Shown here: positions 1-64,000 of the stretch, piece after piece
Numbering within the stretch: position 1 is the stretch's first letter
How the letters are laid out: each line of letters opens with the position of its first letter
NCBI RefSeq assembly: GCF_000830005.1
Contig: NZ_CP010407.1
Coordinates: 2,275,001 to 2,339,000, forward strand
Direction: 5' to 3'
Origin: Streptomyces vietnamensis
GTDB lineage: Bacteria > Actinomycetota > Actinomycetes > Streptomycetales > Streptomycetaceae
DNA: 64,000 bases
Program-made: the position numbers and the translations under genes
The notes under the pieces: generated by a model
The model's input: only the letters and a program-made list of their open reading frames with translations
What the model was told of the DNA's origin: nothing
Databases searched by the model: none

Positions 1-2
1 GG

Positions 3-1178
3 GGCACGGCCTGCCTGTTCTACTCCGACCTGGAGCGGGAGACCCACGGCGGCCCGTACCTGGACGAGCAGACCGGCCGGGTCTGGATCCACGGCGATCT
101 CCACGCCGAGAACTTCGGCACGTACATGGACGCCAACGGACGCCTCGTCTTCAACGTCAACGACTTCGACGAGGCCTACGTCGGCCCCTTCACCTGGGAC
201 CTGAAGCGGCTTTCCGCCTCCCTCGCCCTCATCGGCTACGCCAAGGCGCTCAGCGACGAGCAGATCACCGAGCTCGTCCGGATCTACGCGGGCGCGTACC
301 GGGAGCGGATACACGCCCTCGCGACCGGCGCCAAGGGCGACGACGTCCCCGCCTTCACCCTGGAGACCGCCGACGGGGCGCTGCTCGGCGCCCTGCGCGA
401 GGCCCGGGCACTGACCCGCTTCGGGCTGCTCGACTCCATGACCGAGATCCGCGAGTTCGAGCGCCGCTTCTCGGCGGGCGCGGGCACGATCGAGCTGGAC
501 GCGGCCACCCGGTACAAGGTCCTCGCGGCCTTCGACGGCTACCTGGAGACCCTGCCGGAGTCGAGCCTGGCCCGCCCCGACTCGTACCGGGTGAAGGACG
601 TCGTCGGGCGGCGCGGGATCGGCATCGGCTCGGCCGGCCTCCCCTCGTACAACATCCTCCTGGAGGGCAACAGCGACGCCCTGGAGAACGACGTCGTGAT
701 CTACCTCAAGCAGGCGCAGACCCCGGCGGTCTCCCGGCACGTCACGGACGCGGCGGTACGGGAGTACTTCCAGCACGAGGGCCACCGCACCGTGATCTCG
801 CAGCGGGCGCTGCAGGCGCACGCCGACCCGTGGCTCGGCTGGACGGAGCTGGACGGGGCGGGCCAGCTGGTCGCCGAGGTGTCGCCGTACGCGGTGGACC
901 TGGACTGGTCGGACATCGACGACCCGCGGGAGATCGCGGCCACCGTCGCCGACCTGGGCCGGGCGACGGCCACGATGCACGCGGCGGCGGACGACTCCAG
1001 CGGCCACTCCCTGGTCCCGTTCTCGACGGAGCGGGCCATCGACGCGGCGATCGCCGCCGACGAGGAGGGCTTCGCCCAGCTCCTGGTCGACTTCGCGCAC
1101 TCCTACGGGGCGCGGGCGCGGGCGGACCACCAGATCTTCGTGGACCTGTTCCGCAACGGCCGGATCCCGGGGCTCTAG
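3..1178 (+). CDS. DUF2252 family protein (5' end outside window)
   Basis: The reading frame is open from base 3, so the start codon lies upstream and the first internal ATG (126) is not the true start. The motif WIHGDLHAENFGTY lies just before that ATG, followed by NVNDFDEAYVGPFTWDLKRL. This Asp/His-rich signature is typical of DUF2252 proteins, which resemble kinase-fold phosphotransferases (HGDLHAENF is like the Brenner motif of aminoglycoside/choline kinases). The C-terminal half (HRTVISQRALQAHADPWLGW) also fits the family. The substrate is unknown. Family assignment is confident; function is not. Confidence 0.85.
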   Translation, partial: GTACLFYSDLERETHGGPYLDEQTGRVWIHGDLHAENFGTYMDANGRLVFNVNDFDEAYVGPFTWDLKRLSASLALIGYAKALSDEQITELVRIYAGAYRERIHALATGAKGDDVPAFTLETADGALLGALREARALTRFGLLDSMTEIREFERRFSAGAGTIELDAATRYKVLAAFDGYLETLPESSLARPDSYRVKDVVGRRGIGIGSAGLPSYNILLEGNSDALENDVVIYLKQAQTPAVSRHVTDAAVREYFQHEGHRTVISQRALQAHADPWLGWTELDGAGQLVAEVSPYAVDLDWSDIDDPREIAATVADLGRATATMHAAADDSSGHSLVPFSTERAIDAAIAADEEGFAQLLVDFAHSYGARARADHQIFVDLFRNGRIPGL

Positions 1179-1220
1179 CAGGACGCACAGCTTGTCCTTA
1201 GAGACCTCTTACGGGTCGGC

Positions 1221-1925
1221 ATGGGACACTCCACGACGATGGACATGGCAGGGACGCAGCTGAGGGCGCTGCGGGCGGCGTTCTTCACGGCACTGGTCGT
1301 GACGCTGTCCGTGGCGTCCCACGTGCTGCTCTCCCGCGTGTCGCTGCCGCTCGGGACGGTCGTCCCGGTCGCGGTCGGCGTCTTCGCCGTGGCGTACGCG
1401 CTGGCCGGCCGCGAGCGCGGCCTCGGCCCGATCGCCGGGCTCCTCGTCCCGCTGGAACTGGCCGCCGACACGCTCTTCACCAGCGGTCAGGCGGTCTGTT
1501 ACGGCCCCGCCGGCGGCCCGGTCGCCGGTTCGCTGCGCTCGGTGGGCGTGGACGTGTTCTGCGGCGGCGCCGTGGGCACGCCGCTGCCCGGCGTGGTGAC
1601 CCCGGAGAGCGGGAGCGCCGCCGCCCTGCTCGACTCCCCCGACCCGGCGCTGCCGTGGCTGCTGCTCCTGGCCCATGTGGGCGTGGGGCTCTCGGCGGCC
1701 TGCTGGCTGCGCGGCGGGGAGCGGGCGCTCGCCCGGCTGCTCCGCGCGGTGGAGTCCTTCGCGTTCCGGCCGCTGCTCCTGGTGGCGGCCTTCTTCCGGG
1801 CCGCGGGTCCGGCGCCGCGGCGGGCCGGCCGGCCCGCCGACCGGCCCCGCTCCTCCCGTGCCCGGCTCCTCGTGCACTCCGTCGGGCGGCGGGGGCCGCC
1901 GCGTCCGGTGCTCGCTCTCGTCTGA
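1221..1925 (+). CDS. hypothetical multi-pass membrane protein
   Basis: Protein of 234 residues that I cannot assign to a named family. Three or four hydrophobic stretches are visible (about residues 17-40, 45-62, 70-85 and 140-162), and the C-terminus is Arg/Pro-rich and probably cytoplasmic. Two isolated cysteines lie in a loop (VCYGP and VFCGG, about residues 92 and 113). Start choice is uncertain: ATGs also occur at 1239 and 1245. It sits 54 bp upstream of a thioredoxin-fold protein on the same strand, so the two may be co-transcribed. A role in envelope thiol chemistry is only a guess from position. Confidence 0.55.
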   Translation: MGHSTTMDMAGTQLRALRAAFFTALVVTLSVASHVLLSRVSLPLGTVVPVAVGVFAVAYALAGRERGLGPIAGLLVPLELAADTLFTSGQAVCYGPAGGPVAGSLRSVGVDVFCGGAVGTPLPGVVTPESGSAAALLDSPDPALPWLLLLAHVGVGLSAACWLRGGERALARLLRAVESFAFRPLLLVAAFFRAAGPAPRRAGRPADRPRSSRARLLVHSVGRRGPPRPVLALV

Positions 1926-1979
1926 GCGGGCCCCGACGCGTCCCCCTGCCCTTCCCCACCTTCCACGGAGAACACGATC

Positions 1980-2795
1980 ATGAGTGCACGCAACAGCCAC
2001 GCCAACAAGGCCGCCGCCCGCGAGCGACTGCGCGAGGAGCGCGAGCGCCAGGCGAAGAAGGACCGGGCGCGCCGGCAGCTGATCGTCGGCGTCTCGGCCG
2101 TGGCCGTCCTGGCCGCCGCCGGCGGCATCGGCTACGCGGTCGTCCAGTCGAACAAGCCCACCCAGTGGGAGGCGGCGGCCGACGCGAAGAACGTGACGGC
2201 CCCGAAGAACACCACGGGCACGGACGGCACGACCGTCGTCATCGGCAAGGACTCCGCGAAGAAGACCCTCGAGCTGTACGAGGACTCGCGCTGCCCGGTC
2301 TGCGCGACCTTCGAGCAGACCGTGGGCTCCACGGTCGAGAAGGACGTCGAGGCCGGCAAGTACAAGATCCGGTACGTCGGTGCCACCTTCATCGACAACG
2401 GCATCCCGGGCGAGGGCTCGAGGAACGCCCTGTCGGCGCTCGGCGCCGCGCTGAACGTGAGCCCGGAGGCCTTCCTCAAGTACAAGGCGGCGCTCTACTC
2501 CGCGAAGTTCCACCCGGAGGAGAAGGACGACAAGTTCGCCAAGGACTCCTACCTCCTGGAGGTGGCGGACTCCGTCCCGGCCCTCAAGGGCAACGCCGAG
2601 TTCAAGAAGGACGTCGAGGACGGCACCTTCGACGCATGGGCGATGAAGATGTCGAAGGCCTTCGACGCCAGCGGGGTGAAGGGCACCCCGACGCTGAAGA
2701 TGGACGGCAAGGCGGTCACGACGCCGGGCACGACCAACCCGCCGATGACGGTGGCCGAGTTCGACACGGCGATCGACGCGGCCCTCAAGGCCTGA
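1980..2795 (+). CDS. membrane-anchored DsbA-family thioredoxin-domain protein
   Basis: The 271-residue protein has a highly charged N-terminus (about 40 residues), then one hydrophobic anchor (QLIVGVSAVAVLAAAGGIGYAVV), then an extracytoplasmic thioredoxin-like domain. The redox motif CPVC occurs in YEDSRCPVCATFEQ, and a cis-Pro region is visible in KGTPTLKMDGK. This matches the actinobacterial DsbA/DSBA-like group of membrane-bound thiol-disulfide oxidoreductases, which act outside the membrane on exported proteins. It follows a small membrane protein. A hairpin terminator lies directly downstream (2814-2842), so transcription probably ends here. Confidence 0.85.
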   Translation: MSARNSHANKAAARERLREERERQAKKDRARRQLIVGVSAVAVLAAAGGIGYAVVQSNKPTQWEAAADAKNVTAPKNTTGTDGTTVVIGKDSAKKTLELYEDSRCPVCATFEQTVGSTVEKDVEAGKYKIRYVGATFIDNGIPGEGSRNALSALGAALNVSPEAFLKYKAALYSAKFHPEEKDDKFAKDSYLLEVADSVPALKGNAEFKKDVEDGTFDAWAMKMSKAFDASGVKGTPTLKMDGKAVTTPGTTNPPMTVAEFDTAIDAALKA

Positions 2796-2813
2796 CGCCC
2801 CATCGCTCCGCGA

Positions 2814-2842
2814 CGGCCCCGGACCGCTTCGGTCCGGGGCCG
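2814..2842 (+). terminator. intrinsic terminator after the DsbA-like gene
   Basis: A 12-bp perfect inverted repeat (cggccccggacc at 2814-2825, ggtccggggccg at 2831-2842) with a 5-nt loop starts 19 bases after the stop codon at 2795. There is no T tract, as is common in streptomycetes. Confidence 0.7.
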
Positions 2843-2938
2843 AGGCGTACCCGGCGCAGGCGTCCGGGGGGCGACGAGTGGGCGAACTTCCGGCTGGGGG
2901 CTGCCCCTCGGGCATACTCGTCAGTAATCTGACTGCCC

Positions 2939-4588
2939 GTGACCAGTCGCTTCATATCCGCCGCCCCCACGCGGCGCGCCGTCGTCAAGGCCGCCGCAGT
3001 CACCGCCGTCGCCACGCCCGCCCTGCTGGGCGCGGCCTCCCCGGCGCTCGCGGACTCCGGGGCACCCGCCTTCCTCCACGGCGTCGCCTCCGGCGACCCG
3101 CTGCCCGACGGCGTCCTGCTCTGGACGCGCGTCACCCCCACCCCCGAGGCCGTGCCCGGATCCGGTCTCGGTCCCGACGTCCAGGTCGGCTGGGAGCTCG
3201 CCGAGGACCGCGCCTTCGCCAGGGTCGTCGCCTCCGGCACCACCACGGCGAGCGCCGCCTCCGACCACACGGTGAAGGCCGACGTCCGGGGCCTGCGCCC
3301 GGCCACCGCCTACTGGTTCCGCTTCACCGCGGGCGACGCCGTCTCCCCGAGCGCCCGCACCCGCACCGCGCCGGCCGCCGACTCCGCCGCGCCCGGTGTC
3401 CGCTTCGGCGTGGTCTCCTGCTCGAACTGGGAGTCCGGCCACTTCTCCGCGTACCGCCATCTCGCGGCCCGCTCCGACCTGGACGCGGTCCTCCACCTCG
3501 GCGACTACATCTACGAGTACGCCAGTGGCGCCTACCCCGAGGCGAAGTACGTCGTCCGGCAGCACGAGCCGCGCCACGAGATCGTGTCCCTCGCCGACTA
3601 CCGGACCCGGCACGGGAAGTACAAGACGGACCCCGACCTCCAGGCGATGCACGCGGCGCACCCGATCGTCGCCATCTGGGACGACCACGAGTTCGCCAAC
3701 GACGCCTGGTCGGGCGGGGCCGAGAACCACACCCCCGGCACCGAGGGCGACTGGGCGGCCCGGGTGGCCGCCGCGAAGCAGGCGTACTTCGAGTGGATGC
3801 CGGTCCGCACCTCCACCGAGGGCACGGTCTTCCGACGTCTGCGCTTCGGCAAGCTGGCCGATCTGCATCTGCTCGACCTGCGGTCCTTCCGGTCCGCGCA
3901 GGCGAAGGCGGGCAGCGGCACGGTCGACGACCCGGAGCGGTCCATCACCGGTCGCGCGCAGCTGGACTGGCTGAAGGCGGGTCTGGCCGGTTCGGACGCG
4001 ACCTGGCAGCTGGTCGGCACCTCGGTGATGATCTCGCCGGTCGCCTTCGGCTCCCTGCCGGCGTATCTCCTGGAGCCGCTGGCCGAGTTGCTCGGCCTGC
4101 CGAAGGAGGGGATCGCGGTCAACGTCGACCAGTGGGACGGCTACACGGACGACCGCAAGGAGCTGCTCGCGCACCTGACCGAGCGGGCGATCCGCAACAC
4201 CGTCTTCCTGACCGGTGACATCCACATGGCCTGGGCCAACGACGTGCCGGTGAAGGCCGCGACGTATCCGCTCTCGGCCTCGGCGGCGACCGAGTTCGTC
4301 GTCACCTCGGTGACCTCGGACAACCTGGACGACCTGCTGCACGTGGCCCCGGGCACGCTCTCGGTGGTGGCCGCGGGCGCCGTGAAGGCCGCCAACCGCC
4401 ATGTGAAGTGGGTGGACATGGACCACCACGGGTACGGAGTGCTCGACGTGACGGCCGCGCGTTCGCAGATGGACTACTACACGGTCTCCGACAAGCGGGA
4501 TCCGGCCGCGACGACGGCCTGGGCGCGCTCGTACCGGACGCTGAGCGGAACGCAGCGCGTCGAGCGGGTGTACCAGCCGGTTCTCTGA
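2939..4588 (+). CDS. phoD: Tat-exported PhoD-type alkaline phosphatase
   Basis: Protein of 549 residues starting at GTG. The N-terminus carries a twin-arginine signal ([13 protein letters not shown], then a hydrophobic run ending SPALA before D). The mature part shows a fibronectin-like PhoD N-domain ([21 protein letters not shown]) and the metallophosphatase core with [35 protein letters not shown] and [13 protein letters not shown], which supply Asp/His ligands for the Ca/Fe centre known in PhoD. It hydrolyses phosphomono- and diesters outside the cell and is normally phosphate-regulated. I did not identify a PHO box in the 100 bp upstream. Gene symbol by family. Confidence 0.9.
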
Positions 4589-4886
4589 TCGACATCTCAA
4601 CGGCGATTTTCAGCCATGATCCCCTTTGTTAACAGGGGATCACATCGCTACGGCGGGTGGCGGGTTCCGGAGATCGAATCCGGACACACCACCCGCCTCT
4701 GCCACCTCCTTCGTTACCTCCACGTCTCAAACCCTGGAAGTGGCAGAAGTTTTTCTTCCCGATGACCCGAATTGCCCCATGAATGATTTGGCTTGATCGC
4801 TTCTCGGCGACCTCTGACATGGACGCGTAATCTCCCCGGCGTGGCGAGGAAGTTCCTCCCCCACCACCCCCCGCGAGGAGTCACCC
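4589..4886. other. intergenic region between phoD and M43 protease
   Basis: This stretch is less GC-rich than its surroundings. It holds a hairpin with 8-bp arms (gatcccct at 4618-4625, aggggatc at 4634-4641) around the palindrome gttaac, which may be the phoD terminator. The rest should contain the promoter of the downstream protease; a good SD (gaggag, 4874-4879) precedes its GTG. No gene is evident. Confidence 0.5.
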
Positions 4887-5876
4887 GTGCGTGCTCTTGT
4901 CCGTATATCGCCGCGCATGTCCCGTCGTATGCTCGGCACCGCCGTGATGGCCGGAACCCTGGCCCTGGCCCCGCTGTCCGCCCCGGCGGCCACCCCGTCG
5001 ACCACCACGCTGGCCTCGGCCGAGAAGTGCGCGGACGGCGCCACCGCCCTGTCCGGCGCCCGCAAGGCGAAGGGGAACTCCACCAAGGCCGAGCCCAACG
5101 CCCTCACCGCCGCCCAGGCCAAGGCCATGGACGACGACCTGAAGAAGAAGGTCGCCGCCGCCCGGAACTCCGGCCGCATCGGCTCCTCCTCCCTCACCGC
5201 CGGCGCCACCATCCCCGTCTACTTCCACGTGATCCACAGCGGCACGACGGGCAAGCTCAGCGCCACGGCCATCAACAACCAGCTGGCCGTCCTGAACGCC
5301 GCCTACGCGGGCCAGGGCACCGGCAACGTGAACACGGGCTTCCAGTTCTCGCTGGCCGGCACGGACTACACGGACAACGCGACCTGGTACAACCTCTCCG
5401 ACGGCACCCAGGCCGAGAAGGACATGAAGACCGCCCTGCGCAAGGGCGGCGCCAACGCGCTGAACATCTACACCGCCAACCTCGGCGGCGGCCTGCTCGG
5501 CTGGGCGACCTTCCCGTCCTCGTACAAGTCCGCCCCGAACATGGACGGCGTCGTCATCCTCGACGCCTCGCTCCCGGGCGGCTCCGCGGCCAACTACAAC
5601 GAGGGCGACACCGCCACCCACGAGGTCGGCCACTGGATGGGCCTCTACCACACCTTCCAGGGCGGCTGCACGGGCAACGGCGACTACGTCTCCGACACCC
5701 CGGCCGAGAAGAGCGCCGCCTTCGAGTGCCCGACCGGCCGTGACTCCTGCACCTCCAAGCCCGGTGTGGACCCGATCCACAACTTCATGGACTACACGTA
5801 CGACTCCTGCATGTACCAGTTCACCGCGGGCCAGGTGACCCGCATGAACGACGCCTGGACCGCGTACCGCGCCTGA
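4887..5876 (+). CDS. secreted M43-type zinc metalloprotease
   Basis: The 329-residue protein starts at GTG with SD gaggag 7 nt upstream. A Sec-type signal peptide spans about the first 33 residues (basic [15 protein letters not shown], hydrophobic core, APAA). The extended zinc motif [11 protein letters not shown] (HExxHxxGxxH) begins near residue 245, followed by a Met-turn-like HNFMDYTYD. Four cysteines around and after the active site (GGCTGNG, FECPTG, DSCTSK, SCMYQ) fit the disulfides of the cytophagalysin/pappalysin (M43) group. The region before the catalytic domain resembles a propeptide. It is an extracellular endopeptidase of unknown substrate. A strong terminator follows. Confidence 0.88.
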
Positions 5877-5891
5877 CGGCCCGTCCGCGCG

Positions 5892-5937
5892 AAAAGGGGT
5901 GTGGCCCCGGGGAGTTCCCCGGGGCCACACCCCTTTT
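5892..5937. terminator. bidirectional intrinsic terminator
   Basis: A perfect 21-bp stem (5892-5912 with 5917-5937) closed by the tetraloop agtt. The stem begins with AAAA and ends with TTTT, so it gives a U tract on either strand. It lies between the convergent M43 protease and dienelactone-hydrolase-like genes and should end both transcripts. Confidence 0.9.
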
Positions 5938-5962
5938 CCGTACGCCCGTACGCCCGTGCGCC

Positions 5963-6532
5963 CTACAGGCTGTCGATGAAGGACAGCGCGACCGACCAGG
6001 TCCGCTCCGCCGCCTCCGCGTCGTAGTCCGGCAGCTCCGGGTCCGTGTAGATGTGCCCCGCGCCCCGGTAGCGGTAGATCTCCACGTCCGCCCCGGCCTT
6101 GCGCATCTGCAGGTACCAGGAGGACAGCCAGTCGTCCGTCTCGAAGGGGTCCGGCTCGGCCACGTGCAGCTGCACCGGCAGCTCGTCCACCGAGGCGGAC
6201 TCCGCGATGTCCGAGGTGCCGTGGAGCAGCAGCAGCCCGCGCGCCTTCTCGTCGCCGAGCGCCAGGGTCTGCGCGATCGAGGCCCCGAGGGAGAGGCCCA
6301 TGTAGACCAGGCCCCGCTCGGAGTACGGCGCGGCGGCCAGGACCGCCCGCTTCAGCAGTTCGTCCTTGCCGATCTCGTCCCGGAGCGCCACGCCCTCCTC
6401 CACGGTCTTGACCGTCCGGCCGTCGTAGAGGTCCGGCGTCCAGACCTGGTGCCCGGCCTCACGGAGCCGCTCGGCGGCCGCCTCGACGGAAGGGGTCAGC
6501 CCGTAGGCCGAGTGGAAGAGCATGATGTCCAT
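5963..6532 (-). CDS. dienelactone hydrolase family protein
   Basis: An alpha/beta hydrolase-like protein of about 189 residues (MDIMLFHSAYGLTPSVEAAAERL start; ATGs at 6541 and 6556 are alternatives). ATG 6532 is preferred because aggatggg precedes it at SD distance. Recognisable DLH features are W(T)PDLYDGRT early, the nucleophile-elbow region YMGLSLGASIAQ and a C-terminal GAGHIYTDPELPDYD with the likely catalytic His. The elbow reads G-L-S-L-G with Ser where classical DLH has Cys, so it is an esterase-like member of unknown substrate. It is 52 bp downstream of the antiporter gene on the same strand. Confidence 0.8.
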   Translation of the reverse strand: MDIMLFHSAYGLTPSVEAAAERLREAGHQVWTPDLYDGRTVKTVEEGVALRDEIGKDELLKRAVLAAAPYSERGLVYMGLSLGASIAQTLALGDEKARGLLLLHGTSDIAESASVDELPVQLHVAEPDPFETDDWLSSWYLQMRKAGADVEIYRYRGAGHIYTDPELPDYDAEAAERTWSVALSFIDSL

Positions 6533-6584
6533 GCGTCCCATCCTGCCACCCGGCACCGACGGGACCGGGCAGGCCCCGGAGGCG

Positions 6585-8171
6585 TCAGCGCATGCTGCGC
6601 ACGTCCAGGTGGCGCAGCACCCGGTCCACCACCTCGGGGTCGGCGCCGGGTTCGCTGCGGGCCGCGAGGACCTCGTGGCGGGCGGCCGACATCAGCTCCC
6701 GCTGGATCCGCTGCACCGCCTTGAACCGCTTCGTCCGCTCCACGAAGGCGGCCCGCCGCTCGTCGTCCACCATGTCGGGGCTGATCCGCGCCCCGATGTC
6801 GTACGCCCCGCGCAGCAGCCGCTCCTGGACCTCCTCGGGCAGCTCCTCGAACTCCTCGATCTCCTTGAGCCGGCGCTTGGCCGCCTTCGCGGCCCGGATC
6901 GCGAGCTCCCGCTCCAGGGCGCGCTCGGTCTCCGTGTCGGCCCGCACCCCGAGCCGCCTGACCAGCCAGGGCAGGGTGAGGCCCTGGACGACGAGAGTGG
7001 CGATGATCACACAGAAGGCGATGAAGACGATCTCGTCGCGGCCGGGGAAGGGCGCGCCGTCGTCGGTGGTGAACGGGATGGCGAGGGCCAGCGCGACGGA
7101 GGCCACCCCGCGCATCCCCGCCCACCACATGACGACGGTCTCCCGCCAGCTCATCGGGATCTCCTCGTCGACGTCCCGGAGCGTGTGCAGCTTCTTCGCC
7201 AGCCAGGTGGCGGGGAGCAGCCAGAGCAGCCGGACGCCGACGACCACGCCGACCACGGCGGCGCCCCAGCCGAGCATCTCCCAGCCGCGCCCCTCGGCCA
7301 CCCCGAAGACGTGAATGAGCTCCAGGCCGATGAGGCCGAAGGCGATGCCGGTGACGAGGGTGTCGACGATCTGCCAGAAGGTCTGCCCGGCGAGCCGGCC
7401 CATGACGTCGTCGGCGTCGGCCGCGTGCTCGGCCAGGAAGAGCGCGGTGACCAGGACGGCGAGGACGCCGGAGCCGTGCAGTTCCTCGGCGAGGACGTAG
7501 CTCACGAAGGGGACGAGGAGGGTGAGGCCGGTCTGCAGGGTGGCGTCGCCGAGGAGTCCGATGAGCTTGTTGGAGAGCCAGCCGAGGGCCAGGCCGACGA
7601 GCACGGCGACCACGGCGGACAGCACGAACTCGCCGAGCGCCTCGGGCCAGGAGAAGGAGCCGCTGACGACGGCGGCGATCGCCACGTGGTAGAGCACGAT
7701 CGCGGTGACGTCGTTGAAGAGCCCCTCGCCCTCCAGGATCGACACGAGCCGGCGGGGCAGCCCGAGCGAGCCGGCCACGGCGGTCGCGGCGACCGGGTCC
7801 GGCGGCGCGACGAGGGCACCGAGCGCCAGCGCCGCGGCCAGCGGAAGGCCGGGCACCAGCGAGTGGGCGACCGCGCCGACGGCGGCCGTGGTGACGAAGA
7901 CCAGGGCGACCGCGAGCAGGAAGATGGGCCGCCTGTTGGCCGCGAACTGCCGCCAGGAGGTCCGCTGCACGGAGGCGTACAGGAGCGGCGGCAGCACCAG
8001 CGGGAGGATGAACTCCGGCGGGACCTCGACGTTCGGTACGAAGGGCAGGAAGGCCAGCACGATCCCGACGAGGGTCATCAGGACGGGCGCGGGCAGTCCG
8101 AGCCGTTCGCCGAGGGGCACGGTGAGCAGGGCGCCGAGGAGCAGCAGGAAGAGCAGGGCCAATTGATCCAC
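6585..8171 (-). CDS. CPA1-family Na+/H+ antiporter
   Basis: A 528-residue membrane protein with about 12 hydrophobic segments over residues 1-400 and a charged cytoplasmic tail of about 120 residues. CPA1 hallmarks are LGALVAPPDPVAAT in the discontinuous helix and EGLFNDVTAIVLYH with the Asn-Asp pair of electroneutral exchangers. The tail (KRRLKEIEEFEELPEEVQERLLRGAYD) is likely helical and regulatory. The protein exchanges Na+ or K+ for H+ across the membrane for pH and salt homeostasis. The start MDQLALLF fits the family length; no strong SD was checked further upstream. It is followed on the same strand by the DLH-like gene. Confidence 0.88.
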   Translation of the reverse strand: MDQLALLFLLLLGALLTVPLGERLGLPAPVLMTLVGIVLAFLPFVPNVEVPPEFILPLVLPPLLYASVQRTSWRQFAANRRPIFLLAVALVFVTTAAVGAVAHSLVPGLPLAAALALGALVAPPDPVAATAVAGSLGLPRRLVSILEGEGLFNDVTAIVLYHVAIAAVVSGSFSWPEALGEFVLSAVVAVLVGLALGWLSNKLIGLLGDATLQTGLTLLVPFVSYVLAEELHGSGVLAVLVTALFLAEHAADADDVMGRLAGQTFWQIVDTLVTGIAFGLIGLELIHVFGVAEGRGWEMLGWGAAVVGVVVGVRLLWLLPATWLAKKLHTLRDVDEEIPMSWRETVVMWWAGMRGVASVALALAIPFTTDDGAPFPGRDEIVFIAFCVIIATLVVQGLTLPWLVRRLGVRADTETERALERELAIRAAKAAKRRLKEIEEFEELPEEVQERLLRGAYDIGARISPDMVDDERRAAFVERTKRFKAVQRIQRELMSAARHEVLAARSEPGADPEVVDRVLRHLDVRSMR

Positions 8172-8208
8172 GGCCCCACCCTGTCACGTACGCCCGTTTT
8201 GGAGGCAA

Positions 8209-8266
8209 TCGCCCCCGGTGTCTGAGGGCCTCGCCCCCGGTGTCCGAGGGCATCGCCCCCGGGGCC
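8209..8266. repeat. 22-bp tandem repeat, 2.6 copies
   Basis: Units at 8209-8230 and 8231-8252, with a partial third at 8253-8266, share tcgcccccggtgt-ygaggg. The array lies between the antiporter start and the 3' end of the acetyltransferase gene; its last base is the final base of that gene's stop codon. No function is evident. Confidence 0.7.
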
Positions 8267-8733
8267 TACAGGACCCTTCGCATCGCCCGGTGCGGCATCC
8301 CCGCGTCCGGGAACTCGGGGCCGTACGCCACGTACCCGAGCCGCTCGTAGAAGCCCAGCGCGTGGGTCTGCGCGTGCAGGTCGACCGCGGCGAGCCCGCG
8401 CTCGCGGGCCGCGTCCTCGATGGCCCGCACGAGCGCCGCGCCGACCCCGAGGCCGCGGGCGGCCTTGGTCACCGCGAGCCGCCCGAGGGAGCCCACCGAG
8501 GCGTCGGCGCCGGTCTTGCCGGTCGCGTCCGCCCCGTGCAGCAGGCGCCCGGTGCCCAGCGGGACGCCGTCCGCGCGGATCGCGAGCACGTGCACGGCGG
8601 TCTCGTCGTACGTGTCGTACTCCAGCTCACGCGGCACGCCCTGCTCGTGGACGAACACGTCGCGGCGCACTTCGAAGCAGGCGTCGCGGTCCTCGTGACC
8701 CACCGCCTCACGGACGGTGTACGCGGCGGTCAC
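8266..8733 (-). CDS. GNAT family N-acetyltransferase
   Basis: A protein of 155 residues beginning GTG at 8733 ([15 protein letters not shown]). The GNAT acetyl-CoA signature is [29 protein letters not shown] (R/Q-x-x-G-x-G/A motif A), followed by motif [23 protein letters not shown]. The N-terminal VFVHEQGVP and C-terminal GMPHRAM are characteristic of the ElaA-like group. The substrate is unknown. Its GTG overlaps the rluD stop codon (GTGA, 8730-8733), so translation is probably coupled to rluD. The longer open frame upstream is the out-of-frame shadow of rluD and is not part of this gene. Confidence 0.87.
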
Positions 8734-9671
8734 TGGCTCTCCGAGGCGATCCGGTCGAGGGCCTTCTGCAGGTCCTCGGGGTAGGTGCTGGAGAACTCGA
8801 CCCAGGACCCGTCGCCCGGGTGCTCGAAGCCGAGGCGGACGGCGTGCAGCCACTGCCGGGTCAGGCCGAGGCGCTTGGCGAGCGTCGGGTCGGCGCCGTA
8901 GGTGAGGTCGCCGACGCAGGGGTGGCGGTGGGCGGACATGTGCACCCGGATCTGGTGGGTGCGGCCCGTCTCCAGCTTGATGTCGAGCAGCGAGGCCGAC
9001 CGGTACGCCTCGATGAGGTCGTAGTGCGTGACGGAGGGCTTGCCGTCGGCGGTGACCGCCCACTTGTAGTCGTGGTTCGGATGCCGGCCGATCGGCGCGT
9101 CGATGGTGCCGCTCATCGGGTCCGGGTGGCCCTGGACGAGCGCGTTGTAGCGCTTGTCGACCACGCGCTCCTTGAACTGGCGCTTGAGCGAGGTGTACGC
9201 GTACTCCGACTTGGCGACCACCATCAGACCGGAGGTGCCGACGTCGAGGCGGTGCACGATGCCCTGGCGCTCGGCGGCGCCGGAGGTGGAGATGCGGTAG
9301 CCGGCGGCGGCGAGGCCGCCGATGACCGTGGTGCCGGTCCAGCCGGGGCTGGGGTGCGCGGCGACGCCGACCGGCTTCATGATCACGACGATGTCGTCGT
9401 CGTCGTGGATGATCTCCATGCCCTCGACGGGCTCGGCGACGATCTGCACGGGCGCGGCCGCGCCCGGCATCTCGACCTCGAGCCACGCGCCGCCGCTGAC
9501 CCGCTCGGACTTGCCGACGACGGAGCCGTCGACCTGGACCTTCCCTGCGGCGGCCAGCTCGGCCGCCTTCGTACGGGAGAACCCGAACATACGGGCGATG
9601 GCGGCGTCGACGCGCTCGCCCTCCAGGCCATCGGGAACGGGCAGCGTGCGGATCTCGGGACTCGTGCTCAC
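8730..9671 (-). CDS. rluD: 23S rRNA pseudouridine synthase, RluD type
   Basis: The 313-residue protein has an N-terminal S4 RNA-binding domain ([30 protein letters not shown]) and a RluA-family catalytic domain with the motif [15 protein letters not shown], whose Asp is the catalytic nucleophile, and [12 protein letters not shown] further on. The family isomerises uridines in the helix 69 region of 23S rRNA. The start is GTG 9671. It follows lspA, with a 12-bp perfect hairpin between them, and overlaps the GNAT gene by 4 bp. Assignment to RluD rather than another RluA-family member rests on the S4 domain and the lspA-rluD order seen in actinobacteria. Confidence 0.92.
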
Positions 9672-9687
9672 CCGTCGAGTATGCCTT

Positions 9688-9714
9688 GTGCGGAAGACAG
9701 CTTGTCTTCCGCAC
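9688..9714. terminator. perfect 12-bp hairpin between lspA and rluD
   Basis: gtgcggaagaca (9688-9699) pairs perfectly with tgtcttccgcac (9703-9714) around a 3-nt loop. It lies 10 bases past the lspA stop and 16 bases before the rluD GTG. It could attenuate read-through or shape the rluD 5' end. Confidence 0.65.
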
Positions 9715-9723
9715 GGGTCGGGC

Positions 9724-10308
9724 TCAGTCCTTGTGGACGGTGCCGTCGGGGTCCAGGCCCCGGAACGACAGCAGGACGATCAGGATGCCGCCGCAGACGA
9801 TCGCCGAGTCGGCGAGGTTGAAGACGGCGAAGTGCGCGGGGGCGATGAAGTCCACGACCGCGCCCTCGAAGACGCCCGGCGAGCGGAAGATCCGGTCCGT
9901 GAGGTTGCCGAGCGCCCCGCCGAGCAGCAGGCCGAGCGCGATCGCCCAGGGCAGGCTGTAGAGCTTCCGCGCGAGCCGGATGATCACGACGATCACGGTG
10001 GCCGCGATGCAGGTGAAGATGATCGTGAAGGCCTCGCCCATGCCGAAGGCGGCGCCCGGGTTCCGGATGGCGTCCAGCCGCAGCAGGTCGCCGACCAGCT
10101 CGATCGGCTCGTGGCCCTCCAGCTTGGCGACCACCAGCATCTTGCTGCCGAGGTCGAGCAGATAGGCGAGGACGGCCACGACGAAGAGGGCGACGATCCT
10201 GCGCCTGCCCTTCGGCCGCTCCTCGGGAGCGGCCGTGCCGTCGGGGGCGGCCGTCTCGTCGGCCCCTGCTGAATCCGGCGTACCGATGATGCGCTCCGCC
10301 TCTGCCAC
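9724..10308 (-). CDS. lspA: lipoprotein signal peptidase II
   Basis: A protein of about 194 residues from GTG 10308 ([15 protein letters not shown]). A 35-residue charged cytoplasmic N-tail precedes four hydrophobic segments. The family boxes are present: [27 protein letters not shown] and [18 protein letters not shown], which contain the two catalytic aspartates (TDR and LAD). It cleaves prolipoprotein signal peptides after lipidation by Lgt, inside the membrane. The open frame continues upstream without a credible start into the intergenic region. rluD lies downstream on the same strand, and a DksA-like gene is upstream. Confidence 0.93.
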
Positions 10309-10388
10309 GTGAGTGAGTCCCTCGACCTCGATGCCTGACCGTGCCCCGAGCGTACGGCACAGGCGTACGGGACCGGCAGCCGAGATCG

Positions 10389-11279
10389 TCAGCCGCGCCG
10401 CTCCTGCCGCTGTTTGTCCTCGACGCAGAGCGTGGCCCGCGGGAAGGCCTGCATCCGCGCCTTGCCGATCGGCTTGCCGCACACCTCGCACAGGCCGTAC
10501 GTGCCCGCGTCGAGCCGCTCCAGGGCGTGCTCGGTCTGTTCCAGCATCTCCCGGGCGTTCGCCGCCAGGGCCAGCTCGTGCTCGCGCGTGATGTTCTTGG
10601 TGCCGGTGTCGGCCTGGTCGTCCCCGGCGCCGTCTCCCGAGTCCCGCATCAGGCCGGTCAGCTCCTCCTGGGAGTGGACGAGCTCGCTGCGCAGCCGCAG
10701 CACCTCCGACTGGAGCCCGCTGCGGGCCTCCGCGACCTCCTCCGGCGTCCACGGCTCCTCACCGGGACGCACCGCGAGCTCACCGGCCCGCGCCGGGGGC
10801 ACCGCCGCCTCGTCGCCGACGGTCGTGACGCCACCCGCGGTCTTCTTCGCTGCCACCGTCCTGGCTCCTGTCTGCTTCTTCGCGGCGGGCGCCTTCCTGG
10901 CGGCCGCCTTCTTCGCCACGGCCTTCCTGGCGGGCGTCTTCGGGGCGGAGGCCTCGTCGGCGGGGTCCGCCGCACCGGCCTTCTTCGCGACGGCCTTCTT
11001 CGCGACGGCCTTCTTCGCGACGGCGTCCTTCGGGGCGTCTCCCGGGGCCGCGTCCTCCGGGGCGGCGTCCTTCGGGGCCGCGTCCTCGGCGACCGTCTTC
11101 CGGGCCACGGCCTTCTTGGCCGGCGTCTTCTTCGCGACCGTCTTCCGGGCCGGCGCCCTCTTCGCGACCGACTTCCCGTCGACCGCCGACTTCTTGCCGG
11201 CCACGTCCTTGGCGACCCCGGCCGCACCGGTGGAACCGGCGACCGAGGTCTTCTTCGCGGCGGTCTTCTTCGCCACCAT
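10389..11279 (-). CDS. H1-like Lys/Ala-rich protein with C-terminal TraR/DksA zinc-finger domain
   Basis: The 296-residue protein has two parts. Residues 1 to about 155 are low-complexity Lys/Ala/Pro (repeats of [13 protein letters not shown]) with an internal acidic stretch ([15 protein letters not shown]), like histone H1-type nucleoid proteins. Residues about 180-296 form a DksA/TraR domain: a helical hairpin ([27 protein letters not shown]) and a zinc-ribbon [15 protein letters not shown]...ATLCVEDK. Only three of the usual four Cys are present; the last position reads CVED instead of CxxC. It may bind DNA through the tail and RNA polymerase through the DksA part; both are inferences from family. 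Upstream it has SD gaagggg. Confidence 0.8.
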
Positions 11280-11291
11280 GTCGCGGCCCCT

Positions 11292-11304
11292 TCACATTTT
11301 GTGA
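11292..11304. promoter_or_regulatory. small inverted repeat upstream of the DksA-like gene
   Basis: tcaca-ttt-tgtga forms a perfect 5-3-5 inverted repeat 12 bases upstream of the DksA-like ATG. It could be an operator or part of the promoter; no regulator is implied. From here to 11542 I see no gene, only the divergent upstream regions of the DksA-like gene and ileS. Confidence 0.3.
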
Positions 11305-11542
11305 TCTTGCTCGCGAATCGTGCTGGGACGATAAATCGGCCCAAGGCCCGCGGCAACGGGGCACGCCGCCGTTCCCACCCGCCCCCGCTCCCCACGGGGC
11401 GGGCCTGCCTCCGTTGTGCCCAGCTCCCCGCCCGGTTATCCGTCCCGCCCCTCCCCCACATGGCCGCAACGGAACTCCGGCCCGCCCCGTATGGCCATTC
11501 GGGTCACGCGAAAACCGGTCTGCCACCCTGCGCCGCGCCCCG

Positions 11543-11548
11543 TACACT
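11543..11548 (+). promoter_or_regulatory. putative -10 box of the ileS leader
   Basis: TACACT matches the streptomycete -10 pattern TANNNT and lies just upstream of the structured ileS leader, predicting a transcript start near 11555. No convincing -35 hexamer is visible. Confidence 0.45.
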
Positions 11549-11555
11549 AAGGGGG

Positions 11556-11593
11556 TGCCCCCTCGCTCGAGCGCAGCCGAGAGCTTGGGGGAG
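11556..11593. repeat. GC-rich palindromic repeat at the 5' end of the ileS leader
   Basis: A stem-loop with a ccccc arm (11558-11562) and a ggggg arm (11587-11591) around a ctcgag-containing core. From memory, very similar gtgccccctcgctcgagcg-type palindromes are scattered through streptomycete intergenic regions. Here it would form the first hairpin of the ileS leader RNA. Confidence 0.5.
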
Positions 11594-11609
11594 GAGCGAA
11601 AGGCTTGGA

Positions 11610-11861
11610 TGGGGACGAGTAGCGTCGCAAGCAGCCATGAGCGACCCGGGGACGGTGAGAGCCCGGGGGCGAGCCCGATGTGAAGCATCACCCCGGAGCC
11701 GTCGGAAGAAAGCCGCACGACAGCGCGGTGACTAGACCCGGCGTCGCGACCCCAATGAGGGGGCTCAGGACGATCACGTCCGGGGCCAAGGAGGGTGGTA
11801 CCGCGGGAGCAGTGCTCTCGTCCCTCCGACGGAAGAGAAACCGTCCGCCGGAGGAAGATCG
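11610..11861 (+). promoter_or_regulatory. translational T-box leader of ileS (tRNA-Ile sensing)
   Basis: The T-box core aggGTGGTaccgcggg lies at 11793-11805, with TGGT (11796-11799) able to pair with the NCCA end of uncharged tRNA-Ile. ggaggg (11790-11795) pairs with ccctcc (11822-11827), and gagc-agt-gctc closes the antisequestrator. An alternative hairpin pairs cctccg (11823-11828) and acgg (11829-11832) with ccgt (11841-11844) and cggagg (11849-11854). This occludes the SD gaggaa 5 nt before the ATG. The two structures share 11823-11827 and are mutually exclusive. Stem I is short; candidate Ile specifier ATC triplets are at 11687-11689 and 11773-11775. Actinobacterial ileS T-boxes are known to act on translation. 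Confidence 0.9.
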
Positions 11862-14800
11862 ATGTCGCAGTACCGCCAGGTGCCCGCCCAGGTCGACCTG
11901 CCCGCGCTGGAGCACGACGTGCTCGATTTCTGGCGCGAGAGCAAGGTCTTCGCGAAGACCCTTGAGCAGTCCGAGGGACGCCCCGAGTGGGTGTTCTACG
12001 AGGGCCCGCCCACCGCCAACGGCATGCCCGGCGCCCACCACATCGAGGCCCGCGTCTTCAAGGACGTGTTCCCCCGCTTCCGGACCATGCGCGGCTACCA
12101 CGTGGCCCGCAAGGCCGGCTGGGACTGCCACGGCCTGCCGGTCGAGCTCGCCGTCGAGAAGGAGCTCGGCTTCTCCGGCAAGAAGGACATCGAGGAATAC
12201 GGCATCGCGGAGTTCAACGCGAAGTGCCGCGAGTCCGTGACCCGTCACACCGACGCCTTCGCCGAGCTCACGACCCGCATGGGCTACTGGGTCGACCTCG
12301 ACGACGCGTACCGGACCATGGACCCCTCGTACATCGAGTCGGTCTGGTGGTCGCTCAAGCAGATCTTCGACAAGGACCTCCTGGTCCAGGACCACCGCGT
12401 CGCCCCCTGGTGCCCCCGCTGCGGCACCGGCCTCTCCGACCACGAGCTGGCGCAGGGCTACGAGACGGTCGTCGACCCCTCGGTCTACGTCCGCTTCCCG
12501 CTGACCTCCGGCCCGCTCGCCGGCAAGGCGGCGCTCCTGGTCTGGACGACGACCCCGTGGACCCTGGTGTCCAACACGGCGGTCGCCGCCCACCCCGAGG
12601 TGACCTACGTGGTCGCCACGGACGGCGACGAGAAGCTGGTCGTCGCGGAGCCGCTCCTGGAGAAGGCGCTCGGCGAGGGCTGGGTGACCACGGGCGAGTC
12701 CTTCACGGGCAAGGACATGGAGCGCTGGACCTACCAGCGCCCCTTCGAGCTGGTCGACTTCCCGGACGAGGCGCACTACGTCGTCAACGCCGAGTACGTC
12801 ACCACCGAGGACGGTACGGGTCTGGTCCACCAGTCCCCCGCCTTCGGTGAGGACGACCTCAAGGTCTGCAAGGCGTACGGCCTGCCGGTCGTGAACCCGG
12901 TCCGCCCCGACGGCACCTTCGAGGAGGACGTGCCGCTGGTCGGCGGCGTCTTCTTCAAGAAGGCCGACGAGGCGCTCACCGCCGACCTGGACGCGCGCGG
13001 CCTGCTCTTCAAGCACATCGCGTACGAGCACAGCTACCCGCACTGCTGGCGCTGCCACACGGCCCTGCTCTACTACGCGCAGCCGTCCTGGTACATCCGT
13101 ACGACCGCGGTCAAGGACCGCATGCTGGCGGAGAACGAGAAGACCAACTGGTTCCCGGACTCGGTCAAGCACGGCCGCTTCGGCGACTGGCTGACGAACA
13201 ACGTCGACTGGGCGCTCTCCCGGAACCGCTACTGGGGCACCCCGCTGCCGATCTGGCGCTGCGAGGACGACCACCTGACCTGCGTGGGCTCGCGCGCCGA
13301 GCTCACGGAGCTGACGGGCACCGACCAGTCGGAGCTCGACCCGCACCGCCCGTACATCGACGCGGTCACGTTCCCGTGCCCGAGCGAGGGCTGCGGGAAG
13401 ACCGCCACGCGCGTGCCGGAGGTCATCGACGCCTGGTACGACTCGGGCTCGATGCCGTTCGCGCAGTACGGCTACCCGTACCAGAACAAGGAGCTGTTCG
13501 AGAGCCGCTACCCGGCGCAGTTCATCTCCGAGGCCATCGACCAGACCCGCGGCTGGTTCTACACGCTGATGGCGGTCGGCACCCTCGTCTTCGACAAGTC
13601 CTCGTACGAGAACGTGGTCTGCCTCGGCCACATCCTCGCCGAGGACGGCCGGAAGATGTCCAAGCACCTGGGCAACATCCTCCAGCCGATCCCGCTGATG
13701 GACCAGCACGGCGCCGACGCGGTCCGCTGGTTCATGGCGGCCGGCGGCTCCCCGTGGGCGGCGCGTCGCGTCGGCCACGGCACGATCCAGGAAGTCGTCC
13801 GCAAGACCCTCCTCACGTACTGGAACACGGTCGCCTTCCAGGCGCTGTACGCCCGTACGTCCGGCTGGGCGCCGAGCGCGGCGGACCCGGCGCCGGCCGA
13901 CCGCACGGTCCTGGACCGCTGGCTCCTGAGCGAGCTGAACACGCTGGTCGCCGAGACGACCGAGGCGATGGAGTCGTACGACACCCAGCGCACCGGCAAG
14001 CTGATCTCGGCCTTCGTCGACGACCTCTCCAACTGGTACGTGCGCCGCTCGCGCCGCCGCTTCTGGCAGGGCGACGCCTCCGCGCTGCGCACGCTCCACG
14101 ACGTCATCGAGACGGTCACCCGCCTGATGGCCCCGCTGACCCCGTTCATCACCGAGCGGGTCTGGCAGGACCTGGTGGCGCCGGTGACGCCGGACGCCCC
14201 GGAGTCGGTCCACCTGGCCACCTGGCCCGAGGCGGACGCCACGCTGATCGACGGCACCCTCTCGGAGCAGATGCTCCTGGTCCGCCGCCTGGTCGAACTC
14301 GGCCGCGCCACCCGCGCCGAGTCCGGCGTCAAGACCCGCCAGCCGCTGTCCCGCGCGCTGGTCGCGGCGACGGGCTTCGCGGCGCTGTCACCGGAGCTCC
14401 AGGCCCAGATCACGGAAGAGCTGAACGTCTCGTCCCTGGCGTCCCTGTCGGAGGTCGGCGGCTCGCTCGTCGACACGACGGCCAAGGCGAACTTCCGGGC
14501 CCTGGGCAAGCGCTTCGGCAAGGGCGTCCAGGACGTGGCGAAGGCGGTGGCCGCGGCCGACGCGGCGGCCCTCTCGCTGGCCCTGCGCTCCGGCGAGGCG
14601 ACGCTCTCGGTGAACGGCGAGGAGATCACCGTCACCCCGGAGGAGATCATCATCACCGAGACCCCCCGCGAGGGCTGGTCGGTCGCCTCGGACTCGGGCG
14701 CGACGGTCGCCCTGGACCTGGAGATCACCCCGGAGCTCCGTCGCGCGGGCCTGGCCCGTGACGCGATCCGCCTGATCCAGGAGGCCCGCAAGAACAGCGG

Positions 14801-14999
14801 CCTGGACGTCGCGGACCGCATCGCGCTGCGGTGGTCGTCCACGTCTCCGGAGACGACGGAGGCCCTGACGGCCCACGCGTCCCTGATCGCGGACGAGGTC
14901 CTGGCGACGGACTACGCGCAGGGCGAGCCCGACGCCGCGTACGGTCCCGCCTTCGAAGACGAGGGCCTGACCCTCACCTTCGCCCTCCGCAAGGCGTAA
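11862..14999 (+). CDS. ileS: isoleucyl-tRNA synthetase
   Basis: A class I aminoacyl-tRNA synthetase of 1045 residues. The HIGH-type motif appears as GPPTANGMPGAHHIEAR near residue 50, KMSKH occurs in DGRKMSKHLGN near residue 600, and an editing (CP1) domain with LLVWTTTPWTL lies between. Metal-type cysteine pairs are visible (CPRCGTG, CWRCH, CPSEGCG). The C-terminal anticodon-binding region follows. The length fits the eukaryote-like IleS class found in many actinobacteria, which is often less mupirocin-sensitive; that subtype is inferred from length and motifs. It charges tRNA-Ile in the cytoplasm, is controlled by the T-box leader, and is followed by a terminator hairpin at 15007-15042. Confidence 0.96.
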   Translation: MSQYRQVPAQVDLPALEHDVLDFWRESKVFAKTLEQSEGRPEWVFYEGPPTANGMPGAHHIEARVFKDVFPRFRTMRGYHVARKAGWDCHGLPVELAVEKELGFSGKKDIEEYGIAEFNAKCRESVTRHTDAFAELTTRMGYWVDLDDAYRTMDPSYIESVWWSLKQIFDKDLLVQDHRVAPWCPRCGTGLSDHELAQGYETVVDPSVYVRFPLTSGPLAGKAALLVWTTTPWTLVSNTAVAAHPEVTYVVATDGDEKLVVAEPLLEKALGEGWVTTGESFTGKDMERWTYQRPFELVDFPDEAHYVVNAEYVTTEDGTGLVHQSPAFGEDDLKVCKAYGLPVVNPVRPDGTFEEDVPLVGGVFFKKADEALTADLDARGLLFKHIAYEHSYPHCWRCHTALLYYAQPSWYIRTTAVKDRMLAENEKTNWFPDSVKHGRFGDWLTNNVDWALSRNRYWGTPLPIWRCEDDHLTCVGSRAELTELTGTDQSELDPHRPYIDAVTFPCPSEGCGKTATRVPEVIDAWYDSGSMPFAQYGYPYQNKELFESRYPAQFISEAIDQTRGWFYTLMAVGTLVFDKSSYENVVCLGHILAEDGRKMSKHLGNILQPIPLMDQHGADAVRWFMAAGGSPWAARRVGHGTIQEVVRKTLLTYWNTVAFQALYARTSGWAPSAADPAPADRTVLDRWLLSELNTLVAETTEAMESYDTQRTGKLISAFVDDLSNWYVRRSRRRFWQGDASALRTLHDVIETVTRLMAPLTPFITERVWQDLVAPVTPDAPESVHLATWPEADATLIDGTLSEQMLLVRRLVELGRATRAESGVKTRQPLSRALVAATGFAALSPELQAQITEELNVSSLASLSEVGGSLVDTTAKANFRALGKRFGKGVQDVAKAVAAADAAALSLALRSGEATLSVNGEEITVTPEEIIITETPREGWSVASDSGATVALDLEITPELRRAGLARDAIRLIQEARKNSGLDVADRIALRWSSTSPETTEALTAHASLIADEVLATDYAQGEPDAAYGPAFEDEGLTLTFALRKA

Positions 15000-15006
15000 C
15001 CCCCCC

Positions 15007-15042
15007 GAAGGGCCCGACACCAACCCCGGTGCCGGGCCCTTC
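15007..15042 (+). terminator. terminator after ileS
   Basis: gaagggcccg (15007-15016) pairs with cgggcccttc (15033-15042). The stem continues inward by four more pairs after one mismatch. It begins 8 bases past the ileS stop. Confidence 0.75.
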
Positions 15043-15074
15043 GCCGTACCCCCGCCGTTGCGGGCCGCGCCCGC

Positions 15075-15284
15075 CCGTTGTGGGCAATCGTTCCGCTGGA
15101 GCGGAACGGGTGGGCACAACGGACCCGCGCCCTGCCGGCGCCAGAGGCTTCCGCGCCCGAACCCGCACCACGTCGTGCGGCGCCACTGGGGTGCGGGTCC
15201 AGGCGCGGAACGCGGAGGCGCCGCTGAAGGGCGCCGCCCCGTGTGCCCACCCGTCCCGCCCCAGCGGGACGATTGCCCACACGG
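15075..15284. repeat. palindromic intergenic element, copy A (210 bp)
   Basis: The left end (15075-15122, ccgttgtgggcaatcg...) and right end (15239-15284) are near-identical inverted copies of about 46 bp. Each end is itself a hairpin: inner gttccgc/gcggaac, outer cgttgtg/cacaacg on the left. Inside, 15149-15169 and 15190-15210 form a second inverted repeat with 19 of 21 positions matching. It lies between the convergent ileS and divIVA genes. The same unit recurs at 38971-39178 and 54659-54864. It carries no credible coding sequence. Confidence 0.85.
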
Positions 15285-15403
15285 CAGCGGGTGCGGGCCC
15301 CACGCGGGGGCGGGGCGCAGGCCCGGCCCGGCGCGGGTCCGCGCGGGCGCGGGGCGTAGGCGCAGGTGGGGGTGGGGCCGTGCCGGGCGGGGGCCGGGAC
15401 GCC
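15285..15403. other. GC-rich low-complexity flank of element A
   Basis: Dense runs such as gcgggggcggggcgcagg and gcgcgggtccgcgcgggcg resemble the degenerate repeats that also follow copies B and C of the palindromic element. No gene is seen. Confidence 0.5.
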
Positions 15404-15437
15404 GAAGGGCCGGCTCCTCCAGGGGAGCCGGCCCTTC
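15404..15437 (-). terminator. terminator after divIVA
   Basis: gaagggccggctcc (15404-15417) pairs perfectly with ggagccggcccttc (15424-15437) around a 6-nt loop. It lies 45 bases beyond the divIVA stop on the minus strand. Confidence 0.75.
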
Positions 15438-15482
15438 AAGACTGCCGACGGCTACGTGCTCAGCACGCGTGCGCCCGCCGCC

Positions 15483-16598
15483 TCAGTTGTCGTCCTCGTC
15501 GATCAGGAAGCCCCGCATCGGCGCCGGCGCCTGCTGCATCGGCTGGGGCGCCTGCGGCCGGACCGGAGCCATCGGCTGGGTCATCGCCGGGGACATCTGC
15601 TGCTGGCCGCCGTAGGAGGGGGCACCGCCCATGGACGGCGCACCGCCCATCGCGCCGTTGCCGCCGTAGGACGGCGCGCTCGCGCCCGCCGAGGCCATCG
15701 ACGGGGCCGGCGGCAGCGAGGCCGTGGCCGGGGTGCGCGGCGGGGCCAGCGAGTCGTCCGCCTGGGTCTCCAGCTGACGCAGCTGGGACTCCAGGTAGGA
15801 CTTCAGACGCGTGCGGTACTCGCGCTCGAAGCCGCGCAGGTCCTCGACCTTGCGCTCCAGCGTGGCGCGGGCGGACTCGAGGGAGCCCATCGCGACGCGG
15901 TGCTTCTCCTGCGCGTCCCGCTCAAGAGCGTCCGCCTTGGCGCGGGCGTCCCGCTCCAGGCCCTCGGCGCGGGAGCGCGCCTCGCCGACGATCTTGTTGG
16001 CCTCGGAGCGCGCCTCGGCGATCGCCTGGTCGGCGGTCTGCTGGGCGAGCGAGAGGACACGCGCGGCACTGTCGCCACCGGGGCCCTGCTGCGGCTGCTG
16101 CATCTGCGGCGGCTGCATCTGCTGCTGCTGCGGGTGACCCATGGGGCCGCCCTGCATCGGGCCGGGACCCATCGGTCCGCCCTGCATGGGGCCGCCCTGC
16201 ATCGGGCCGGGGCCCATGGGCCCGCCCTGCATGGGGCCGCCCTGCATGGGGCCGGCGGGAAGCGCGGGGGCACCGGACGGCAGCTGCGGCGGACCCATCT
16301 GCGGCTGCTGCTGCTGAGGGGCCGGCGGTCCGGATATGGCGGCGGGCACGGGCGCGCCGGGACCGACGGGACGATCCTGCGGCTCCGGGGGCTTGCGCAT
16401 GCCCTGCTGCTGGTTCTGCGCGGCGGCACGCGTCGCGGCGGCCAGCTTGGCGCGCAGGTCCTCGTTCTCGCGGAGCAGGCGGGTCAGTTCGGCTTCGACC
16501 TCATCGAGGAAGGCATCGACCTCGTCCTCGTCATAGCCTTCTCGAAGGCGGACGGTCGTGAACTGCTTGTTCCGCACGTCCTCGGGGGTCAGCGGCAT
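15483..16598 (-). CDS. divIVA: DivIVA polar growth/division scaffold (Wag31)
   Basis: A 371-residue protein with the conserved DivIVA N-terminal membrane-binding domain (MPLTPEDVRNKQFTTVRLREGYDEDEVDAFLDEVEAEL). It has coiled-coil regions at about residues 30-65 and 170-300 (EARSEANKIVGEARSRAEGLERDARAKADALERDAQEKH). They are separated by a Pro/Gln/Gly/Met-rich linker containing repeats of MQGGP and MGPGP, and the C-terminus is also Pro/Gln-rich. In streptomycetes DivIVA marks hyphal tips and directs apical wall growth and branching, and it is essential. SD gaggtga stands 7-8 nt before the ATG. It is the last gene of the division cluster, 67 bp after yggT. Confidence 0.97.
   Translation of the reverse strand: MPLTPEDVRNKQFTTVRLREGYDEDEVDAFLDEVEAELTRLLRENEDLRAKLAAATRAAAQNQQQGMRKPPEPQDRPVGPGAPVPAAISGPPAPQQQQPQMGPPQLPSGAPALPAGPMQGGPMQGGPMGPGPMQGGPMQGGPMGPGPMQGGPMGHPQQQQMQPPQMQQPQQGPGGDSAARVLSLAQQTADQAIAEARSEANKIVGEARSRAEGLERDARAKADALERDAQEKHRVAMGSLESARATLERKVEDLRGFEREYRTRLKSYLESQLRQLETQADDSLAPPRTPATASLPPAPSMASAGASAPSYGGNGAMGGAPSMGGAPSYGGQQQMSPAMTQPMAPVRPQAPQPMQQAPAPMRGFLIDEDDN
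16140..16256. repeat. tandem coding repeat inside divIVA
   Basis: Reiterated DNA units (gggccgccctgcatsggg) encode the Met-Gln-Gly-Gly-Pro / Met-Gly-Pro-Gly-Pro linker. All changes keep the frame. Copy number is likely variable between strains. Confidence 0.7.
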
Positions 16599-16665
16599 CT
16601 CTTCTTCACCTCTACGTAGTCGTCGGCAGTCGGCAAGACCGTATCGTCCACTCGTTCCTCCACCA

Positions 16666-16956
16666 TCACCTCGCGAAGCTGCTCACGATGGAGATCAGGA
16701 TGTAGACGATGATCATCAGAACGAAGAAGGACAGGTCGAGTGCCACGCCCCCGAGACGCAACGGCGGGATGAGTCGCCGCAGAAGCTTGAGCGGTGGATC
16801 GGTGACAGTGTAGGTGGCCTCAAGGACGACCACCATCGCCTTACCGGGTTGCCATGAACGGGCGAACTGGAAGACGTAGTCCATGACAAGCCGGACGATC
16901 AGGAGGACGAGGAAGCACATCAGCACGATGTAGACCACCTGCAGTGCGACGCCCAT
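16666..16956 (-). CDS. yggT: YggT family membrane protein
   Basis: A 96-residue protein with two hydrophobic segments: about residues 5-26 (LQVVYIVLMCFLVLLIVRLVM) and 70-92 (DLSFFVLMIIVYILISIV). Between them is the YggT signature VTDPPLKLLRRLIPP. YggT proteins are conserved membrane proteins of poorly defined function. In Gram-positives the gene sits between sepF and divIVA, as here, which suggests a link to division or envelope assembly. The spacing is 80 bp after sepF and 67 bp before divIVA. Confidence 0.93.
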   Translation of the reverse strand: MGVALQVVYIVLMCFLVLLIVRLVMDYVFQFARSWQPGKAMVVVLEATYTVTDPPLKLLRRLIPPLRLGGVALDLSFFVLMIIVYILISIVSSFAR

Positions 16957-17036
16957 CCCGCGCTTCCCTCTCCCCTGGCTTTCGTGCTCTCGCTTGTCCG
17001 GCCGCTTCGCGACCGGTCCGTCCGGTTCTCGTGTTC

Positions 17037-17657
17037 TCAGCTCTGGTTGAAGAATCCGCCCTCTGCGATCCGGGCCTTGTCCTCCGCCGTGACATCGACG
17101 TTAGCAGGCGACAACAGGAACACCTTCTGCGTCACGCGCTCAATGCTGCCATGGAGCCCGAAGACGAGTCCGGCGGCAAAGTCGACAAGTCGCTTCGCGT
17201 CCGTGTCGTCCATCTCCGTGAGGTTCATGATCACCGGGGTGCCCTCACGGAAGTGTTCCCCGATGGTACGGGCCTCGTTGTAGGTCCGCGGGTGCAGCGT
17301 GGTGATGCGGTACGGCTCCCGCTCGGACACGACCTTGGGCATGATCACCGGTGCGTTCTTCTCCAGGCTCGGGCGTTCGGGTGTGATGGATGCCACGGGG
17401 GCAATTCGGGCCGGACGTCCGCTTTCGGCGAGTACCGGGACAGAGTGGGCGATCGGCTCCCGGGGGGCCGGAGGCTGCACCACTCGGACCGGCTCCTCGC
17501 GCTCCACCTGACGCGGGGGGGTGTGGCGCCGGTCGCGCTCGGGCTCCGGCTCCAGCTCGGGTTCGAAGTCGTCGTCGGGGTCGAAGCCCCGGCCGTCGTA
17601 CCCATCGTCCTCCACGAGGCCGAGGTAGACCGCCATCTTGCGCATCGCGCCGGCCAT
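17037..17657 (-). CDS. sepF: SepF, FtsZ-membrane anchor
   Basis: A protein of 206 residues. The N-terminal amphipathic segment [21 protein letters not shown] is the membrane-targeting helix. A variable acidic/Pro-rich linker covers about residues 25-105. The C-terminal SepF core ([32 protein letters not shown], then [21 protein letters not shown]) polymerises and binds the FtsZ C-terminal peptide. In actinobacteria SepF does the work of FtsA, which is absent from this cluster. It lies 122 bp downstream of yggS. Confidence 0.96.
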
Positions 17658-17779
17658 TCTCTGAGTCCTCCGCTCTGTGGTGGATCGGCCTTGTCACCAA
17701 GTGCCGGCGATCCACGGGCCACTCCGCCGTTCTGCGGAATGACCATATTTTCTGCTGTGGTCCGACTTGCTTCGCGACG

Positions 17780-18499
17780 TTACCCGAGCTTCGGGCGGAC
17801 GCCGAGTACCGCCGTACCGACGCGTACGTGTGTCGCCCCGGCAGCGACGGCCTCCTCGAGGTCCGCACTCATCCCTGCTGACACCATGTTCGCAGCCGGA
17901 CGGGTCGCGCGCAGGGCAGTCGACAAATCCATCAGCCGATCGAAGGCGGCGCGTTGCCGGCCCGCGTACTCCCCGGCGAGCGGGGCGACGGTCATCAGTC
18001 CGTCGAGCCGCAGCCCGGGCGCGGCGTCCACGGCCGCGGCCAACTCCTCGATCCCGTCCGGCGCGACACCGCCGCGGTCGCCCCGCTCGCCGGACTCGGC
18101 GTCGAGCGCGACCTGGATCAGACAGCCGAGCTCGCGCCCCTCCTTCTCCGCGGCCGCGGAGAGAGAGGAAACGAGCTTCAAGCGGTCGACGGACTGCACC
18201 ACATCGGCATAACCCGCCACGGATCTGACCTTGTTGGTCTGCAACTGACCCACGAAGTGCCAGCTCAGATCGAGGTCGGCACAGGCCGCCGCCTTCGGGG
18301 CGGCGTCCTGGTCCCGGTTCTCGGCGACGTGCCGCACACCGAGTTCGTGCAGGATCCTCACGTCGCTCGCGGGGTAGGTCTTGGTGACCACGATCAGGGT
18401 CACCTCCTCCCGCGCGCGTCCGGCGGCGGCGCACGCGGCGGCGATGCGCTCCTCCACCGCGGCGAGGTTCGCGGCGAGTTCCGACTTGCGATCCGTCAT
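17780..18499 (-). CDS. yggS: YggS/PROSC-type PLP homeostasis protein
   Basis: A protein of 239 residues from ATG 18499 ([19 protein letters not shown]). PLP-lysine region: TLIVVTKTYPASDVR. The family stretches VRHVAENRDQDAAPK, WHFVGQLQTNKVR and LDGLMTVAPL, and the phosphate-binding C-terminus SAGMSADLEEAVAAGATHVRVGTAVLG, are all present. It is a fold-type III PLP-binding protein without a clear enzymatic reaction and is thought to buffer PLP. Its ATG overlaps the pgeF stop (ATGA, 18496-18499), implying coupled translation within the ftsZ-pgeF-yggS-sepF operon. Confidence 0.94.
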   Translation of the reverse strand: MTDRKSELAANLAAVEERIAAACAAAGRAREEVTLIVVTKTYPASDVRILHELGVRHVAENRDQDAAPKAAACADLDLSWHFVGQLQTNKVRSVAGYADVVQSVDRLKLVSSLSAAAEKEGRELGCLIQVALDAESGERGDRGGVAPDGIEELAAAVDAAPGLRLDGLMTVAPLAGEYAGRQRAAFDRLMDLSTALRATRPAANMVSAGMSADLEEAVAAGATHVRVGTAVLGVRPKLG

Positions 18500-19236
18500 G
18501 TCTCTTCTCGGTTCAACCAGACATATCCCGCGAGTCGCCCTGTGGTGCGATCGCGGCGGTACGAGTAGTGGTCGCGCGATTCCAGGGTGCAGACCCCGGC
18601 GTCCTCGACGTCCCGGACCCCGAGCCGCTCCAGTTGCGCGCGCACTCCGGCGGCGACGTCGACGGCGGGGGTGCCCCAGGAGGTCTCCGCGTACGCGGCC
18701 GGTTCGACGGCGGCGACCTCGGCGCGCATCTCCTCCGGCACTTCGTAGCACCGGCCGCAGACGGCGGGTCCGGTGCGGGCGGCGATCCGGGCGGGGTCGG
18801 CACCGAGCTTCACCATCGCCGCGACGGCGGCGGGGACGACTCCGGCGACCATGCCGGGCCGCCCGGCGTGGGCGGCCGAGACGACTCCGGCGACGGGGTC
18901 GGCGAGGAGGACGGGCACGCAGTCCGCGGTGAGGACGGCGAGACCGAGGCCGGCCCTGGCGGTGACGATCGCGTCGACGGACGGGATCTCCGCGTCCCCC
19001 CACGGGCCGTCGACCTCGGCGACCTCGGCGCCGTGGACCTGGTTCATCCAGACCACCCGCGCCGGGTCGAGCCCGAGGGCTCCGGCGGCCGCCGCCCGGT
19101 TGGCGAGGACGGCCGCGGGCTCGTCCCCGACCGCTCCGCCGAGGTTGAGCTCCTCGTACGGAACGGCGCTCACCCCGCCCCACCGGTCGGTGAAGGCGAA
19201 GTGGGCGCCGTTCGCGTCGAAGCGCTGTCCTATCAC
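18496..19236 (-). CDS. pgeF: YfiH/laccase-domain protein (peptidoglycan editing factor PgeF type)
   Basis: A 246-residue protein with the Cu/Zn-site motifs of the multicopper polyphenol-oxidase (DUF152) family: [38 protein letters not shown] and [11 protein letters not shown]. The AHAGWRG motif common in the family reads AHAGRPG here. E. coli YfiH/PgeF is reported to limit L-Ser misincorporation into the peptidoglycan stem, and other members are purine-nucleoside-acting enzymes; which applies here is not visible. Its ATG overlaps the ftsZ stop (19233-19236), so it is translationally tied to ftsZ. Confidence 0.9.
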
Positions 19237-20447
19237 TTCAGGAAGTCCGGGACGTCCAGCTCCTCGGCCTGGCTGTCCGCGTACGGACGGGCCGGCGGGA
19301 CGACCGGCGGTACGGGCGCCGGCGGGACCTCGTTGACGACCGGGGCGGGCTCGACCGGGATCGGGGCCGGCTCCTCGCGCGGGGCGACCGTGCCGAGGCC
19401 GCCCAGCGGGCGGGGGGTCTCGGTGATGCGGGGTGCCGGGGCCGGCTCCTCGCGCTTGGCCGAGACCGAGCCGATGATGTTGTCCCGGCGGGCCGGCGGC
19501 TGGCCGCCGTCGAAGCCGGCCGCGATGACGGTGACCCGGACCTCGTCGCCGAGGGCGTCGTCGATGACGGCGCCGAAGATGATGTTGGCCTCGGGGTGGG
19601 CCGCCTCGCTGACCAGCTGCGCGGCCTCATTGATCTCGAAGAGGCCGAGGTCGCTGCCGCCGGAGATGGAGAGCAGCACGCCGCGGGCGCCGTCGATGGA
19701 GGCCTCCAGGAGCGGCGAGGAGATCGCCATCTCGGCCGCCGCCACCGCGCGGTCGTCGCCGCGGGCGGAGCCGATGCCCATGAGCGCCGAACCGGCCTCG
19801 GACATGACCGACTTGACGTCGGCGAAGTCGAGGTTGATCAGACCCGGGGTGGTGATGAGGTCGGTGATGCCCTGGACACCGCTCAGGAGGACCTGGTCGG
19901 CCGACTTGAAGGCGTCGAGCACGGAGACCTGGCGGTCCGAGATCGAGAGCAGCCGGTCGTTGGGGATGACGATGAGGGTGTCGACCTCTTCGCGGAGCTC
20001 GGCGATGCCGTCCTCCGCCTGGTTGGCGCGACGGCGGCCCTCGAAGGTGAACGGGCGGGTGACCACGCCGATCGTCAGGGCGCCGAGCGAGCGCGCGATG
20101 TTGGCGACGACGGGCGCGCCGCCGGTGCCGGTGCCGCCGCCTTCGCCGGCGGTGACGAAGACCATGTCGGCCCCCTTGAGGACCTCCTCGATCTCCTCAC
20201 GGTGGTCCTCTGCCGCCTTGCGACCGACGGCCGGGTTGGCCCCGGCCCCGAGGCCGCGGGTGAGTTCACGGCCGACGTCGAGCTTGACGTCGGCGTCGCT
20301 CATCAACAGCGCCTGTGCGTCGGTGTTGATCGCGATGAACTCGACGCCCTTGAGGCCGACCTCGATCATTCGGTTGATGGCATTGACACCACCGCCGCCG
20401 ACACCGATGACCTTGATGACTGCGAGGTAGTTCTGCGGTGCTGCCAC
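19233..20447 (-). CDS. ftsZ: cell division protein FtsZ
   Basis: The 404-residue tubulin homologue starts at GTG 20447. N-terminal GTP-binding [15 protein letters not shown], the tubulin signature [15 protein letters not shown] near residue 103, and the T7 loop [11 protein letters not shown] that completes the GTPase of the neighbouring subunit are all visible. A Pro-rich linker of about 80 residues leads to the C-terminal peptide ELDVPDFLK, which binds SepF and other partners. It forms the Z-ring at vegetative cross-walls and sporulation septa. A 279-bp upstream region with an inverted repeat should carry its promoters. Confidence 0.98.
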
Positions 20448-20726
20448 GTCGAAGGCCTCTCGCCTCGAGTTACGTGTCGTCGCTGCGCGGTTGGTCGCGC
20501 CGCTCCGACGGATGCCGATTGGGACGGTCCGAAACGCCGACCCGAACCCTAACGTTGAAGTTTAGGGTTACCAGTGTCTCTGTTCGTAGGACTCTTCCGA
20601 ACAGGACACTAAGTCGACAAGTGGCGCACGTTCAACGAACACGCCGAACCTCCCGTTTTTCTTTTCACCCTATGTGATCACCCGTAGCGGTGGCCAACCC
20701 AGGGTGCTGACCGGCGAAGATGCCCG
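20448..20726. promoter_or_regulatory. ftsZ upstream region with an inverted repeat
   Basis: This 279-bp gap between ftsQ and ftsZ is long for an otherwise tight cluster. aaccctaa (20545-20552) and ttagggtt (20562-20569) form a perfect 8-bp inverted repeat with a 9-nt spacer. In S. coelicolor the ftsZ promoters, including one induced for sporulation, lie in this interval. I infer the same here but cannot assign -10/-35 boxes with confidence. Confidence 0.55.
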
Positions 20727-21530
20727 TCAACTTCCCGACGAGGCGGGCGCCGTGGGGGCACTTACGTCGAAGTGCCCCGCTTTGGGAGTGGCCTTCATGA
20801 GGGCGGTCAGCACCCGGGCCTTGACCGGGCCGTGCTCACCGCTGCCCCAGAAGACCGTTCGGCCCCCGGTCAGCTCCAGAGTGACGGAGTCGTACGAGGT
20901 GATGCGTACGACACGAGCGTCCCGGGCGATCTCCGCCGGGAGTTCACCCCGGACGCGGACCGCCTCCTGGAGCAGTCGGTCCGCGCCGAAGCGGCGGAGG
21001 CTCGGCGAGGAGGCGCTGTCGAGGACGAGCCGGGGGACGCCGCGCGGAGCGGTGTCGACGGTGGCGAACCGCATGCCCGTCGAGTCCACTTCGGTGAACT
21101 TTCCGCCCTTTTCGACAAGAAGAACAGGCTGCCGTTCCGTCACTTTCAGCCCGATTCCGTGCGGCCATGACCGCACCACGTCGATCGACTCGATGCGCGG
21201 CAGTCTCTGCCGGAGCCGGGCCTCGATCGCGTCGGTGTCGACGGTGACGAGCGGGGCGCCCATCGGGACGGCGGCGACGGTCTCGACCTCCGCCGGTGTC
21301 AGAACCCGGGTGCCGGAAGTCTTCACATGTTCCACACGGAACCAGGTGGATCCGTAGAGCGCCCAGACCCCGCCGGCCACGAGCACGACGAGACCGAACA
21401 CCACGAGGAGCACCCGGGGCGCGGGTACCCGGAACCGCCGGTTCCGGGTACCCGCGCCGGACGACCGCCCCGACGACCCCTTCGACTTGCTCGTGCCGCT
21501 CTTCTCCGCGGTCGTCGGTCCGGCTGCCAC
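20727..21530 (-). CDS. ftsQ: cell division protein FtsQ
   Basis: A protein of 267 residues: a cytoplasmic Ser/Lys/Arg-rich tail (about 40 residues), one transmembrane helix (VLLVVFGLVVLVAGGVWALY) and an extracytoplasmic POTRA domain (WFRVEHVKTSGTRVLTPAEV, then RLPRIESIDVVRSWPHGIGLKV). The FtsQ beta domain follows (ERQPVLLVEKGGKFTEVDSTG). It is a divisome scaffold linking FtsL/DivIC with the septal synthase. It follows murG by 28 bp. murC, which commonly sits between murG and ftsQ, is absent. Confidence 0.95.
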   Translation of the reverse strand: MAAGPTTAEKSGTSKSKGSSGRSSGAGTRNRRFRVPAPRVLLVVFGLVVLVAGGVWALYGSTWFRVEHVKTSGTRVLTPAEVETVAAVPMGAPLVTVDTDAIEARLRQRLPRIESIDVVRSWPHGIGLKVTERQPVLLVEKGGKFTEVDSTGMRFATVDTAPRGVPRLVLDSASSPSLRRFGADRLLQEAVRVRGELPAEIARDARVVRITSYDSVTLELTGGRTVFWGSGEHGPVKARVLTALMKATPKAGHFDVSAPTAPASSGS

Positions 21531-21558
21531 CGGGCGCCTCCTGCCTTCAGCCGCTGCG

Positions 21559-22644
21559 CTAGCGGGCGGCGATCGCCTCGTACACCATGCCGACGAGCAG
21601 GTCGTCGGCGTCCCGGCGGCCGAACTCGGCGGCGGCGCGGGACATCTCGTACAACCGGTGCGGATCGGCCAGTACGGGCAGGACGTTGCCCTGCACCCAC
21701 TGCGGCGTCAGCTCCGCGTCGTCGACGAGGAGTCCACCGCCGGCCTTGACCACCGGCTGGGCGTTGAGCCGCTGTTCGCCGTTGCCGATGGGCAGCGGGA
21801 CGTACGCGGCGGGCAGCCCGACGGCGGAGAGCTCGGCGACGGTCATCGCGCCCGCGCGGCAGAGCATCATGTCGGCCGCGGCGTACGCGAGATCCATCCG
21901 GTCCACGTACGGTACCGGCACGTACGGCGGCATACCGGGCATGTTGTCCACGCGCGGCATCTCGTTCTTCGGGCCGACCGCGTGCAGGATCTGGATGCCG
22001 GAGCGCTGGAGCACCGGGGCGATCTGCTGGATCACCTCGTTGAGCCGCCGGGCGCCCTGGGAGCCGCCGGAGACGAGCAGCGTCGGCAGGTTCGGGTCGA
22101 GGCCGAAGGCGGCGCGCGCCTCGGGCCGCACCCGCGCCCGGTCGAGGGTCGCGATGGTGTGCCGCAGCGGGATGCCGATGTAACGGGCGTTGCGGAGCTT
22201 GCTGTCCGGGGTGGCGACGGCGACCCCGGCCGCGTACCGCGAACCGATCTTGTTGGCCAGGCCGGGCCGGGCGTTGGCCTCGTGGACCACGATGGGCACC
22301 CCGAGGCGCTTGGCCGCGAGATAGCCCGGCAGGGCCACGTAGCCGCCGAAGCCGACCACGCAGTCCGCCTTGGTGCGCTCCAGGACCTGCTCGGCCGCCT
22401 TGATCGTGCCGCGCAGCCGCCCGGGGACGGTGATCAGCTCGGGGGTGGGCTTGCGGGGCAGCGGCACGGCGGGGATGAGCGCCAACTCGTAGCCCCGCTC
22501 GGGCACGAGCCGGGTCTCCAGACCCTTCTCCGTGCCGAGCGCCGTGATCCCCACGCTGGGGTCCTGCCTGCGCAGGGCGTCCGCGAGGGCGAGCGCGGGC
22601 TCGATGTGGCCGGCGGTCCCCCCACCGGCGAGTACGACATGCAC
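21559..22644 (-). CDS. murG: MurG, lipid II synthase (GlcNAc transferase)
   Basis: A 361-residue GT28-family glycosyltransferase. The N-terminal glycine-rich loop VVLAGGGTAGHIEPALALA binds the lipid I diphosphate, VVGFGGYVALPGYLAA is a further G-loop, and the C-terminal UDP-GlcNAc site shows VSGGSQGARRLNE and LCRAGAMTVAELSAVGLPA. It transfers GlcNAc from UDP-GlcNAc to lipid I at the inner membrane face. Only 6 bp separate it from the ftsW stop upstream. Confidence 0.97.
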   Translation of the reverse strand: MHVVLAGGGTAGHIEPALALADALRRQDPSVGITALGTEKGLETRLVPERGYELALIPAVPLPRKPTPELITVPGRLRGTIKAAEQVLERTKADCVVGFGGYVALPGYLAAKRLGVPIVVHEANARPGLANKIGSRYAAGVAVATPDSKLRNARYIGIPLRHTIATLDRARVRPEARAAFGLDPNLPTLLVSGGSQGARRLNEVIQQIAPVLQRSGIQILHAVGPKNEMPRVDNMPGMPPYVPVPYVDRMDLAYAAADMMLCRAGAMTVAELSAVGLPAAYVPLPIGNGEQRLNAQPVVKAGGGLLVDDAELTPQWVQGNVLPVLADPHRLYEMSRAAAEFGRRDADDLLVGMVYEAIAAR

Positions 22645-22650
22645 CGAAAT

Positions 22651-23991
22651 TCACCGCTCTCCGGACGGGCGCTTCTTCACGCGCCGTCGCATCGACTTCC
22701 ATCTCTTCCCGGCCCGCTTGCCCCAGCCGGGGCGACGCATGGCCAGGGCCGCTTTCGCGGCGGGTTCCTGTCGCGCGAAGGCGATGAGGAGCCCGACGGC
22801 GAACATGGTCGGCAGCAGGGCCGACCCTCCGTAGGAGAACAGCGGGAGCGGGACACCGGCGATCGGCAGCAGGCCGAGCACCGCACCGATGTTGATCACG
22901 GCCTGAGCCGTGATCCAGGTGGTCACACCTCCCGCGGCGAACCTCACGAAGGGGTCCTCCGTGCCTCCGGCCACGCGGATACCCGCATAGCCTAGAGCCG
23001 CGAACAGGGCGAGTACCGACAGCGTCCCCGCGAGACCCAGTTCCTCACCGGTGACCGCGAAGATGAAGTCGGTGTGCGCTTCGGGGAGTTGGCCCCATTT
23101 CTCGACGCTCGCACCGAGTCCGGAACCGAACCATCCGCCCGAGGCCAGAGCATAGATTCCGTGCGCGGCCTGCAGACAGGGGGCTCCCTCGCCGCCGGGG
23201 TCGGTCGCGCCGATGCAGTCGAAGCGCCTCATCCGGTTCGCGCTCGTCTTGATGAGCAGCACGCCGATCGCGCCGGCCACCGTGAGCACGCCGACGAAGA
23301 GCCGGGTGGGCGCTCCGGCCGTCCACAGCAGGCCGAAGAGGATGGCCGCGAGGATGATCGAGGTGCCCATGTCGCCGCCGAGCATGATCAGTCCGAGCAG
23401 CATGAAGGCTCCCGGGACCAGCGGCACCAGCATGTGCTTCCACTGGGTCAGGAGCCGCATGTCCTGTTTGCGGGCGAGCAGGTCGGCCCCCCACAGGATC
23501 AGCGCCAGCTTGCCGAACTCGCTGGGCTGGAGCTGGAAGGGGCCGCCGAGCGAGATCCAGTTCTGGTTGCCGTTGACCGCGTGCCCTATCCCGGGGATCT
23601 GCACGAGGACCATCAGGAAGACCGCGCCGACCAGGATCGGGTAGGCGAGCGCCCGGTGCAGCTTCACCGGCATCCGTGAGGCGACCAGGAGCAGTCCGGT
23701 GCCCAGGAGCGCGGCGAAGAACTGCTTCCGGAAGAAGTAGGAGGGCACCAGGTCGTAGCGGAGCGCCGTGATCATCGAGGCGGAGTAGACCATCACCAGG
23801 CCGAGCGCGGTGATGAGCAGCCCCGCGCCGATGATCACGTAATAGGCCGTGAGGGGCCGGTTCCAGGCCTTGCGGAGCCGCTCGTACGCCCCCCGTACGC
23901 CTCCGCCGCGCGGCCGCCGCGGGGTCGCGGGGGCCCGCCCTCCGCCGCGTGCGGCGGAAGGCCGGCGTGTCCCGGCGATCTTGCTCGGCAT
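22651..23991 (-). CDS. ftsW: FtsW, septal peptidoglycan polymerase (SEDS)
   Basis: A 446-residue protein with about 10 transmembrane segments after a basic 40-residue N-tail. SEDS-family features: NGNQNWISLGGPFQLQPSEFGKL (the conserved QPSE region), AHTDFIFAVTGEELGLAG and PLPLFSYGGSALL near the end. A cysteine pair (RFDCIGATDP, APCLQAAHG) lies in the large extracytoplasmic loop. Its position between murD and murG identifies it as FtsW rather than RodA or SpoVE. It polymerises lipid II into glycan strands with FtsI as the crosslinking partner. Confidence 0.94.
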   Translation of the reverse strand: MPSKIAGTRRPSAARGGGRAPATPRRPRGGGVRGAYERLRKAWNRPLTAYYVIIGAGLLITALGLVMVYSASMITALRYDLVPSYFFRKQFFAALLGTGLLLVASRMPVKLHRALAYPILVGAVFLMVLVQIPGIGHAVNGNQNWISLGGPFQLQPSEFGKLALILWGADLLARKQDMRLLTQWKHMLVPLVPGAFMLLGLIMLGGDMGTSIILAAILFGLLWTAGAPTRLFVGVLTVAGAIGVLLIKTSANRMRRFDCIGATDPGGEGAPCLQAAHGIYALASGGWFGSGLGASVEKWGQLPEAHTDFIFAVTGEELGLAGTLSVLALFAALGYAGIRVAGGTEDPFVRFAAGGVTTWITAQAVINIGAVLGLLPIAGVPLPLFSYGGSALLPTMFAVGLLIAFARQEPAAKAALAMRRPGWGKRAGKRWKSMRRRVKKRPSGER

Positions 23992-24046
23992 GGTCGCTGT
24001 CCCCTCCAGTCGTGCCCGGTCCGGCCGGACCCTCCCGCTGGTCGGG

Positions 24047-25471
24047 TCAGGCGTCCCCGGTGGCGGCGAGGGCGCGGACGGCGTCCGCGAAGGCCTCGCC
24101 CCGCTTGTTGTAGTTCGTGAACATGTCCATCGAGGCGCAGGCGGGGGCGAGCAGGACCGTGTCCCCCGGGGCGGCGAGCCGGGCCGCCTCGCGGACCGCC
24201 TCGGACATCGCCCCAGTGTCGGTCCGGTCGAGGTCCACCACCGGGACCTCCGGGGCGTGTCGCGCCAGGGCTTCGCGGATCAGGGCGCGGTCGGCGCCGA
24301 TCAGGACGGCTCCGCGCAGGCGCTTGGCCGACCGCTGGACGAGCTCGTCGAAGGTCGCGCCCTTGGCGAGGCCGCCGGCGATCCAGACGATCGGGTCGTA
24401 GGCGGCCAACGAGGCTTCCGCGGCGTGGGTGTTGGTGGCCTTGGAGTCGTCGACGTACGTGACTCCCTGGACCTCCTCGACCAGTTCGATGCGGTGCGGG
24501 TCGGGCCGGAAGGCCTTGAGCCCGTCCCGTACGGCCTTCGCCTCGACGCCGAAGGCCCGCGCGAGGGCGGCGGCGGCAAGGGCGTTGGCGATGTTGTGCG
24601 GGGCCGGGGGCTGGACGTCGGAGACCTCGGCGAGCTCCTGGGCGTTCTTCTGCCGGTTCTCGACGAAGGCCCGGTCGACGAGGATGCCCTCGACGACGCC
24701 GAGCTGGGAGGGGCCGGGGGTGCCGAGGGTGAAGCCGATCGCGCGGCAGCCCTCCTCGACGTCGGCCTCGCGCACCAGGTCCTCGGTCACCTGGTCGGCG
24801 ACGTTGTAGACGCAGGCGACCTGATTGCCCTCGTAGATGCGGCCCTTGTCGGCGGCGTACGCCTCCATGGAGCCGTGCCAGTCGAGGTGGTCGGGCGCCA
24901 GGTTGAGCACGGCGGCCGAGTGGGCGCGGACGGAGGGCGCCCAGTGCAGCTGGTAGCTGGAGAGCTCGACGGCGAGCACGTCGTACCGCTCCTCGCCGAG
25001 GACGGCGTCGAGGAGCGAGACGCCGATGTTGCCGACGGCGGCGGTCCGCAGGCCGGCGGCCTCCAGGATCGAGGCGAGCATCCGCACGGTCGTGGTCTTG
25101 CCGTTGGTGCCGGTGACCGCGAGCCAGGGGGCCGCGTCCGGGCCGCGGAGGCGCCAGGCCAGCTCGACGTCGCCCCAGATCTCCACGCCCGCCTCGGCGG
25201 CGGCCGTGAAGAGGGGCTTGTCGGGCCGCCAGCCGGGGGTGGTGACGATCAGCTCGGTGCCGGCCGGCAGGGTCGCCCCGTCGCCGAGGCGGACGGTGAT
25301 GCCCTCCGCCTCGAGCTCGGCGGCCTGCGCCCGGGAGCGCTCGTCGTCGCCGTCGTTGACGACGGTCACGACGGCGCCCAGGCCGTGCAGCACCCGCGCG
25401 GCCGGGATGCCGGAGATCCCGAGCCCCGCGACGGTGACCTTCTTGCCGTTCCAGTCGAGCTGTTCCGTCAC
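24047..25471 (-). CDS. murD: MurD, UDP-MurNAc-L-Ala:D-Glu ligase
   Basis: A Mur ligase of about 474 residues. The N-terminal Rossmann-like UDP-binding part is [19 protein letters not shown], the ATP P-loop is [15 protein letters not shown], and the central and C-terminal domains carry [47 protein letters not shown] and the end [22 protein letters not shown]. It adds D-Glu to UDP-MurNAc-L-Ala. I choose GTG 25471, which overlaps the mraY stop (GTGA, 25468-25471); the upstream in-frame ATG 25486 is the alternative. Confidence 0.96.
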
Positions 25472-26538
25472 TTTTCGGCTGCCCATCCCGCGTAGAAGAT
25501 GCCCAGGCCCACGATCACGCACATGCCCTGGATGATCCAGAACCGGACGACGACCAGGACCTCGGACCACCCCTTGAGTTCGAAGTGGTGCTGGAGGGGG
25601 GCCATCCGGAAGACGCGCTTGCCGGTCAGCTTGAACGAGCCGACCTGGATGACCACGGACATCGTGATCAGCACGAACAGGCCGCCGAGCAGCGCGAGGA
25701 GGAGCTCCGTACGGGAGCAGATGGCGAGACCGGCCAGCGCGCCGCCGAGGGCCAGCGAGCCGGTGTCACCCATGAAGATCTTGGCGGGCGAGGTGTTCCA
25801 CCACAGGAAGCCGAAGCAGGCGCCCATGAGGGCGGAGGCGACGACCGCGAGGTCGAGCGGGTCGCGCACCTCGAAGCAGGCGTTGGGGTTGGTCAGCGTG
25901 ATCGCGTTGGCACAGGACTCCTGGAACTGCCAGAGCCCGATGAAGGTGTACGCGCCGAAGACCATCACCGAGGCGCCGGTGGCCAGACCGTCGAGGCCGT
26001 CCGTCAGGTTCACGCCGTTGGACATGGCCAGGATCATGAAGAGCGCCCAGACCACGAAGAGCACCGGGCCGATGGACCAGCCGAAGTCCGTGATGAAGGA
26101 GAGCTTCTCGGAGGCCGGGGTGTTGCCGCGCAGGTCCGCGAACTGCAGCGCGAGCACGGCGAAGGCGATGCCGACGATCAGCTGGCCGGCCATCTTCGCC
26201 TTGGCGCGCAGGCCGAGCGAACGCTGCTTGACGATCTTGATGTAGTCGTCGAGGAAGCCGACCAGGCCCATGCCGGCCATGAGGAACAGCACCAGGACGC
26301 CCGAGTACGTCGGGTCCTCACCGGTGATGACCTTGGCCAGCGCGTACGCGATGAGCGTGGCCAGGATGAAGGAGATGCCGCCCATGGTGGGCGTGCCCTT
26401 CTTCCCGGCGTGACCGCGCGGGCCGTCGTCCCGGATGAACTGCCCGTACCCCTTGCGGGCAAGGAGCTTGATCAGCAGCGGCGTGCCGATCAGGGTCAGG
26501 AAGAGCCCGATGGCCCCCGCGAAGAGGATCTGCCTCAT
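25468..26538 (-). CDS. mraY: MraY, phospho-MurNAc-pentapeptide translocase
   Basis: A 356-residue integral membrane enzyme with about 10 hydrophobic segments. Family motifs in order: [36 protein letters not shown] (the DD pair that binds Mg2+), [17 protein letters not shown] and [22 protein letters not shown], ending with the [15 protein letters not shown] loop. It transfers phospho-MurNAc-pentapeptide to undecaprenyl phosphate, giving lipid I. It overlaps murF by 4 bp (26535-26538) and murD by 4 bp. Confidence 0.97.
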
Positions 26539-27959
26539 CGGCCGGTGACCTCGCCCTCGGTGTCGAGGAGCGCCAGCGCGACCTGTTCGAGACCGACCGA
26601 CCTGGAAGCCTTCACAAGGACGACGTCCCCCGGGCGCAGCTCACTGCGCAACAGGTCGACAGCCGCCTGCGCGTCGGACACGTGCACCGACTCCTCACCC
26701 CACGAACCCTCGTTATATGCGCCCAGTTGCAGCCAGGAAGCTTCCCTCTCCCCGACCGCGACGAGCTTGCTGACGTTGAGCCGGACGGCGAGCCGTCCGA
26801 CCGCGTCGTGCTCGACGAGCGATGCGTCACCGAGCTCGGCCATCTTGCCGAGCACCGCCCACGTACGAGCCCCTCGGGCCTGTGCGGCCCGGCCCATGGC
26901 CGCGAGCGCGCGCAGGGCGGCTCGCATGGACTCGGGGTTCGCGTTGTAGGCGTCGTTGACGATCGTCACGCCGTCCGGACGCTCGGTGACCTCCATGCGC
27001 CAGCGCGACAGGGTGCCGGCCTCGGAGAGCGCGGTGGCGATCTCTTCGACTGGCATGCCCAGCTCGTGCGCGACGGCGGCCGCTGCGAGCGCGTTCGACA
27101 CGTGGTGCTCACCGTACAGGCGCAAGGTCACGTCACTGCACCCGGTGGGTGTGTGAAGCCTGAAAGAAGGCTGTCCGGTCGCTGTGAGGCGTACGTTCTC
27201 GGCCCGTACGGCCGCTTCGTCCGCTTCGCCGAACAGGGTCACGCGGGCCTTGGTGCGGCTCGCCATCGCGCGGACGAGCGGATCGTCGGCGTTGAGGACC
27301 GCGACTCCGCCCTCCTCGGCGGACGGCAGGGCCTCGACGAGCTCGCCCTTCGCCTGGGCGATCTGCTCGCGGCCGCCGAACTCGCCGATGTGGGCGGTGC
27401 CCACGTTCAGGACGAGGCCGATGCGGGGCGGGGTGAGGCCGGCGAGGTAGCGGATGTGGCCGATGCCTCGGGCGCCCATCTCCAGGACCAGGTGCCGGGT
27501 CTCGTCGCTCGCGCGGAGCGCCGTGAGCGGCAGGCCGATCTCGTTGTTGAGCGAGCCGGGCGTCCACACGGTGGGCGCGTGCCGGTCGAGGACCTGGGCG
27601 ATCAGGTCCTTGGTGGAGGTCTTGCCGGCCGAGCCGGTGAGGGCGACGACATCGGTGCCGAGCCGTTCGACCACCGCTCGGGCGAGGGCCCCGAGCGCGG
27701 TCTGGACGTCGTCCACGACGATGGCGGGGACGCCGACGGGGCGGGTGGCGAGCACGGCCGCCGCTCCCGCCGCGACGGCGCGCTCCGCGTAGTCGTGGCC
27801 GTCGACGTGCTCACCGGCGAAGGCCGCGAAGAGGCTGCCGGCCCGCACCTCGCGGGAGTCGATGACGACGGGCCCGGTGATCCGGGTGGCCGGATCCGGT
27901 ATGTCGTGCGCCTGCCCGCCGACGATTTCGGCGATCTCGGCGAGGGAGAGGGCGATCAC
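26535..27959 (-). CDS. murF: MurF, UDP-MurNAc-tripeptide D-Ala-D-Ala ligase
   Basis: A 474-residue Mur ligase. The N-terminal domain has [28 protein letters not shown], the ATP loop is [19 protein letters not shown], and the middle domain shows [31 protein letters not shown] and [12 protein letters not shown]. The C-terminal domain includes [16 protein letters not shown]. It adds D-Ala-D-Ala to complete the pentapeptide precursor. Its stop overlaps the mraY start (ATGA), and 4 bp separate its start from the murE stop. Confidence 0.96.
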
Positions 27960-27963
27960 TGCT

Positions 27964-29685
27964 TCATCCCTGACTGTTCTCGTGACGGTGTGCGTCCTGC
28001 TGGCTCTGCTGGCTGAGAATCGCCTCGCGCAGGACCTCGCGGTCGTCGAAGGGGCGGACGACCCCGGCGATCTCCTGGCCCTGCTCGTGGCCCTTGCCGG
28101 CGACCAGGACGGTGTCGCCGGGCCGTGCGCGGGCGACGGCGGCGGCGATGGCGGCGGCCCGGTCGGGTTCGACCAGGACGTCGCCGCGCTCCCCCGCGGG
28201 CACCTCGGCGGCGCCGGCGAGCATGGCGCTGAGGATCACCAGGGGGTCCTCGGAGCGGGGGTTGTCGGAGGTCAGGACGGCGGTGTCCGCGAGCCGGGCG
28301 GCCGCGGCGCCCATCGGGCCGCGTTTGGTGGTGTCCCGGTCGCCGCCGCAGCCGATGACCACGTGCAGCCGGCCCTCGGTGACCTCGCGCAGGGAGCGCA
28401 GGACCGATTCGACGGCGTCCGTCTTGTGCGCGTAGTCGACGACCGCGAGGTACGGCTGGCCGGCGTCGACCCGCTCCAGGCGGCCCGGGACGCCGGGCAC
28501 GGCGGCGATGCCCTCGGCGGCGGCCTTCGGGTCGAGGCCGACGGCGGCGAGGGTGGCGATCGCGGCGAGGGTGTTGGCGACGTTGAACGGGCCGGGCAGC
28601 GGGGCGGTGGCCGAAATCCGCTCGCCCTCGGGGCCGACGGCCGTGAAGGTCGAGTCGTGGGAGCCGAGGACGAGGTCCTCGGCGCGCCAGTCGGCCCCGT
28701 CGCGGCCCTCGGCGGAGAAGGTGACGACCGGGACGGTCGCCTCTCCGGCGAGCCTGCGGCCGTACGCGTCGTCGAGGTTGATCACACCCAGGCGGCTGCG
28801 CTCGGGCGTGAAGAGCGCGGCCTTGGCCCGGAAGTAGTCCTCCATGTCGGAGTGGAACTCCATGTGCTCCGGGCTGAGGTTGTTGAAGACGGCGACGTCG
28901 AAGACGCAGCCGTCGACCCGGCCGAGCACGAGGGCGTGGCTGGAGACCTCCATGGCGACGGCCTCGACGCCCCGCTCGCGCATGACGGCGAAGAGCGCCT
29001 GGAGGTCGGTGGCCTCGGGGGTGGTGCGCTCGGACTTGATGCGGTCGTCGCCGATGCGCATCTCGACGGTGCCGACGAGGCCGGTCTTCCGCCCGGAGCC
29101 GCGCAGGCCCACCCGTCGCCCACCACCACCCTTGGCCGACAGCGCTGCGCGCAGGCCCCCCTCTACGAGGTAGGCGGTGGTGGTCTTGCCGGAGGTGCCG
29201 GTGATGCCGATCTGCAGGAGGTCCTCGCCGGGGCGCCCGTAGATCGCGGCGGCGAGTTCGCCCATCCGGCCGCGCGGGTTCTCCACGACGAGGACCGGGA
29301 GGCCGGTCGCGGCGGCGCGCTCGGCGCCCGCCGGGTCGGTGAGGATCGCGGCGGCGCCGAGTCCGGCGGCCTGGGCGGCGAAGTCGGCGCCGTGGAGGCG
29401 GGCACCGGGCAGGGCCGCGTACAGGTCCCCGGGGCGCACGGCCCGCGAGTCGTGCGTGATGCCCGAGATCTCGGCGGCCTGGGGGACGTCGACCCCCAGC
29501 TGCGCGGCCAGGTCGCCCAGGGGTGTCGGGCGGGCCTGCTCCGGCCGGGGTGGGGCGTTTCGGTACTGATCAGCGTGTGGCACGGCGGTGAGCGTACCGG
29601 GCGCACCCTGTGCGGGGCCAAAAGAGCCCGGGGCCTCGCCGGAGTTCGATTTCCGGTTCCCGGAATGTGGGGTGATCGTTGTCAC
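27964..29685 (-). CDS. murE: MurE, UDP-MurNAc-dipeptide diaminopimelate ligase
   Basis: A Mur ligase of 573 residues from GTG 29685, with gggag at SD distance (29691-29696). The first 35-45 residues form a poorly conserved extension, so GTG 29583 is a possible shorter start. ITHDSRAVRPGDLYAALPG is the UDP-binding region, GITGTSGKTTTAYLVEGGL the ATP loop, and TSDNPRSEDP the DNPR motif that selects diaminopimelate. It adds DAP (the LL isomer is expected in streptomycetes) to UDP-MurNAc-L-Ala-D-Glu. Confidence 0.96.
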   Translation of the reverse strand: MTTITPHSGNRKSNSGEAPGSFGPAQGAPGTLTAVPHADQYRNAPPRPEQARPTPLGDLAAQLGVDVPQAAEISGITHDSRAVRPGDLYAALPGARLHGADFAAQAAGLGAAAILTDPAGAERAAATGLPVLVVENPRGRMGELAAAIYGRPGEDLLQIGITGTSGKTTTAYLVEGGLRAALSAKGGGGRRVGLRGSGRKTGLVGTVEMRIGDDRIKSERTTPEATDLQALFAVMRERGVEAVAMEVSSHALVLGRVDGCVFDVAVFNNLSPEHMEFHSDMEDYFRAKAALFTPERSRLGVINLDDAYGRRLAGEATVPVVTFSAEGRDGADWRAEDLVLGSHDSTFTAVGPEGERISATAPLPGPFNVANTLAAIATLAAVGLDPKAAAEGIAAVPGVPGRLERVDAGQPYLAVVDYAHKTDAVESVLRSLREVTEGRLHVVIGCGGDRDTTKRGPMGAAAARLADTAVLTSDNPRSEDPLVILSAMLAGAAEVPAGERGDVLVEPDRAAAIAAAVARARPGDTVLVAGKGHEQGQEIAGVVRPFDDREVLREAILSQQSQQDAHRHENSQG

Positions 29686-29701
29686 TGGTGCTCCCGGAGT
29701 G

Positions 29702-31684
29702 TCACGGGGTGGGTTCGAAGTCGACCGGCAGTCGGGCGGGGGCGGTGCCCGTGGGGGCGACGTGGAGGGTCTTGAGGGCGAACTCCATGACCTTCTTGTA
29801 GATGGGCCCGCAGATCTGGCCGCCGAAGTAGCTGCCCTTGGTGGGGTTCTGGATGGCGCAGTAGACGGTGATCTGGGGGTCGTCGGCGGGGGCGAAGCCG
29901 GCGAAGGAGGCGGTGTACCCCTTGTAGTAGCCGAGCTCGGGGTCGACGCGGTTGGCGGTGCCGGTCTTGCCCGCGACGCGGTAGCCGGGGATGGCGGCCT
30001 TGGTGCCGGTGCCCTCCCGGTCCTTGACGACGGACTCCAGCATCCGCGCGAGGGTCTTGGCGGTCTTCTCGCTGACGACCCGGGACTCCTGGGGCGCGGG
30101 GGCCGCCGTGAAGCGTCCGTCGGGCCCCTTGGTGCCGCGCACGAGGGTCGGTTCGATCCGTACGCCTCCGTTGGCGATGGTCGAGTACACGGAGGCGGCC
30201 TGCATGGCGCTGACGGAGAGGCCCTGGCCGAAGGGAATCGTGTACTGCTGCGAGGTGGACCAGTCCTGGGGCTTGGCGAGGATGCCGGGGGTCTCGCCGG
30301 GGAAGTTCAGGCCGGTGGGGCTGCCGATGCCGAACTTGCGCAGGTAGGAGTGGAGGACCCGGTTGACCTCGGCCTGGTTCTTGCCGAGCTGGCCGGTGGC
30401 GAGGATGGTGCCGATGTTGCTGGACTTGGCGAGGACGCCGTTGAGGGTCAGGTACCAGGTGATGTGGTCGATGTCGTCCTTGAAGAGCCGGTCGCCGCGG
30501 TGGAGCCGGTTGGGGACGGTGACGTGCGTGTCGGGGGCCGCCTTGCCCTCCTCCAGGACGGCGGCCATGGACATGACCTTGGCGGTGGAACCGGGCTCGT
30601 AGGCGTCCTGGAGGGCGGCGTTGCCCATGGCGGCCGAGTTGGCGGCGGAGAGGTCGTTGGGGTCGAAGCCGGGGGCGTTGGCCATGGCGAGGACCTCGCC
30701 GGTCCTGGTGTTCTGCACGACGACGTAGCCGCGGTCCGCTTTGGACTTCTTCACCTGCTCGGTGATGGCCTGCTGGGCGGCCCACTGGATGTCCCGGTCG
30801 ATGGTCAGCTCGATGTCGGAGCCGGGGACGGCGGGGGTGCCCTGGGAGCCCGCGGTGGGCACCTGGCGGCCGCCGGACTGGGTGAAGCGGATCTTGCCGT
30901 CCTTGCCGGCGAGCTCCCCGTCGAGCATGGACTCCAGGCCGCCCGCTCCCTTGCCCTCGGCGTTGACGTAGCCCAGTATCCCGGCGGCCAGCCCGCCGTT
31001 CGGGTACACGCGCTTGGTGCTGGGCTCGCTGAGGATGCCGCCGAGGAGGTTGATGCCGTTGCCGCCGACGGCCTGCGCCTTCTGCCCGTAGACCTTCTTG
31101 AGGTCCTTGATCTGGTTCCAGACCTGCGGGGTCTGCTTGCGGGCGAGCACGATGTAGCGGGTCTTGGGGGTGCGGAGCTTCTTCGCGAGCTCGGCGGGCT
31201 CCTTGCCGAGGATCGGGGCGAGGAGCGCGGCCGCCTGCTCGGGGGCGTCCGCGATCTTCGCGTCCTCGCGGGTGAAGAGCTTGGGGTCGGCGGTGATGTC
31301 GTACGCGTCGACGCTGGCGGCGAGCGCGATGCCGTTGCGGTCGGTGATCTCGCCCCGCTCGGCGGAGAGCGTGTACTCCTGGAAGCGGTACTTGTCGGCC
31401 TTCGCGGCGTACGCGGAGGCGTCGACGGCCTGGACCTGGAGCAGCCGCACCACGAAGACCAGCATGACCAGGGTCAGGCCGAGCCCGACCAGGCGCAGCC
31501 GCGGCCGGGGGTTGCCGAGCCGGATGGTGCGGGGCTGCCGGGCCGGGGGCCGCTTCCCCGCCGGGCGGGGAGCGGGGCGGGACGGGCGGGCACCGGGCGT
31601 GCGGGCTCCGGCGGAGGCGGGCCGGGGGCGCGCGGGCCGGGCGGGACCGGGGACGCGACGGCGCGGGGGCTCCTTGGGGGGCAC
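29702..31684 (-). CDS. ftsI: FtsI/PBP3, septal transpeptidase
   Basis: A class B penicillin-binding protein of 660 residues. A Pro/Arg-rich cytoplasmic tail of about 60 residues precedes one transmembrane anchor (LVGLGLTLVMLVFVVRLL). Next comes the pedestal domain with ITDRNGIALAAS and the transpeptidase domain with STAK (active Ser near residue 366), SSN in LAKSSNIGT and KTGT in VAGKTGTANRV. It crosslinks septal peptidoglycan with FtsW. The gene lies 7 bp after ftsL and 16 bp before murE. Confidence 0.96.
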   Translation of the reverse strand: MPPKEPPRRRVPGPARPARPRPASAGARTPGARPSRPAPRPAGKRPPARQPRTIRLGNPRPRLRLVGLGLTLVMLVFVVRLLQVQAVDASAYAAKADKYRFQEYTLSAERGEITDRNGIALAASVDAYDITADPKLFTREDAKIADAPEQAAALLAPILGKEPAELAKKLRTPKTRYIVLARKQTPQVWNQIKDLKKVYGQKAQAVGGNGINLLGGILSEPSTKRVYPNGGLAAGILGYVNAEGKGAGGLESMLDGELAGKDGKIRFTQSGGRQVPTAGSQGTPAVPGSDIELTIDRDIQWAAQQAITEQVKKSKADRGYVVVQNTRTGEVLAMANAPGFDPNDLSAANSAAMGNAALQDAYEPGSTAKVMSMAAVLEEGKAAPDTHVTVPNRLHRGDRLFKDDIDHITWYLTLNGVLAKSSNIGTILATGQLGKNQAEVNRVLHSYLRKFGIGSPTGLNFPGETPGILAKPQDWSTSQQYTIPFGQGLSVSAMQAASVYSTIANGGVRIEPTLVRGTKGPDGRFTAAPAPQESRVVSEKTAKTLARMLESVVKDREGTGTKAAIPGYRVAGKTGTANRVDPELGYYKGYTASFAGFAPADDPQITVYCAIQNPTKGSYFGGQICGPIYKKVMEFALKTLHVAPTGTAPARLPVDFEPTP

Positions 31685-31691
31685 TGCTCGG

Positions 31692-32192
31692 TCACCTGCC
31701 GGAGGTTCGGGTCGGGTCGGCTGCGGGCTCTGTCCGTACGGGGCCGCCGGGGGTGCTCGCCGGGGGCTTCGGGGTGCCGGCGGGCGGCGTCGGCTTCGGC
31801 TTGGGTCTCGGGGTCGGTTTGGGGGCGACCGCCACCGAGGGTTCGCCCAGGACCTTGCCGTCCGGGCCCAGGAAGGCGGGGCTGCCGCCCGGGACCATGC
31901 CGAGCTGACGGGCCCGCCGCTCCAGGGCGTCGGGGGCCGCGTAGTCGTCGACGTCCCGCTGGAGCGCCTGCTCCTCGTCGGTGAGCTCGGTGGTCTTGAC
32001 CTTGAGCTCGTTCAGCTTGAAGGAGCCCTGGTTGAGGGCCGAGTTCAGCAGGAGCAGGGAGATGAGCCCGCCGCCGAGCAGCACGAAGACGAGCAGGACG
32101 AAGGGGGTGCGGGCGGCCGAGCTCGGCCCGGACGGCATGAGCCGGCCGAGCCGAGCGGCCCGCCCTTTGAGGGGCCCCTTCGCCGTGCTCAC
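31692..32192 (-). CDS. ftsL: FtsL-like septum protein
   Basis: A protein of about 166 residues from GTG 32192, which overlaps the rsmH stop (GTGA, 32189-32192). It has a basic cytoplasmic tail (about 28 residues), one transmembrane helix ([21 protein letters not shown]) and a short coiled coil ([21 protein letters not shown]) with the Leu-zipper region seen in FtsL. A Pro/Lys-rich tail ([14 protein letters not shown]) of about 60 residues follows. Sequence conservation in FtsL is low, so the assignment rests on topology and its place between rsmH and ftsI. It stabilises the FtsQ/DivIC/FtsWI complex. Confidence 0.88.
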
Positions 32193-33145
32193 GGGACGTC
32201 TTTCCGGATGCGCTCGACGCCCCGGAGCCGGGCGGGGGCGGCGCGCCGGTTCTCGGCGACCTCCTCCTCGGTGGGCAGCTCGGCGCCGCGGGTGAGCAGC
32301 TTCAGCCGGGGCTGGTACTTCTCGGGGACGACCGGGAGCCCGGGCGGGGCGGTGGTCGCCGCGCCGGCCGCGAAGACGCCCTTGACGATCCGGTCCTCGA
32401 GGGACTGGTACGAGAGGACGACGACCCGGCCGCCGACGGCGAGGGCCTTCACGGCCGCCGGGATGGCCTTCTCGACGCTTTCGAGCTCGTGGTTGACCTC
32501 GATGCGCAGGGCCTGGAAGGTCCGCTTGGCCGGGTTGCCGCCGGTGCGCTTGGCCGCCTGGGGCAGGGCGTCGCGGATGAGCTCGACGAGCCGGGCGCTG
32601 TTGGTGAAGGGCTCCTTTTCGCGCTCGCGCACGATCGCGGAGACGATCCGCTTGGCCTGCTTCTCCTCGCCGTACGCGCGCAGGATCCGGACCAGCTCGC
32701 CCGCCGGGTAGGTGTTGAGGACCTCGGCCGCGCTGATGCCGGTCGTCTGGTCCATGCGCATGTCGAGCGGGGCGTCCTGGGCGTAGGCGAAGCCGCGGTC
32801 GGCCTCGTCCAGCTGCATGGAGGAGACGCCCAGGTCGAAGAGGACGCCGTCCACCTCGGGGATGCCGAGCCGGTCGAGGACCTCGGGCAGCTCGTCGTAC
32901 ACGGCGTGGACGAGGGTGGCCCGGTCGCCGTACGGGGCGAGCCGCTCTCCGGAGAGCCGCAGGGCCTCCTTGTCGCGGTCGAGGGCGACGAGCCGCACCT
33001 CGGGGAACCGCTGCAGGAGGGCCTCGCTGTGGCCGCCGAGGCCCAGGGTGCAGTCGACGACGACCGCTCCGGGGCGCTCCAGGGCAGGGGCCAACATGTC
33101 CAGGCACCGCTGGAGCATCACCGGGACGTGTCGGTCGTTGCTCAA
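32189..33145 (-). CDS. rsmH: RsmH, 16S rRNA (cytosine-1402-N4) methyltransferase
   Basis: The 318-residue protein begins with TTG at 33145 ([18 protein letters not shown]), preceded by SD gagagg 7-8 nt upstream. SAM-binding region: [20 protein letters not shown]; other conserved blocks are [37 protein letters not shown] and [21 protein letters not shown]. It methylates C1402 in the ribosomal P site. It is the first gene of the division cluster; no mraZ precedes it. The 278 bp upstream, shared with the divergent carbonic anhydrase, should hold the cluster promoter. Confidence 0.95.
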
Positions 33146-33423
33146 TGCGCCCTCTCAGATCCGGCGCGGAGGCACGTACCGCGGGAGAGGCCGAGCCGTA
33201 GGTACCGCCGCACACACGGGGGAGAAACCGCGGAAATCGCTCGTTGTCTCCGTGAACTTCGCGTCACTTTAGTCCACGGGACGCGCCGGTCAATCAACCG
33301 ACTGGCGTGCCGCGCGACCCGGAGAGCCCCCATCTGTGGGTTAGCTCACAACAAGACTCATTGATGTTCTTTGTCCCCTCTCACAGCGGGCCGGAAAGGG
33401 GCGTGACCATTACCGTCGGAACC
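33146..33423. other. divergent intergenic region, rsmH / carbonic anhydrase
   Basis: No gene seen. It should contain the promoter of the division cluster (minus strand) and that of the carbonic anhydrase (plus strand). I could not pick a convincing -35/-10 pair in either direction. The part near 33330-33390 (cacaacaagactcattgatg) is less GC-rich than the rest. Confidence 0.45.
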
Positions 33424-33963
33424 ATGTCGACCTCCGCGCACCCCTCCGCCGACGCCATACGCACCGGCCCCACGGTCACCGACCGTCTCGTCGAGGCCAA
33501 CGAACGCTACGCCGCCGAGTTCACCGACCCGGGAATGGACGCGCGGCCCGTGCTGCGCGTCGCCGTCGTCGCCTGCATGGACGCCCGGCTCGACCTGCAC
33601 GCGGCCCTCGGCCTCGAACTCGGCGACTGCCACACCATCCGCAACGCGGGCGGCGTGGTCACCGACGACGTGATCCGCTCGCTCACCATCAGCCAGCGGG
33701 CCCTCGGCACCCGCAGCGTGATGCTGGTGCACCACACGAACTGCGGTCTCGAATCCCTCACCGAGGACTTCCGGCACGAGCTGGAGGACGAGGTCGGCCA
33801 GCGCCCGGCCTGGGCGGTGGAGGCCTTCCGCGATGTCGACCAGGACGTCCGGCAGTCGATGCAGCGGGTCCGGACCTCCCCCTTCCTGCTGCACTCCGAC
33901 GACGTCCGCGGCTTCGTCTTCGACGTGACGACCGGCCTCCTGCGCGAGATCGACCCGGCTTAA
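33424..33963 (+). CDS. beta-carbonic anhydrase
   Basis: A protein of about 179 residues from ATG 33424; GTG 33403, after gaaagggg, is an in-frame alternative. Zinc-site motifs: VVACMDARLDL (Cys and the Asp-Arg dyad) and LVHHTNCGLES (His and Cys), with RNAGGVVTDDVIRSL between them. This is the usual C-x-D-x-R ... H-x2-C arrangement of beta-carbonic anhydrases. It interconverts CO2 and bicarbonate in the cytoplasm. It is short for the family, as in the compact actinobacterial group. It is transcribed divergently from the division cluster. Confidence 0.9.
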   Translation: MSTSAHPSADAIRTGPTVTDRLVEANERYAAEFTDPGMDARPVLRVAVVACMDARLDLHAALGLELGDCHTIRNAGGVVTDDVIRSLTISQRALGTRSVMLVHHTNCGLESLTEDFRHELEDEVGQRPAWAVEAFRDVDQDVRQSMQRVRTSPFLLHSDDVRGFVFDVTTGLLREIDPA

Positions 33964-34086
33964 ACCAGCAACTTAAACCGTCAAACCCTGGCATTTCCCC
34001 TGTACTTGTCCGCATGCAAGTGACAGGCCCGGCCACGGCAACAACAATGCTCGGACGACAGTTCCGAAAGGCCGAGGAGGGCCGGG

Positions 34087-35105
<1,019 letters not shown>

Positions 35106-35106
<1 letters not shown>

Positions 35107-36461
35107 TGAGTGGCGCCGCCGTGCCGGAGGGCCAGCGGGGCGACGAGGACGACCGGGGCGGGCTGCGGGCCGCCCTCGGCGGTCTCACCACCCGCGGCCG
35201 CTCCTTCCTCGCCGCGGGAGTGGCCGCCGCCGTCTGCGCGTACGTCCTCGGCCAGGCCGACCTGCTGCGCGTCGGGCTGCTGCTCGCCGCCCTGCCGCTG
35301 ATCTGCGTCCTCGTGCTGCACCGGACCCGCTACCGGGTCGCCGCCTCCCGCCGGCTCACCCCCCAGCGGGTCGAGACCGGCACCGAGGCCCGGGTCCAGC
35401 TGCGCATGGAGAACGTCTCCAAGCTGCCCACCGGCCTCCTGATGCTCCAGGACCACGTGCCGTACATGCTGGGGCCCCGCCCCCGCTTCGTCCTCGACCG
35501 GGTCGAGGCCGGCGGGCGGCGCGAGGTGTCCTACCGGGTCCGCTCCGACCTGCGCGGCCGCTTCCCGCTGGGCCCCCTCCAGCTGCGGCTCAACGACCCC
35601 TTCGGGATGTGCGAGCTGACCCGCTCCTTCAGCGCGTACGACACCCTCACCGTCGTGCCCCGCACCGAGGCCCTCCCGCCGGTGAAGCTCTTCGGCGAGG
35701 CCTCCGGGTACGGGGACGGGCAGTCCCGCTCCCTCGCGCTCGCCGGCGACGACGACGTCATCCCGCGCACCTACCGCCACGGCGACGACCTGCGCCGGGT
35801 CCACTGGCGCTCCACCGCCCGCTACGGCGAGCTGATGGTCCGCCGCGAGGAGCTGCCCCAGCGGGCCCGCTGCACCGTCCTCCTCGACACCCGCCGGATC
35901 GCCTTCCAGGGCGCGGGCCCCGACTCCGCCTTCGAATGGGCCGTCTCCGGCACCGCCTCCGCCCTCGTCCACATGCTGGAGCGCGGCTACGCGGTCCGGC
36001 TGCTCACCGACACCGGCAGCGCGATCCCCGGCGAGGGCGCCGAGGGCTTCGCCGGCTCGGCACAGGACTCGGCCGAGGCGGCCGGACTGATGATGGACAC
36101 CCTCGCGGTCGTCGACCACTCCGAGGGAGCCGGGCTCTCCCGCGCCTCCGACGTGCTGCGCGGCGGCGGCGACGGGCTGCTCATCGCCTTCCTCGGCGAC
36201 CTCGACGAGGAGCAGGCGGCCCTCACCGCCAGGATGCGCGGGCGGACCGGCGCGGCCGTCGCCTTCGTCCTGGACTCCGGCACCTGGCTCACCGGCGGCT
36301 CGGTGACCGGAGCGGTCGAGGACCGGGTGCGGCAGCTGCGGGAGGCGGGCTGGACGGCCCTCGCCGTACCGCCCGGCGCCTCGCTCGCCGACCTGTGGCA
36401 GCAGGCGGCCGGACTCCGCCCGGAGACCGCCGCCGCCGACACCTACGGAGGATGGTCATGA
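35106..36461 (+). CDS. DUF58 domain-containing membrane protein
   Basis: A protein of about 451 residues. Two hydrophobic segments near the N-terminus (SFLAAGVAAAVCAYVLG and LLRVGLLLAALPLICVLVL) precede the DUF58 region with the signature DDVIPRTYRHGDDLRRVHWRSTARYGELMVRREE. The C-terminal part resembles a von Willebrand A-type fold. These proteins pair with MoxR ATPases. ATG 35106 overlaps the moxR stop, and the 3' end overlaps the transglutaminase ATG (ATGA, 36458-36461), so the three genes form one tight operon. Confidence 0.92.
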
Positions 36462-38854
36462 GCGGCCGCACACGGCTGACGCTCGCTTCCTGGGGCGCCA
36501 CCCTGATGGCGGCCGGGGCGCTGCTCCCCCTGGTGAAGCCGGCGACCTGGATCTTCACGGCGGCCTTCGTCCTCGCCCTGGTGAGCGGGGTGGGCACACT
36601 GGCCCGCCGGGTGCCGCTGGCCCGGCCGCTGACGCTGCTGGCCCAGCTCGTCGTCGTGCTGCTCGCACTGACCGTGTGCTTCGCCCGCGAGCAGGCCCTC
36701 CTGTGGTTCCTCCCGGGCCCCGAGGTCTTCACCCACGCCGTCGAGCTGTTCCGGGCGGGCGCCGAGGACGTCGGCCGGTACGCGATCCCCGCGCCCGACA
36801 CCGAGGGCATCCGGCTCATGCTGGTCGGCGGCGTCGTCGCGATCGGGCTCCTGGTGGACGCCCTCGCGGTCACCTTCCGCAAGGCGGCCCCGGCCGGCCT
36901 GCCGCTGCTCGCCCTGTACTCGGTGGCCGCCGGTCTCTCCGGCGGCGGCGCCGGCTGGCTCTGGTTCCTCCTCGCTGCCTCCGGCTATCTGCTGCTGCTC
37001 CTCGCCGAGGGCCGTGACCGGCTCTCCCAGTGGGGCCGCGTCTTCGGCGGCGCCCAGCGCTCCGCCCGCCCCGGCTCCAGCGTCGCCGCCGGCGGGCCCG
37101 CCTTCGCCCCGGCGCGCACCGGCCGCCGGATCGGCGCCGTCGCCATGGGCGTCGCCCTGGTGGCACCGCTCGCGCTGCCGGGCTTCTCCGGCGGCCTCTT
37201 CGGAGGCGGCGGCGAGGGGGGCGGGGGCGCCGGCAAGGGCGGCACGATCTCCGCCGTGAACCCGCTGGTCTCCCTCCAGAACAACCTGCGCCAGCCGGAG
37301 GACCGGGAGGTCCTGCGCTACCGGACCAACGCCCGCGACACCAGCGGGCTGTACCTGCGGCTCGTCGCGCTCGACCAGTTCGACGGCACCTCGTGGAAGT
37401 CCTCGGTCCGCCCGATCGAGGACGTGCCCAAGCAGCTGCCCTGGCCCGACGGCCTCTCCCAGAGCGTCCGGATCACCGAGGTGACCAGCAACTTCGTCGC
37501 CTCCGACGCGTACGAGCAGAAGTGGCTGCCGATGCCGTACCCGGCCGGCCGGGTCGACATCGAAGGACGCTGGCGGTACGAGCCGGCCGGCCGGATGCTC
37601 GTCGGCGACGACCGGCAGACCACCAAGGGCGCCCGCTACCAGGTCTCCAGCCTGGACGTGCAGCCGACGGCCGGGCAGCTGGCCGGCGCAGGACCCGCCC
37701 CCGAGAAGCTGCGCCGCGAGTACACCAAGGTGCCAGCCTCGCTGCCGGGCGACGTGAAGGCGACGGCCCTGAAGGTCACCAAGGGCGCGCGCAACGACTA
37801 CGAGCGGGCGGTGAAGCTCCAGGACTGGTTCGCCCAGGACGGCGGCTTCCGCTACGACGTCGACGTGGTGTCCGGGACCGGGGTCCAGGCCATCTCCCGC
37901 TTCCTGAAGGACAAGGAGGGCTTCTGCGTCCACTTCTCCTTCTCCATGGCGGCGATGGCCCGCTCGCTCGGCATCCCCGCGCGGGTCGCCGTGGGCTTCA
38001 TGCCGGGCACGACGCAGACCGACGGCTCGGTCTCCGTCGGCATCCGGGACGCGCACGCCTGGCCCGAGCTGTACTTCGAGGGCGCCGGGTGGACACGGTT
38101 CGAGCCGACGCCCTCGCGGGGCTCCACCCCCGCGTACACCCGGGAGAACACCCCCTCGGGCACGGCCACCGGGCCCGCGCAGCCGCAGCAGAGCGCCTCG
38201 GCGCAGCCGTCCGCCGCGCCGAGCGCCTCGGCGAGCTGCACCCCGCAGGAGAAGAAGCTCGGCGGGTGCGGCCCGGACGCGGCGGCCGCGGACGCGGCCT
38301 CGGACGGCTCGGGCCCCGACCTCCTGACGGTGACGCTCGTGACGGCAGGGGTCCTGCTCCTCCTCGCCCTGCCCTTCCTGCCCCTGCTGTGGCGCAGGCG
38401 GGTGCGGGCCCGGCGGCTCGGCGCGGACGGCTCCGCCCTCGCGGTCTGGGAGGAGATCAACGACACGGCCTGGGACCACGGGGTCGAGCCGGACGACTCC
38501 CTCACGCCGAGGAAGGCGGCGGCGCGGATCGTCCGCCTCGGTGAGCTGCGGGGCGAGTCCGCGGACGCGGTGCACCGGGTGGCGCGGGCGGTGGAGGAGG
38601 TGCTGTACGCGCCCCGGCCGCGGCCCGTCGCGGACCTGGCCTCCGAAGCGGCGCGGGTCCGCGTGGGCTTCCACGCGGGCGCCGACCGCCGCACCCGGCT
38701 CCGCGCCCTCCTGGCCCCGCGCTCGGCGGCCCGCGTCCGCTGGGCGGCGTCGTCCCGCTGGGCCGCGGCGACGGCGCGCTGGGCGGGGTGGCGGCAGGCG
38801 GCGACGGCGCGAGCGACAGCCGTCTTCCGCCGCGGGCCCCGCGAGGCGAACTGA
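36458..38854 (+). CDS. TgpA-type membrane transglutaminase-like protein
   Basis: A protein of 798 residues. It has about six N-terminal transmembrane segments over residues 1-260, then an extracytoplasmic transglutaminase-like domain. The Cys-His-Asp core is visible in DKEGFCVHFSFSMAAMARSLGIPARV and IRDAHAWPELYFEGAGWTRFEPTP. A Ser/Ala/Pro-rich linker, a last transmembrane helix (LLTVTLVTAGVLLLLALPFLPLL) and a cytoplasmic DUF4129-like tail (LTPRKAAARIVRLGELRG) follow. The architecture matches DUF3488/TgpA proteins. The reaction and substrate are unknown here; proteolysis or crosslinking in the envelope are options. ATG 36458 has SD ggagg. Confidence 0.92.
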   Translation: MSGRTRLTLASWGATLMAAGALLPLVKPATWIFTAAFVLALVSGVGTLARRVPLARPLTLLAQLVVVLLALTVCFAREQALLWFLPGPEVFTHAVELFRAGAEDVGRYAIPAPDTEGIRLMLVGGVVAIGLLVDALAVTFRKAAPAGLPLLALYSVAAGLSGGGAGWLWFLLAASGYLLLLLAEGRDRLSQWGRVFGGAQRSARPGSSVAAGGPAFAPARTGRRIGAVAMGVALVAPLALPGFSGGLFGGGGEGGGGAGKGGTISAVNPLVSLQNNLRQPEDREVLRYRTNARDTSGLYLRLVALDQFDGTSWKSSVRPIEDVPKQLPWPDGLSQSVRITEVTSNFVASDAYEQKWLPMPYPAGRVDIEGRWRYEPAGRMLVGDDRQTTKGARYQVSSLDVQPTAGQLAGAGPAPEKLRREYTKVPASLPGDVKATALKVTKGARNDYERAVKLQDWFAQDGGFRYDVDVVSGTGVQAISRFLKDKEGFCVHFSFSMAAMARSLGIPARVAVGFMPGTTQTDGSVSVGIRDAHAWPELYFEGAGWTRFEPTPSRGSTPAYTRENTPSGTATGPAQPQQSASAQPSAAPSASASCTPQEKKLGGCGPDAAAADAASDGSGPDLLTVTLVTAGVLLLLALPFLPLLWRRRVRARRLGADGSALAVWEEINDTAWDHGVEPDDSLTPRKAAARIVRLGELRGESADAVHRVARAVEEVLYAPRPRPVADLASEAARVRVGFHAGADRRTRLRALLAPRSAARVRWAASSRWAAATARWAGWRQAATARATAVFRRGPREAN

Positions 38855-38970
38855 CGACACCGCCACCGTGGCGGGCGCCGCGCCCCACCGCCCGCTACGG
38901 ACAGCCCCTCCACCGGGCCGACGGCCCCCGTTGTGGGCAGCCGCTCCACCGGGGCGGCGCCCCGCCGCTC
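38855..38970. other. 5' flank of palindromic element B with partial repeats
   Basis: Contains two tandem degenerate units (ggacagcccctccaccggg and gggcagccgctccaccggg) that resemble half of an element end. No gene is seen between the transglutaminase stop and the element. Confidence 0.5.
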
Positions 38971-39178
38971 CCGTTGTGGGCAATCGTTCCGCTGGGGCGG
39001 AACGGGTGGGCACAACGGACCCGCGCCCTGCCGGCGCCCGAGGCTTCCGCGCCTGAACCCGCACCCCGTCGTGCGGCGCGGTCAGGGTGCGGGTCCAGGC
39101 ACAGGGGGCGGGGCGCGGCCAGGCGCGCCGTCCCGTGTGCCCACCCGTCCCGCCCCAGCGGGACGATTGCCCACACGG
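38971..39178. repeat. palindromic intergenic element, copy B (208 bp)
   Basis: The left end (38971-39018) and right end (39133-39178) match copy A almost base for base in the same orientation, again as inverted copies that each fold into a hairpin. The inner arms (ttccgcgcctgaacccgc and gcgggtccaggc) are present too. It lies between the convergent transglutaminase and DUF3040 genes. In-frame translations across it give only the repeat-derived peptides found at all three copies. Confidence 0.85.
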
Positions 39179-39374
39179 CAGCGGGGCGACGCCCAGCCCG
39201 GGCGCGGGCCCACACGGCGGGGGCGGAGGGCACCGGCCTGCCGGACGCGGGCCCGCGCGGGCGGGAGCGCCGCCCAGCCGGGCTCGGGGCCACGCGGCGG
39301 GCGGTGAAGGGCGTCGCCCAGGAGGGCGCGGGCCGCGCGGGTGTGGGTCCGTGTCGGTGGGGGTCCCGACGCGT
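39179..39374. repeat. degenerate GC-rich tandem repeats after element B
   Basis: Repeated units of the type gcccagccSgggcKcggg-ccacacggcggg, decaying with distance from the element; the same type follows copy C. No coding potential is recognised. Confidence 0.5.
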
Positions 39375-39422
39375 CGAGCCCCGCAGGGGGCGCGTCGAGG
39401 GGCGCGGGCCCTGCGGGGCTCG
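39375..39422 (-). terminator. hairpin downstream of the DUF3040 gene
   Basis: cgagccccgcaggg (39375-39388) pairs perfectly with ccctgcggggctcg (39409-39422) around a 20-nt loop, 39 bases past the DUF3040 stop. Likely terminator. Confidence 0.6.
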
Positions 39423-39460
39423 GGGTGTGTTCGGGGGGCGGGGCTACCGCTCAGGGGCCG

Positions 39461-39850
39461 TCAGTGGCCGCCGCCCTGCTGCTCGTCGCGGCGACGCTGC
39501 CACCGCGCTTCGATCCGGTCCATCATGGAGCGTCGCTGCCGAGCCTGACGGCCTCCGGCCGCCCGCTGCTCGCCCGGCTTGGGCGCCTTGCGCCATCCGG
39601 TGACCGCCAGGACCGCGCAGCCCAGCATGACGAGGAATCCCACCACGCTGATCCAGATCTGCTGTGCGACCATTCCGGCCATGAGGAGCGCGATACCCAC
39701 CAGGAAGCCGACGACTGCCTGGTAAACCCGTCGCCGGGTGTACGTACGCAGTCCGCTTCCCTCGAGCGCTGTCGCGAACTTGGGATCTTCGGCGTACAGC
39801 GCTCGCTCCATCTGCTCGAGCATTCGCTGCTCGTGCTCCGAGAGCGGCAC
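39461..39850 (-). CDS. DUF3040 domain-containing membrane protein
   Basis: A 129-residue protein with GTG start and SD aggagg. The N-terminal helix MPLSEHEQRMLEQMERALYAEDPKFATAL is the DUF3040 hallmark. Two hydrophobic segments (VVGFLVGIALLMAGMVAQQIWISVVGFLVMLGCAVLAV) and a basic, disordered C-terminus (RRSMMDRIEARWQRRRDEQQ) follow. This is a small actinobacterial membrane protein of unknown function that usually lies near the division cluster, as here. Confidence 0.92.
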   Translation of the reverse strand: MPLSEHEQRMLEQMERALYAEDPKFATALEGSGLRTYTRRRVYQAVVGFLVGIALLMAGMVAQQIWISVVGFLVMLGCAVLAVTGWRKAPKPGEQRAAGGRQARQRRSMMDRIEARWQRRRDEQQGGGH

Positions 39851-40122
39851 GGAGTCCTCCTAGTCGTCGGTCGCGGGGGCGACCGGTTTGCGGCCCTTTC
39901 AGGATAGGCAGGGAATCGCCCCCGTGAAACCCGCCCTCAATGCCGAATAGCCAATCCGGGCCGCCATGCGGATCGGTTGCTGAGGCGTTGATTCCCCAGC
40001 CCCTTGTCCGTCATGCCGGATGGTGTCCCCCGATCATACGGGGCGGAGCCCCATATCGGGCGGGCTGTGGCGTACTCCATGGAGCACCCCGGCCTGCACC
40101 GCCGAACGGGTGGCCCTGCTGC
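39851..40122. other. intergenic region upstream of the DUF3040 gene
   Basis: Holds the upstream region of DUF3040 (minus strand) and the 3' flank of the methyltransferase gene. A stem of the type cccgat/atcggg (40028-40059) may terminate the methyltransferase transcript. No gene is seen. Confidence 0.4.
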
Positions 40123-40911
40123 TCAGGCCCGCTTCTCGCCGAGAACGTGCAGCTGGGTGGCGATGGCGTGGAAGGAGGGCAGCTCCGCGGCGGCCGCCTC
40201 CAGCTTGAGCAGGGCCTCGGCGGCGCCGGGCTCGGTGTCGACGAGGACGCCGGGGACCAGGTCGGCGAAGACCCGGACGCCGTGCACGGCGCCGACCTCG
40301 AGTCCGGCTCCGTCGGCGAGCTCGGCGAGCTGCTCGGCGGTGAAGCGCCGGGGCACGGGGTCGCCGGCACCCCAGCGGCCCGCCGGGTCGTCGAGGGCGT
40401 GCCGGGCCTCGGTGAAGTGGCCGGCGAGGGCGCGGGCCAGGACGGCGCCGCCGACCCCGGCGGCGAGCAGGCTGAGGCTGCCGCCGGGGCGGAGCGCCGC
40501 GACCGCGTTCCGTACGCCCTCGGCGGGGTCGTCGACGTACTCCAGGACGCCGTGGCAGAGCACCGTGTCGTACGCCTCGCGCTCGACGACGTCGAAGAGG
40601 CCGCGGATGTCGCCCTGGACGCCGGTGACGAGGTCGGCGACACCGGCCTCGGCGGCCCGGCGCTCCAGCGCGAAGAGCGCGTTGGGGCTGGGGTCGACGA
40701 CGGTGACGCGGTGGCCGAGGCGGGCCACCGGTACCGCGAAGTTGCCGGAGCCGCCACCCGTGTCGAGGACGTCGAGGCTGTCCTTCCCGGTGGCCTCGAC
40801 CCGGCGGTCCAGGGCGTCTTTGAGGACGTCCCAGACGACGGCGGTACGCAGGGAGGCGCGCGACGGGCGCGACGACGCCTCTCGACCGAAGACAGGGGAA
40901 GGGTCCGGCAC
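40123..40911 (-). CDS. class I SAM-dependent methyltransferase
   Basis: A protein of 262 residues from GTG 40911 with SD gaggag. SAM-binding motif I: LDVLDTGGGSGNFAVPVARLGHRVTVVDPS. Later motifs: GVQGDIRGLFDVVEREAYDTVLCHGVLEYVDDP and LRPGGSLSLLAAG. It resembles the SmtA/CmoM-like group of methyltransferases, but the substrate cannot be named from sequence. It lies 67 bp after the HEPN-like gene on the same strand. Confidence 0.88.
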   Translation of the reverse strand: MPDPSPVFGREASSRPSRASLRTAVVWDVLKDALDRRVEATGKDSLDVLDTGGGSGNFAVPVARLGHRVTVVDPSPNALFALERRAAEAGVADLVTGVQGDIRGLFDVVEREAYDTVLCHGVLEYVDDPAEGVRNAVAALRPGGSLSLLAAGVGGAVLARALAGHFTEARHALDDPAGRWGAGDPVPRRFTAEQLAELADGAGLEVGAVHGVRVFADLVPGVLVDTEPGAAEALLKLEAAAAELPSFHAIATQLHVLGEKRA

Positions 40912-40978
40912 GGCTGTTGACTCCTCGGTGACGGGTACGAACGCTCCCCACCCTATGGCCTAGCCCCCGGCTTTCGGA

Positions 40979-41497
40979 TCATCCGTCCGCCTCGTCGGCC
41001 CCGGGCCGGCGGGGCAGGGCCGGCGGGAGGGCGAGCAGCCGCTCGACCAGGCGCAGGAAGTGCCCGGCGTCCCTGAGCAGGTCGTCGGCCTCGCGGCGGG
41101 TGGCGGCGCTGCTGATGCCGGCCTCGGCGCGGGCTCTGCGCGGGGCGCCGTCGGCGAAGAGGGCGCTCCATTCGGTCAGCTCGGGGGCGAGGTCGGGGAG
41201 GAGCTCCCAGGTGCTCCTTATCCGCTGCCGGTGGCGGGGCCGGGCGTCGGCCCTGCCCCGGGCGGCGAGCACGGCGGCCGCGGCGCGCAGGGCGGCGAGG
41301 TGGGCGGTGGCGTACCGCTCGTGGGGGCGGTCGAGGACGGCGGCCTCGGCGAGTCCGGCGCGGGACTTGGCGAGGAGGTCGAGGGCGGCGGGCGGGGCGG
41401 CGGACCGGCGCGGGACGGGGTGGATGTCGGACGCGGGCCCCGCCTCTCCCGGGGTGGGACGGCGGCGGGGCGCGGCTGCTGCGGAAGGGCTGGCCAT
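40979..41497 (-). CDS. SAV_6107-type HEPN domain protein
   Basis: A 172-residue, mostly helical Ala/Arg/Leu-rich protein with ATG start and SD aggagg. The central part (LLAKSRAGLAEAAVLDRPHERYATAHLAALRAAAAVLAARG) fits the HEPN-like actinobacterial family named after S. avermitilis SAV_6107. The canonical Rx4-6H RNase motif of toxic HEPNs is not obvious, though RPHERYATAH contains Arg and His at plausible spacing. Function unknown. No antitoxin-like partner (such as MNT) is adjacent. Confidence 0.8.
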   Translation of the reverse strand: MASPSAAAAPRRRPTPGEAGPASDIHPVPRRSAAPPAALDLLAKSRAGLAEAAVLDRPHERYATAHLAALRAAAAVLAARGRADARPRHRQRIRSTWELLPDLAPELTEWSALFADGAPRRARAEAGISSAATRREADDLLRDAGHFLRLVERLLALPPALPRRPGADEADG

Positions 41498-41615
41498 GAC
41501 GAGCCTCCTGTCGTCGCGTGACGGCGCTGTGGCCGTATGTGTTCATCGTGTCGCGCCCCACTGACAATCGCGTTGACCTGGGGCTTTGCCCGAAACCCAA
41601 CTCAGGGGTAACTTT

Positions 41616-41632
41616 TAGACTGACTGGTCAGT
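41616..41632 (+). promoter_or_regulatory. -10 box overlapped by a TetR-type operator
   Basis: TAGACT (41616-41621, with T at 41616) fits a streptomycete -10. ACTGAC-tg-GTCAGT (41619-41632) is a perfect 6-2-6 inverted repeat, extended by TTTT at 41613-41616 and AAAA at 41635-41638. This spacing and sequence are typical of TetR-family operators. The operator covers the -10, and the downstream operon ends with a TetR gene, so autorepression is likely. Confidence 0.75.
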
Positions 41633-41644
41633 TCAAAAAGGGGA

Positions 41645-42757
41645 ATGGGGGGTGGGACCGTGGGCACGGAAACCGAGGAGCAGCCGCACGGCGCCGCCGT
41701 CGTCGCGGACGGCTTCGGACTGAAGGGACCGCGCGGCTGGGCCTTCCGGAAGGTCTCCTTCCGGGCCGAGCCCGGCACGCTGGTGGCGATCGAGGGCCCT
41801 TCGGGCTCGGGCCGCACCTGTCTGCTGCTCGCGCTCACCGGCCGGATGAAGACCCAGGAGGGGAACGCCGAGGTCGGCGGCCTCCCGCTGCCCCGCAAGA
41901 TGGCCGCCGTGCGCCGGATCAGCGCGCTCGGTCAGGTCCCGGGCGTCAGCGAGCTCGACCCCGCCTTCACGGTCGCCGAGCACCTGCGCGAGCGGGCCCT
42001 GCTCCAGCGCCGCTTCGACGGTTCCGTACGGGCGCTCCTGCGGCGCCCCGCCGAGCGCGCGGCGACGGCCCGGACCCGGATCGACGAGGCCGTGGCGGCC
42101 GCGGGCCTCGACCTCGACGCCCTGCCGAAGGGCGAGCGGACCTCCGTACGGGACCTGGAGCGCCTTGAGGCCCTCCGGCTCTCGATCGCCCTCGCCCTGA
42201 TCGGGCGCCCCCGGCTGCTCGCCGTGGACGACACGGACCTGAAGCTCTCGGACGCCGACCGCGCCGAGGCCTGGGCGCTGCTGCGCTCCCTGGCCGCCTC
42301 CGGGACGACGGTGCTCGCCGTCTGCAGCGAGGCCCCCGAGGACGCCCTGCGCATCACGACGCTGGAAGGCGGGACCACCGCGGACACCGCCTCCGAGGCC
42401 CCGGCCGACCCCGCGAAGACCGACCCCGCGGAGACCGGCGTCCCGAAGACCGGCCCCGCGAAGACCAGCATCACGAAGACCGGCCCCGCGAAGACCAGCA
42501 TCACGAAGACCGATCCCGCGAAGACCAGCATCACGAAGACCGATCCCGCGAAGACCGGCATCACGAAGACCGATCCCGCGAAGACCGAGACCGCCGAGAC
42601 CGGCATCGCGAAGACCGCCCCCGCCGGGACCGGCGCCGAGGGCGGCACCGCCGAGGACACCACGGCCGCCGTCGGGGAGCCGGCCGCCGACGACACCACC
42701 GACGCCACGACCGAGGAGGGGGCGGCCGATGCGCTCGCCGAAACTGGCCGCGCTTGA
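41645..42757 (+). CDS. ABC-transporter-like ATP-binding protein with repetitive tail
   Basis: A 370-residue protein; GTG 41660 is an alternative start. Residues about 20-235 form an ABC ATPase: Walker A EGPSGSGRTCLLLALTGR, a degenerate signature region (ERTSVRDLERLEALRLSIALAL) and Walker B PRLLAVDDTDLKLSD. LSGGQ is not recognisable, and the usual D-E after Walker B reads DDTD. From about residue 250 a low-complexity tail carries five 10-residue repeats (T-x-PAKTSITK type). The 3' end overlaps the YhgE gene by 29 bp, so it probably partners that membrane protein. Confidence 0.8.
   Translation: MGGGTVGTETEEQPHGAAVVADGFGLKGPRGWAFRKVSFRAEPGTLVAIEGPSGSGRTCLLLALTGRMKTQEGNAEVGGLPLPRKMAAVRRISALGQVPGVSELDPAFTVAEHLRERALLQRRFDGSVRALLRRPAERAATARTRIDEAVAAAGLDLDALPKGERTSVRDLERLEALRLSIALALIGRPRLLAVDDTDLKLSDADRAEAWALLRSLAASGTTVLAVCSEAPEDALRITTLEGGTTADTASEAPADPAKTDPAETGVPKTGPAKTSITKTGPAKTSITKTDPAKTSITKTDPAKTGITKTDPAKTETAETGIAKTAPAGTGAEGGTAEDTTAAVGEPAADDTTDATTEEGAADALAETGRA
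42419..42583 (+). repeat. 30-bp in-frame minisatellite in the ATPase gene
   Basis: Full units at 42419, 42449, 42479, 42509 and 42539, and a half unit at 42569-42583. The core is accgRYcccgcgaagacc + Rgcatcacgaag. Each unit encodes ten residues, so copy-number changes keep the frame. Confidence 0.9.
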
Positions 42758-44828
42758 GCTGAAGCGCTTCGGCAGGGGAAAGCTGCCGCGCGCCGCGCTC
42801 GTCGCGATCCTGCTGCTGCCGCTGCTGTACGGCGCCCTGTACCTGTACTCGTTCTGGGACCCGTACAGCAGGCTCGACAAGATCCCCGTCGCCCTCGTCA
42901 ACGAGGACCGGGGCGCCACCGCCGGCGGCAAGGAGATCCACGCCGGTGACGACATCACCGAGGGCCTCCTGAAGAGCAACACCTTCGAGTGGCACCGGGT
43001 GAGCGACGCCGAGGCACGCGCGGGCGTGGAGGACGGGACGTACTACCTGTCCCTGACCATGCCCGGCGACTTCAGCTCCCGCATCGCCTCCAGCTCCGGC
43101 GACTCCCCCGAGACCGGCGCGCTCCAGGTGCGGACGAACGACGCCAACAACTACATCGTCGGCTCGATCTCCCGGACGGTCTTCGCCGAGGTGCGCAGCG
43201 CGGCCTCCACGAAGTCCTCGCGCGGCTTCCTCGACAAGATCTTCATCTCCTTCTCCGACATCCACGACGCCACCGCGAAGGCCGCCAAGGGCGCGGCCGA
43301 CCTCAAGCAGGGCGTGGACAAGGCGAAGAAGGGCTCCAAGAGCCTGTCGGACGGGCTGACGGACGCCAAGACCGGCAGCGGCGACCTGGCCTCCGGCCTG
43401 AAGAAGCTCGACAAGGGCGCCAAGGACCTGGAGAACGGCTCCCGCAAGGTCGCGAACGGCACGCAGAGCCTCGCCGACAAGGTGAACGGCACGGCGGACA
43501 AGGTCCGCCCGTACCTGGCGAACAACGGCAAGTCGATCCGCGACACCGCCCGGCTCGTCTCCGACTCGGCCACGGCCGCCCGCCACAACCTCGCCGACCT
43601 GGTGGAGCACGCGCCCCAGGTCCGTACCGCCGCCCACCGGGCCGACGACGATCTCGCCCGGCTCCACCGCGAGGTCTGCGTCGACGCCCCCGCCACCACT
43701 CCCCCGCTCGACCCGAAGATCTGCGAGAAGCTCAAGAAGGCCTCGGTCACCGCCGACGACGTGGCCACGATCGCCGACGACGTACACGAGCTGACCAAGG
43801 ACAACAGCGACGACCTGAAGACCCTGGACGCGCGCCTGGTCAAGCTCAAGAAGCAGGCCGACGAGCTGGCCGCCCGCGCCCCGCACCTCGACGAGGACGT
43901 CGAGGACGCCATCAGGAAGATCAACCAGCTCAACGCGGGCGCGCAGAAGGTCGCGACGGGCGCGGACCAGCTGCACACCGGCATCACCGCGGCGAAGACC
44001 GGTTCGGTCAGCCTCGACACCGGTGTCGGCAAGCTGAAGAAGGGCGCGGGCGCCCTGGACGGCGGTCTGTTCAAGCTGGCCGACGGCTCGGGCACCCTCG
44101 CCACCGGCCTGAAGGACGGCGTCGACCAGATCCCCGACTACGACCGGCAGGACCGCGACCGGCGCACGGAGGTCATGGCCGACCCGGTGAAGCTGGCCTC
44201 CCAGTCCCTGCACAAGGCGCCGAACTACGGCACCGGTTTCGCCCCGTACTTCATCCCGCTCTCCCTCTGGGTCGGCGCGATGGTCGCGTACATGATCATC
44301 CAGCCGCTGAACCGGCGCGCCCTCGCGGCGGGCGGCTCCGCCTGGCGGATCGCGCTCGCGGGCTGGCTCCCGGTGGCGGCGATCGGCGTCCTCCAGGTCG
44401 CGGCCCTGATGTCGGTCCTGCACTGGGGCCTCGGCCTCCAGATGACCCGGGCCGCCGGCACGATCGGCTTCCTCGCCCTGGTCACCTGCTGCTTCGCCGC
44501 GATCATCCAGTGGCTCAACGCCCGCTTCGGCGCGGCGGGCCGGATCCTGGTGCTCGCGTTCCTGATGCTCCAGCTGACCTCGGCGGGCGGCACGTATCCC
44601 GTCCAGACCAGCCCGGCCTTCTTCAACGCCGTCCACCCGTTCCTGCCGATGAGCTACGTGGTCGAGGCGCTGCGCCGGCTGATCACCGGGGGCGGGCTCG
44701 GACCGGTCTGGCAGGCCTGCGCGGTCCTGGCCGCCTTCACCGTCGGCGCCCTGGCCCTGACCGCCGTCTCGGCGCGCAAGAAGCAGGTGTGGACGCTCGA
44801 CCGGCTCCACCCCGAACTGTCGCTCTGA
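42729..44828 (+). CDS. YhgE/Pip domain membrane protein
   Basis: A 699-residue protein with one N-terminal transmembrane helix (ALVAILLLPLLYGALYLYSF) and an extracytoplasmic Pip region starting YSRLDKIPVALVNEDRGATAGG. A long helical section has pentad-like repeats (about residues 180-480: KGAKDLENGSRKVANGTQSLADKV). Five or six C-terminal helices follow (FIPLSLWVGAMVAYMII onward, like ABC-2 permeases). This is the YhgE/phage-infection-protein architecture. It probably acts with the upstream ATPase as an exporter-like unit of unknown substrate. SD gaggagg precedes ATG 42729 inside the ATPase gene. Confidence 0.9.
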   Translation: MRSPKLAALELKRFGRGKLPRAALVAILLLPLLYGALYLYSFWDPYSRLDKIPVALVNEDRGATAGGKEIHAGDDITEGLLKSNTFEWHRVSDAEARAGVEDGTYYLSLTMPGDFSSRIASSSGDSPETGALQVRTNDANNYIVGSISRTVFAEVRSAASTKSSRGFLDKIFISFSDIHDATAKAAKGAADLKQGVDKAKKGSKSLSDGLTDAKTGSGDLASGLKKLDKGAKDLENGSRKVANGTQSLADKVNGTADKVRPYLANNGKSIRDTARLVSDSATAARHNLADLVEHAPQVRTAAHRADDDLARLHREVCVDAPATTPPLDPKICEKLKKASVTADDVATIADDVHELTKDNSDDLKTLDARLVKLKKQADELAARAPHLDEDVEDAIRKINQLNAGAQKVATGADQLHTGITAAKTGSVSLDTGVGKLKKGAGALDGGLFKLADGSGTLATGLKDGVDQIPDYDRQDRDRRTEVMADPVKLASQSLHKAPNYGTGFAPYFIPLSLWVGAMVAYMIIQPLNRRALAAGGSAWRIALAGWLPVAAIGVLQVAALMSVLHWGLGLQMTRAAGTIGFLALVTCCFAAIIQWLNARFGAAGRILVLAFLMLQLTSAGGTYPVQTSPAFFNAVHPFLPMSYVVEALRRLITGGGLGPVWQACAVLAAFTVGALALTAVSARKKQVWTLDRLHPELSL

Positions 44829-44847
44829 ACCTGTGAGAATCGACGCC

Positions 44848-45456
44848 ATGGACAGCAGCAGCACCCGACGCCGGGCCACGCGCACGAAGCTCTACGAGGC
44901 GGCCGTCACCCTCATCGCGGAGCAGGGCTTCTCCGCGACGACGGTCGACGAGATCGCCGAGCGGGCCGGCGTGGCCAAGGGCACGGTCTACTACAACTTC
45001 AAGAGCAAGACCGAGCTCTTCGAGGAGCTGCTGCGCCACGGGGTGTCGCTGCTCGCCGCCTCCCTGCGCTCGGCGGCCGAGGAGACCGCCGAGCGCGGCG
45101 GGAGCCGGGTCGACGCGCTGGACGCGATGATCCGGGCGGGCCTCGTCTTCATCGACCGCTATCCGGCCTTCACCCAGCTGTACGTGGCCGAGCTCTGGCG
45201 CACCGGACGCGCCTGGAACTCGACCCTCCTGGTGGTCCGTCAGGAAGCCGTCGCGGTGGTGGAGGGCGTCCTGCGCGAGGGCGTGGCGGCCGGTGAGCTG
45301 AGCGACGAGATCGACGTACAGCTGACGGCGTCGGCGCTGGTCGGGATGGTGCTCGTGGCGGCGCTCGACTGGCAGGCCTTCCAGAGCGAGCGTTCGCTCG
45401 ACGACGTGCACGCGGCGCTGTCCCGCCTGCTGCACGGCCGCGTCGGCGGCCGCTGA
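44848..45456 (+). CDS. TetR/AcrR family transcriptional regulator
   Basis: A protein of about 202 residues from ATG 44848 (MDSSSTRRRATRTKLYEAA); GTG 44833 would add five residues. The N-terminal helix-turn-helix is TLIAEQGFSATTVDEIAERAGVAKGTVYYNFKSKTELFEELL, followed by an all-helical ligand domain with no close match that I can name. It lies 4-19 bp after the YhgE gene. The operator at 41619-41632 upstream of the operon is its likely target. Confidence 0.93.
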   Translation: MDSSSTRRRATRTKLYEAAVTLIAEQGFSATTVDEIAERAGVAKGTVYYNFKSKTELFEELLRHGVSLLAASLRSAAEETAERGGSRVDALDAMIRAGLVFIDRYPAFTQLYVAELWRTGRAWNSTLLVVRQEAVAVVEGVLREGVAAGELSDEIDVQLTASALVGMVLVAALDWQAFQSERSLDDVHAALSRLLHGRVGGR

Positions 45457-45460
45457 GAAG

Positions 45461-45560
45461 CACGTACGAGAGGCCGGTGCGGCAGACGCACGAAAGACCG
45501 GTGCGGCAGACGCACGAAAGGCCAGTGGGGCAGGCGCACGAAAGGCCGGTGCGGTGAGGC
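45461..45560. repeat. 24-bp tandem repeat, about four copies
   Basis: Units of the type cacgaaagRccggtgcggcagacg, diverging slightly, run from just after the TetR stop into the left arm of the following terminator. Neither strand gives a credible gene. Confidence 0.8.
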
Positions 45561-45591
45561 TCGATCCCCCCGAGCCTCGCCGCACCGGCTT
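45543..45591 (+). terminator. terminator of the ATPase-YhgE-TetR operon
   Basis: A stem of about 20 bp (ccggtgcggtgaggctcg at 45546-45563 with cgagcctcgccgcaccgg at 45571-45588, one G-U pair, 7-nt loop), followed by ttctttcctt. Strong intrinsic terminator. Confidence 0.85.
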
Positions 45592-45773
45592 CTTTCCTTC
45601 GCCCCCGTGCCGGCAGGTGCGCGGCCCCGTTCCGCAGCCCCGTGCCGGCGGTACCGGAGCCGCGCCCCTTCCGTGGGCTCCACTCTCTCCTCCCGCCGGT
45701 GCCGGCCCCATCCGCGCACCTACTCATCTCGCCCTCTAGGTACGGATACTCAGTCCTGGTTACGATCGCGGGC
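45592..45773. other. upstream region of the DUF4126 gene with leaderless -10
   Basis: No gene seen. TACGAT at 45761-45766 matches TANNNT and ends 7 bases before GTG 45774, the arrangement expected for a leaderless mRNA. The frame is open further upstream but reads low-complexity Pro/Arg sequence. Confidence 0.5.
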
Positions 45774-46421
45774 GTGTCGGTACTCCCCCTGGTGTTCACC
45801 AGCGGCTGGGCGAGCGGGATCAACGCGTACGCGGTGGTCCTGCTGTTCGGCGTCTTCGGCGCGACCGGGCTGACCGACGAGGTGCCCGCGTCCCTGCAGC
45901 GCACCGATGTCCTCGTCGCGGCGGCCGTGCTGTTCCTGTGCGAGGCGGTGGCGGACAAGATTCCGTACGTCGACTCGATATGGGACTCCGTCCACACGGT
46001 GATCCGGCCGATCGCGGGGGCCGTGGTCGGCGCCCTGCTCGCCGGGCAGAACGGTTCGCTGCCGGAGCTGGCGGCGGGTGCGGTCGGCGGTTCGACGGCC
46101 TTGCTCAGTCACTTCGTCAAGGCGGGGACGAGGATGGCGGTCAACACCTCGCCCGAGCCGTTCTCGAACATCGCGCTGAGCCTGGCGGAGGACCTCGGGG
46201 TGGCGGCGATCGTCACCTTCGCCGTCTTCCATCCCGTGGCGGCGGCGGTCATCGCGGCCGCCCTGCTCCTGGCGGGCCTGGCGATAGTGGTCTTCCTGGC
46301 CCAGCAGATCCGCCGCTTCTGGCGGCGCCGGTCCCAGCGGCGGGAGGAGAAACGGCTGAGGGCCCCGGGGGCCCGCCCACGGGTCCACGCCCCGCCGGAC
46401 GACGGCTCGGACCACTTCTGA
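45774..46421 (+). CDS. DUF4126 family membrane protein
   Basis: A protein of about 215 residues from GTG 45774 (VSVLPLVFTSGWASGINAYAVVLLFGVFGATG), which matches the family N-terminus. Four or five hydrophobic segments are visible, with ADKIPYVDSIWDSVHTVIRPIAGAVVGALL and GGSTALLSHFVKAGTRMAVNTSPEPFSN as conserved blocks. The Arg-rich cytoplasmic tail is RRFWRRRSQRREEKR. The function of the family is unknown. A -10 box 7 bp upstream suggests leaderless expression. Confidence 0.85.
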   Translation: MSVLPLVFTSGWASGINAYAVVLLFGVFGATGLTDEVPASLQRTDVLVAAAVLFLCEAVADKIPYVDSIWDSVHTVIRPIAGAVVGALLAGQNGSLPELAAGAVGGSTALLSHFVKAGTRMAVNTSPEPFSNIALSLAEDLGVAAIVTFAVFHPVAAAVIAAALLLAGLAIVVFLAQQIRRFWRRRSQRREEKRLRAPGARPRVHAPPDDGSDHF

Positions 46422-46462
46422 CCGGCCCCGGCCTGCCCTCCGGCGGTGTCGGAGGCGCCGGA

Positions 46463-46468
46463 TAGGCT
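46463..46468 (+). promoter_or_regulatory. -10 box for leaderless oxidoreductase gene
   Basis: TAGGCT ends 7 bases before ATG 46476, placing the transcript start at or next to the A of the start codon. No SD is present. Confidence 0.6.
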
Positions 46469-46475
46469 CGTCCGC

Positions 46476-47885
46476 ATGGCACGGATTGTGGTGATCGGCG
46501 CGGGACTCGGCGCCATGGCGGCGGCGGCCCGACTGGCGGTCGCCGGACACACGGTGACGGTGTACGAGAGGACGTCGACGTACGGCGGCGCGGTCGGCCG
46601 CTTCGAGCGCGACGGCTTCGCTTTCGACACCGGCCCCGGGCTGCTGCACCTGCCCGCCGTCTACCGCGACCTGTTCGTGAAGACCGGCAAGGAACCCCTC
46701 GAGGAGTGCGTCGCGCTGACGCAGGTCGATCCGGCGGCCCGTCACGTCTTCGCCGACGGCACCCGCGTCGACCTGCCGAACGCCTCCCGGGCCGGCACGG
46801 TCGCCGCCCTGGACGCGGCGCTCGGCGCGGGCGCGGGCGAGCGCTGGGGCGACTTCCTGACCCGGGCCCGCGAGGCCTGGGACCGGACCCGGCGCCCGCT
46901 CCTGGAGGAGCCGCAGCCGGCCGACCCGGCGCCGCTCGCCCGTGAGCCGTACCCGGCCCCGAAGGCGGGCCTGCTGCGCCGCCCGACGACGACGCTCTCC
47001 CAGGTCGGGGCGCGGGAGCTGCGCGACCCTCGACTCGCGGCCCTCCTCGACGCGTACGCGTGGTCGTACGGCTTCGACCCGGCGACCGCCCCGGCCTCGG
47101 CGGTCGTCCTGCCGTACATGGAGCAGACCTTCGGCAGCTGGTACGTGGGCGGGGGCCTGCGGGCGCTCGCCGACGCGGTGTACGAGCGGTGCCGGAAGCG
47201 GCGGGTGGAGTTCGTGTTCGGCACACCGGTCGAGGACGTCCTGGAGAAGGACGGCCGGGCGGCCGGGGTCCGGCTGGCGAGCGGCGAGACCGTCGAGGCC
47301 GACCACGTGGTGTCCGGGGCCCCGGTCCCGGCGCTGCACCACGGTCAGGCCCCGCCTCGCCACCAGGTGAACGGGACGGGCCGGGTGACGGTCTGTCTGG
47401 CCCTGCGCGGCGCCCGGGAGGCGGACGCGGTCCACCGGACCGTCGTGCACGCGGAGGGCGGGCGGCCGACGGTGACCGTGCTGCGTCCTGACGACCCGGC
47501 GCTGCGCCCGGACGGTGACTACGAGTCGGTGACGGTCACGGCGACCGTGCGGAGGGACTCCGGGCAGGACTGGGAGGCCTTCGCCGACCGGATGGTCGAG
47601 GCGTCCGGCCGGGCGGTCCCGGGACTCGCGGAGCGGCTCCTCTGGCGGCACGTCCGGACGCCGGAGGACGTACGGCGGGAGACGGGCGCCGCCGAGGTGC
47701 CGGGGCCCGCGCTCGCCGGAGCGAACGGCAGGCTCCTTCCGGCCGCCAACCGTTCCCCGCTGCCCGGCCTGTACTACGCGGGCGGCTGGTCGCACCCCGG
47801 CGGCGGGCTCGCCCACGCGGGCATGTCGGGCGCGCTGGTGGCCGGACTCATCGTGGAGGGCGCGGACTTCCGCGGCTCCCAGTAG
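46476..47885 (+). CDS. CrtI-like NAD(P)/FAD-dependent oxidoreductase
   Basis: A protein of 469 residues from ATG 46476. The N-terminal FAD-binding motif is IVVIGAGLGAMAAAARLAVAGHTVTVYERTSTYGG, with the family extension GFAFDTGPGLLHLPAVYRDLF. The C-terminal FAD motif is PGLYYAGGWSHPGGGLAHAGMSGALVAGLI. Both are typical of phytoene desaturase (CrtI)-like flavoproteins. No other carotenoid gene is nearby, so the substrate is open. The 3' end is 11 bp from a convergent gene. Confidence 0.85.
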   Translation: MARIVVIGAGLGAMAAAARLAVAGHTVTVYERTSTYGGAVGRFERDGFAFDTGPGLLHLPAVYRDLFVKTGKEPLEECVALTQVDPAARHVFADGTRVDLPNASRAGTVAALDAALGAGAGERWGDFLTRAREAWDRTRRPLLEEPQPADPAPLAREPYPAPKAGLLRRPTTTLSQVGARELRDPRLAALLDAYAWSYGFDPATAPASAVVLPYMEQTFGSWYVGGGLRALADAVYERCRKRRVEFVFGTPVEDVLEKDGRAAGVRLASGETVEADHVVSGAPVPALHHGQAPPRHQVNGTGRVTVCLALRGAREADAVHRTVVHAEGGRPTVTVLRPDDPALRPDGDYESVTVTATVRRDSGQDWEAFADRMVEASGRAVPGLAERLLWRHVRTPEDVRRETGAAEVPGPALAGANGRLLPAANRSPLPGLYYAGGWSHPGGGLAHAGMSGALVAGLIVEGADFRGSQ

Positions 47886-47896
47886 GTGGTAGGGGC

Positions 47897-48733
47897 CTAG
47901 TAGCGGTACTGGTCGTCCGGGTGCGGCTGCTCGTAGCCGTACGGGGCCTGCGGCTGCTGCGGGGCGTGCTCGGTGTCGCGCTGCTGCGGGACCCAGACGC
48001 CGCCGGGCGGGGTGTCGTAGGTGTACGAGGGGGCGTACGGGTCGTTGTAGTACGAGCCGTACTGCTGGCCGTCGGTGCCCGGGCCGATGTACGGGTCGGA
48101 GTACGCGGCGTACTGCTGCTGTCCGGCGGCGGCGCCGTAGTCGTAGGCCGGCTGCTGCTCGTAGCCGGGCTGCTCGTAGGAGGTCTGCTCGTAGCCGGGC
48201 TGCTGGTACGCGGACGCGTAGGGGTCGTACCCCGTCCCGTACCCGGCTGCTCCGGTGCCCTGGCCGGCGGTCTCGTAGACCCCGTACTGGCCGGTGTCCT
48301 CGGGCATCGGCTGCGGCTCGTAGACCGCCGTCGTCTCGGCGGCCGTCTCCTGGTGGGCGTCGTGCCCGTCCTCCGTGTCGTACGCGGAGTCCACGGTGTC
48401 GTACGAGAGCTCGGTGACCTCGAGGGTGGGTCCGGCCTCGGCCGGCGCGGCGGCCTTGCGGCGGCGGCTCGCGCCCGGACTGCCGCCGATCGCCCAGCCG
48501 GTGGAGAAGCCGCGGCGGAAGGAGAGCGTCACATAGGTCTGGCCGACGGCGAAGGCGAGGGCCCCGGCGATGATGACGAAGACGGAGGGCAGCAGGACGC
48601 CCAGGACCACGCCGAGGAAGCCGCCGAAGGCGAGCAGGCGCCAGCGCAGCCGCGCCTTGTACTGGAGGAGCACCTCCCCCAGCAGCCACAGTGCGACCAC
48701 GCCGAACGCGATGTAGAGGACCGTCCACCCCAT
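47897..48733 (-). CDS. hypothetical membrane protein with Tyr/Gln/Pro-rich tail
   Basis: A protein of about 278 residues from ATG 48733, with gagagggg upstream. Two or three hydrophobic segments lie in the first 75 residues (GWTVLYIAFGVVALWLLGEVLL, LLAFGGFLGVVLGVLLPSVFVIIAGALAFAVG). The remaining 180 residues are low complexity, with recurrent Tyr-Glu-Gln-Pro-Gly and Tyr-Gly/Tyr-Asp units (EQTSYEQPGYEQQPAYDYGAA). I know actinobacterial proteins of this architecture but no function. Tyr/Gln-rich tails of this kind could self-associate; that is speculation. Confidence 0.75.
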   Translation of the reverse strand: MGWTVLYIAFGVVALWLLGEVLLQYKARLRWRLLAFGGFLGVVLGVLLPSVFVIIAGALAFAVGQTYVTLSFRRGFSTGWAIGGSPGASRRRKAAAPAEAGPTLEVTELSYDTVDSAYDTEDGHDAHQETAAETTAVYEPQPMPEDTGQYGVYETAGQGTGAAGYGTGYDPYASAYQQPGYEQTSYEQPGYEQQPAYDYGAAAGQQQYAAYSDPYIGPGTDGQQYGSYYNDPYAPSYTYDTPPGGVWVPQQRDTEHAPQQPQAPYGYEQPHPDDQYRY

Positions 48734-48788
48734 GCCCCGCCGCCCCTCTCCACGGTCACCGCCGCGGGTCAGGGGCGGGTACGACCGG

Positions 48789-49706
48789 TCACGACTGCTG
48801 GTGCAGTCCGAGATTCTCGTAGATCTCGAGCGTCGCGGTGGAGCTGTTGAGCGTGATGAAGTGCAGTCCGGGGACACCCTCGGAGAGCAGACGCGCGCAG
48901 AACTCCGTCGCGAACTCGATACCGATGGAGCGTACAGCGGCGGCATCGTCCTTGACGGCGAGGATGCGCTCTTTCACATCCGCGGGGAAGACGGCGTTGC
49001 TCAGCTGGGGCAGCCGGTCGAGCGTCTTCACGTTCACGACGGGCATGACCTCGGGGATGATCGGGGTCTCGCAGCCCGCCTTCTCCACGCTGTCGCGGAG
49101 CCGCAGGTAGTTCTCCGGGTCGAAGAACATCTGGGTGATCGCGTAGTCGGCGCCCGCGCGGCACTTGTCCACGAAGTGCCGGATGTCCGTGTCCCAGTCG
49201 AGGGAGCGGGGGTGCATCTCCGGGAAGGCGGCGACGCCGACGCAGAAGTCTCCCGACTCCTTGATCAGCCGGACGAGGTCGGCGGCGTACTTCACGCCCT
49301 CCGGGTGCTCGACCCACTCGCCCAGCGGGTCGCCCGGCGGGTCGCCCCGGACGGCGAGCATGTTGCGGATGCCGACGTCGGCGTACTGGCCGAGGATGTT
49401 CCTCAGCTCGGCGACCGAGTGGTCGACGGCCGTGAGGTGGGCGACGGGGGTGAGCGTGGTGTCGGAGGCGATCTTCTGGGTGGCCTTGACGGTGCCGCCG
49501 CGGGTGGAGCCGCCGGCGCCGTAGGTCACGGAGACGAAGCTGGGGCCGACCGCCTCGACGCGGCGCATGGCGTTCCAGAGGACCTGCTCGCCCTTCTCGG
49601 TCCGGGGCGCGTAGAACTCGAAGGAGTACGACGTCTCACCGGACGCGAGGATCTCGCGCACGGTGCGTGCGCGGTCCGATCGGACGGAAGCGGTACCAAG
49701 GGCCAT
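48789..49706 (-). CDS. metF: 5,10-methylenetetrahydrofolate reductase
   Basis: A 305-residue flavin-dependent enzyme with TIM-barrel motifs of the family: [54 protein letters not shown] and [17 protein letters not shown]. It reduces methylene-THF to methyl-THF for methionine synthesis. TAACCT lies 6 bases before the ATG on the minus strand and may be the -10 of a leaderless transcript. The gene is 55 bp upstream of the Tyr/Gln-rich membrane protein gene. Confidence 0.95.
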
Positions 49707-49812
49707 ACGGGCAGGTTAGACGGGGTCCAGGGAACCGCGTGAACACCGTCCGAGTGTTGGACAACTTTTCGGACAACTGTCGGGACGCGCCGCCGGTGGG
49801 CGTCCCCGTTCC

Positions 49813-50466
49813 TCAGGCTTCGGCGCGCTCGCGGACCCGCTTGGCGAGGGCGGCCGTCGCGGCGGCCGGGTCGGCGGCCTCGGTGATGGCGCGGACGACG
49901 ACGATCCGGCGGGCGCCCGCGTCCAGGACCTCGTCGAGGTTGGTCTCGTCGATGCCGCCGATGGCGAACCAGGGCCGGTCCTGGGCCAGGCCCGCCGCGT
50001 ACCGCACGAGGTCGAGCCCCGGCGCGTACCGCCCGGGCTTGGTGGGGGTGGGCCAGCAGGGGCCGGTGCAGAAGTAGTCCACGCCCGGCTCGGCGGCGGC
50101 CGCGGCGACCTCGGTCTCGGCGTGGCAGGAACGGCCGATCAGCACCTCCTCGCCGAGGATCGCGCGGGCGGCGGGCACGGGCAGGTCGCCCTGGCCGAGG
50201 TGGAGGACGTCGGAGCCGATGGCGTGGGCGACGTCGGCCCGGTCGTTCACCGCGAGGAGCTTGCCGTGCCGGCGGGCGGCCTCGGCGAAGACGGCGAGGT
50301 GCTCCAGCTCCTCACCGGCCTCCATGCCCTTGTCGCGGAGCTGCACGATGTCCACGCCGGAGGAGAGCACGGCGTCGAGGAAGGCCGGCAGGTCGCCCTG
50401 GCGCTTCCGGGCGTCGGTGCACAGGTAGAGCCGGGCGTCGGCGAGCCGCTCACGAGGCGTGGACAT
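49813..50466 (-). CDS. thiE: thiamine-phosphate synthase
   Basis: The 217-residue protein shows the TIM-barrel motifs of Thi[17 protein letters not shown] (pyrophosphate/pyrimidine binding), [36 protein letters not shown] and [16 protein letters not shown], ending [13 protein letters not shown]. It joins HMP-PP and the thiazole phosphate to give thiamine phosphate. It lies on the minus strand 1.9 kb from thiO-thiS-thiG on the plus strand. No TPP aptamer precedes thiE itself; it sits downstream of the Rv2175c-like gene's terminator. Confidence 0.95.
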
Positions 50467-50493
50467 GGGTGTTCCCCCCGTCGGGTGGTGCCG

Positions 50494-50527
50494 GTGCCGG
50501 GCCGGCCTCGATCAGCCGGCCCGGCAC
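50494..50527 (-). terminator. terminator of the Rv2175c-like gene
   Basis: gtgccgggccggc (50494-50506) and gccggcccggcac (50515-50527) form a perfect 13-bp stem with an 8-nt loop, 29 bases past the gene's stop on the minus strand. Confidence 0.75.
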
Positions 50528-50556
50528 CCGCGGTGGTGTCTTCGGTGGTGCGTGCG

Positions 50557-50931
50557 TCAGACGGCGAGCGCCTGGGCGCGGCGCTTCACCTCCGTGCCGC
50601 GATTCTCACTCAGGGCCTGCGCGGGGGTGCCGGGCAGGGTCGGGTCCGGAGTGAAGAGCCACTCCAGCATCTCTTCGTCGGTGAAGCCGTCGTCCCGCAG
50701 GAGCGTCAGGGTGCCGACGAGGCCCTTGACGATCTTGTCGCCGTCGATGAAGGCGGCGGGCACCTGGAGGATCTTCTCGCCGGGGCGCACTTCGCGGCGG
50801 ACGGCGATGAGCTGGCCCTCCTTGACCAGCTGCCGCACGCGCGTCACCTCGATGTCGAGCGCCTCCGCGATGTCGGGGAGGAAGAGCCAGGCGGGGACGA
50901 GAGCATCGGTCTTTGCGTCAATCTCGGTCAC
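50557..50931 (-). CDS. Rv2175c-family DNA-binding protein
   Basis: A protein of 124 residues from GTG 50931. The N-terminal winged-helix-like region (AWLFLPDIAEALDIEVTRVRQLVKEGQLIAVRREV) and C-terminal GLVGTLTLLRDDGFTDEEMLEWLFTPDPTLPG match the actinobacterial family of M. tuberculosis Rv2175c, a DNA-binding substrate of the kinase PknL. A PASTA kinase gene lies 4.2 kb away in this window, which fits but does not prove a substrate link. Confidence 0.9.
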   Translation of the reverse strand: MTEIDAKTDALVPAWLFLPDIAEALDIEVTRVRQLVKEGQLIAVRREVRPGEKILQVPAAFIDGDKIVKGLVGTLTLLRDDGFTDEEMLEWLFTPDPTLPGTPAQALSENRGTEVKRRAQALAV

Positions 50932-50974
50932 AGGACAAGCCTGCCATCCCGGACTGACAGCCGGTAGCCGGGCC

Positions 50975-52198
50975 CTACCGGACTGCCGCCTTCAGGGGGA
51001 CGGCCGGGTCCGCGGCGCGCTCCGGGTCGACGGGGACGGCGGCCTCGATGAGCTTGCGGCCCTGGGCCAGGTCGCGGGGGCGGCCGACCGCGAGGAGGGC
51101 CACCGGCACTCCGGCGCGCAGCCAGAGCACGGACCAGGCCTCGTCGGCCGGGTCGCCGCGCCACAGCAGCTCGTCGGCGGCCGCGTGGTGTCCCGCGTAC
51201 TGGACGAAGCGGCCGAACTGCTCGGACCAGAAGTACGGCACCGGGTCGTAGGGCGCGTCGGCGGTCCCGGTGATCGCCGCGGCGACCGCGCGGGGGCCCT
51301 GGAGCGCGTTGTCCCAGTGGTGGACGAGGAGCCGCTCGCCGTAGCGGGCGGAGGGGAAGGAGGCGCAGTCGCCGACGGCGTACACATCGGGCAGCGAGGT
51401 GCGCAGCCGGTCGTCGGCGGTGACGGCGCCGCTCGGGTCGAGGGCGATGCCGGAGCCGGTGAGCCAGCCGGTGGCGGGGCGGGCGCCGATGCCGACGACG
51501 ACGGCGTCGGCGGGCAGTTCGCGGCCGTCGGCGAGGACGACGCGGCCCGGTGCGCCGGGCTCGACGGTGTCCACGCGCGCGTGGGTGAGGAGTTCGGCGC
51601 CGTTCGCCCCGTACCACTCGGCCATGGGTGCGGTGACCTCGGCGGGCAGGGCTCCGGCGAGCGGACGGTCGGCGGCCTCGACGACGGTGACGGCGCAGCC
51701 CGCCTCGCGCGCGGCGGTGGCGAACTCGGCGCCGATCCAGCCGGCGCCGACGACCACGACGGAGTGGCGGCGCTCCAGGACGGGCCCGAGGCGCACGGCG
51801 TCGTCCAGGGTGCGGAGGAGGTGGACCCCGGGGACGCCCTCGGTGCCGGGCAGGACGACGGGCTGGGCCCCGGTGGCGACGACCAGGGTGTCGTACGCGA
51901 CGGGGCCGGCCTCGGTGTCGATCTCGTGGTCGGCGGCGCGGAGGCCGGTGACGTCCAGGCCGAGGCGGAGCTCGATGTCGAGGTCCTCGAAGTCGATCTC
52001 GAAGGCGGAGTCCTCGGCCTTGCCGAGGAGGATCGCCTTGGAGAGCGGTGGCCGGTCGTAGGGCTGGTGGGGTTCGGCCCCGATGAGGGTCACGGGGCCG
52101 GTGAAGCCCTGCTCGCGCAGGGCGACGGCGGTCTGGACGCCCGCCATTCCGGCGCCGACGATCACCACGTGCTGCTGGGCCTGCTTCTGCTCGCTCAC
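50975..52198 (-). CDS. FAD-dependent oxidoreductase (ferredoxin-reductase-like)
   Basis: A protein of 407 residues from GTG 52198. Two dinucleotide-binding folds: N-terminal VVIVGAGMAGVQTAVALREQGFTG (FAD) and central SVVVVGAGWIGAEFATAAREAGCAV (NADH). The FAD motif DVYAVGDCASFP and a C-terminal reductase domain (SEQFGRFVQYAGHHAAADELLW) follow. This is the plant-type ferredoxin/rubredoxin reductase family (Pfam pyridine nucleotide-disulfide type with C-terminal reductase domain). The electron acceptor is unknown; no ferredoxin or P450 gene is adjacent. It is transcribed divergently from thiO. Confidence 0.9.
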   Translation of the reverse strand: MSEQKQAQQHVVIVGAGMAGVQTAVALREQGFTGPVTLIGAEPHQPYDRPPLSKAILLGKAEDSAFEIDFEDLDIELRLGLDVTGLRAADHEIDTEAGPVAYDTLVVATGAQPVVLPGTEGVPGVHLLRTLDDAVRLGPVLERRHSVVVVGAGWIGAEFATAAREAGCAVTVVEAADRPLAGALPAEVTAPMAEWYGANGAELLTHARVDTVEPGAPGRVVLADGRELPADAVVVGIGARPATGWLTGSGIALDPSGAVTADDRLRTSLPDVYAVGDCASFPSARYGERLLVHHWDNALQGPRAVAAAITGTADAPYDPVPYFWSEQFGRFVQYAGHHAAADELLWRGDPADEAWSVLWLRAGVPVALLAVGRPRDLAQGRKLIEAAVPVDPERAADPAVPLKAAVR

Positions 52199-52285
52199 CC
52201 GACCACCTTACGCATCTGACGGACCGTCAGGAAGGGAGGGGTCTGTGGCCCCCCGGAGACGCGGGCTAGTCTGGCGGGCGTAAAG

Positions 52286-52386
52286 CACTCGCGGGAGTCC
52301 GGACGCACCGGGCTGAGAGGGAGGCTGGGACGGCCTCCGACCGTACGAACCTGATCCGGGTCATGCCGGCGAAGGGAGGGGCTGGA
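52286..52386 (+). promoter_or_regulatory. TPP riboswitch (THI element) of thiO-thiS-thiG
   Basis: Conserved aptamer blocks in order: gcgggagtccgg (52291-52302), gggctgagaggg (52310-52321), the variable P3 hairpin aggct...cggcct, then gaacctgatccgggtcatgcc (two pieces, from 52348) and ggcgaagggag. The final purine-rich block serves as or overlaps the thiO SD, 10-20 nt before ATG 52392, so control is probably at translation initiation. TAGTCT at 52267-52272 is a fitting -10. Confidence 0.95.
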
Positions 52387-52391
52387 CGCCC

Positions 52392-54558
<2,167 letters not shown>

Positions 54559-54658
54559 CCCCGTTGCGGACCCGCGCCCGCCGCTGTGGGCCGCGCCCGC
54601 CCCGTTGTGGGCAATCGTTCCGCTGGGGCGGTGCCCACCCGCACGGACGGCGCCGCCC
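54559..54658. repeat. partial element ends upstream of copy C
   Basis: Carries a truncated extra copy of the element's left end (ccgttgtgggcaatcg from 54602, broken after ggggcgg) and weaker versions before it (ctgtgggccgcgcccgcc). This suggests local duplication of the hairpin ends. Confidence 0.6.
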
Positions 54659-54864
54659 CCGTTGTGGGCAATCGTTCCGCAGGGCGGAACGGGTGGGCAC
54701 AACGGACCCGCGCCCTGCCGGCGCCAGAGGCTTCCGCGCCCTGACCCGCACCCCGTGCACGGCGCTCGGTCGGTGCGGGTCCAGGCACGGAACGCCTAGG
54801 CCCGGCTGGGGGCGCCGTCCCGTGTGCCCACCCGTCCCGCCCAGCGGGACGATTGCCCACACGG
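54659..54864. repeat. palindromic intergenic element, copy C (206 bp)
   Basis: The left end (54659-54705) and right end (54820-54864) match copies A and B in sequence, order and orientation. The inner arms (ttccgcgccctgacccgc and gcgggtccaggcac) are kept, but the central part differs (cgtgcacggcgctcgg). It lies between tandem genes, thiG and the kinase, rather than in a convergent gap. Confidence 0.85.
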
Positions 54865-55000
54865 CGGGTGGGCGCCGCCCGCCCGGGCGCGGGCCCACCC
54901 GGCGGCGGGGCGGCGCCCAGCGCGGGCTCGGGCCACACGGGGCGGGGCACCGCCAAGCGCGGGCGCGGGCACACGGGCGGGCACCGCCCAGCGGGCCGTG
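54865..55000. repeat. decaying tandem repeats after element C
   Basis: About four units of 34-38 bp, each built as cacacgg-cgg-cgccgcccagcgcgggcgcggg with increasing changes. No coding sequence is recognised. Confidence 0.6.
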
Positions 55001-55077
55001 GTCCGCGTCGGGGCCGGGTGCGTCACAGGTGCGCTGCAGTACAGGGGCGGCAGGCCCGCCCGCCCGCGCCGCCCTCG

Positions 55078-55083
55078 TAGACT
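55078..55083 (+). promoter_or_regulatory. -10 box for leaderless kinase gene
   Basis: TAGACT ends 6 bases before GTG 55090, so transcription should start at the start codon. There is no SD in the 20 bases upstream. Confidence 0.65.
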
Positions 55084-55089
55084 CGGCCC

Positions 55090-56970
55090 GTGGACACGAC
55101 CCTTCAGGACCCCCTCGTCGGGCGGCTGCTCGACGGCCGCTACCGCGTCGACGCGCGCATCGCCGTCGGCGGGATGGCCACGGTCTACCGGGCCGTCGAC
55201 ACCCGCCTCGACCGCGTCCTCGCGCTCAAGGTGATGCACCCCGACCTCGCCACGGACGCCGCCTTCGTCGAGCGGTTCATCCGCGAGGCGAAGTCCGTCG
55301 CCCGGCTCGCGCACCCCAACGTCGTCGGCGTCTTCGACCAGGGCGCCGAGGGCGCGTACGTCTATCTGGCGATGGAGTACGTCGCCGGCTGCACCCTCCG
55401 CGACGTCCTGCGCGAGCGCGGCGCCCTCTCGCCCCGGGCCGCGCTCGACATCCTGGAGCCGGTCCTCGCCGCGCTCGGCGCCGCGCACCGGGCCGGGTTC
55501 GTGCACCGGGACATGAAGCCGGAGAACGTCCTGATAGGGGACGACGGCCGGGTGAAGGTCGCCGACTTCGGTCTCGTCCGGGCCGTGGGCTCGGCGACGG
55601 CCACCACCGGCGCGGTCCTCGGCACGGTCTCGTACCTCGCGCCGGAGCAGATCGAGCACGGCACCGCCGACACCCGCGCCGACGTGTACGCCTGCGGCGT
55701 CGTCCTCTACGAGATGCTGACCGGCGGCAAGCCGCACTCCGGCGACACCCCCGCCCAGGTGCTCTACCAGCACCTGAACACCGACGTGCCCGTCCCCTCC
55801 GCCACCGTCCCCGGGCTCGCCCCGGAGCTCGACGACCTGGTCGCGGCGGCCACGGCCCGGAACCCCGAGCTCCGTCCGTACGACGCCGTCGCCCTGCTCG
55901 CCCTGCTCCGGGAGGCCCGCGCCGGGCTCGGCGACGAGCAGCTGGACGCGGTGCCGCCGCTGGCCCGCTCCGAGGCCCGGGACACCGCCGAGGACCGGAC
56001 CAGCGTGATCGCCAGGCCCGTACCCGTGGAGCACACCAACCGGCTGCCCGCCCCGGAGGCGCCCCGCGCCGGCCGCCGGCGGCCCCCGCGCGGCCCCCTC
56101 CTCGCGGTCGTCGCCGTCCTGCTCGCCCTCGGCCTGGGCGCCGGCGTCTGGTACATCAATTCCGGCCAGTTCACCCGCGTCCCCGCAGTCCTCGGCCAGT
56201 CCGAGGCCGCCGCGACGAAGCGCCTCACGGACGCCGGTCTCGACGTCGGCACCACGAAGCGCGCCTTCAGCGACGTGTACGAGCGCGGCACGGTCATGGC
56301 CGTCGACCCGGCCCCCGGCGAGCGCGTCCGGGGCAACGGCACGGTCACCCTCACGCTCTCCCGCGGCCCGCAGATCGTGAAGGTGCCCAACCTCAAGGGC
56401 AAGCCGCTCGCGGAGGCCAAGCGCGACCTGGAGCAGGAGGGCCTGGCGCCCGGGGTGATCACCTACTCCTTCAGCGACTCCGTCGCTCAGGGCTCCGTGA
56501 TCGGCTCCGACCCCGAGCCCGGCACCGAGCGCAGCCCCGACTCGGCCGTCGCCCTGGTGGTCAGCAAGGGCTCTCCGATCGACGTGCCCGACGTCAGCGG
56601 CGAGACCGTCGCCGACGCCACGGCCGCCCTCCAGGAGGAGGGGCTCACCGTGAAGGTCGCCCCGGAGCGGATCAACTCCCCCGAGGAGGCCGGAACCGTC
56701 GCGGCCCAGTCCCTCGCCGGGGGCAGCCGGGCCGCCGAGGGCGATGTCATCACCCTGACCGTCTCCAAGGGCCCGAAGCTGGTCGAGGTCCCGGACGTGA
56801 CGGACCGGTCGACCGAGGACGCCCGGACGGCCCTGGAGGACGCGGGCTTCGAGGTGGAGGTCAAGAAGTCCTTCCCCTACCTCGGCGACAAGGTCGCGAG
56901 CCAGTCCGTGGAGGGCGGGCAGACCGCGCCCGAGGGCTCCACCATCACCATCACGATCAAGGGACTCTAG
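55090..56970 (+). CDS. Ser/Thr protein kinase with PASTA domains
   Basis: The 626-residue PknB-type receptor kinase starts with GTG. The kinase domain has the Gly-loop VGGMATVYRAVD, ATP lysine in LALKVMHP (K47), catalytic loop VHRDMKPENVL (D141; HRDMKPEN instead of the common HRDIKP), DFG in VADFGLVRA (D159) and APEQ. One transmembrane helix follows at about 336-355 (LLAVVAVLLALGLGAGVWYI), then four PASTA repeats of about 66 residues each (start points VPAVLGQ, VPNLKGK, VPDVSGE, VPDVTDR). PASTA domains bind muropeptides or lipid II, so it senses wall status. nfo follows after 6 bp. Confidence 0.95.
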   Translation: MDTTLQDPLVGRLLDGRYRVDARIAVGGMATVYRAVDTRLDRVLALKVMHPDLATDAAFVERFIREAKSVARLAHPNVVGVFDQGAEGAYVYLAMEYVAGCTLRDVLRERGALSPRAALDILEPVLAALGAAHRAGFVHRDMKPENVLIGDDGRVKVADFGLVRAVGSATATTGAVLGTVSYLAPEQIEHGTADTRADVYACGVVLYEMLTGGKPHSGDTPAQVLYQHLNTDVPVPSATVPGLAPELDDLVAAATARNPELRPYDAVALLALLREARAGLGDEQLDAVPPLARSEARDTAEDRTSVIARPVPVEHTNRLPAPEAPRAGRRRPPRGPLLAVVAVLLALGLGAGVWYINSGQFTRVPAVLGQSEAAATKRLTDAGLDVGTTKRAFSDVYERGTVMAVDPAPGERVRGNGTVTLTLSRGPQIVKVPNLKGKPLAEAKRDLEQEGLAPGVITYSFSDSVAQGSVIGSDPEPGTERSPDSAVALVVSKGSPIDVPDVSGETVADATAALQEEGLTVKVAPERINSPEEAGTVAAQSLAGGSRAAEGDVITLTVSKGPKLVEVPDVTDRSTEDARTALEDAGFEVEVKKSFPYLGDKVASQSVEGGQTAPEGSTITITIKGL

Positions 56971-56976
56971 AGACTC

Positions 56977-57837
56977 ATGCGCAACCCCGTCGGCGGCCAC
57001 GTCCCCGTGGCCGGTGGCCTCGCCACGGTCGGCCTCGGGTACGCCCGCGAGCTGGGCGCCGAGACCGTGCAGGTCTTCGTCGCCAACCCGCGCGGCTGGG
57101 CGACCCCGACCGGCAACCCGGTCCAGGACGAGCGGTTCCGGGCCGAGTGCGAGGCCGAGTCGATCTCGGTCTGGGTGCACGCCCCGTACCTGATCAACTT
57201 CGGCTCCCACACCGAGGCCACGGTGGAGAAGTCGGTGGAGTCGCTGCGGCACTCGCTGCGCCGGGGCCGGGAGATCGGCGCGAAGGGCGTGGTGGTGCAC
57301 ACCGGCTCGGCGACCGGCGGCCGGCCGCGCGAGGTGGCCCTCGCCCAGGTGCGCGAGCGGATGCTGCCGCTCCTCGACGAGCTGACGCACGAGGACGATC
57401 CGGATCTGCTCCTGGAGTCGACGGCGGGCCAGGGCTCCTCGCTCTGCTCGCGGACCTGGGACTTCGGGCCGTACTTCGACGCGCTCGACCGCCACCCCAA
57501 GCTGGGCGTCTGCCTCGACACCTGCCACATCTTCGCGGCCGGGCACGACCTGGCGGGCCCGCACGGCGCGGCGCAGACCCTCGACCTGCTGGTGGACACG
57601 GTCGGCGAGGGCCGGCTGAAGCTGATCCACGCCAACGACTCGAAGGACGTGGTGGGCGCCCACAAGGACCGGCACGCGAACATCGGCGCCGGTCACATCG
57701 GCGAGGAGGCCTTCGAAAAACTCCTGCGGCACCCGGCGACCGAGAACGTACCGTTGATCATCGAGACCCCTGGCGGCAAGGAGGGGCACGTCGCCGACGT
57801 CGAGCTCCTGAAGAAGCTCCGCGAGCGCCGAGGATGA
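56977..57837 (+). CDS. nfo: endonuclease IV (AP endonuclease)
   Basis: A 286-residue AP-endonuclease-2 family protein. The zinc-ligand motifs are visible in order: VHAPYLINFGSHTE, VVHTGSATGG, LLLESTAGQGSSLC, GVCLDTCHIFAAGHDL, LIHANDSKDVVGAHKDRHANIGAGHIG and PLIIETPGG. It nicks DNA 5' to abasic sites in base-excision repair. It begins with MRNPVGGHVPVAGGL, 6 bp after the kinase stop, so the two may share a transcript although their roles differ. Confidence 0.95.
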   Translation: MRNPVGGHVPVAGGLATVGLGYARELGAETVQVFVANPRGWATPTGNPVQDERFRAECEAESISVWVHAPYLINFGSHTEATVEKSVESLRHSLRRGREIGAKGVVVHTGSATGGRPREVALAQVRERMLPLLDELTHEDDPDLLLESTAGQGSSLCSRTWDFGPYFDALDRHPKLGVCLDTCHIFAAGHDLAGPHGAAQTLDLLVDTVGEGRLKLIHANDSKDVVGAHKDRHANIGAGHIGEEAFEKLLRHPATENVPLIIETPGGKEGHVADVELLKKLRERRG

Positions 57838-57854
57838 TCATTTCCTGTTGAGGA

Positions 57855-57871
57855 ATACCCTAGGGGGGTAT
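57855..57871 (+). promoter_or_regulatory. CsoR-like operator
   Basis: ATACCC (57855-57860) and GGGTAT (57866-57871) flank a taggg core, giving the [21 protein letters not shown] palindrome with a G tract that copper-sensing CsoR repressors recognise. It lies 50 bp upstream of the His-rich DUF4396 gene. No csoR gene is in the window, so the regulator would act in trans. Confidence 0.75.
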
Positions 57872-57920
57872 ACGGTTCCTATCGACGACGGAACCGCATA
57901 CCCGAGGCTGGGGGCACCTC

Positions 57921-58646
57921 ATGCAGCACGAAGCGCACGCACACCACGACCATTCCGGCCACGAGGGTCATACCGGCCACCAGGGCCACGAGGGTCACCA
58001 CCAGAACCACGACTCCCACGCGGGCCACGCGGGCCATGGGGACCACGCCGCCCACGCCGGTCACGGCACCCACGCCGGCCACGAGGGGCACGCCGGTCAC
58101 GAAGGCCACGGCACCCACACCAGCCACGAGGGTCATGTCGGCCACGAGGGCCACGACGCCCACACGGGCCACGACGCCCACGCGGGTCACCACCGCACCC
58201 CCGGCGGCAAGGTCTCCTGGTCCATGGCCGCCCAGGCCACGCTGCACTGCCTCACCGGCTGCGCCATCGGCGAGATCCTCGGCATGATCATCGGCACCGC
58301 GTTCGGCTGGGGCAACCTGCCGACGATGGTCCTCGCGATCATCCTGGCCTTCTTCTTCGGCTACGCGCTCACCCTGCGCGGCATCCTGTCCGCCGGCGTC
58401 GACTTCAAGACGGCCTTCAAGGTCGCCCTCGCCGCCGACACCCTCTCGATCGCCGTCATGGAGATCATCGACAACGGCGTCATCGCCCTCTGGCCCAGCG
58501 CCATGGACGCGCACCTCGACGAGGCGCTCTTCTGGGTCGCCCTCGCGGTCTCGCTCGCCATCGCCTTCGTGGTGACCACACCGGTCAACAAGTGGATGAT
58601 CGGCCGCGGCAAGGGCCACGCGGTGGTCCACCAGTACCACCACTGA
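57921..58646 (+). CDS. DUF4396 membrane protein with a long His-rich N-terminal domain
   Basis: A 241-residue protein. Residues 1 to about 92 are a His/Gly/Ala/Glu tract (about 38 His; GHEGHAGH-type units), a likely metal-binding region. Residues about 100-241 form the DUF4396 membrane domain with four hydrophobic segments (QATLHCLTGCAIGEILGMIIGTAFGW, PTMVLAIILAFFFGYALTL, and later ones). The conserved Cys-Leu-Thr-Gly-Cys and the C-terminal YHH could add ligands. The CsoR-like box upstream points to copper; a role in copper binding or efflux is inference. A convergent terminator follows. Confidence 0.88.
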   Translation: MQHEAHAHHDHSGHEGHTGHQGHEGHHQNHDSHAGHAGHGDHAAHAGHGTHAGHEGHAGHEGHGTHTSHEGHVGHEGHDAHTGHDAHAGHHRTPGGKVSWSMAAQATLHCLTGCAIGEILGMIIGTAFGWGNLPTMVLAIILAFFFGYALTLRGILSAGVDFKTAFKVALAADTLSIAVMEIIDNGVIALWPSAMDAHLDEALFWVALAVSLAIAFVVTTPVNKWMIGRGKGHAVVHQYHH

Positions 58647-58666
58647 GCCACCGCCGAACCACCACC

Positions 58667-58703
58667 GAGACGGTCCGGAGCTGCTACAGCTCCGGGCCGT
58701 CTC
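58667..58703. terminator. convergent terminator
   Basis: gagacggtccggagctg (58667-58683) pairs with cagctccgggccgtctc (58687-58703), with one wobble and a 3-nt loop. It overlaps the last codons of the minus-strand sulfite-oxidase-like gene and lies 20 bases after the DUF4396 stop. Confidence 0.8.
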
Positions 58704-59349
58704 CCGGTTCCTCCTGGTACGAGTAGCGCTGCTCCGTCCACGGGTCACCGAGGTTGTGGTAGCCGCGCTCCTCCCAGAAGCCCCGGCGGTCGGCCGCCAT
58801 GTACTCGACGCCCCGGACCCACTTGGGCCCCTTCCAGGCGTACAGGTGCGGGACGACGAGCCGCAGCGGGAAGCCGTGCTCGGCGGTGAGCAGCTCCCCG
58901 TCCTTGTGGGTGGCGAAGATCGTACGGTCGGACGCGAAGTCGGCGAGCCGCATGTTGGCGCTGTAGCCGTACTCGGCCCAGACCATCACATGCGTCACAT
59001 GCGGGGCGGGCGGGGCGAGCTCCAGGATCGTGCGGGCGGGGACACCGCCCCATTCGGCCCCGAGCATGCTGAATTTCGTGACGCAGTGCAGATCGGCCAC
59101 GACCGTGGAGAACGGGAGGGCCGAGAACTCCTCGTGGTTCCAGCACCGCTTGTCGCCGTCGGCCGTCGCCCCGAAGACGCGGAACTCCCAGCGGTCCGGC
59201 TTGAACTTGGGGACGGGCCCGTAATGGGTGACCGGCCAGCCGCGCTGGAGCCGCTGCCCCGGCGGCAGATCCGGCGGAAGGTCCGGCGAACGATCCGGCT
59301 GACCCGCTTCCCGGTGTGCTCCGCTCTCCGGCTGACCCATGTCATCCAT
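58684..59349 (-). CDS. sulfite-oxidase-like molybdopterin protein
   Basis: A 221-residue protein of the oxidoreductase molybdopterin-binding (SUOX-like) fold. The conserved cysteine that ligates Mo is C89 in VADLHCVTKFSMLG. Other family blocks are DRWEFRVFGATADGD, FSALPFSTV, EYGYSANMRLADFASD and HGFPLRLVVPHLYAWKGPKWV. It lacks a signal peptide and a C-terminal dimerisation domain, so it is a compact cytoplasmic-type member (YedY-like fold without Tat signal). The substrate is unknown. Confidence 0.88.
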   Translation of the reverse strand: MDDMGQPESGAHREAGQPDRSPDLPPDLPPGQRLQRGWPVTHYGPVPKFKPDRWEFRVFGATADGDKRCWNHEEFSALPFSTVVADLHCVTKFSMLGAEWGGVPARTILELAPPAPHVTHVMVWAEYGYSANMRLADFASDRTIFATHKDGELLTAEHGFPLRLVVPHLYAWKGPKWVRGVEYMAADRRGFWEERGYHNLGDPWTEQRYSYQEEPGDGPEL

Positions 59350-59518
59350 GGTGACAGACGGCGAGGGGTGGTCATGACCAGGCGACCATGCGGGCGGCTC
59401 GATTCGGGCAACTCACACTAAGCCTGCACTTACTGGACGCCCCCCATTCGGGGTGCGAGGATGCGGCCATACCGCCTGGTGACGGCATGGACACGTAGCG
59501 TGGAAGGATCCTGAAGCG

Positions 59519-59995
59519 ATGCAGGGCGACCCCGAGGTCCTCGAGTTCCTCAACGAGCAGCTGACCGGCGAGCTGACGGCCATCAACCAGTACTGGCTGC
59601 ATTACCGCATCCAGGACAACAAGGGGTGGACGAAGCTCGCCAAGTACACCCGCGAAGAGTCCATCGACGAGATGAAGCACGCGGACAAGCTGACCGAGCG
59701 CATCCTGATGCTCGACGGCCTGCCCAACTACCAGCGGCTCTTCCACGTGCGGGTCGGCCAGACGATCACCGAGATGTTCCAGGCGGACCGCCAGGTCGAG
59801 GTGGAGGCGATCGACCGCCTGAGGCGCGGGATCGAGGTCATGCGCGCCAAGGGGGACGTCACGTCCGCCAACCTCTTCGAGGAGATCCTCGCCGACGAGG
59901 AGCACCACATCGACTACCTGGACACGCAGCTGGAGCTGATCGAGTCCCTGGGCGAGGCGCTGTACCTCTCGACGCTCATCGAGCAGCCCAGCTAG
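59519..59995 (+). CDS. bfr: bacterioferritin
   Basis: A 158-residue ferritin-like four-helix protein. Ferroxidase and haem residues are in the standard numbering: E18 (GELTAI), Y25, E51 and H54, haem-ligand M52 (DEMKHADK), and EEHHIDYLD in the C-terminal helix. It stores iron as a 24-mer with haem at subunit interfaces. SD-like gaagga lies about 10 nt upstream, and tagcgt (59499-59504) is a possible -10. It converges with bfd, with 16 bp between the two stops. Confidence 0.96.
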   Translation: MQGDPEVLEFLNEQLTGELTAINQYWLHYRIQDNKGWTKLAKYTREESIDEMKHADKLTERILMLDGLPNYQRLFHVRVGQTITEMFQADRQVEVEAIDRLRRGIEVMRAKGDVTSANLFEEILADEEHHIDYLDTQLELIESLGEALYLSTLIEQPS

Positions 59996-60011
59996 GACGG
60001 ACCCGAGGGTC

Positions 60012-60260
60012 CTAGGCGGCTTCCTGGAGCTCGGCGACCGTCTCCGCCGTCAGGGCGGGCATGCCCTGGTCCACGAGCTCGCGTCGCGGGCAGTTGCCGC
60101 GCCCGAGGATGGCCTGGATGCGACGGACGCAGGAACCGCAGTCCGTACCGGCCTTGCAGGCGGAGGCTATCTGGCGGGGCGTGCAGGCGCCCGCGTCCGC
60201 GTGCTCCTTGACCTGCTTCTCCGTGACACCGAAGCATGAGCAGACGTACACGCGGTTCAC
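60012..60260 (-). CDS. bfd: bacterioferritin-associated ferredoxin
   Basis: An 82-residue (2Fe-2S) protein from GTG 60260. Cluster ligands C7, C9 (VCSCFGVTE) and C41, C44 (GTDCGSCVRRI) follow the Bfd pattern, with two further cysteines at 26 and 35. It reduces bacterioferritin to release iron. The iron-box-like site just upstream (60275-60293) suggests induction under iron limitation by relief of DmdR/DtxR repression, opposite in logic to bfr. Confidence 0.95.
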   Translation of the reverse strand: MNRVYVCSCFGVTEKQVKEHADAGACTPRQIASACKAGTDCGSCVRRIQAILGRGNCPRRELVDQGMPALTAETVAELQEAA

Positions 60261-60274
60261 CTCCCGCCGAGATC

Positions 60275-60293
60275 GTTAAGGCTAACCTAACCT
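60275..60293 (-). promoter_or_regulatory. DtxR/DmdR-type iron box upstream of bfd
   Basis: Read on the minus strand, aggttaggttagccttaac fits the 19-bp consensus ttaggttagsctaacctaa well in one half and partly in the other. It ends 15 bases before the bfd GTG. Confidence 0.75.
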
Positions 60294-60326
60294 TACCCGG
60301 CGCCTCGGAGGCGTAAAAGCCCTCGA

Positions 60327-60373
60327 TACGGAGATGGGGCACGGATCACAGCGATCCGTGCCCCATCTCCGTA
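60327..60373. terminator. terminator of the DAHP synthase gene
   Basis: A perfect 21-bp stem (60327-60347 with 60353-60373) and a 5-nt loop, 10 bases past the aroG-type gene's stop on the minus strand. It also shields bfd from upstream read-through. Confidence 0.9.
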
Positions 60374-60382
60374 AGAACCTAC

Positions 60383-61735
60383 TTACTGATCGCGGTACAT
60401 CTCCGCCACCAGGAACGCCAGGTCGAGCGACTGGCTGCGGTTGAGCCGCGGGTCGCAGGCCGTCTCGTAGCGCTGGTGCAGGTCGTCGACGAAGATCTCG
60501 TCGCCGCCGCCCACGCACTCGGTGACGTCGTCACCGGTGAGCTCGACGTGGATGCCGCCCGGGTGGGTGCCCAGCTCCTTGTGGACCTCGAAGAAGCCCT
60601 TGACCTCGTCGAGCACGTCGTCGAAGCGGCGCGTCTTGTGGCCGGAGGCCGCCTCGAAGGTGTTGCCGTGCATCGGGTCGGTGACCCAGGCGACGACCGC
60701 ACCAGAGGCGGTGACCTTCTCGACCAGCTCGGGGAGCTTGTCGCGGACCTTGTCGGCGCCCATGCGGACGATGAAGGTCAGCCGGCCCGGCTCGCGGTCC
60801 GGGTCGAGACGGTCGATGTAGGTGAGCGCCTCGTCCACCGTGGTGGTCGGGCCGAGCTTGATGCCGATCGGGTTGGCGATCTGCGAGCAGAACTCGATGT
60901 GCGCGTGGTCGAGCTGACGGGTGCGCTCACCGACCCAGACCATGTGGCCGGAGGTGTCGTACAGCTTGCCGGTGCGCGAGTCCGTACGGGTCAGGGCGCC
61001 CTCGTAGTCGAGCAGCAGCGCCTCGTGCGAGGAGTAGAACTCGACGGCCTTGAACTCGGCCGGGTCGGTGCCGCAGGCCTTCATGAAGTTCAGGGCGTTG
61101 TCGATCTCGCGGGCGAGCGCCTCGTAGCGCTGGCCCGAGGGGGACGACTTCACGAAGTCCTGGTTCCAGGCGTGCACCTGGCGCAGGTCGGCGTAGCCAC
61201 CGGTGGTGAAGGCGCGGACCAGGTTGAGCGTGGAGGCGGAGGCGTTGTACATCCGCTTCAGCCGCTCGGGGTCCGGGATGCGGGCCTTCTCGTTGAAGTC
61301 GAAGCCGTTGACCGAGTCGCCGCGGTAGGTCGGCAGGGTCACGCCGTCACGGGTCTCGGTGCCCTTGGAGCGGGGCTTCGAGTACTGGCCGGCGATGCGG
61401 CCGACCTTCACGACGGGCACGGAGGCCGCGTAGGTGAGGACGGCGCTCATCTGGAGCAGCGTCTTGAGCTTGGCCCTGATGTGGTCGGCGGACACGGCGT
61501 CGAAGGCCTCGGCGCAGTCGCCGCCCTGGAGCAGGAACGCCTCGCCACGGGCGACGGCTCCCATCCGGGCGCGCAGCTGGTCGCACTCGCCGGCGAAGAC
61601 GAGCGGAGGATACGACTCGAGGTCCGCGATCACATCGCGCAGAGCCTCGGCATCGGGGTACTCGGGCTGCTGCGCCGCGGGCAGGTCTCGCCAGGTCGCC
61701 TTGGCGACGGCGTGGGAATCAGCGTTCACGGTCAC
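60383..61735 (-). CDS. aroG: class II DAHP synthase (shikimate pathway entry)
   Basis: A protein of about 450 residues from GTG 61735 (VTVNADSHAVAKATWRDLP); GTG 61729 and 61744 are close alternatives. Class II (plant-like) features: LQGGDCAEAF (metal-binding Cys), GRIAGQYSKPRS, SSHEALLLDYE, GERTRQLDHAHIEF, GIKLGPTT, WVTDPMHGNT and GGIHVELTGDDVTEC. It condenses PEP and erythrose-4-phosphate. On the minus strand TACTGT ends 7 bases before GTG 61735 with no SD, suggesting a leaderless mRNA. The frame is open further upstream (ATG 61827) but that part is not conserved-looking. Confidence 0.94.
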   Translation of the reverse strand: MTVNADSHAVAKATWRDLPAAQQPEYPDAEALRDVIADLESYPPLVFAGECDQLRARMGAVARGEAFLLQGGDCAEAFDAVSADHIRAKLKTLLQMSAVLTYAASVPVVKVGRIAGQYSKPRSKGTETRDGVTLPTYRGDSVNGFDFNEKARIPDPERLKRMYNASASTLNLVRAFTTGGYADLRQVHAWNQDFVKSSPSGQRYEALAREIDNALNFMKACGTDPAEFKAVEFYSSHEALLLDYEGALTRTDSRTGKLYDTSGHMVWVGERTRQLDHAHIEFCSQIANPIGIKLGPTTTVDEALTYIDRLDPDREPGRLTFIVRMGADKVRDKLPELVEKVTASGAVVAWVTDPMHGNTFEAASGHKTRRFDDVLDEVKGFFEVHKELGTHPGGIHVELTGDDVTECVGGGDEIFVDDLHQRYETACDPRLNRSQSLDLAFLVAEMYRDQ

Positions 61736-61889
61736 ATGCACCACAGTACGGGGTTCTTCGTCCTGTCCTGTCCCTCTGCCCAATGGCTGAGACGCGCGCC
61801 GGAAATGTCTGCTGGTGACATTCATGCCTTCGTGTGGTGTTACCCTGCGGCGCGTTTCACAAGAACACAGTCGAACCACAGGGGTGGGC

Positions 61890-64000
61890 GTGACCCAGAG
61901 GCACCGCAGGGACCGCAAGAAGAAACGACTCTTGTACGGAGCGGCGGCGGCGGTCGTCGCCACGGCCACCATCGGCACCATCGCGGTCGCCTCACCGGGC
62001 CTCCTCGGCGCGGCGGGCGACGGCAAGCCCGGAGGCGACTCTTCCCTCCAGGAGCAGTTCGCAAACGCGGCGCGCGAGTTCGATGTGCCGCAGAGCGTGC
62101 TGATGGCGGTGTCGTACCAGCAGAGCCGGTGGGAGTCGCACGACGGCGAGCCGAGCACGATCGGCTCGTACAACGTCATGGGTCTGACGAAGGTCGACCC
62201 GGAGGACGTGGACCAGAAGGTCACCGACGAGCAGATCGATCACTTCAACGGCTCCGGCCGGCCGGAGATCGAGAAGACCTTCGACCGCGAGAAGGTCCGG
62301 CGCATCCTGGAGAAGGCGCTCGTCGACACCGACGACCCCCGGCTCCACACCCTGGACAAGGCCGCCGAGCTGATCGACAGCTCCACCCAGACCGTCCAGA
62401 ACGACACCTCGGCCTCCATCCGGGCCGGTGCGGCGCTTCTCGCCGATTACCAGAAGCAGGCCGGCGCCGAGCTGTCCGACGAGCCGGGCGACTGGTACCC
62501 GGCCGTGGCGCGGTTCAGCCAGTCCCCCGAGAAGAAGGGCGCCGACCTCTTCGCGAAGCGCGTCTTCGACTCGATCAAGACCGGTGAGCGGGAGCTCACC
62601 CTCGACGGCGAGCAGGTCACCCTGCCGGCCGACCCTGCGGTCGACCCGGTCAAGCCGTCGAACGTGCCGCTGGCCGCGACCTTCGCGAGCACGACGGAGA
62701 CCACGCTCCCCGAGTGCCCCGCCGGCCTCAACTGCAACGTCAAGCTGAGCGTCCCCAACTCCGCGGGGAAGAAGAACTACACCGCCGGAGACCGCCCCAA
62801 CCAGGGCACGGACATCCGCCAGATCGTCATCCACGACACCGAAGGCGGCTACGACGGCTCGCTCCAGGTGCTCACCGACCCGACCGGGTCGGGCAGCGCC
62901 CACTATCTGATCCGCGCCTCGGACGGTCTGGTCACCCAGATGCTCGAGAACAAGAACCTGGCGTGGCACGCGGGCAACTGGACCCACAACATGCACGCGA
63001 TCGGCGTGGAGCACGAGGGCTACGCCATCAAGGAGGGCAGCTGGTACACCCCGTCCCAGTACGCCTCCTCCGCCGCCCTGGTGAAGTTCCTCGCGAACAA
63101 GTACGGCGTGCCGATCGACCGCGAGCACATCATCGGCCACGACGAGGTGGCACTCCAGACGGACGACAACGTCGACTCGCTCCACTGGGACGCGGGCCCG
63201 TACTGGGACTGGAACTACTACATGTCCCTCCTGGGCGCCCCGCAGGGCGACAAGGGAGCGGGCGGTCTGCTCCGCGCCGGCCAGGTGGTCCGGGTGGTCC
63301 CGCCGTTCACCACGGCGAACCAGCCGACGCTGACCACCGGCGGCACGGCCGTCCCGGCGCGTCCGTCCAACTTCGGCTACCTGTACACGTCGCCCTCGAC
63401 GAGCGCGACGACGCTGAAGGACCCGTACTACAGCTCGGGCTGGTCCGAGGGCTCGAACTACGGCAACAAGGTCCGCGCCGGCGGCCTCTACGTCGTCGCC
63501 GAGACCCGCACCGACTGGACGGCGATCTGGTACGCGGGTGAGAAGGCCTGGTTCTACAACCCGGGCGGCCAGTACACCGTGCCGGTGTCCGGCGCCACGA
63601 CCGTGAAGCTCAAGTCGGGCCTCGCCTCGACCAAGGTCTTCGGCCGCTCCTTCCCGGACACCGCCGCCTACACCGCGGCCGGCCTGACCCCGCCGGGCGA
63701 CGAGAACGACCCGCTGTCGAAGTTCACCTTCTCCTCCGGCCAGGCCTACGTGAAGGCCGGTCCCGCGGTGAAGGGCGACGACTGGTTCGGCTCCGCCCAG
63801 AAGAACGTCGTCGGCAACGTGCTCTTCGTGCCGATCCGCTTCCACCACAAGATCGTCTGGGTGAAGCAGAGCGACATCGTGGAGGCGCCCGGCGCCGCCC
63901 CCGTCGCCACCACCGACCGCTACAACGTCATCGCCCGCGACAAGGACGGCGTCCTCTGGCAGTACCAGGGCACCGGTTCGGGCACCTCGTTCCTGACGCG
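61890..64000 (+). CDS. secreted N-acetylmuramoyl-L-alanine amidase (3' end outside window)
   Basis: The frame is open from GTG 61890 to the window end (more than 700 residues). A basic N-terminus and hydrophobic stretch (KKKRLLYGAAAAVVATATIGTIAVA) form a signal peptide. A helical region with lysozyme-like character (FDVPQSVLMAVSYQQSRWESHDG) precedes the Amidase_2 domain with zinc-site motifs QIVIHDTEGGYDG, HAIGVEHEGY, IIGHDEVA and DSLHWDAGPYWDW. SH3-like and beta-propeller-like repeats (YNVIARDKDGVLWQYQGTG) follow and are cut off. It cleaves the lactyl-L-Ala bond of peptidoglycan outside the cell. Confidence 0.9.
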   Translation, partial: MTQRHRRDRKKKRLLYGAAAAVVATATIGTIAVASPGLLGAAGDGKPGGDSSLQEQFANAAREFDVPQSVLMAVSYQQSRWESHDGEPSTIGSYNVMGLTKVDPEDVDQKVTDEQIDHFNGSGRPEIEKTFDREKVRRILEKALVDTDDPRLHTLDKAAELIDSSTQTVQNDTSASIRAGAALLADYQKQAGAELSDEPGDWYPAVARFSQSPEKKGADLFAKRVFDSIKTGERELTLDGEQVTLPADPAVDPVKPSNVPLAATFASTTETTLPECPAGLNCNVKLSVPNSAGKKNYTAGDRPNQGTDIRQIVIHDTEGGYDGSLQVLTDPTGSGSAHYLIRASDGLVTQMLENKNLAWHAGNWTHNMHAIGVEHEGYAIKEGSWYTPSQYASSAALVKFLANKYGVPIDREHIIGHDEVALQTDDNVDSLHWDAGPYWDWNYYMSLLGAPQGDKGAGGLLRAGQVVRVVPPFTTANQPTLTTGGTAVPARPSNFGYLYTSPSTSATTLKDPYYSSGWSEGSNYGNKVRAGGLYVVAETRTDWTAIWYAGEKAWFYNPGGQYTVPVSGATTVKLKSGLASTKVFGRSFPDTAAYTAAGLTPPGDENDPLSKFTFSSGQAYVKAGPAVKGDDWFGSAQKNVVGNVLFVPIRFHHKIVWVKQSDIVEAPGAAPVATTDRYNVIARDKDGVLWQYQGTGSGTSFLT

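Follow-up and report, generated by a model that had tools for sequence, protein, structure and literature searches.

A REP-like hairpin doublet of Streptomyces shares many addresses between species and carries a sequence that follows the genome

The chromosome of Streptomyces vietnamensis carries a family of REP-like, REPIN-shaped repeats, a known general kind of element in Streptomyces and its family, whose addresses are inherited between related species and whose sequences turn over in concert, with each species carrying its own version. The question of how REP-like repeats persist, through transposition, selection or gene conversion, dates from the 1980s. In the present family, address and sequence are dissociated: species have many addresses in common but not the sequences at them. 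The family occurs without a detectable TnpAREP, which makes it a tractable system for testing conversion against re-insertion. The best explanation, and on balance a probable one, is that REP-like hairpins are homogenised by ectopic gene conversion. The genus matters for antibiotics, and such repeats can mislead comparisons that are based on sites.

The window, that is, the whole stretch of 64,000 nucleotides analysed (contig NZ_CP010407.1, positions 2,275,001 to 2,339,000), contains three copies of the doublet on the + strand, confirmed where the first-pass annotation had placed them: copy A at 15075-15284, copy B at 38971-39178 and copy C at 54659-54864 (91% mean column identity when aligned). 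With neighbouring genes identified by Pfam, copy A lies in the convergent gap between ileS (11862-14999, +) and divIVA (15483-16598, -), and copy B in that between a TgpA_N/transglutaminase gene (36452-38854, +) and a methyltransferase gene (40123-40911, -). Copy C is located between thiG (53764-54558, +) and a gene for a PASTA-domain protein kinase (55090-56970, +). In the doublet, two inverted hairpin units of about 47 nt flank a hairpin-forming middle of about 115 nt, and in each unit a GGGCANN/GGTGGG internal loop separates the paired outer stem from an inner stem rich in GC. The left unit of copy A is of the CGTTCC type (15075-15122, +), the middle is a long imperfect hairpin (15123-15238, +) and the inverted right unit is of the CGTCCC type (15239-15284, -). 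The corresponding units are located at 38971-39018 (+) and 39133-39178 (-) in copy B and at 54659-54705 (+) and 54820-54864 (-) in copy C; all six scored 67-77 bits with covariance model R1.

The inverted ends, the second inverted repeat nested inside them and the hairpin in each end, all described previously from the letters of the sequence, were recovered in copy A. The outer inverted repeat is 40 nt long (93%, with an interval of 123 nt) and the nested repeat pairs 15136-15169 with 15190-15223 (34 nt, 79%). When folded as DNA and compared with dinucleotide shuffles, the left and right units gave z scores of -7.2 and -6.2, the middle -3.0 (2 of 200 shuffles folded equally well) and the whole copy -10.8 (0 of 200), and the best fold of the whole strand was a single hairpin of 210 nt. 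Base composition does not account for the resemblance of the copies, as the 17-nt half-site with three or fewer mismatches matched the window seven times against a shuffled expectation of 0.40. Arm remnants also lie outside two of the copies: a degenerate left arm at 38928-38958 (+), read in the sequence beside copy B, and an older left arm at 54602-54631 (+; R1 16.9 bits, E 0.099) beside copy C, with the half-site GTGGGCAATCGTTCCGC at 54607-54623.

The count of three copies in 64 kb, correct for the window, understated the family, since at least 73 doublets are present in the genome of S. vietnamensis (9.15 Mb searched). GTGGGCANNCGTNCCGC had 98 + 92 matches genome-wide, compared with 0 + 0 for the reversed control, and blastn with copy A, for which 40 of 217 candidates were scored, located at least 40 full-length copies. 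The CGTCCC-type half-site GTGGGCANNCGTCCC matched the genome 79 times, 71 times in asymmetric doublets, four times in two symmetric doublets and four times in solo units. The 578,720 bases extracted around the matches contain 73 doublets and 32 solo units; 73 is a minimum, as doublets that lack an exact CGTCCC half-site could escape. The ends were asymmetric in 71 of the 73, with one CGTTCC-type and one CGTCCC-type unit; in the remaining two (6090287-6090484 and 6989323-6989522) both units are of the CGTCCC type, and in the tree the latter doublet groups with a copy of the relative Streptomyces sp. NK15101. The distance between the outermost half-sites was 196-202 bp in 66 doublets, 190 bp in one and 236-238 bp in six, and all six of the longest contain the motif GCTCGAGCGAAGCCGAG of an additional hairpin arm inside the element. 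This module replaces the inner stem of one unit in some doublets (S. vietnamensis loci L034, L051, L099, L277, L281 and L283) and is present in relatives too, for example at NK15101 loci L320, L331 and L333; hairpin modules thus seem to be swapped within units. Mean pairwise identity within the genome was 0.889 (67 copies shorter than 225 nt). Doublets were densest at 2-3 Mb (22 of 73) and sparse near the chromosome ends (two below 1 Mb and one above 8 Mb), and a collapsed near-palindrome was found at 7879782-7879842.

The first-pass annotation had suspected structural selection on the arms, and the pattern of substitutions in the stems supports this. To count as a unit, a sequence had to contain GTGGGCA exactly, match GTGGGCAC with no more than one mismatch and form six or more of the eight inner pairs. 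These letters and the inner stem are therefore partly constant by construction, and the unconditioned test is that of the five outer pairs. Among 96 distinct units, 426 of 480 outer cells were paired (shuffled mean 322, maximum 344) and 95 cells were changed on both sides (shuffled 28, maximum 40). When the 50 units from other loci were taken alone, 217 of 250 cells were paired (164 shuffled, maximum 176) and 53 carried double changes (14.6 shuffled, maximum 23). The second outer pair, for example, is TA in 46 units, GC in 29, CG in 20 and broken in one. Similar results were obtained with alignment A2, which holds 49 distinct units (7 of the 46 available from S. vietnamensis and 42 of the 50 available from other loci). 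Its drawn stems were paired in 95.5% of cells, 67 cells showed double changes against 17.6 in shuffles, and the covariation score was 0.237 against 0.082 shuffled and at most 0.077 for slid versions. In A2 there was no clear excess of pairs that ever changed on both sides (6 vs 4.9) or of pair types (15 vs 13.3), values reached by 79 of 500 shuffles. Because A2 omits 14 of 63 units, including one S. tanashiensis unit with a broken outer stem, the outer stem was recounted on all 96 units as given above, and the result holds. Further, the changes that distinguish left from right units are matched between the two arms (CGTTCC/GGAACG and CGTCCC/GGGACG). The strong compensatory change in the outer stem indicates that what is conserved is the hairpin. 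Of the two sides of the internal loop, GGGCANN belonged to the search pattern and is constant by construction; the opposite side, GGTGGGCAC, lay outside the doublet search. It was found in 140 of the 146 units that make up the S. vietnamensis doublets and, among full-length NK15101 elements, in 82 of 96 units. This constancy may reflect recognition or mere homogenisation.

MITEs such as Correia/NEMIS are short, non-coding and bounded by inverted ends. The Streptomyces element is alike in these respects, including its inverted terminal repeats, but no parent transposon or target duplication is established for it: site C is unoccupied in two species, and any duplication is unreadable, the flanks being unalignable up to the ends of the element. 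The identities proposed earlier (a MITE, a nucleoid or terminator element, or a structured RNA) are still plausible in part. The inverted ends of the first were found, and the region of copy A held no stem-loop followed by a T run. Matches to Rfam at the element, chiefly to microRNA families, all fell below the gathering score, and membership of a listed Rfam family was rejected. Plasmid and phage records gave no match to the element; two exact 17-mer matches in IMG/VR, located without a hairpin in stretches of 54% and 44% GC, were judged to be chance, and an integron attC site was set aside on visual comparison with the consensus.

The closest kind is the REP/REPIN, and no named family was found to include the repeat, as the annotation had likewise reported. 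The element is a short palindromic repeat in many copies, 71 of 73 outside called genes, and is thereby a REP in the broad sense; it is also an inverted REP doublet able to form a hairpin. It resembles the REPIN/REP doublets of Bertels and Rainey (2011; PMC3116915) in that two hairpin units, inverted relative to each other across a spacer, occur extragenically in many copies, with solo units as well as doublets. It differs in length, about 200 bp against segments of 71-110 bp there, and in that the REPIN-associated RAYT/TnpAREP (Y1) was not detected in the Streptomyces genome (PF01797, 0 matches). Its sequence follows the genome and not the site, as that of REPINs may also do. The GTAG/CGTC-tagged REPs (PMC3733652) are likewise short palindromic hairpins of high copy number but have an unpaired end tag, which the Streptomyces element lacks: its ends are a paired variable stem in alignment A2, where CGTC/CGTT is restricted to the inner stem. 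No word starting with "Streptomyces" or "actino" occurs in the main text of that paper. In TnpAREP systems, too, the hairpin is the repeated object (PMC6006769). A search of open-access literature by title and start of abstract, with most subscription journals outside it, retrieved no description of the repeat. Within this literature the class appears to be undescribed, and the covariance model and species-specific signatures are supplied here for it.

The distribution of the element is patchy. Under strict filters, R1 had matches in 30 of the 150 genomes from the family, presumably Streptomycetaceae, and these represent 4 of the 17 genera. In a sample of 296 genomes from the phylum it matched four, all belonging to the genus of S. 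vietnamensis. Nine of 150 genus genomes had at least ten unit matches (forward plus reverse); one or two matches per genome is close to what the control gave, and a unit that is fully palindromic counts twice. Forward/reverse matches numbered 68/63 in NK15101, 61/46 in S. wedmorensis, 41/29 in S. nymphaeiformis, 34/48 in S. tanashiensis and 10/8 in S. exfoliatus. The Y1 transposase (PF01797) had no match in the S. vietnamensis genome, whereas 5 of 14 control genomes matched. In the genus, Y1 was present in 46 of 150 genomes and was not associated with the units (3 of 9 unit-rich genomes vs 43 of 141 others). A Y1 transposase as the helper of the element was therefore rejected. According to a published survey (PMC6006769), the Actinobacteridae it sampled carry only subclass 1.1 TnpAY1, which by our own reading of that source is the insertion-sequence type.

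The copies had been described as all intergenic. This holds for 71 of the 73 doublets; the other two lie inside genes called by a crude home-made gene caller, which placed 33 doublets in convergent, 33 in tandem and 5 in divergent gaps. The 33 of 71 doublets in convergent gaps compare with 13% of element-free gap bases (binomial p 1e-11), and the 5 of 71 in divergent gaps with 30% (p 3e-6), the controls being element-free gaps in the same stretches around the elements. With gaps as the units, the odds ratio was 5.2 for convergent (p 9e-9) and 0.34 for divergent gaps (p 0.02). There was no bias in leading or lagging orientation (40 of 71, p 0.34, assuming an origin in the middle of the chromosome). 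The excess in convergent and deficit in divergent gaps, together with the compensatory changes in the stems and the addresses common to species, would suit a hairpin with a function for the host, namely a bidirectional 3'-end, transcription or supercoiling element selected at gene ends. Functions of this kind have been proposed for REP/BIME. However, copy A sits between hairpins that follow ileS and divIVA, 66 of the 72 species loci that could be read have nothing unit-like in the gap between these genes, the distribution is patchy, and avoidance of promoters would equally suit a tolerated parasite. The absence of a terminator-like site with a T run at copy A counts against such a function as well, although Streptomyces terminators may lack the T run. 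We therefore hold a host function to be possible, at a tentative level; it is compatible with either mechanism of turnover discussed below, and the probabilities need not sum to one.

The addresses were compared among relatives. In NK15101, 60 listed places, covered by 59 loci, yielded 55 distinct elements, of which 38 lie at addresses occupied in S. vietnamensis (37 by a doublet and one by a solo unit); for the other 17 there was no match in the extracted S. vietnamensis sequence, the region being absent or the site empty. The aligned flanks at common addresses were 86-97% identical, and by arithmetic about four common sites are expected by chance even if only 1000 gaps were eligible. Among the 37 doublet pairs, orientation was kept in 28 and flipped in 7, with two left unassigned. 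Over the orthologous regions of 64-67 kb, the units of S. vietnamensis, S. tanashiensis and NK15101 are confined to the three window sites, all of which are occupied in each genome; site C is inverted in S. tanashiensis. In S. nymphaeiformis, site A is inverted, site B is a short palindrome and site C is unoccupied, and S. exfoliatus has no units at sites A-C. A quick ileS tree joined S. nymphaeiformis to NK15101 (SH-aLRT 98), so its lack of an element at site C is more simply loss than the ancestral state.

The ileS-divIVA gap was readable in 72 of 80 species loci (eight were dropped; L205 has Ns in the gap), and unit-like sequence was found in 6 of the 72. The gap of S. narbonensis and Root1304 holds a different palindromic sequence. 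A palindrome with GGTTTCGGGAAGGGGCGGGG or near forms occupies the gap in other species (L134, L139 and L140), and palindromes of the GGTTTCGGGAAGGGGCGGGG type adjoin several solo units in G089 (L250, L251, L252, L255 and L256). Near-palindromes of 61-63 bp in S. nymphaeiformis (L233, L237-L242) are collapsed forms, with the outer arms of both units around a short GC-rich hairpin. At the sites of five of these seven, S. vietnamensis has a doublet, and four collapsed NK15101 forms (55-61 bp) are also located where S. vietnamensis has one. Thus the structure, too, differs at fixed addresses. In total, 12 of 17 S. nymphaeiformis loci lie near an S. vietnamensis doublet, one near a solo unit, and four were unmatched.

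In contrast to the addresses, the sequences were not common to species. For the 32 full-length NK15101/S. vietnamensis pairs (five of 37 were dropped, the NK15101 copy being shorter than 190 bp), identity was 0.8522 at the same site and 0.8502 at different sites. Of 2000 random pairings, 358 reached the same-site value (standard deviation 0.0022), so an excess of one or two points would have been visible. The site-mate ranked at a median of 32.5th of 73, for 31 of the 32 copies on either side the closest copy lay in their own genome, and a tree of 64 copies needed three changes of species label. A same-site excess was absent from five of six overlapping sub-regions and weakly positive in the right part of the middle (0.849 vs 0.840, p 0.027 uncorrected). 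The three S. tanashiensis copies were 0.889, 0.821 and 0.824 identical to their S. vietnamensis site-mates, compared with averages over the S. vietnamensis copies of 0.867, 0.835 and 0.826. In seven S. nymphaeiformis pairs, the site-mates ranked 16-62 of 73, and same-site identity (0.882) was slightly above the S. vietnamensis average (0.871). The nearest copy of ten full-length S. nymphaeiformis copies was of the same species in seven cases, from NK15101 in one and from S. vietnamensis in two.

Such species-specific clusters would also arise if each species had undergone an independent burst at the same hot-spot gaps, without overwriting, and the other palindrome in the ileS-divIVA gap of S. 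narbonensis and Root1304 agrees with this. However, independent bursts would have to hit exactly the three window sites in each of three genomes, together with 38 common addresses out of 55 in NK15101; they also leave polymorphisms common across species (below) and a within-genome diversity of 11%, against a difference of about 7% between S. vietnamensis and NK15101 over the orthologous region. We regard this explanation as strained and very unlikely. By the same evidence, the recent spread suggested in the first-pass annotation mostly falls away: the addresses are largely common to NK15101, and the diversity (identity 0.889) exceeds the expectation for a burst after the species split.

The variable positions provide evidence on how the sequences are overwritten. 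In S. vietnamensis, linkage between them fell from an r2 of 0.285 at less than 10 bp to 0.01-0.02 beyond 25 bp (p 0.001), and in NK15101 from 0.278 to 0.02-0.05 (p 0.001); all four combinations were found in 56% and 70% of site pairs, respectively. Fourteen positions vary in both species (5 expected), 12 of them with the same letters, and in the variable middle alone 12 polymorphic positions are common to both (5.8 expected, p 0.001). The decay of linkage and the common polymorphisms fit old variants that are reshuffled between sites, as conversion predicts. Alternatively, a star-like tree with recurrent mutation could give the low linkage at long range, and changes spanning several bases, or positions that pair, the linkage at short range. 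Under conversion, the near-palindrome would extrude or fold during replication, and the extruded palindrome would be broken or would stall the fork, with SbcCD as a candidate nuclease complex. Repair would then copy another family member into the broken address, so that the address, often a convergent gap or the 3' end of a gene, would be inherited and its sequence overwritten from copies in the same genome. A homologue of sbcD is present in S. vietnamensis (188.7 bits), which makes the break model possible but no more. A paper of 1988 by Higgins et al. is said, from its title, to ask whether REP sequences evolve by gene conversion; the Streptomyces family allows that question to be put site by site across species.

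The flanks point in another direction. Immediate flanks were unalignable between species over a median of 72 bp per side in NK15101 and 110 bp in S. vietnamensis (72 flanks). Further, around the 73 S. vietnamensis elements, arm remnants were polarised, with 90 left-oriented vs 5 upstream and 79 right-oriented vs 5 downstream; they were present upstream of 51 and downstream of 44, and control gaps held about 0.05 per flank. The 55 NK15101 elements showed the same polarity (22 vs 3 upstream and 39 vs 1 downstream). Plain conversion does not predict polarised nested remnants and unalignable flanks, which insertion into old copies explains directly, although the end remnants might arise by repeated slippage or by conversion of the ends. 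Re-insertion would involve a non-autonomous element, mobilised in trans by a postulated enzyme, that prefers old copies as its targets; new copies would replace old ones at fixed addresses, and the old arms would be pushed outward. The 7 flips among 35 oriented pairs are in line with this, as is the lack of an element at site C in both S. nymphaeiformis and S. exfoliatus. On the other hand, orientation was kept in 28 of the 35, and no helper gene was found in a search for Y1 enzymes, which are absent from S. vietnamensis and no commoner in unit-rich genomes, as described above. The flips also count against conversion, as do the weak sub-region excess and, in S. nymphaeiformis, the values of 0.882 vs 0.871 and the 3 of 10 nearest neighbours from other genomes. 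With the linkage evidence for conversion and the flank evidence against it, we consider conversion the somewhat probable mechanism and self-targeted re-insertion rather unlikely.

A bolder form of the conversion model is a selfish palindrome that has no enzyme of its own: its hairpin would provoke breakage by an SbcCD-type host nuclease, repair would copy family members in, and the family would homogenise and resist decay. We judge this form to be improbable; if true, it would be a gene-drive-like repeat powered by DNA structure alone at dozens of fixed addresses. Two minor observations concern single loci. A pair of S. nymphaeiformis units 2 kb apart (L257), viewed by eye, is a possible autonomous element. 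In the window, an ordinary TPP riboswitch is located at 52281-52394 (+), upstream of a gene for an FAD-dependent oxidoreductase (thiO-like), a short gene and thiG.
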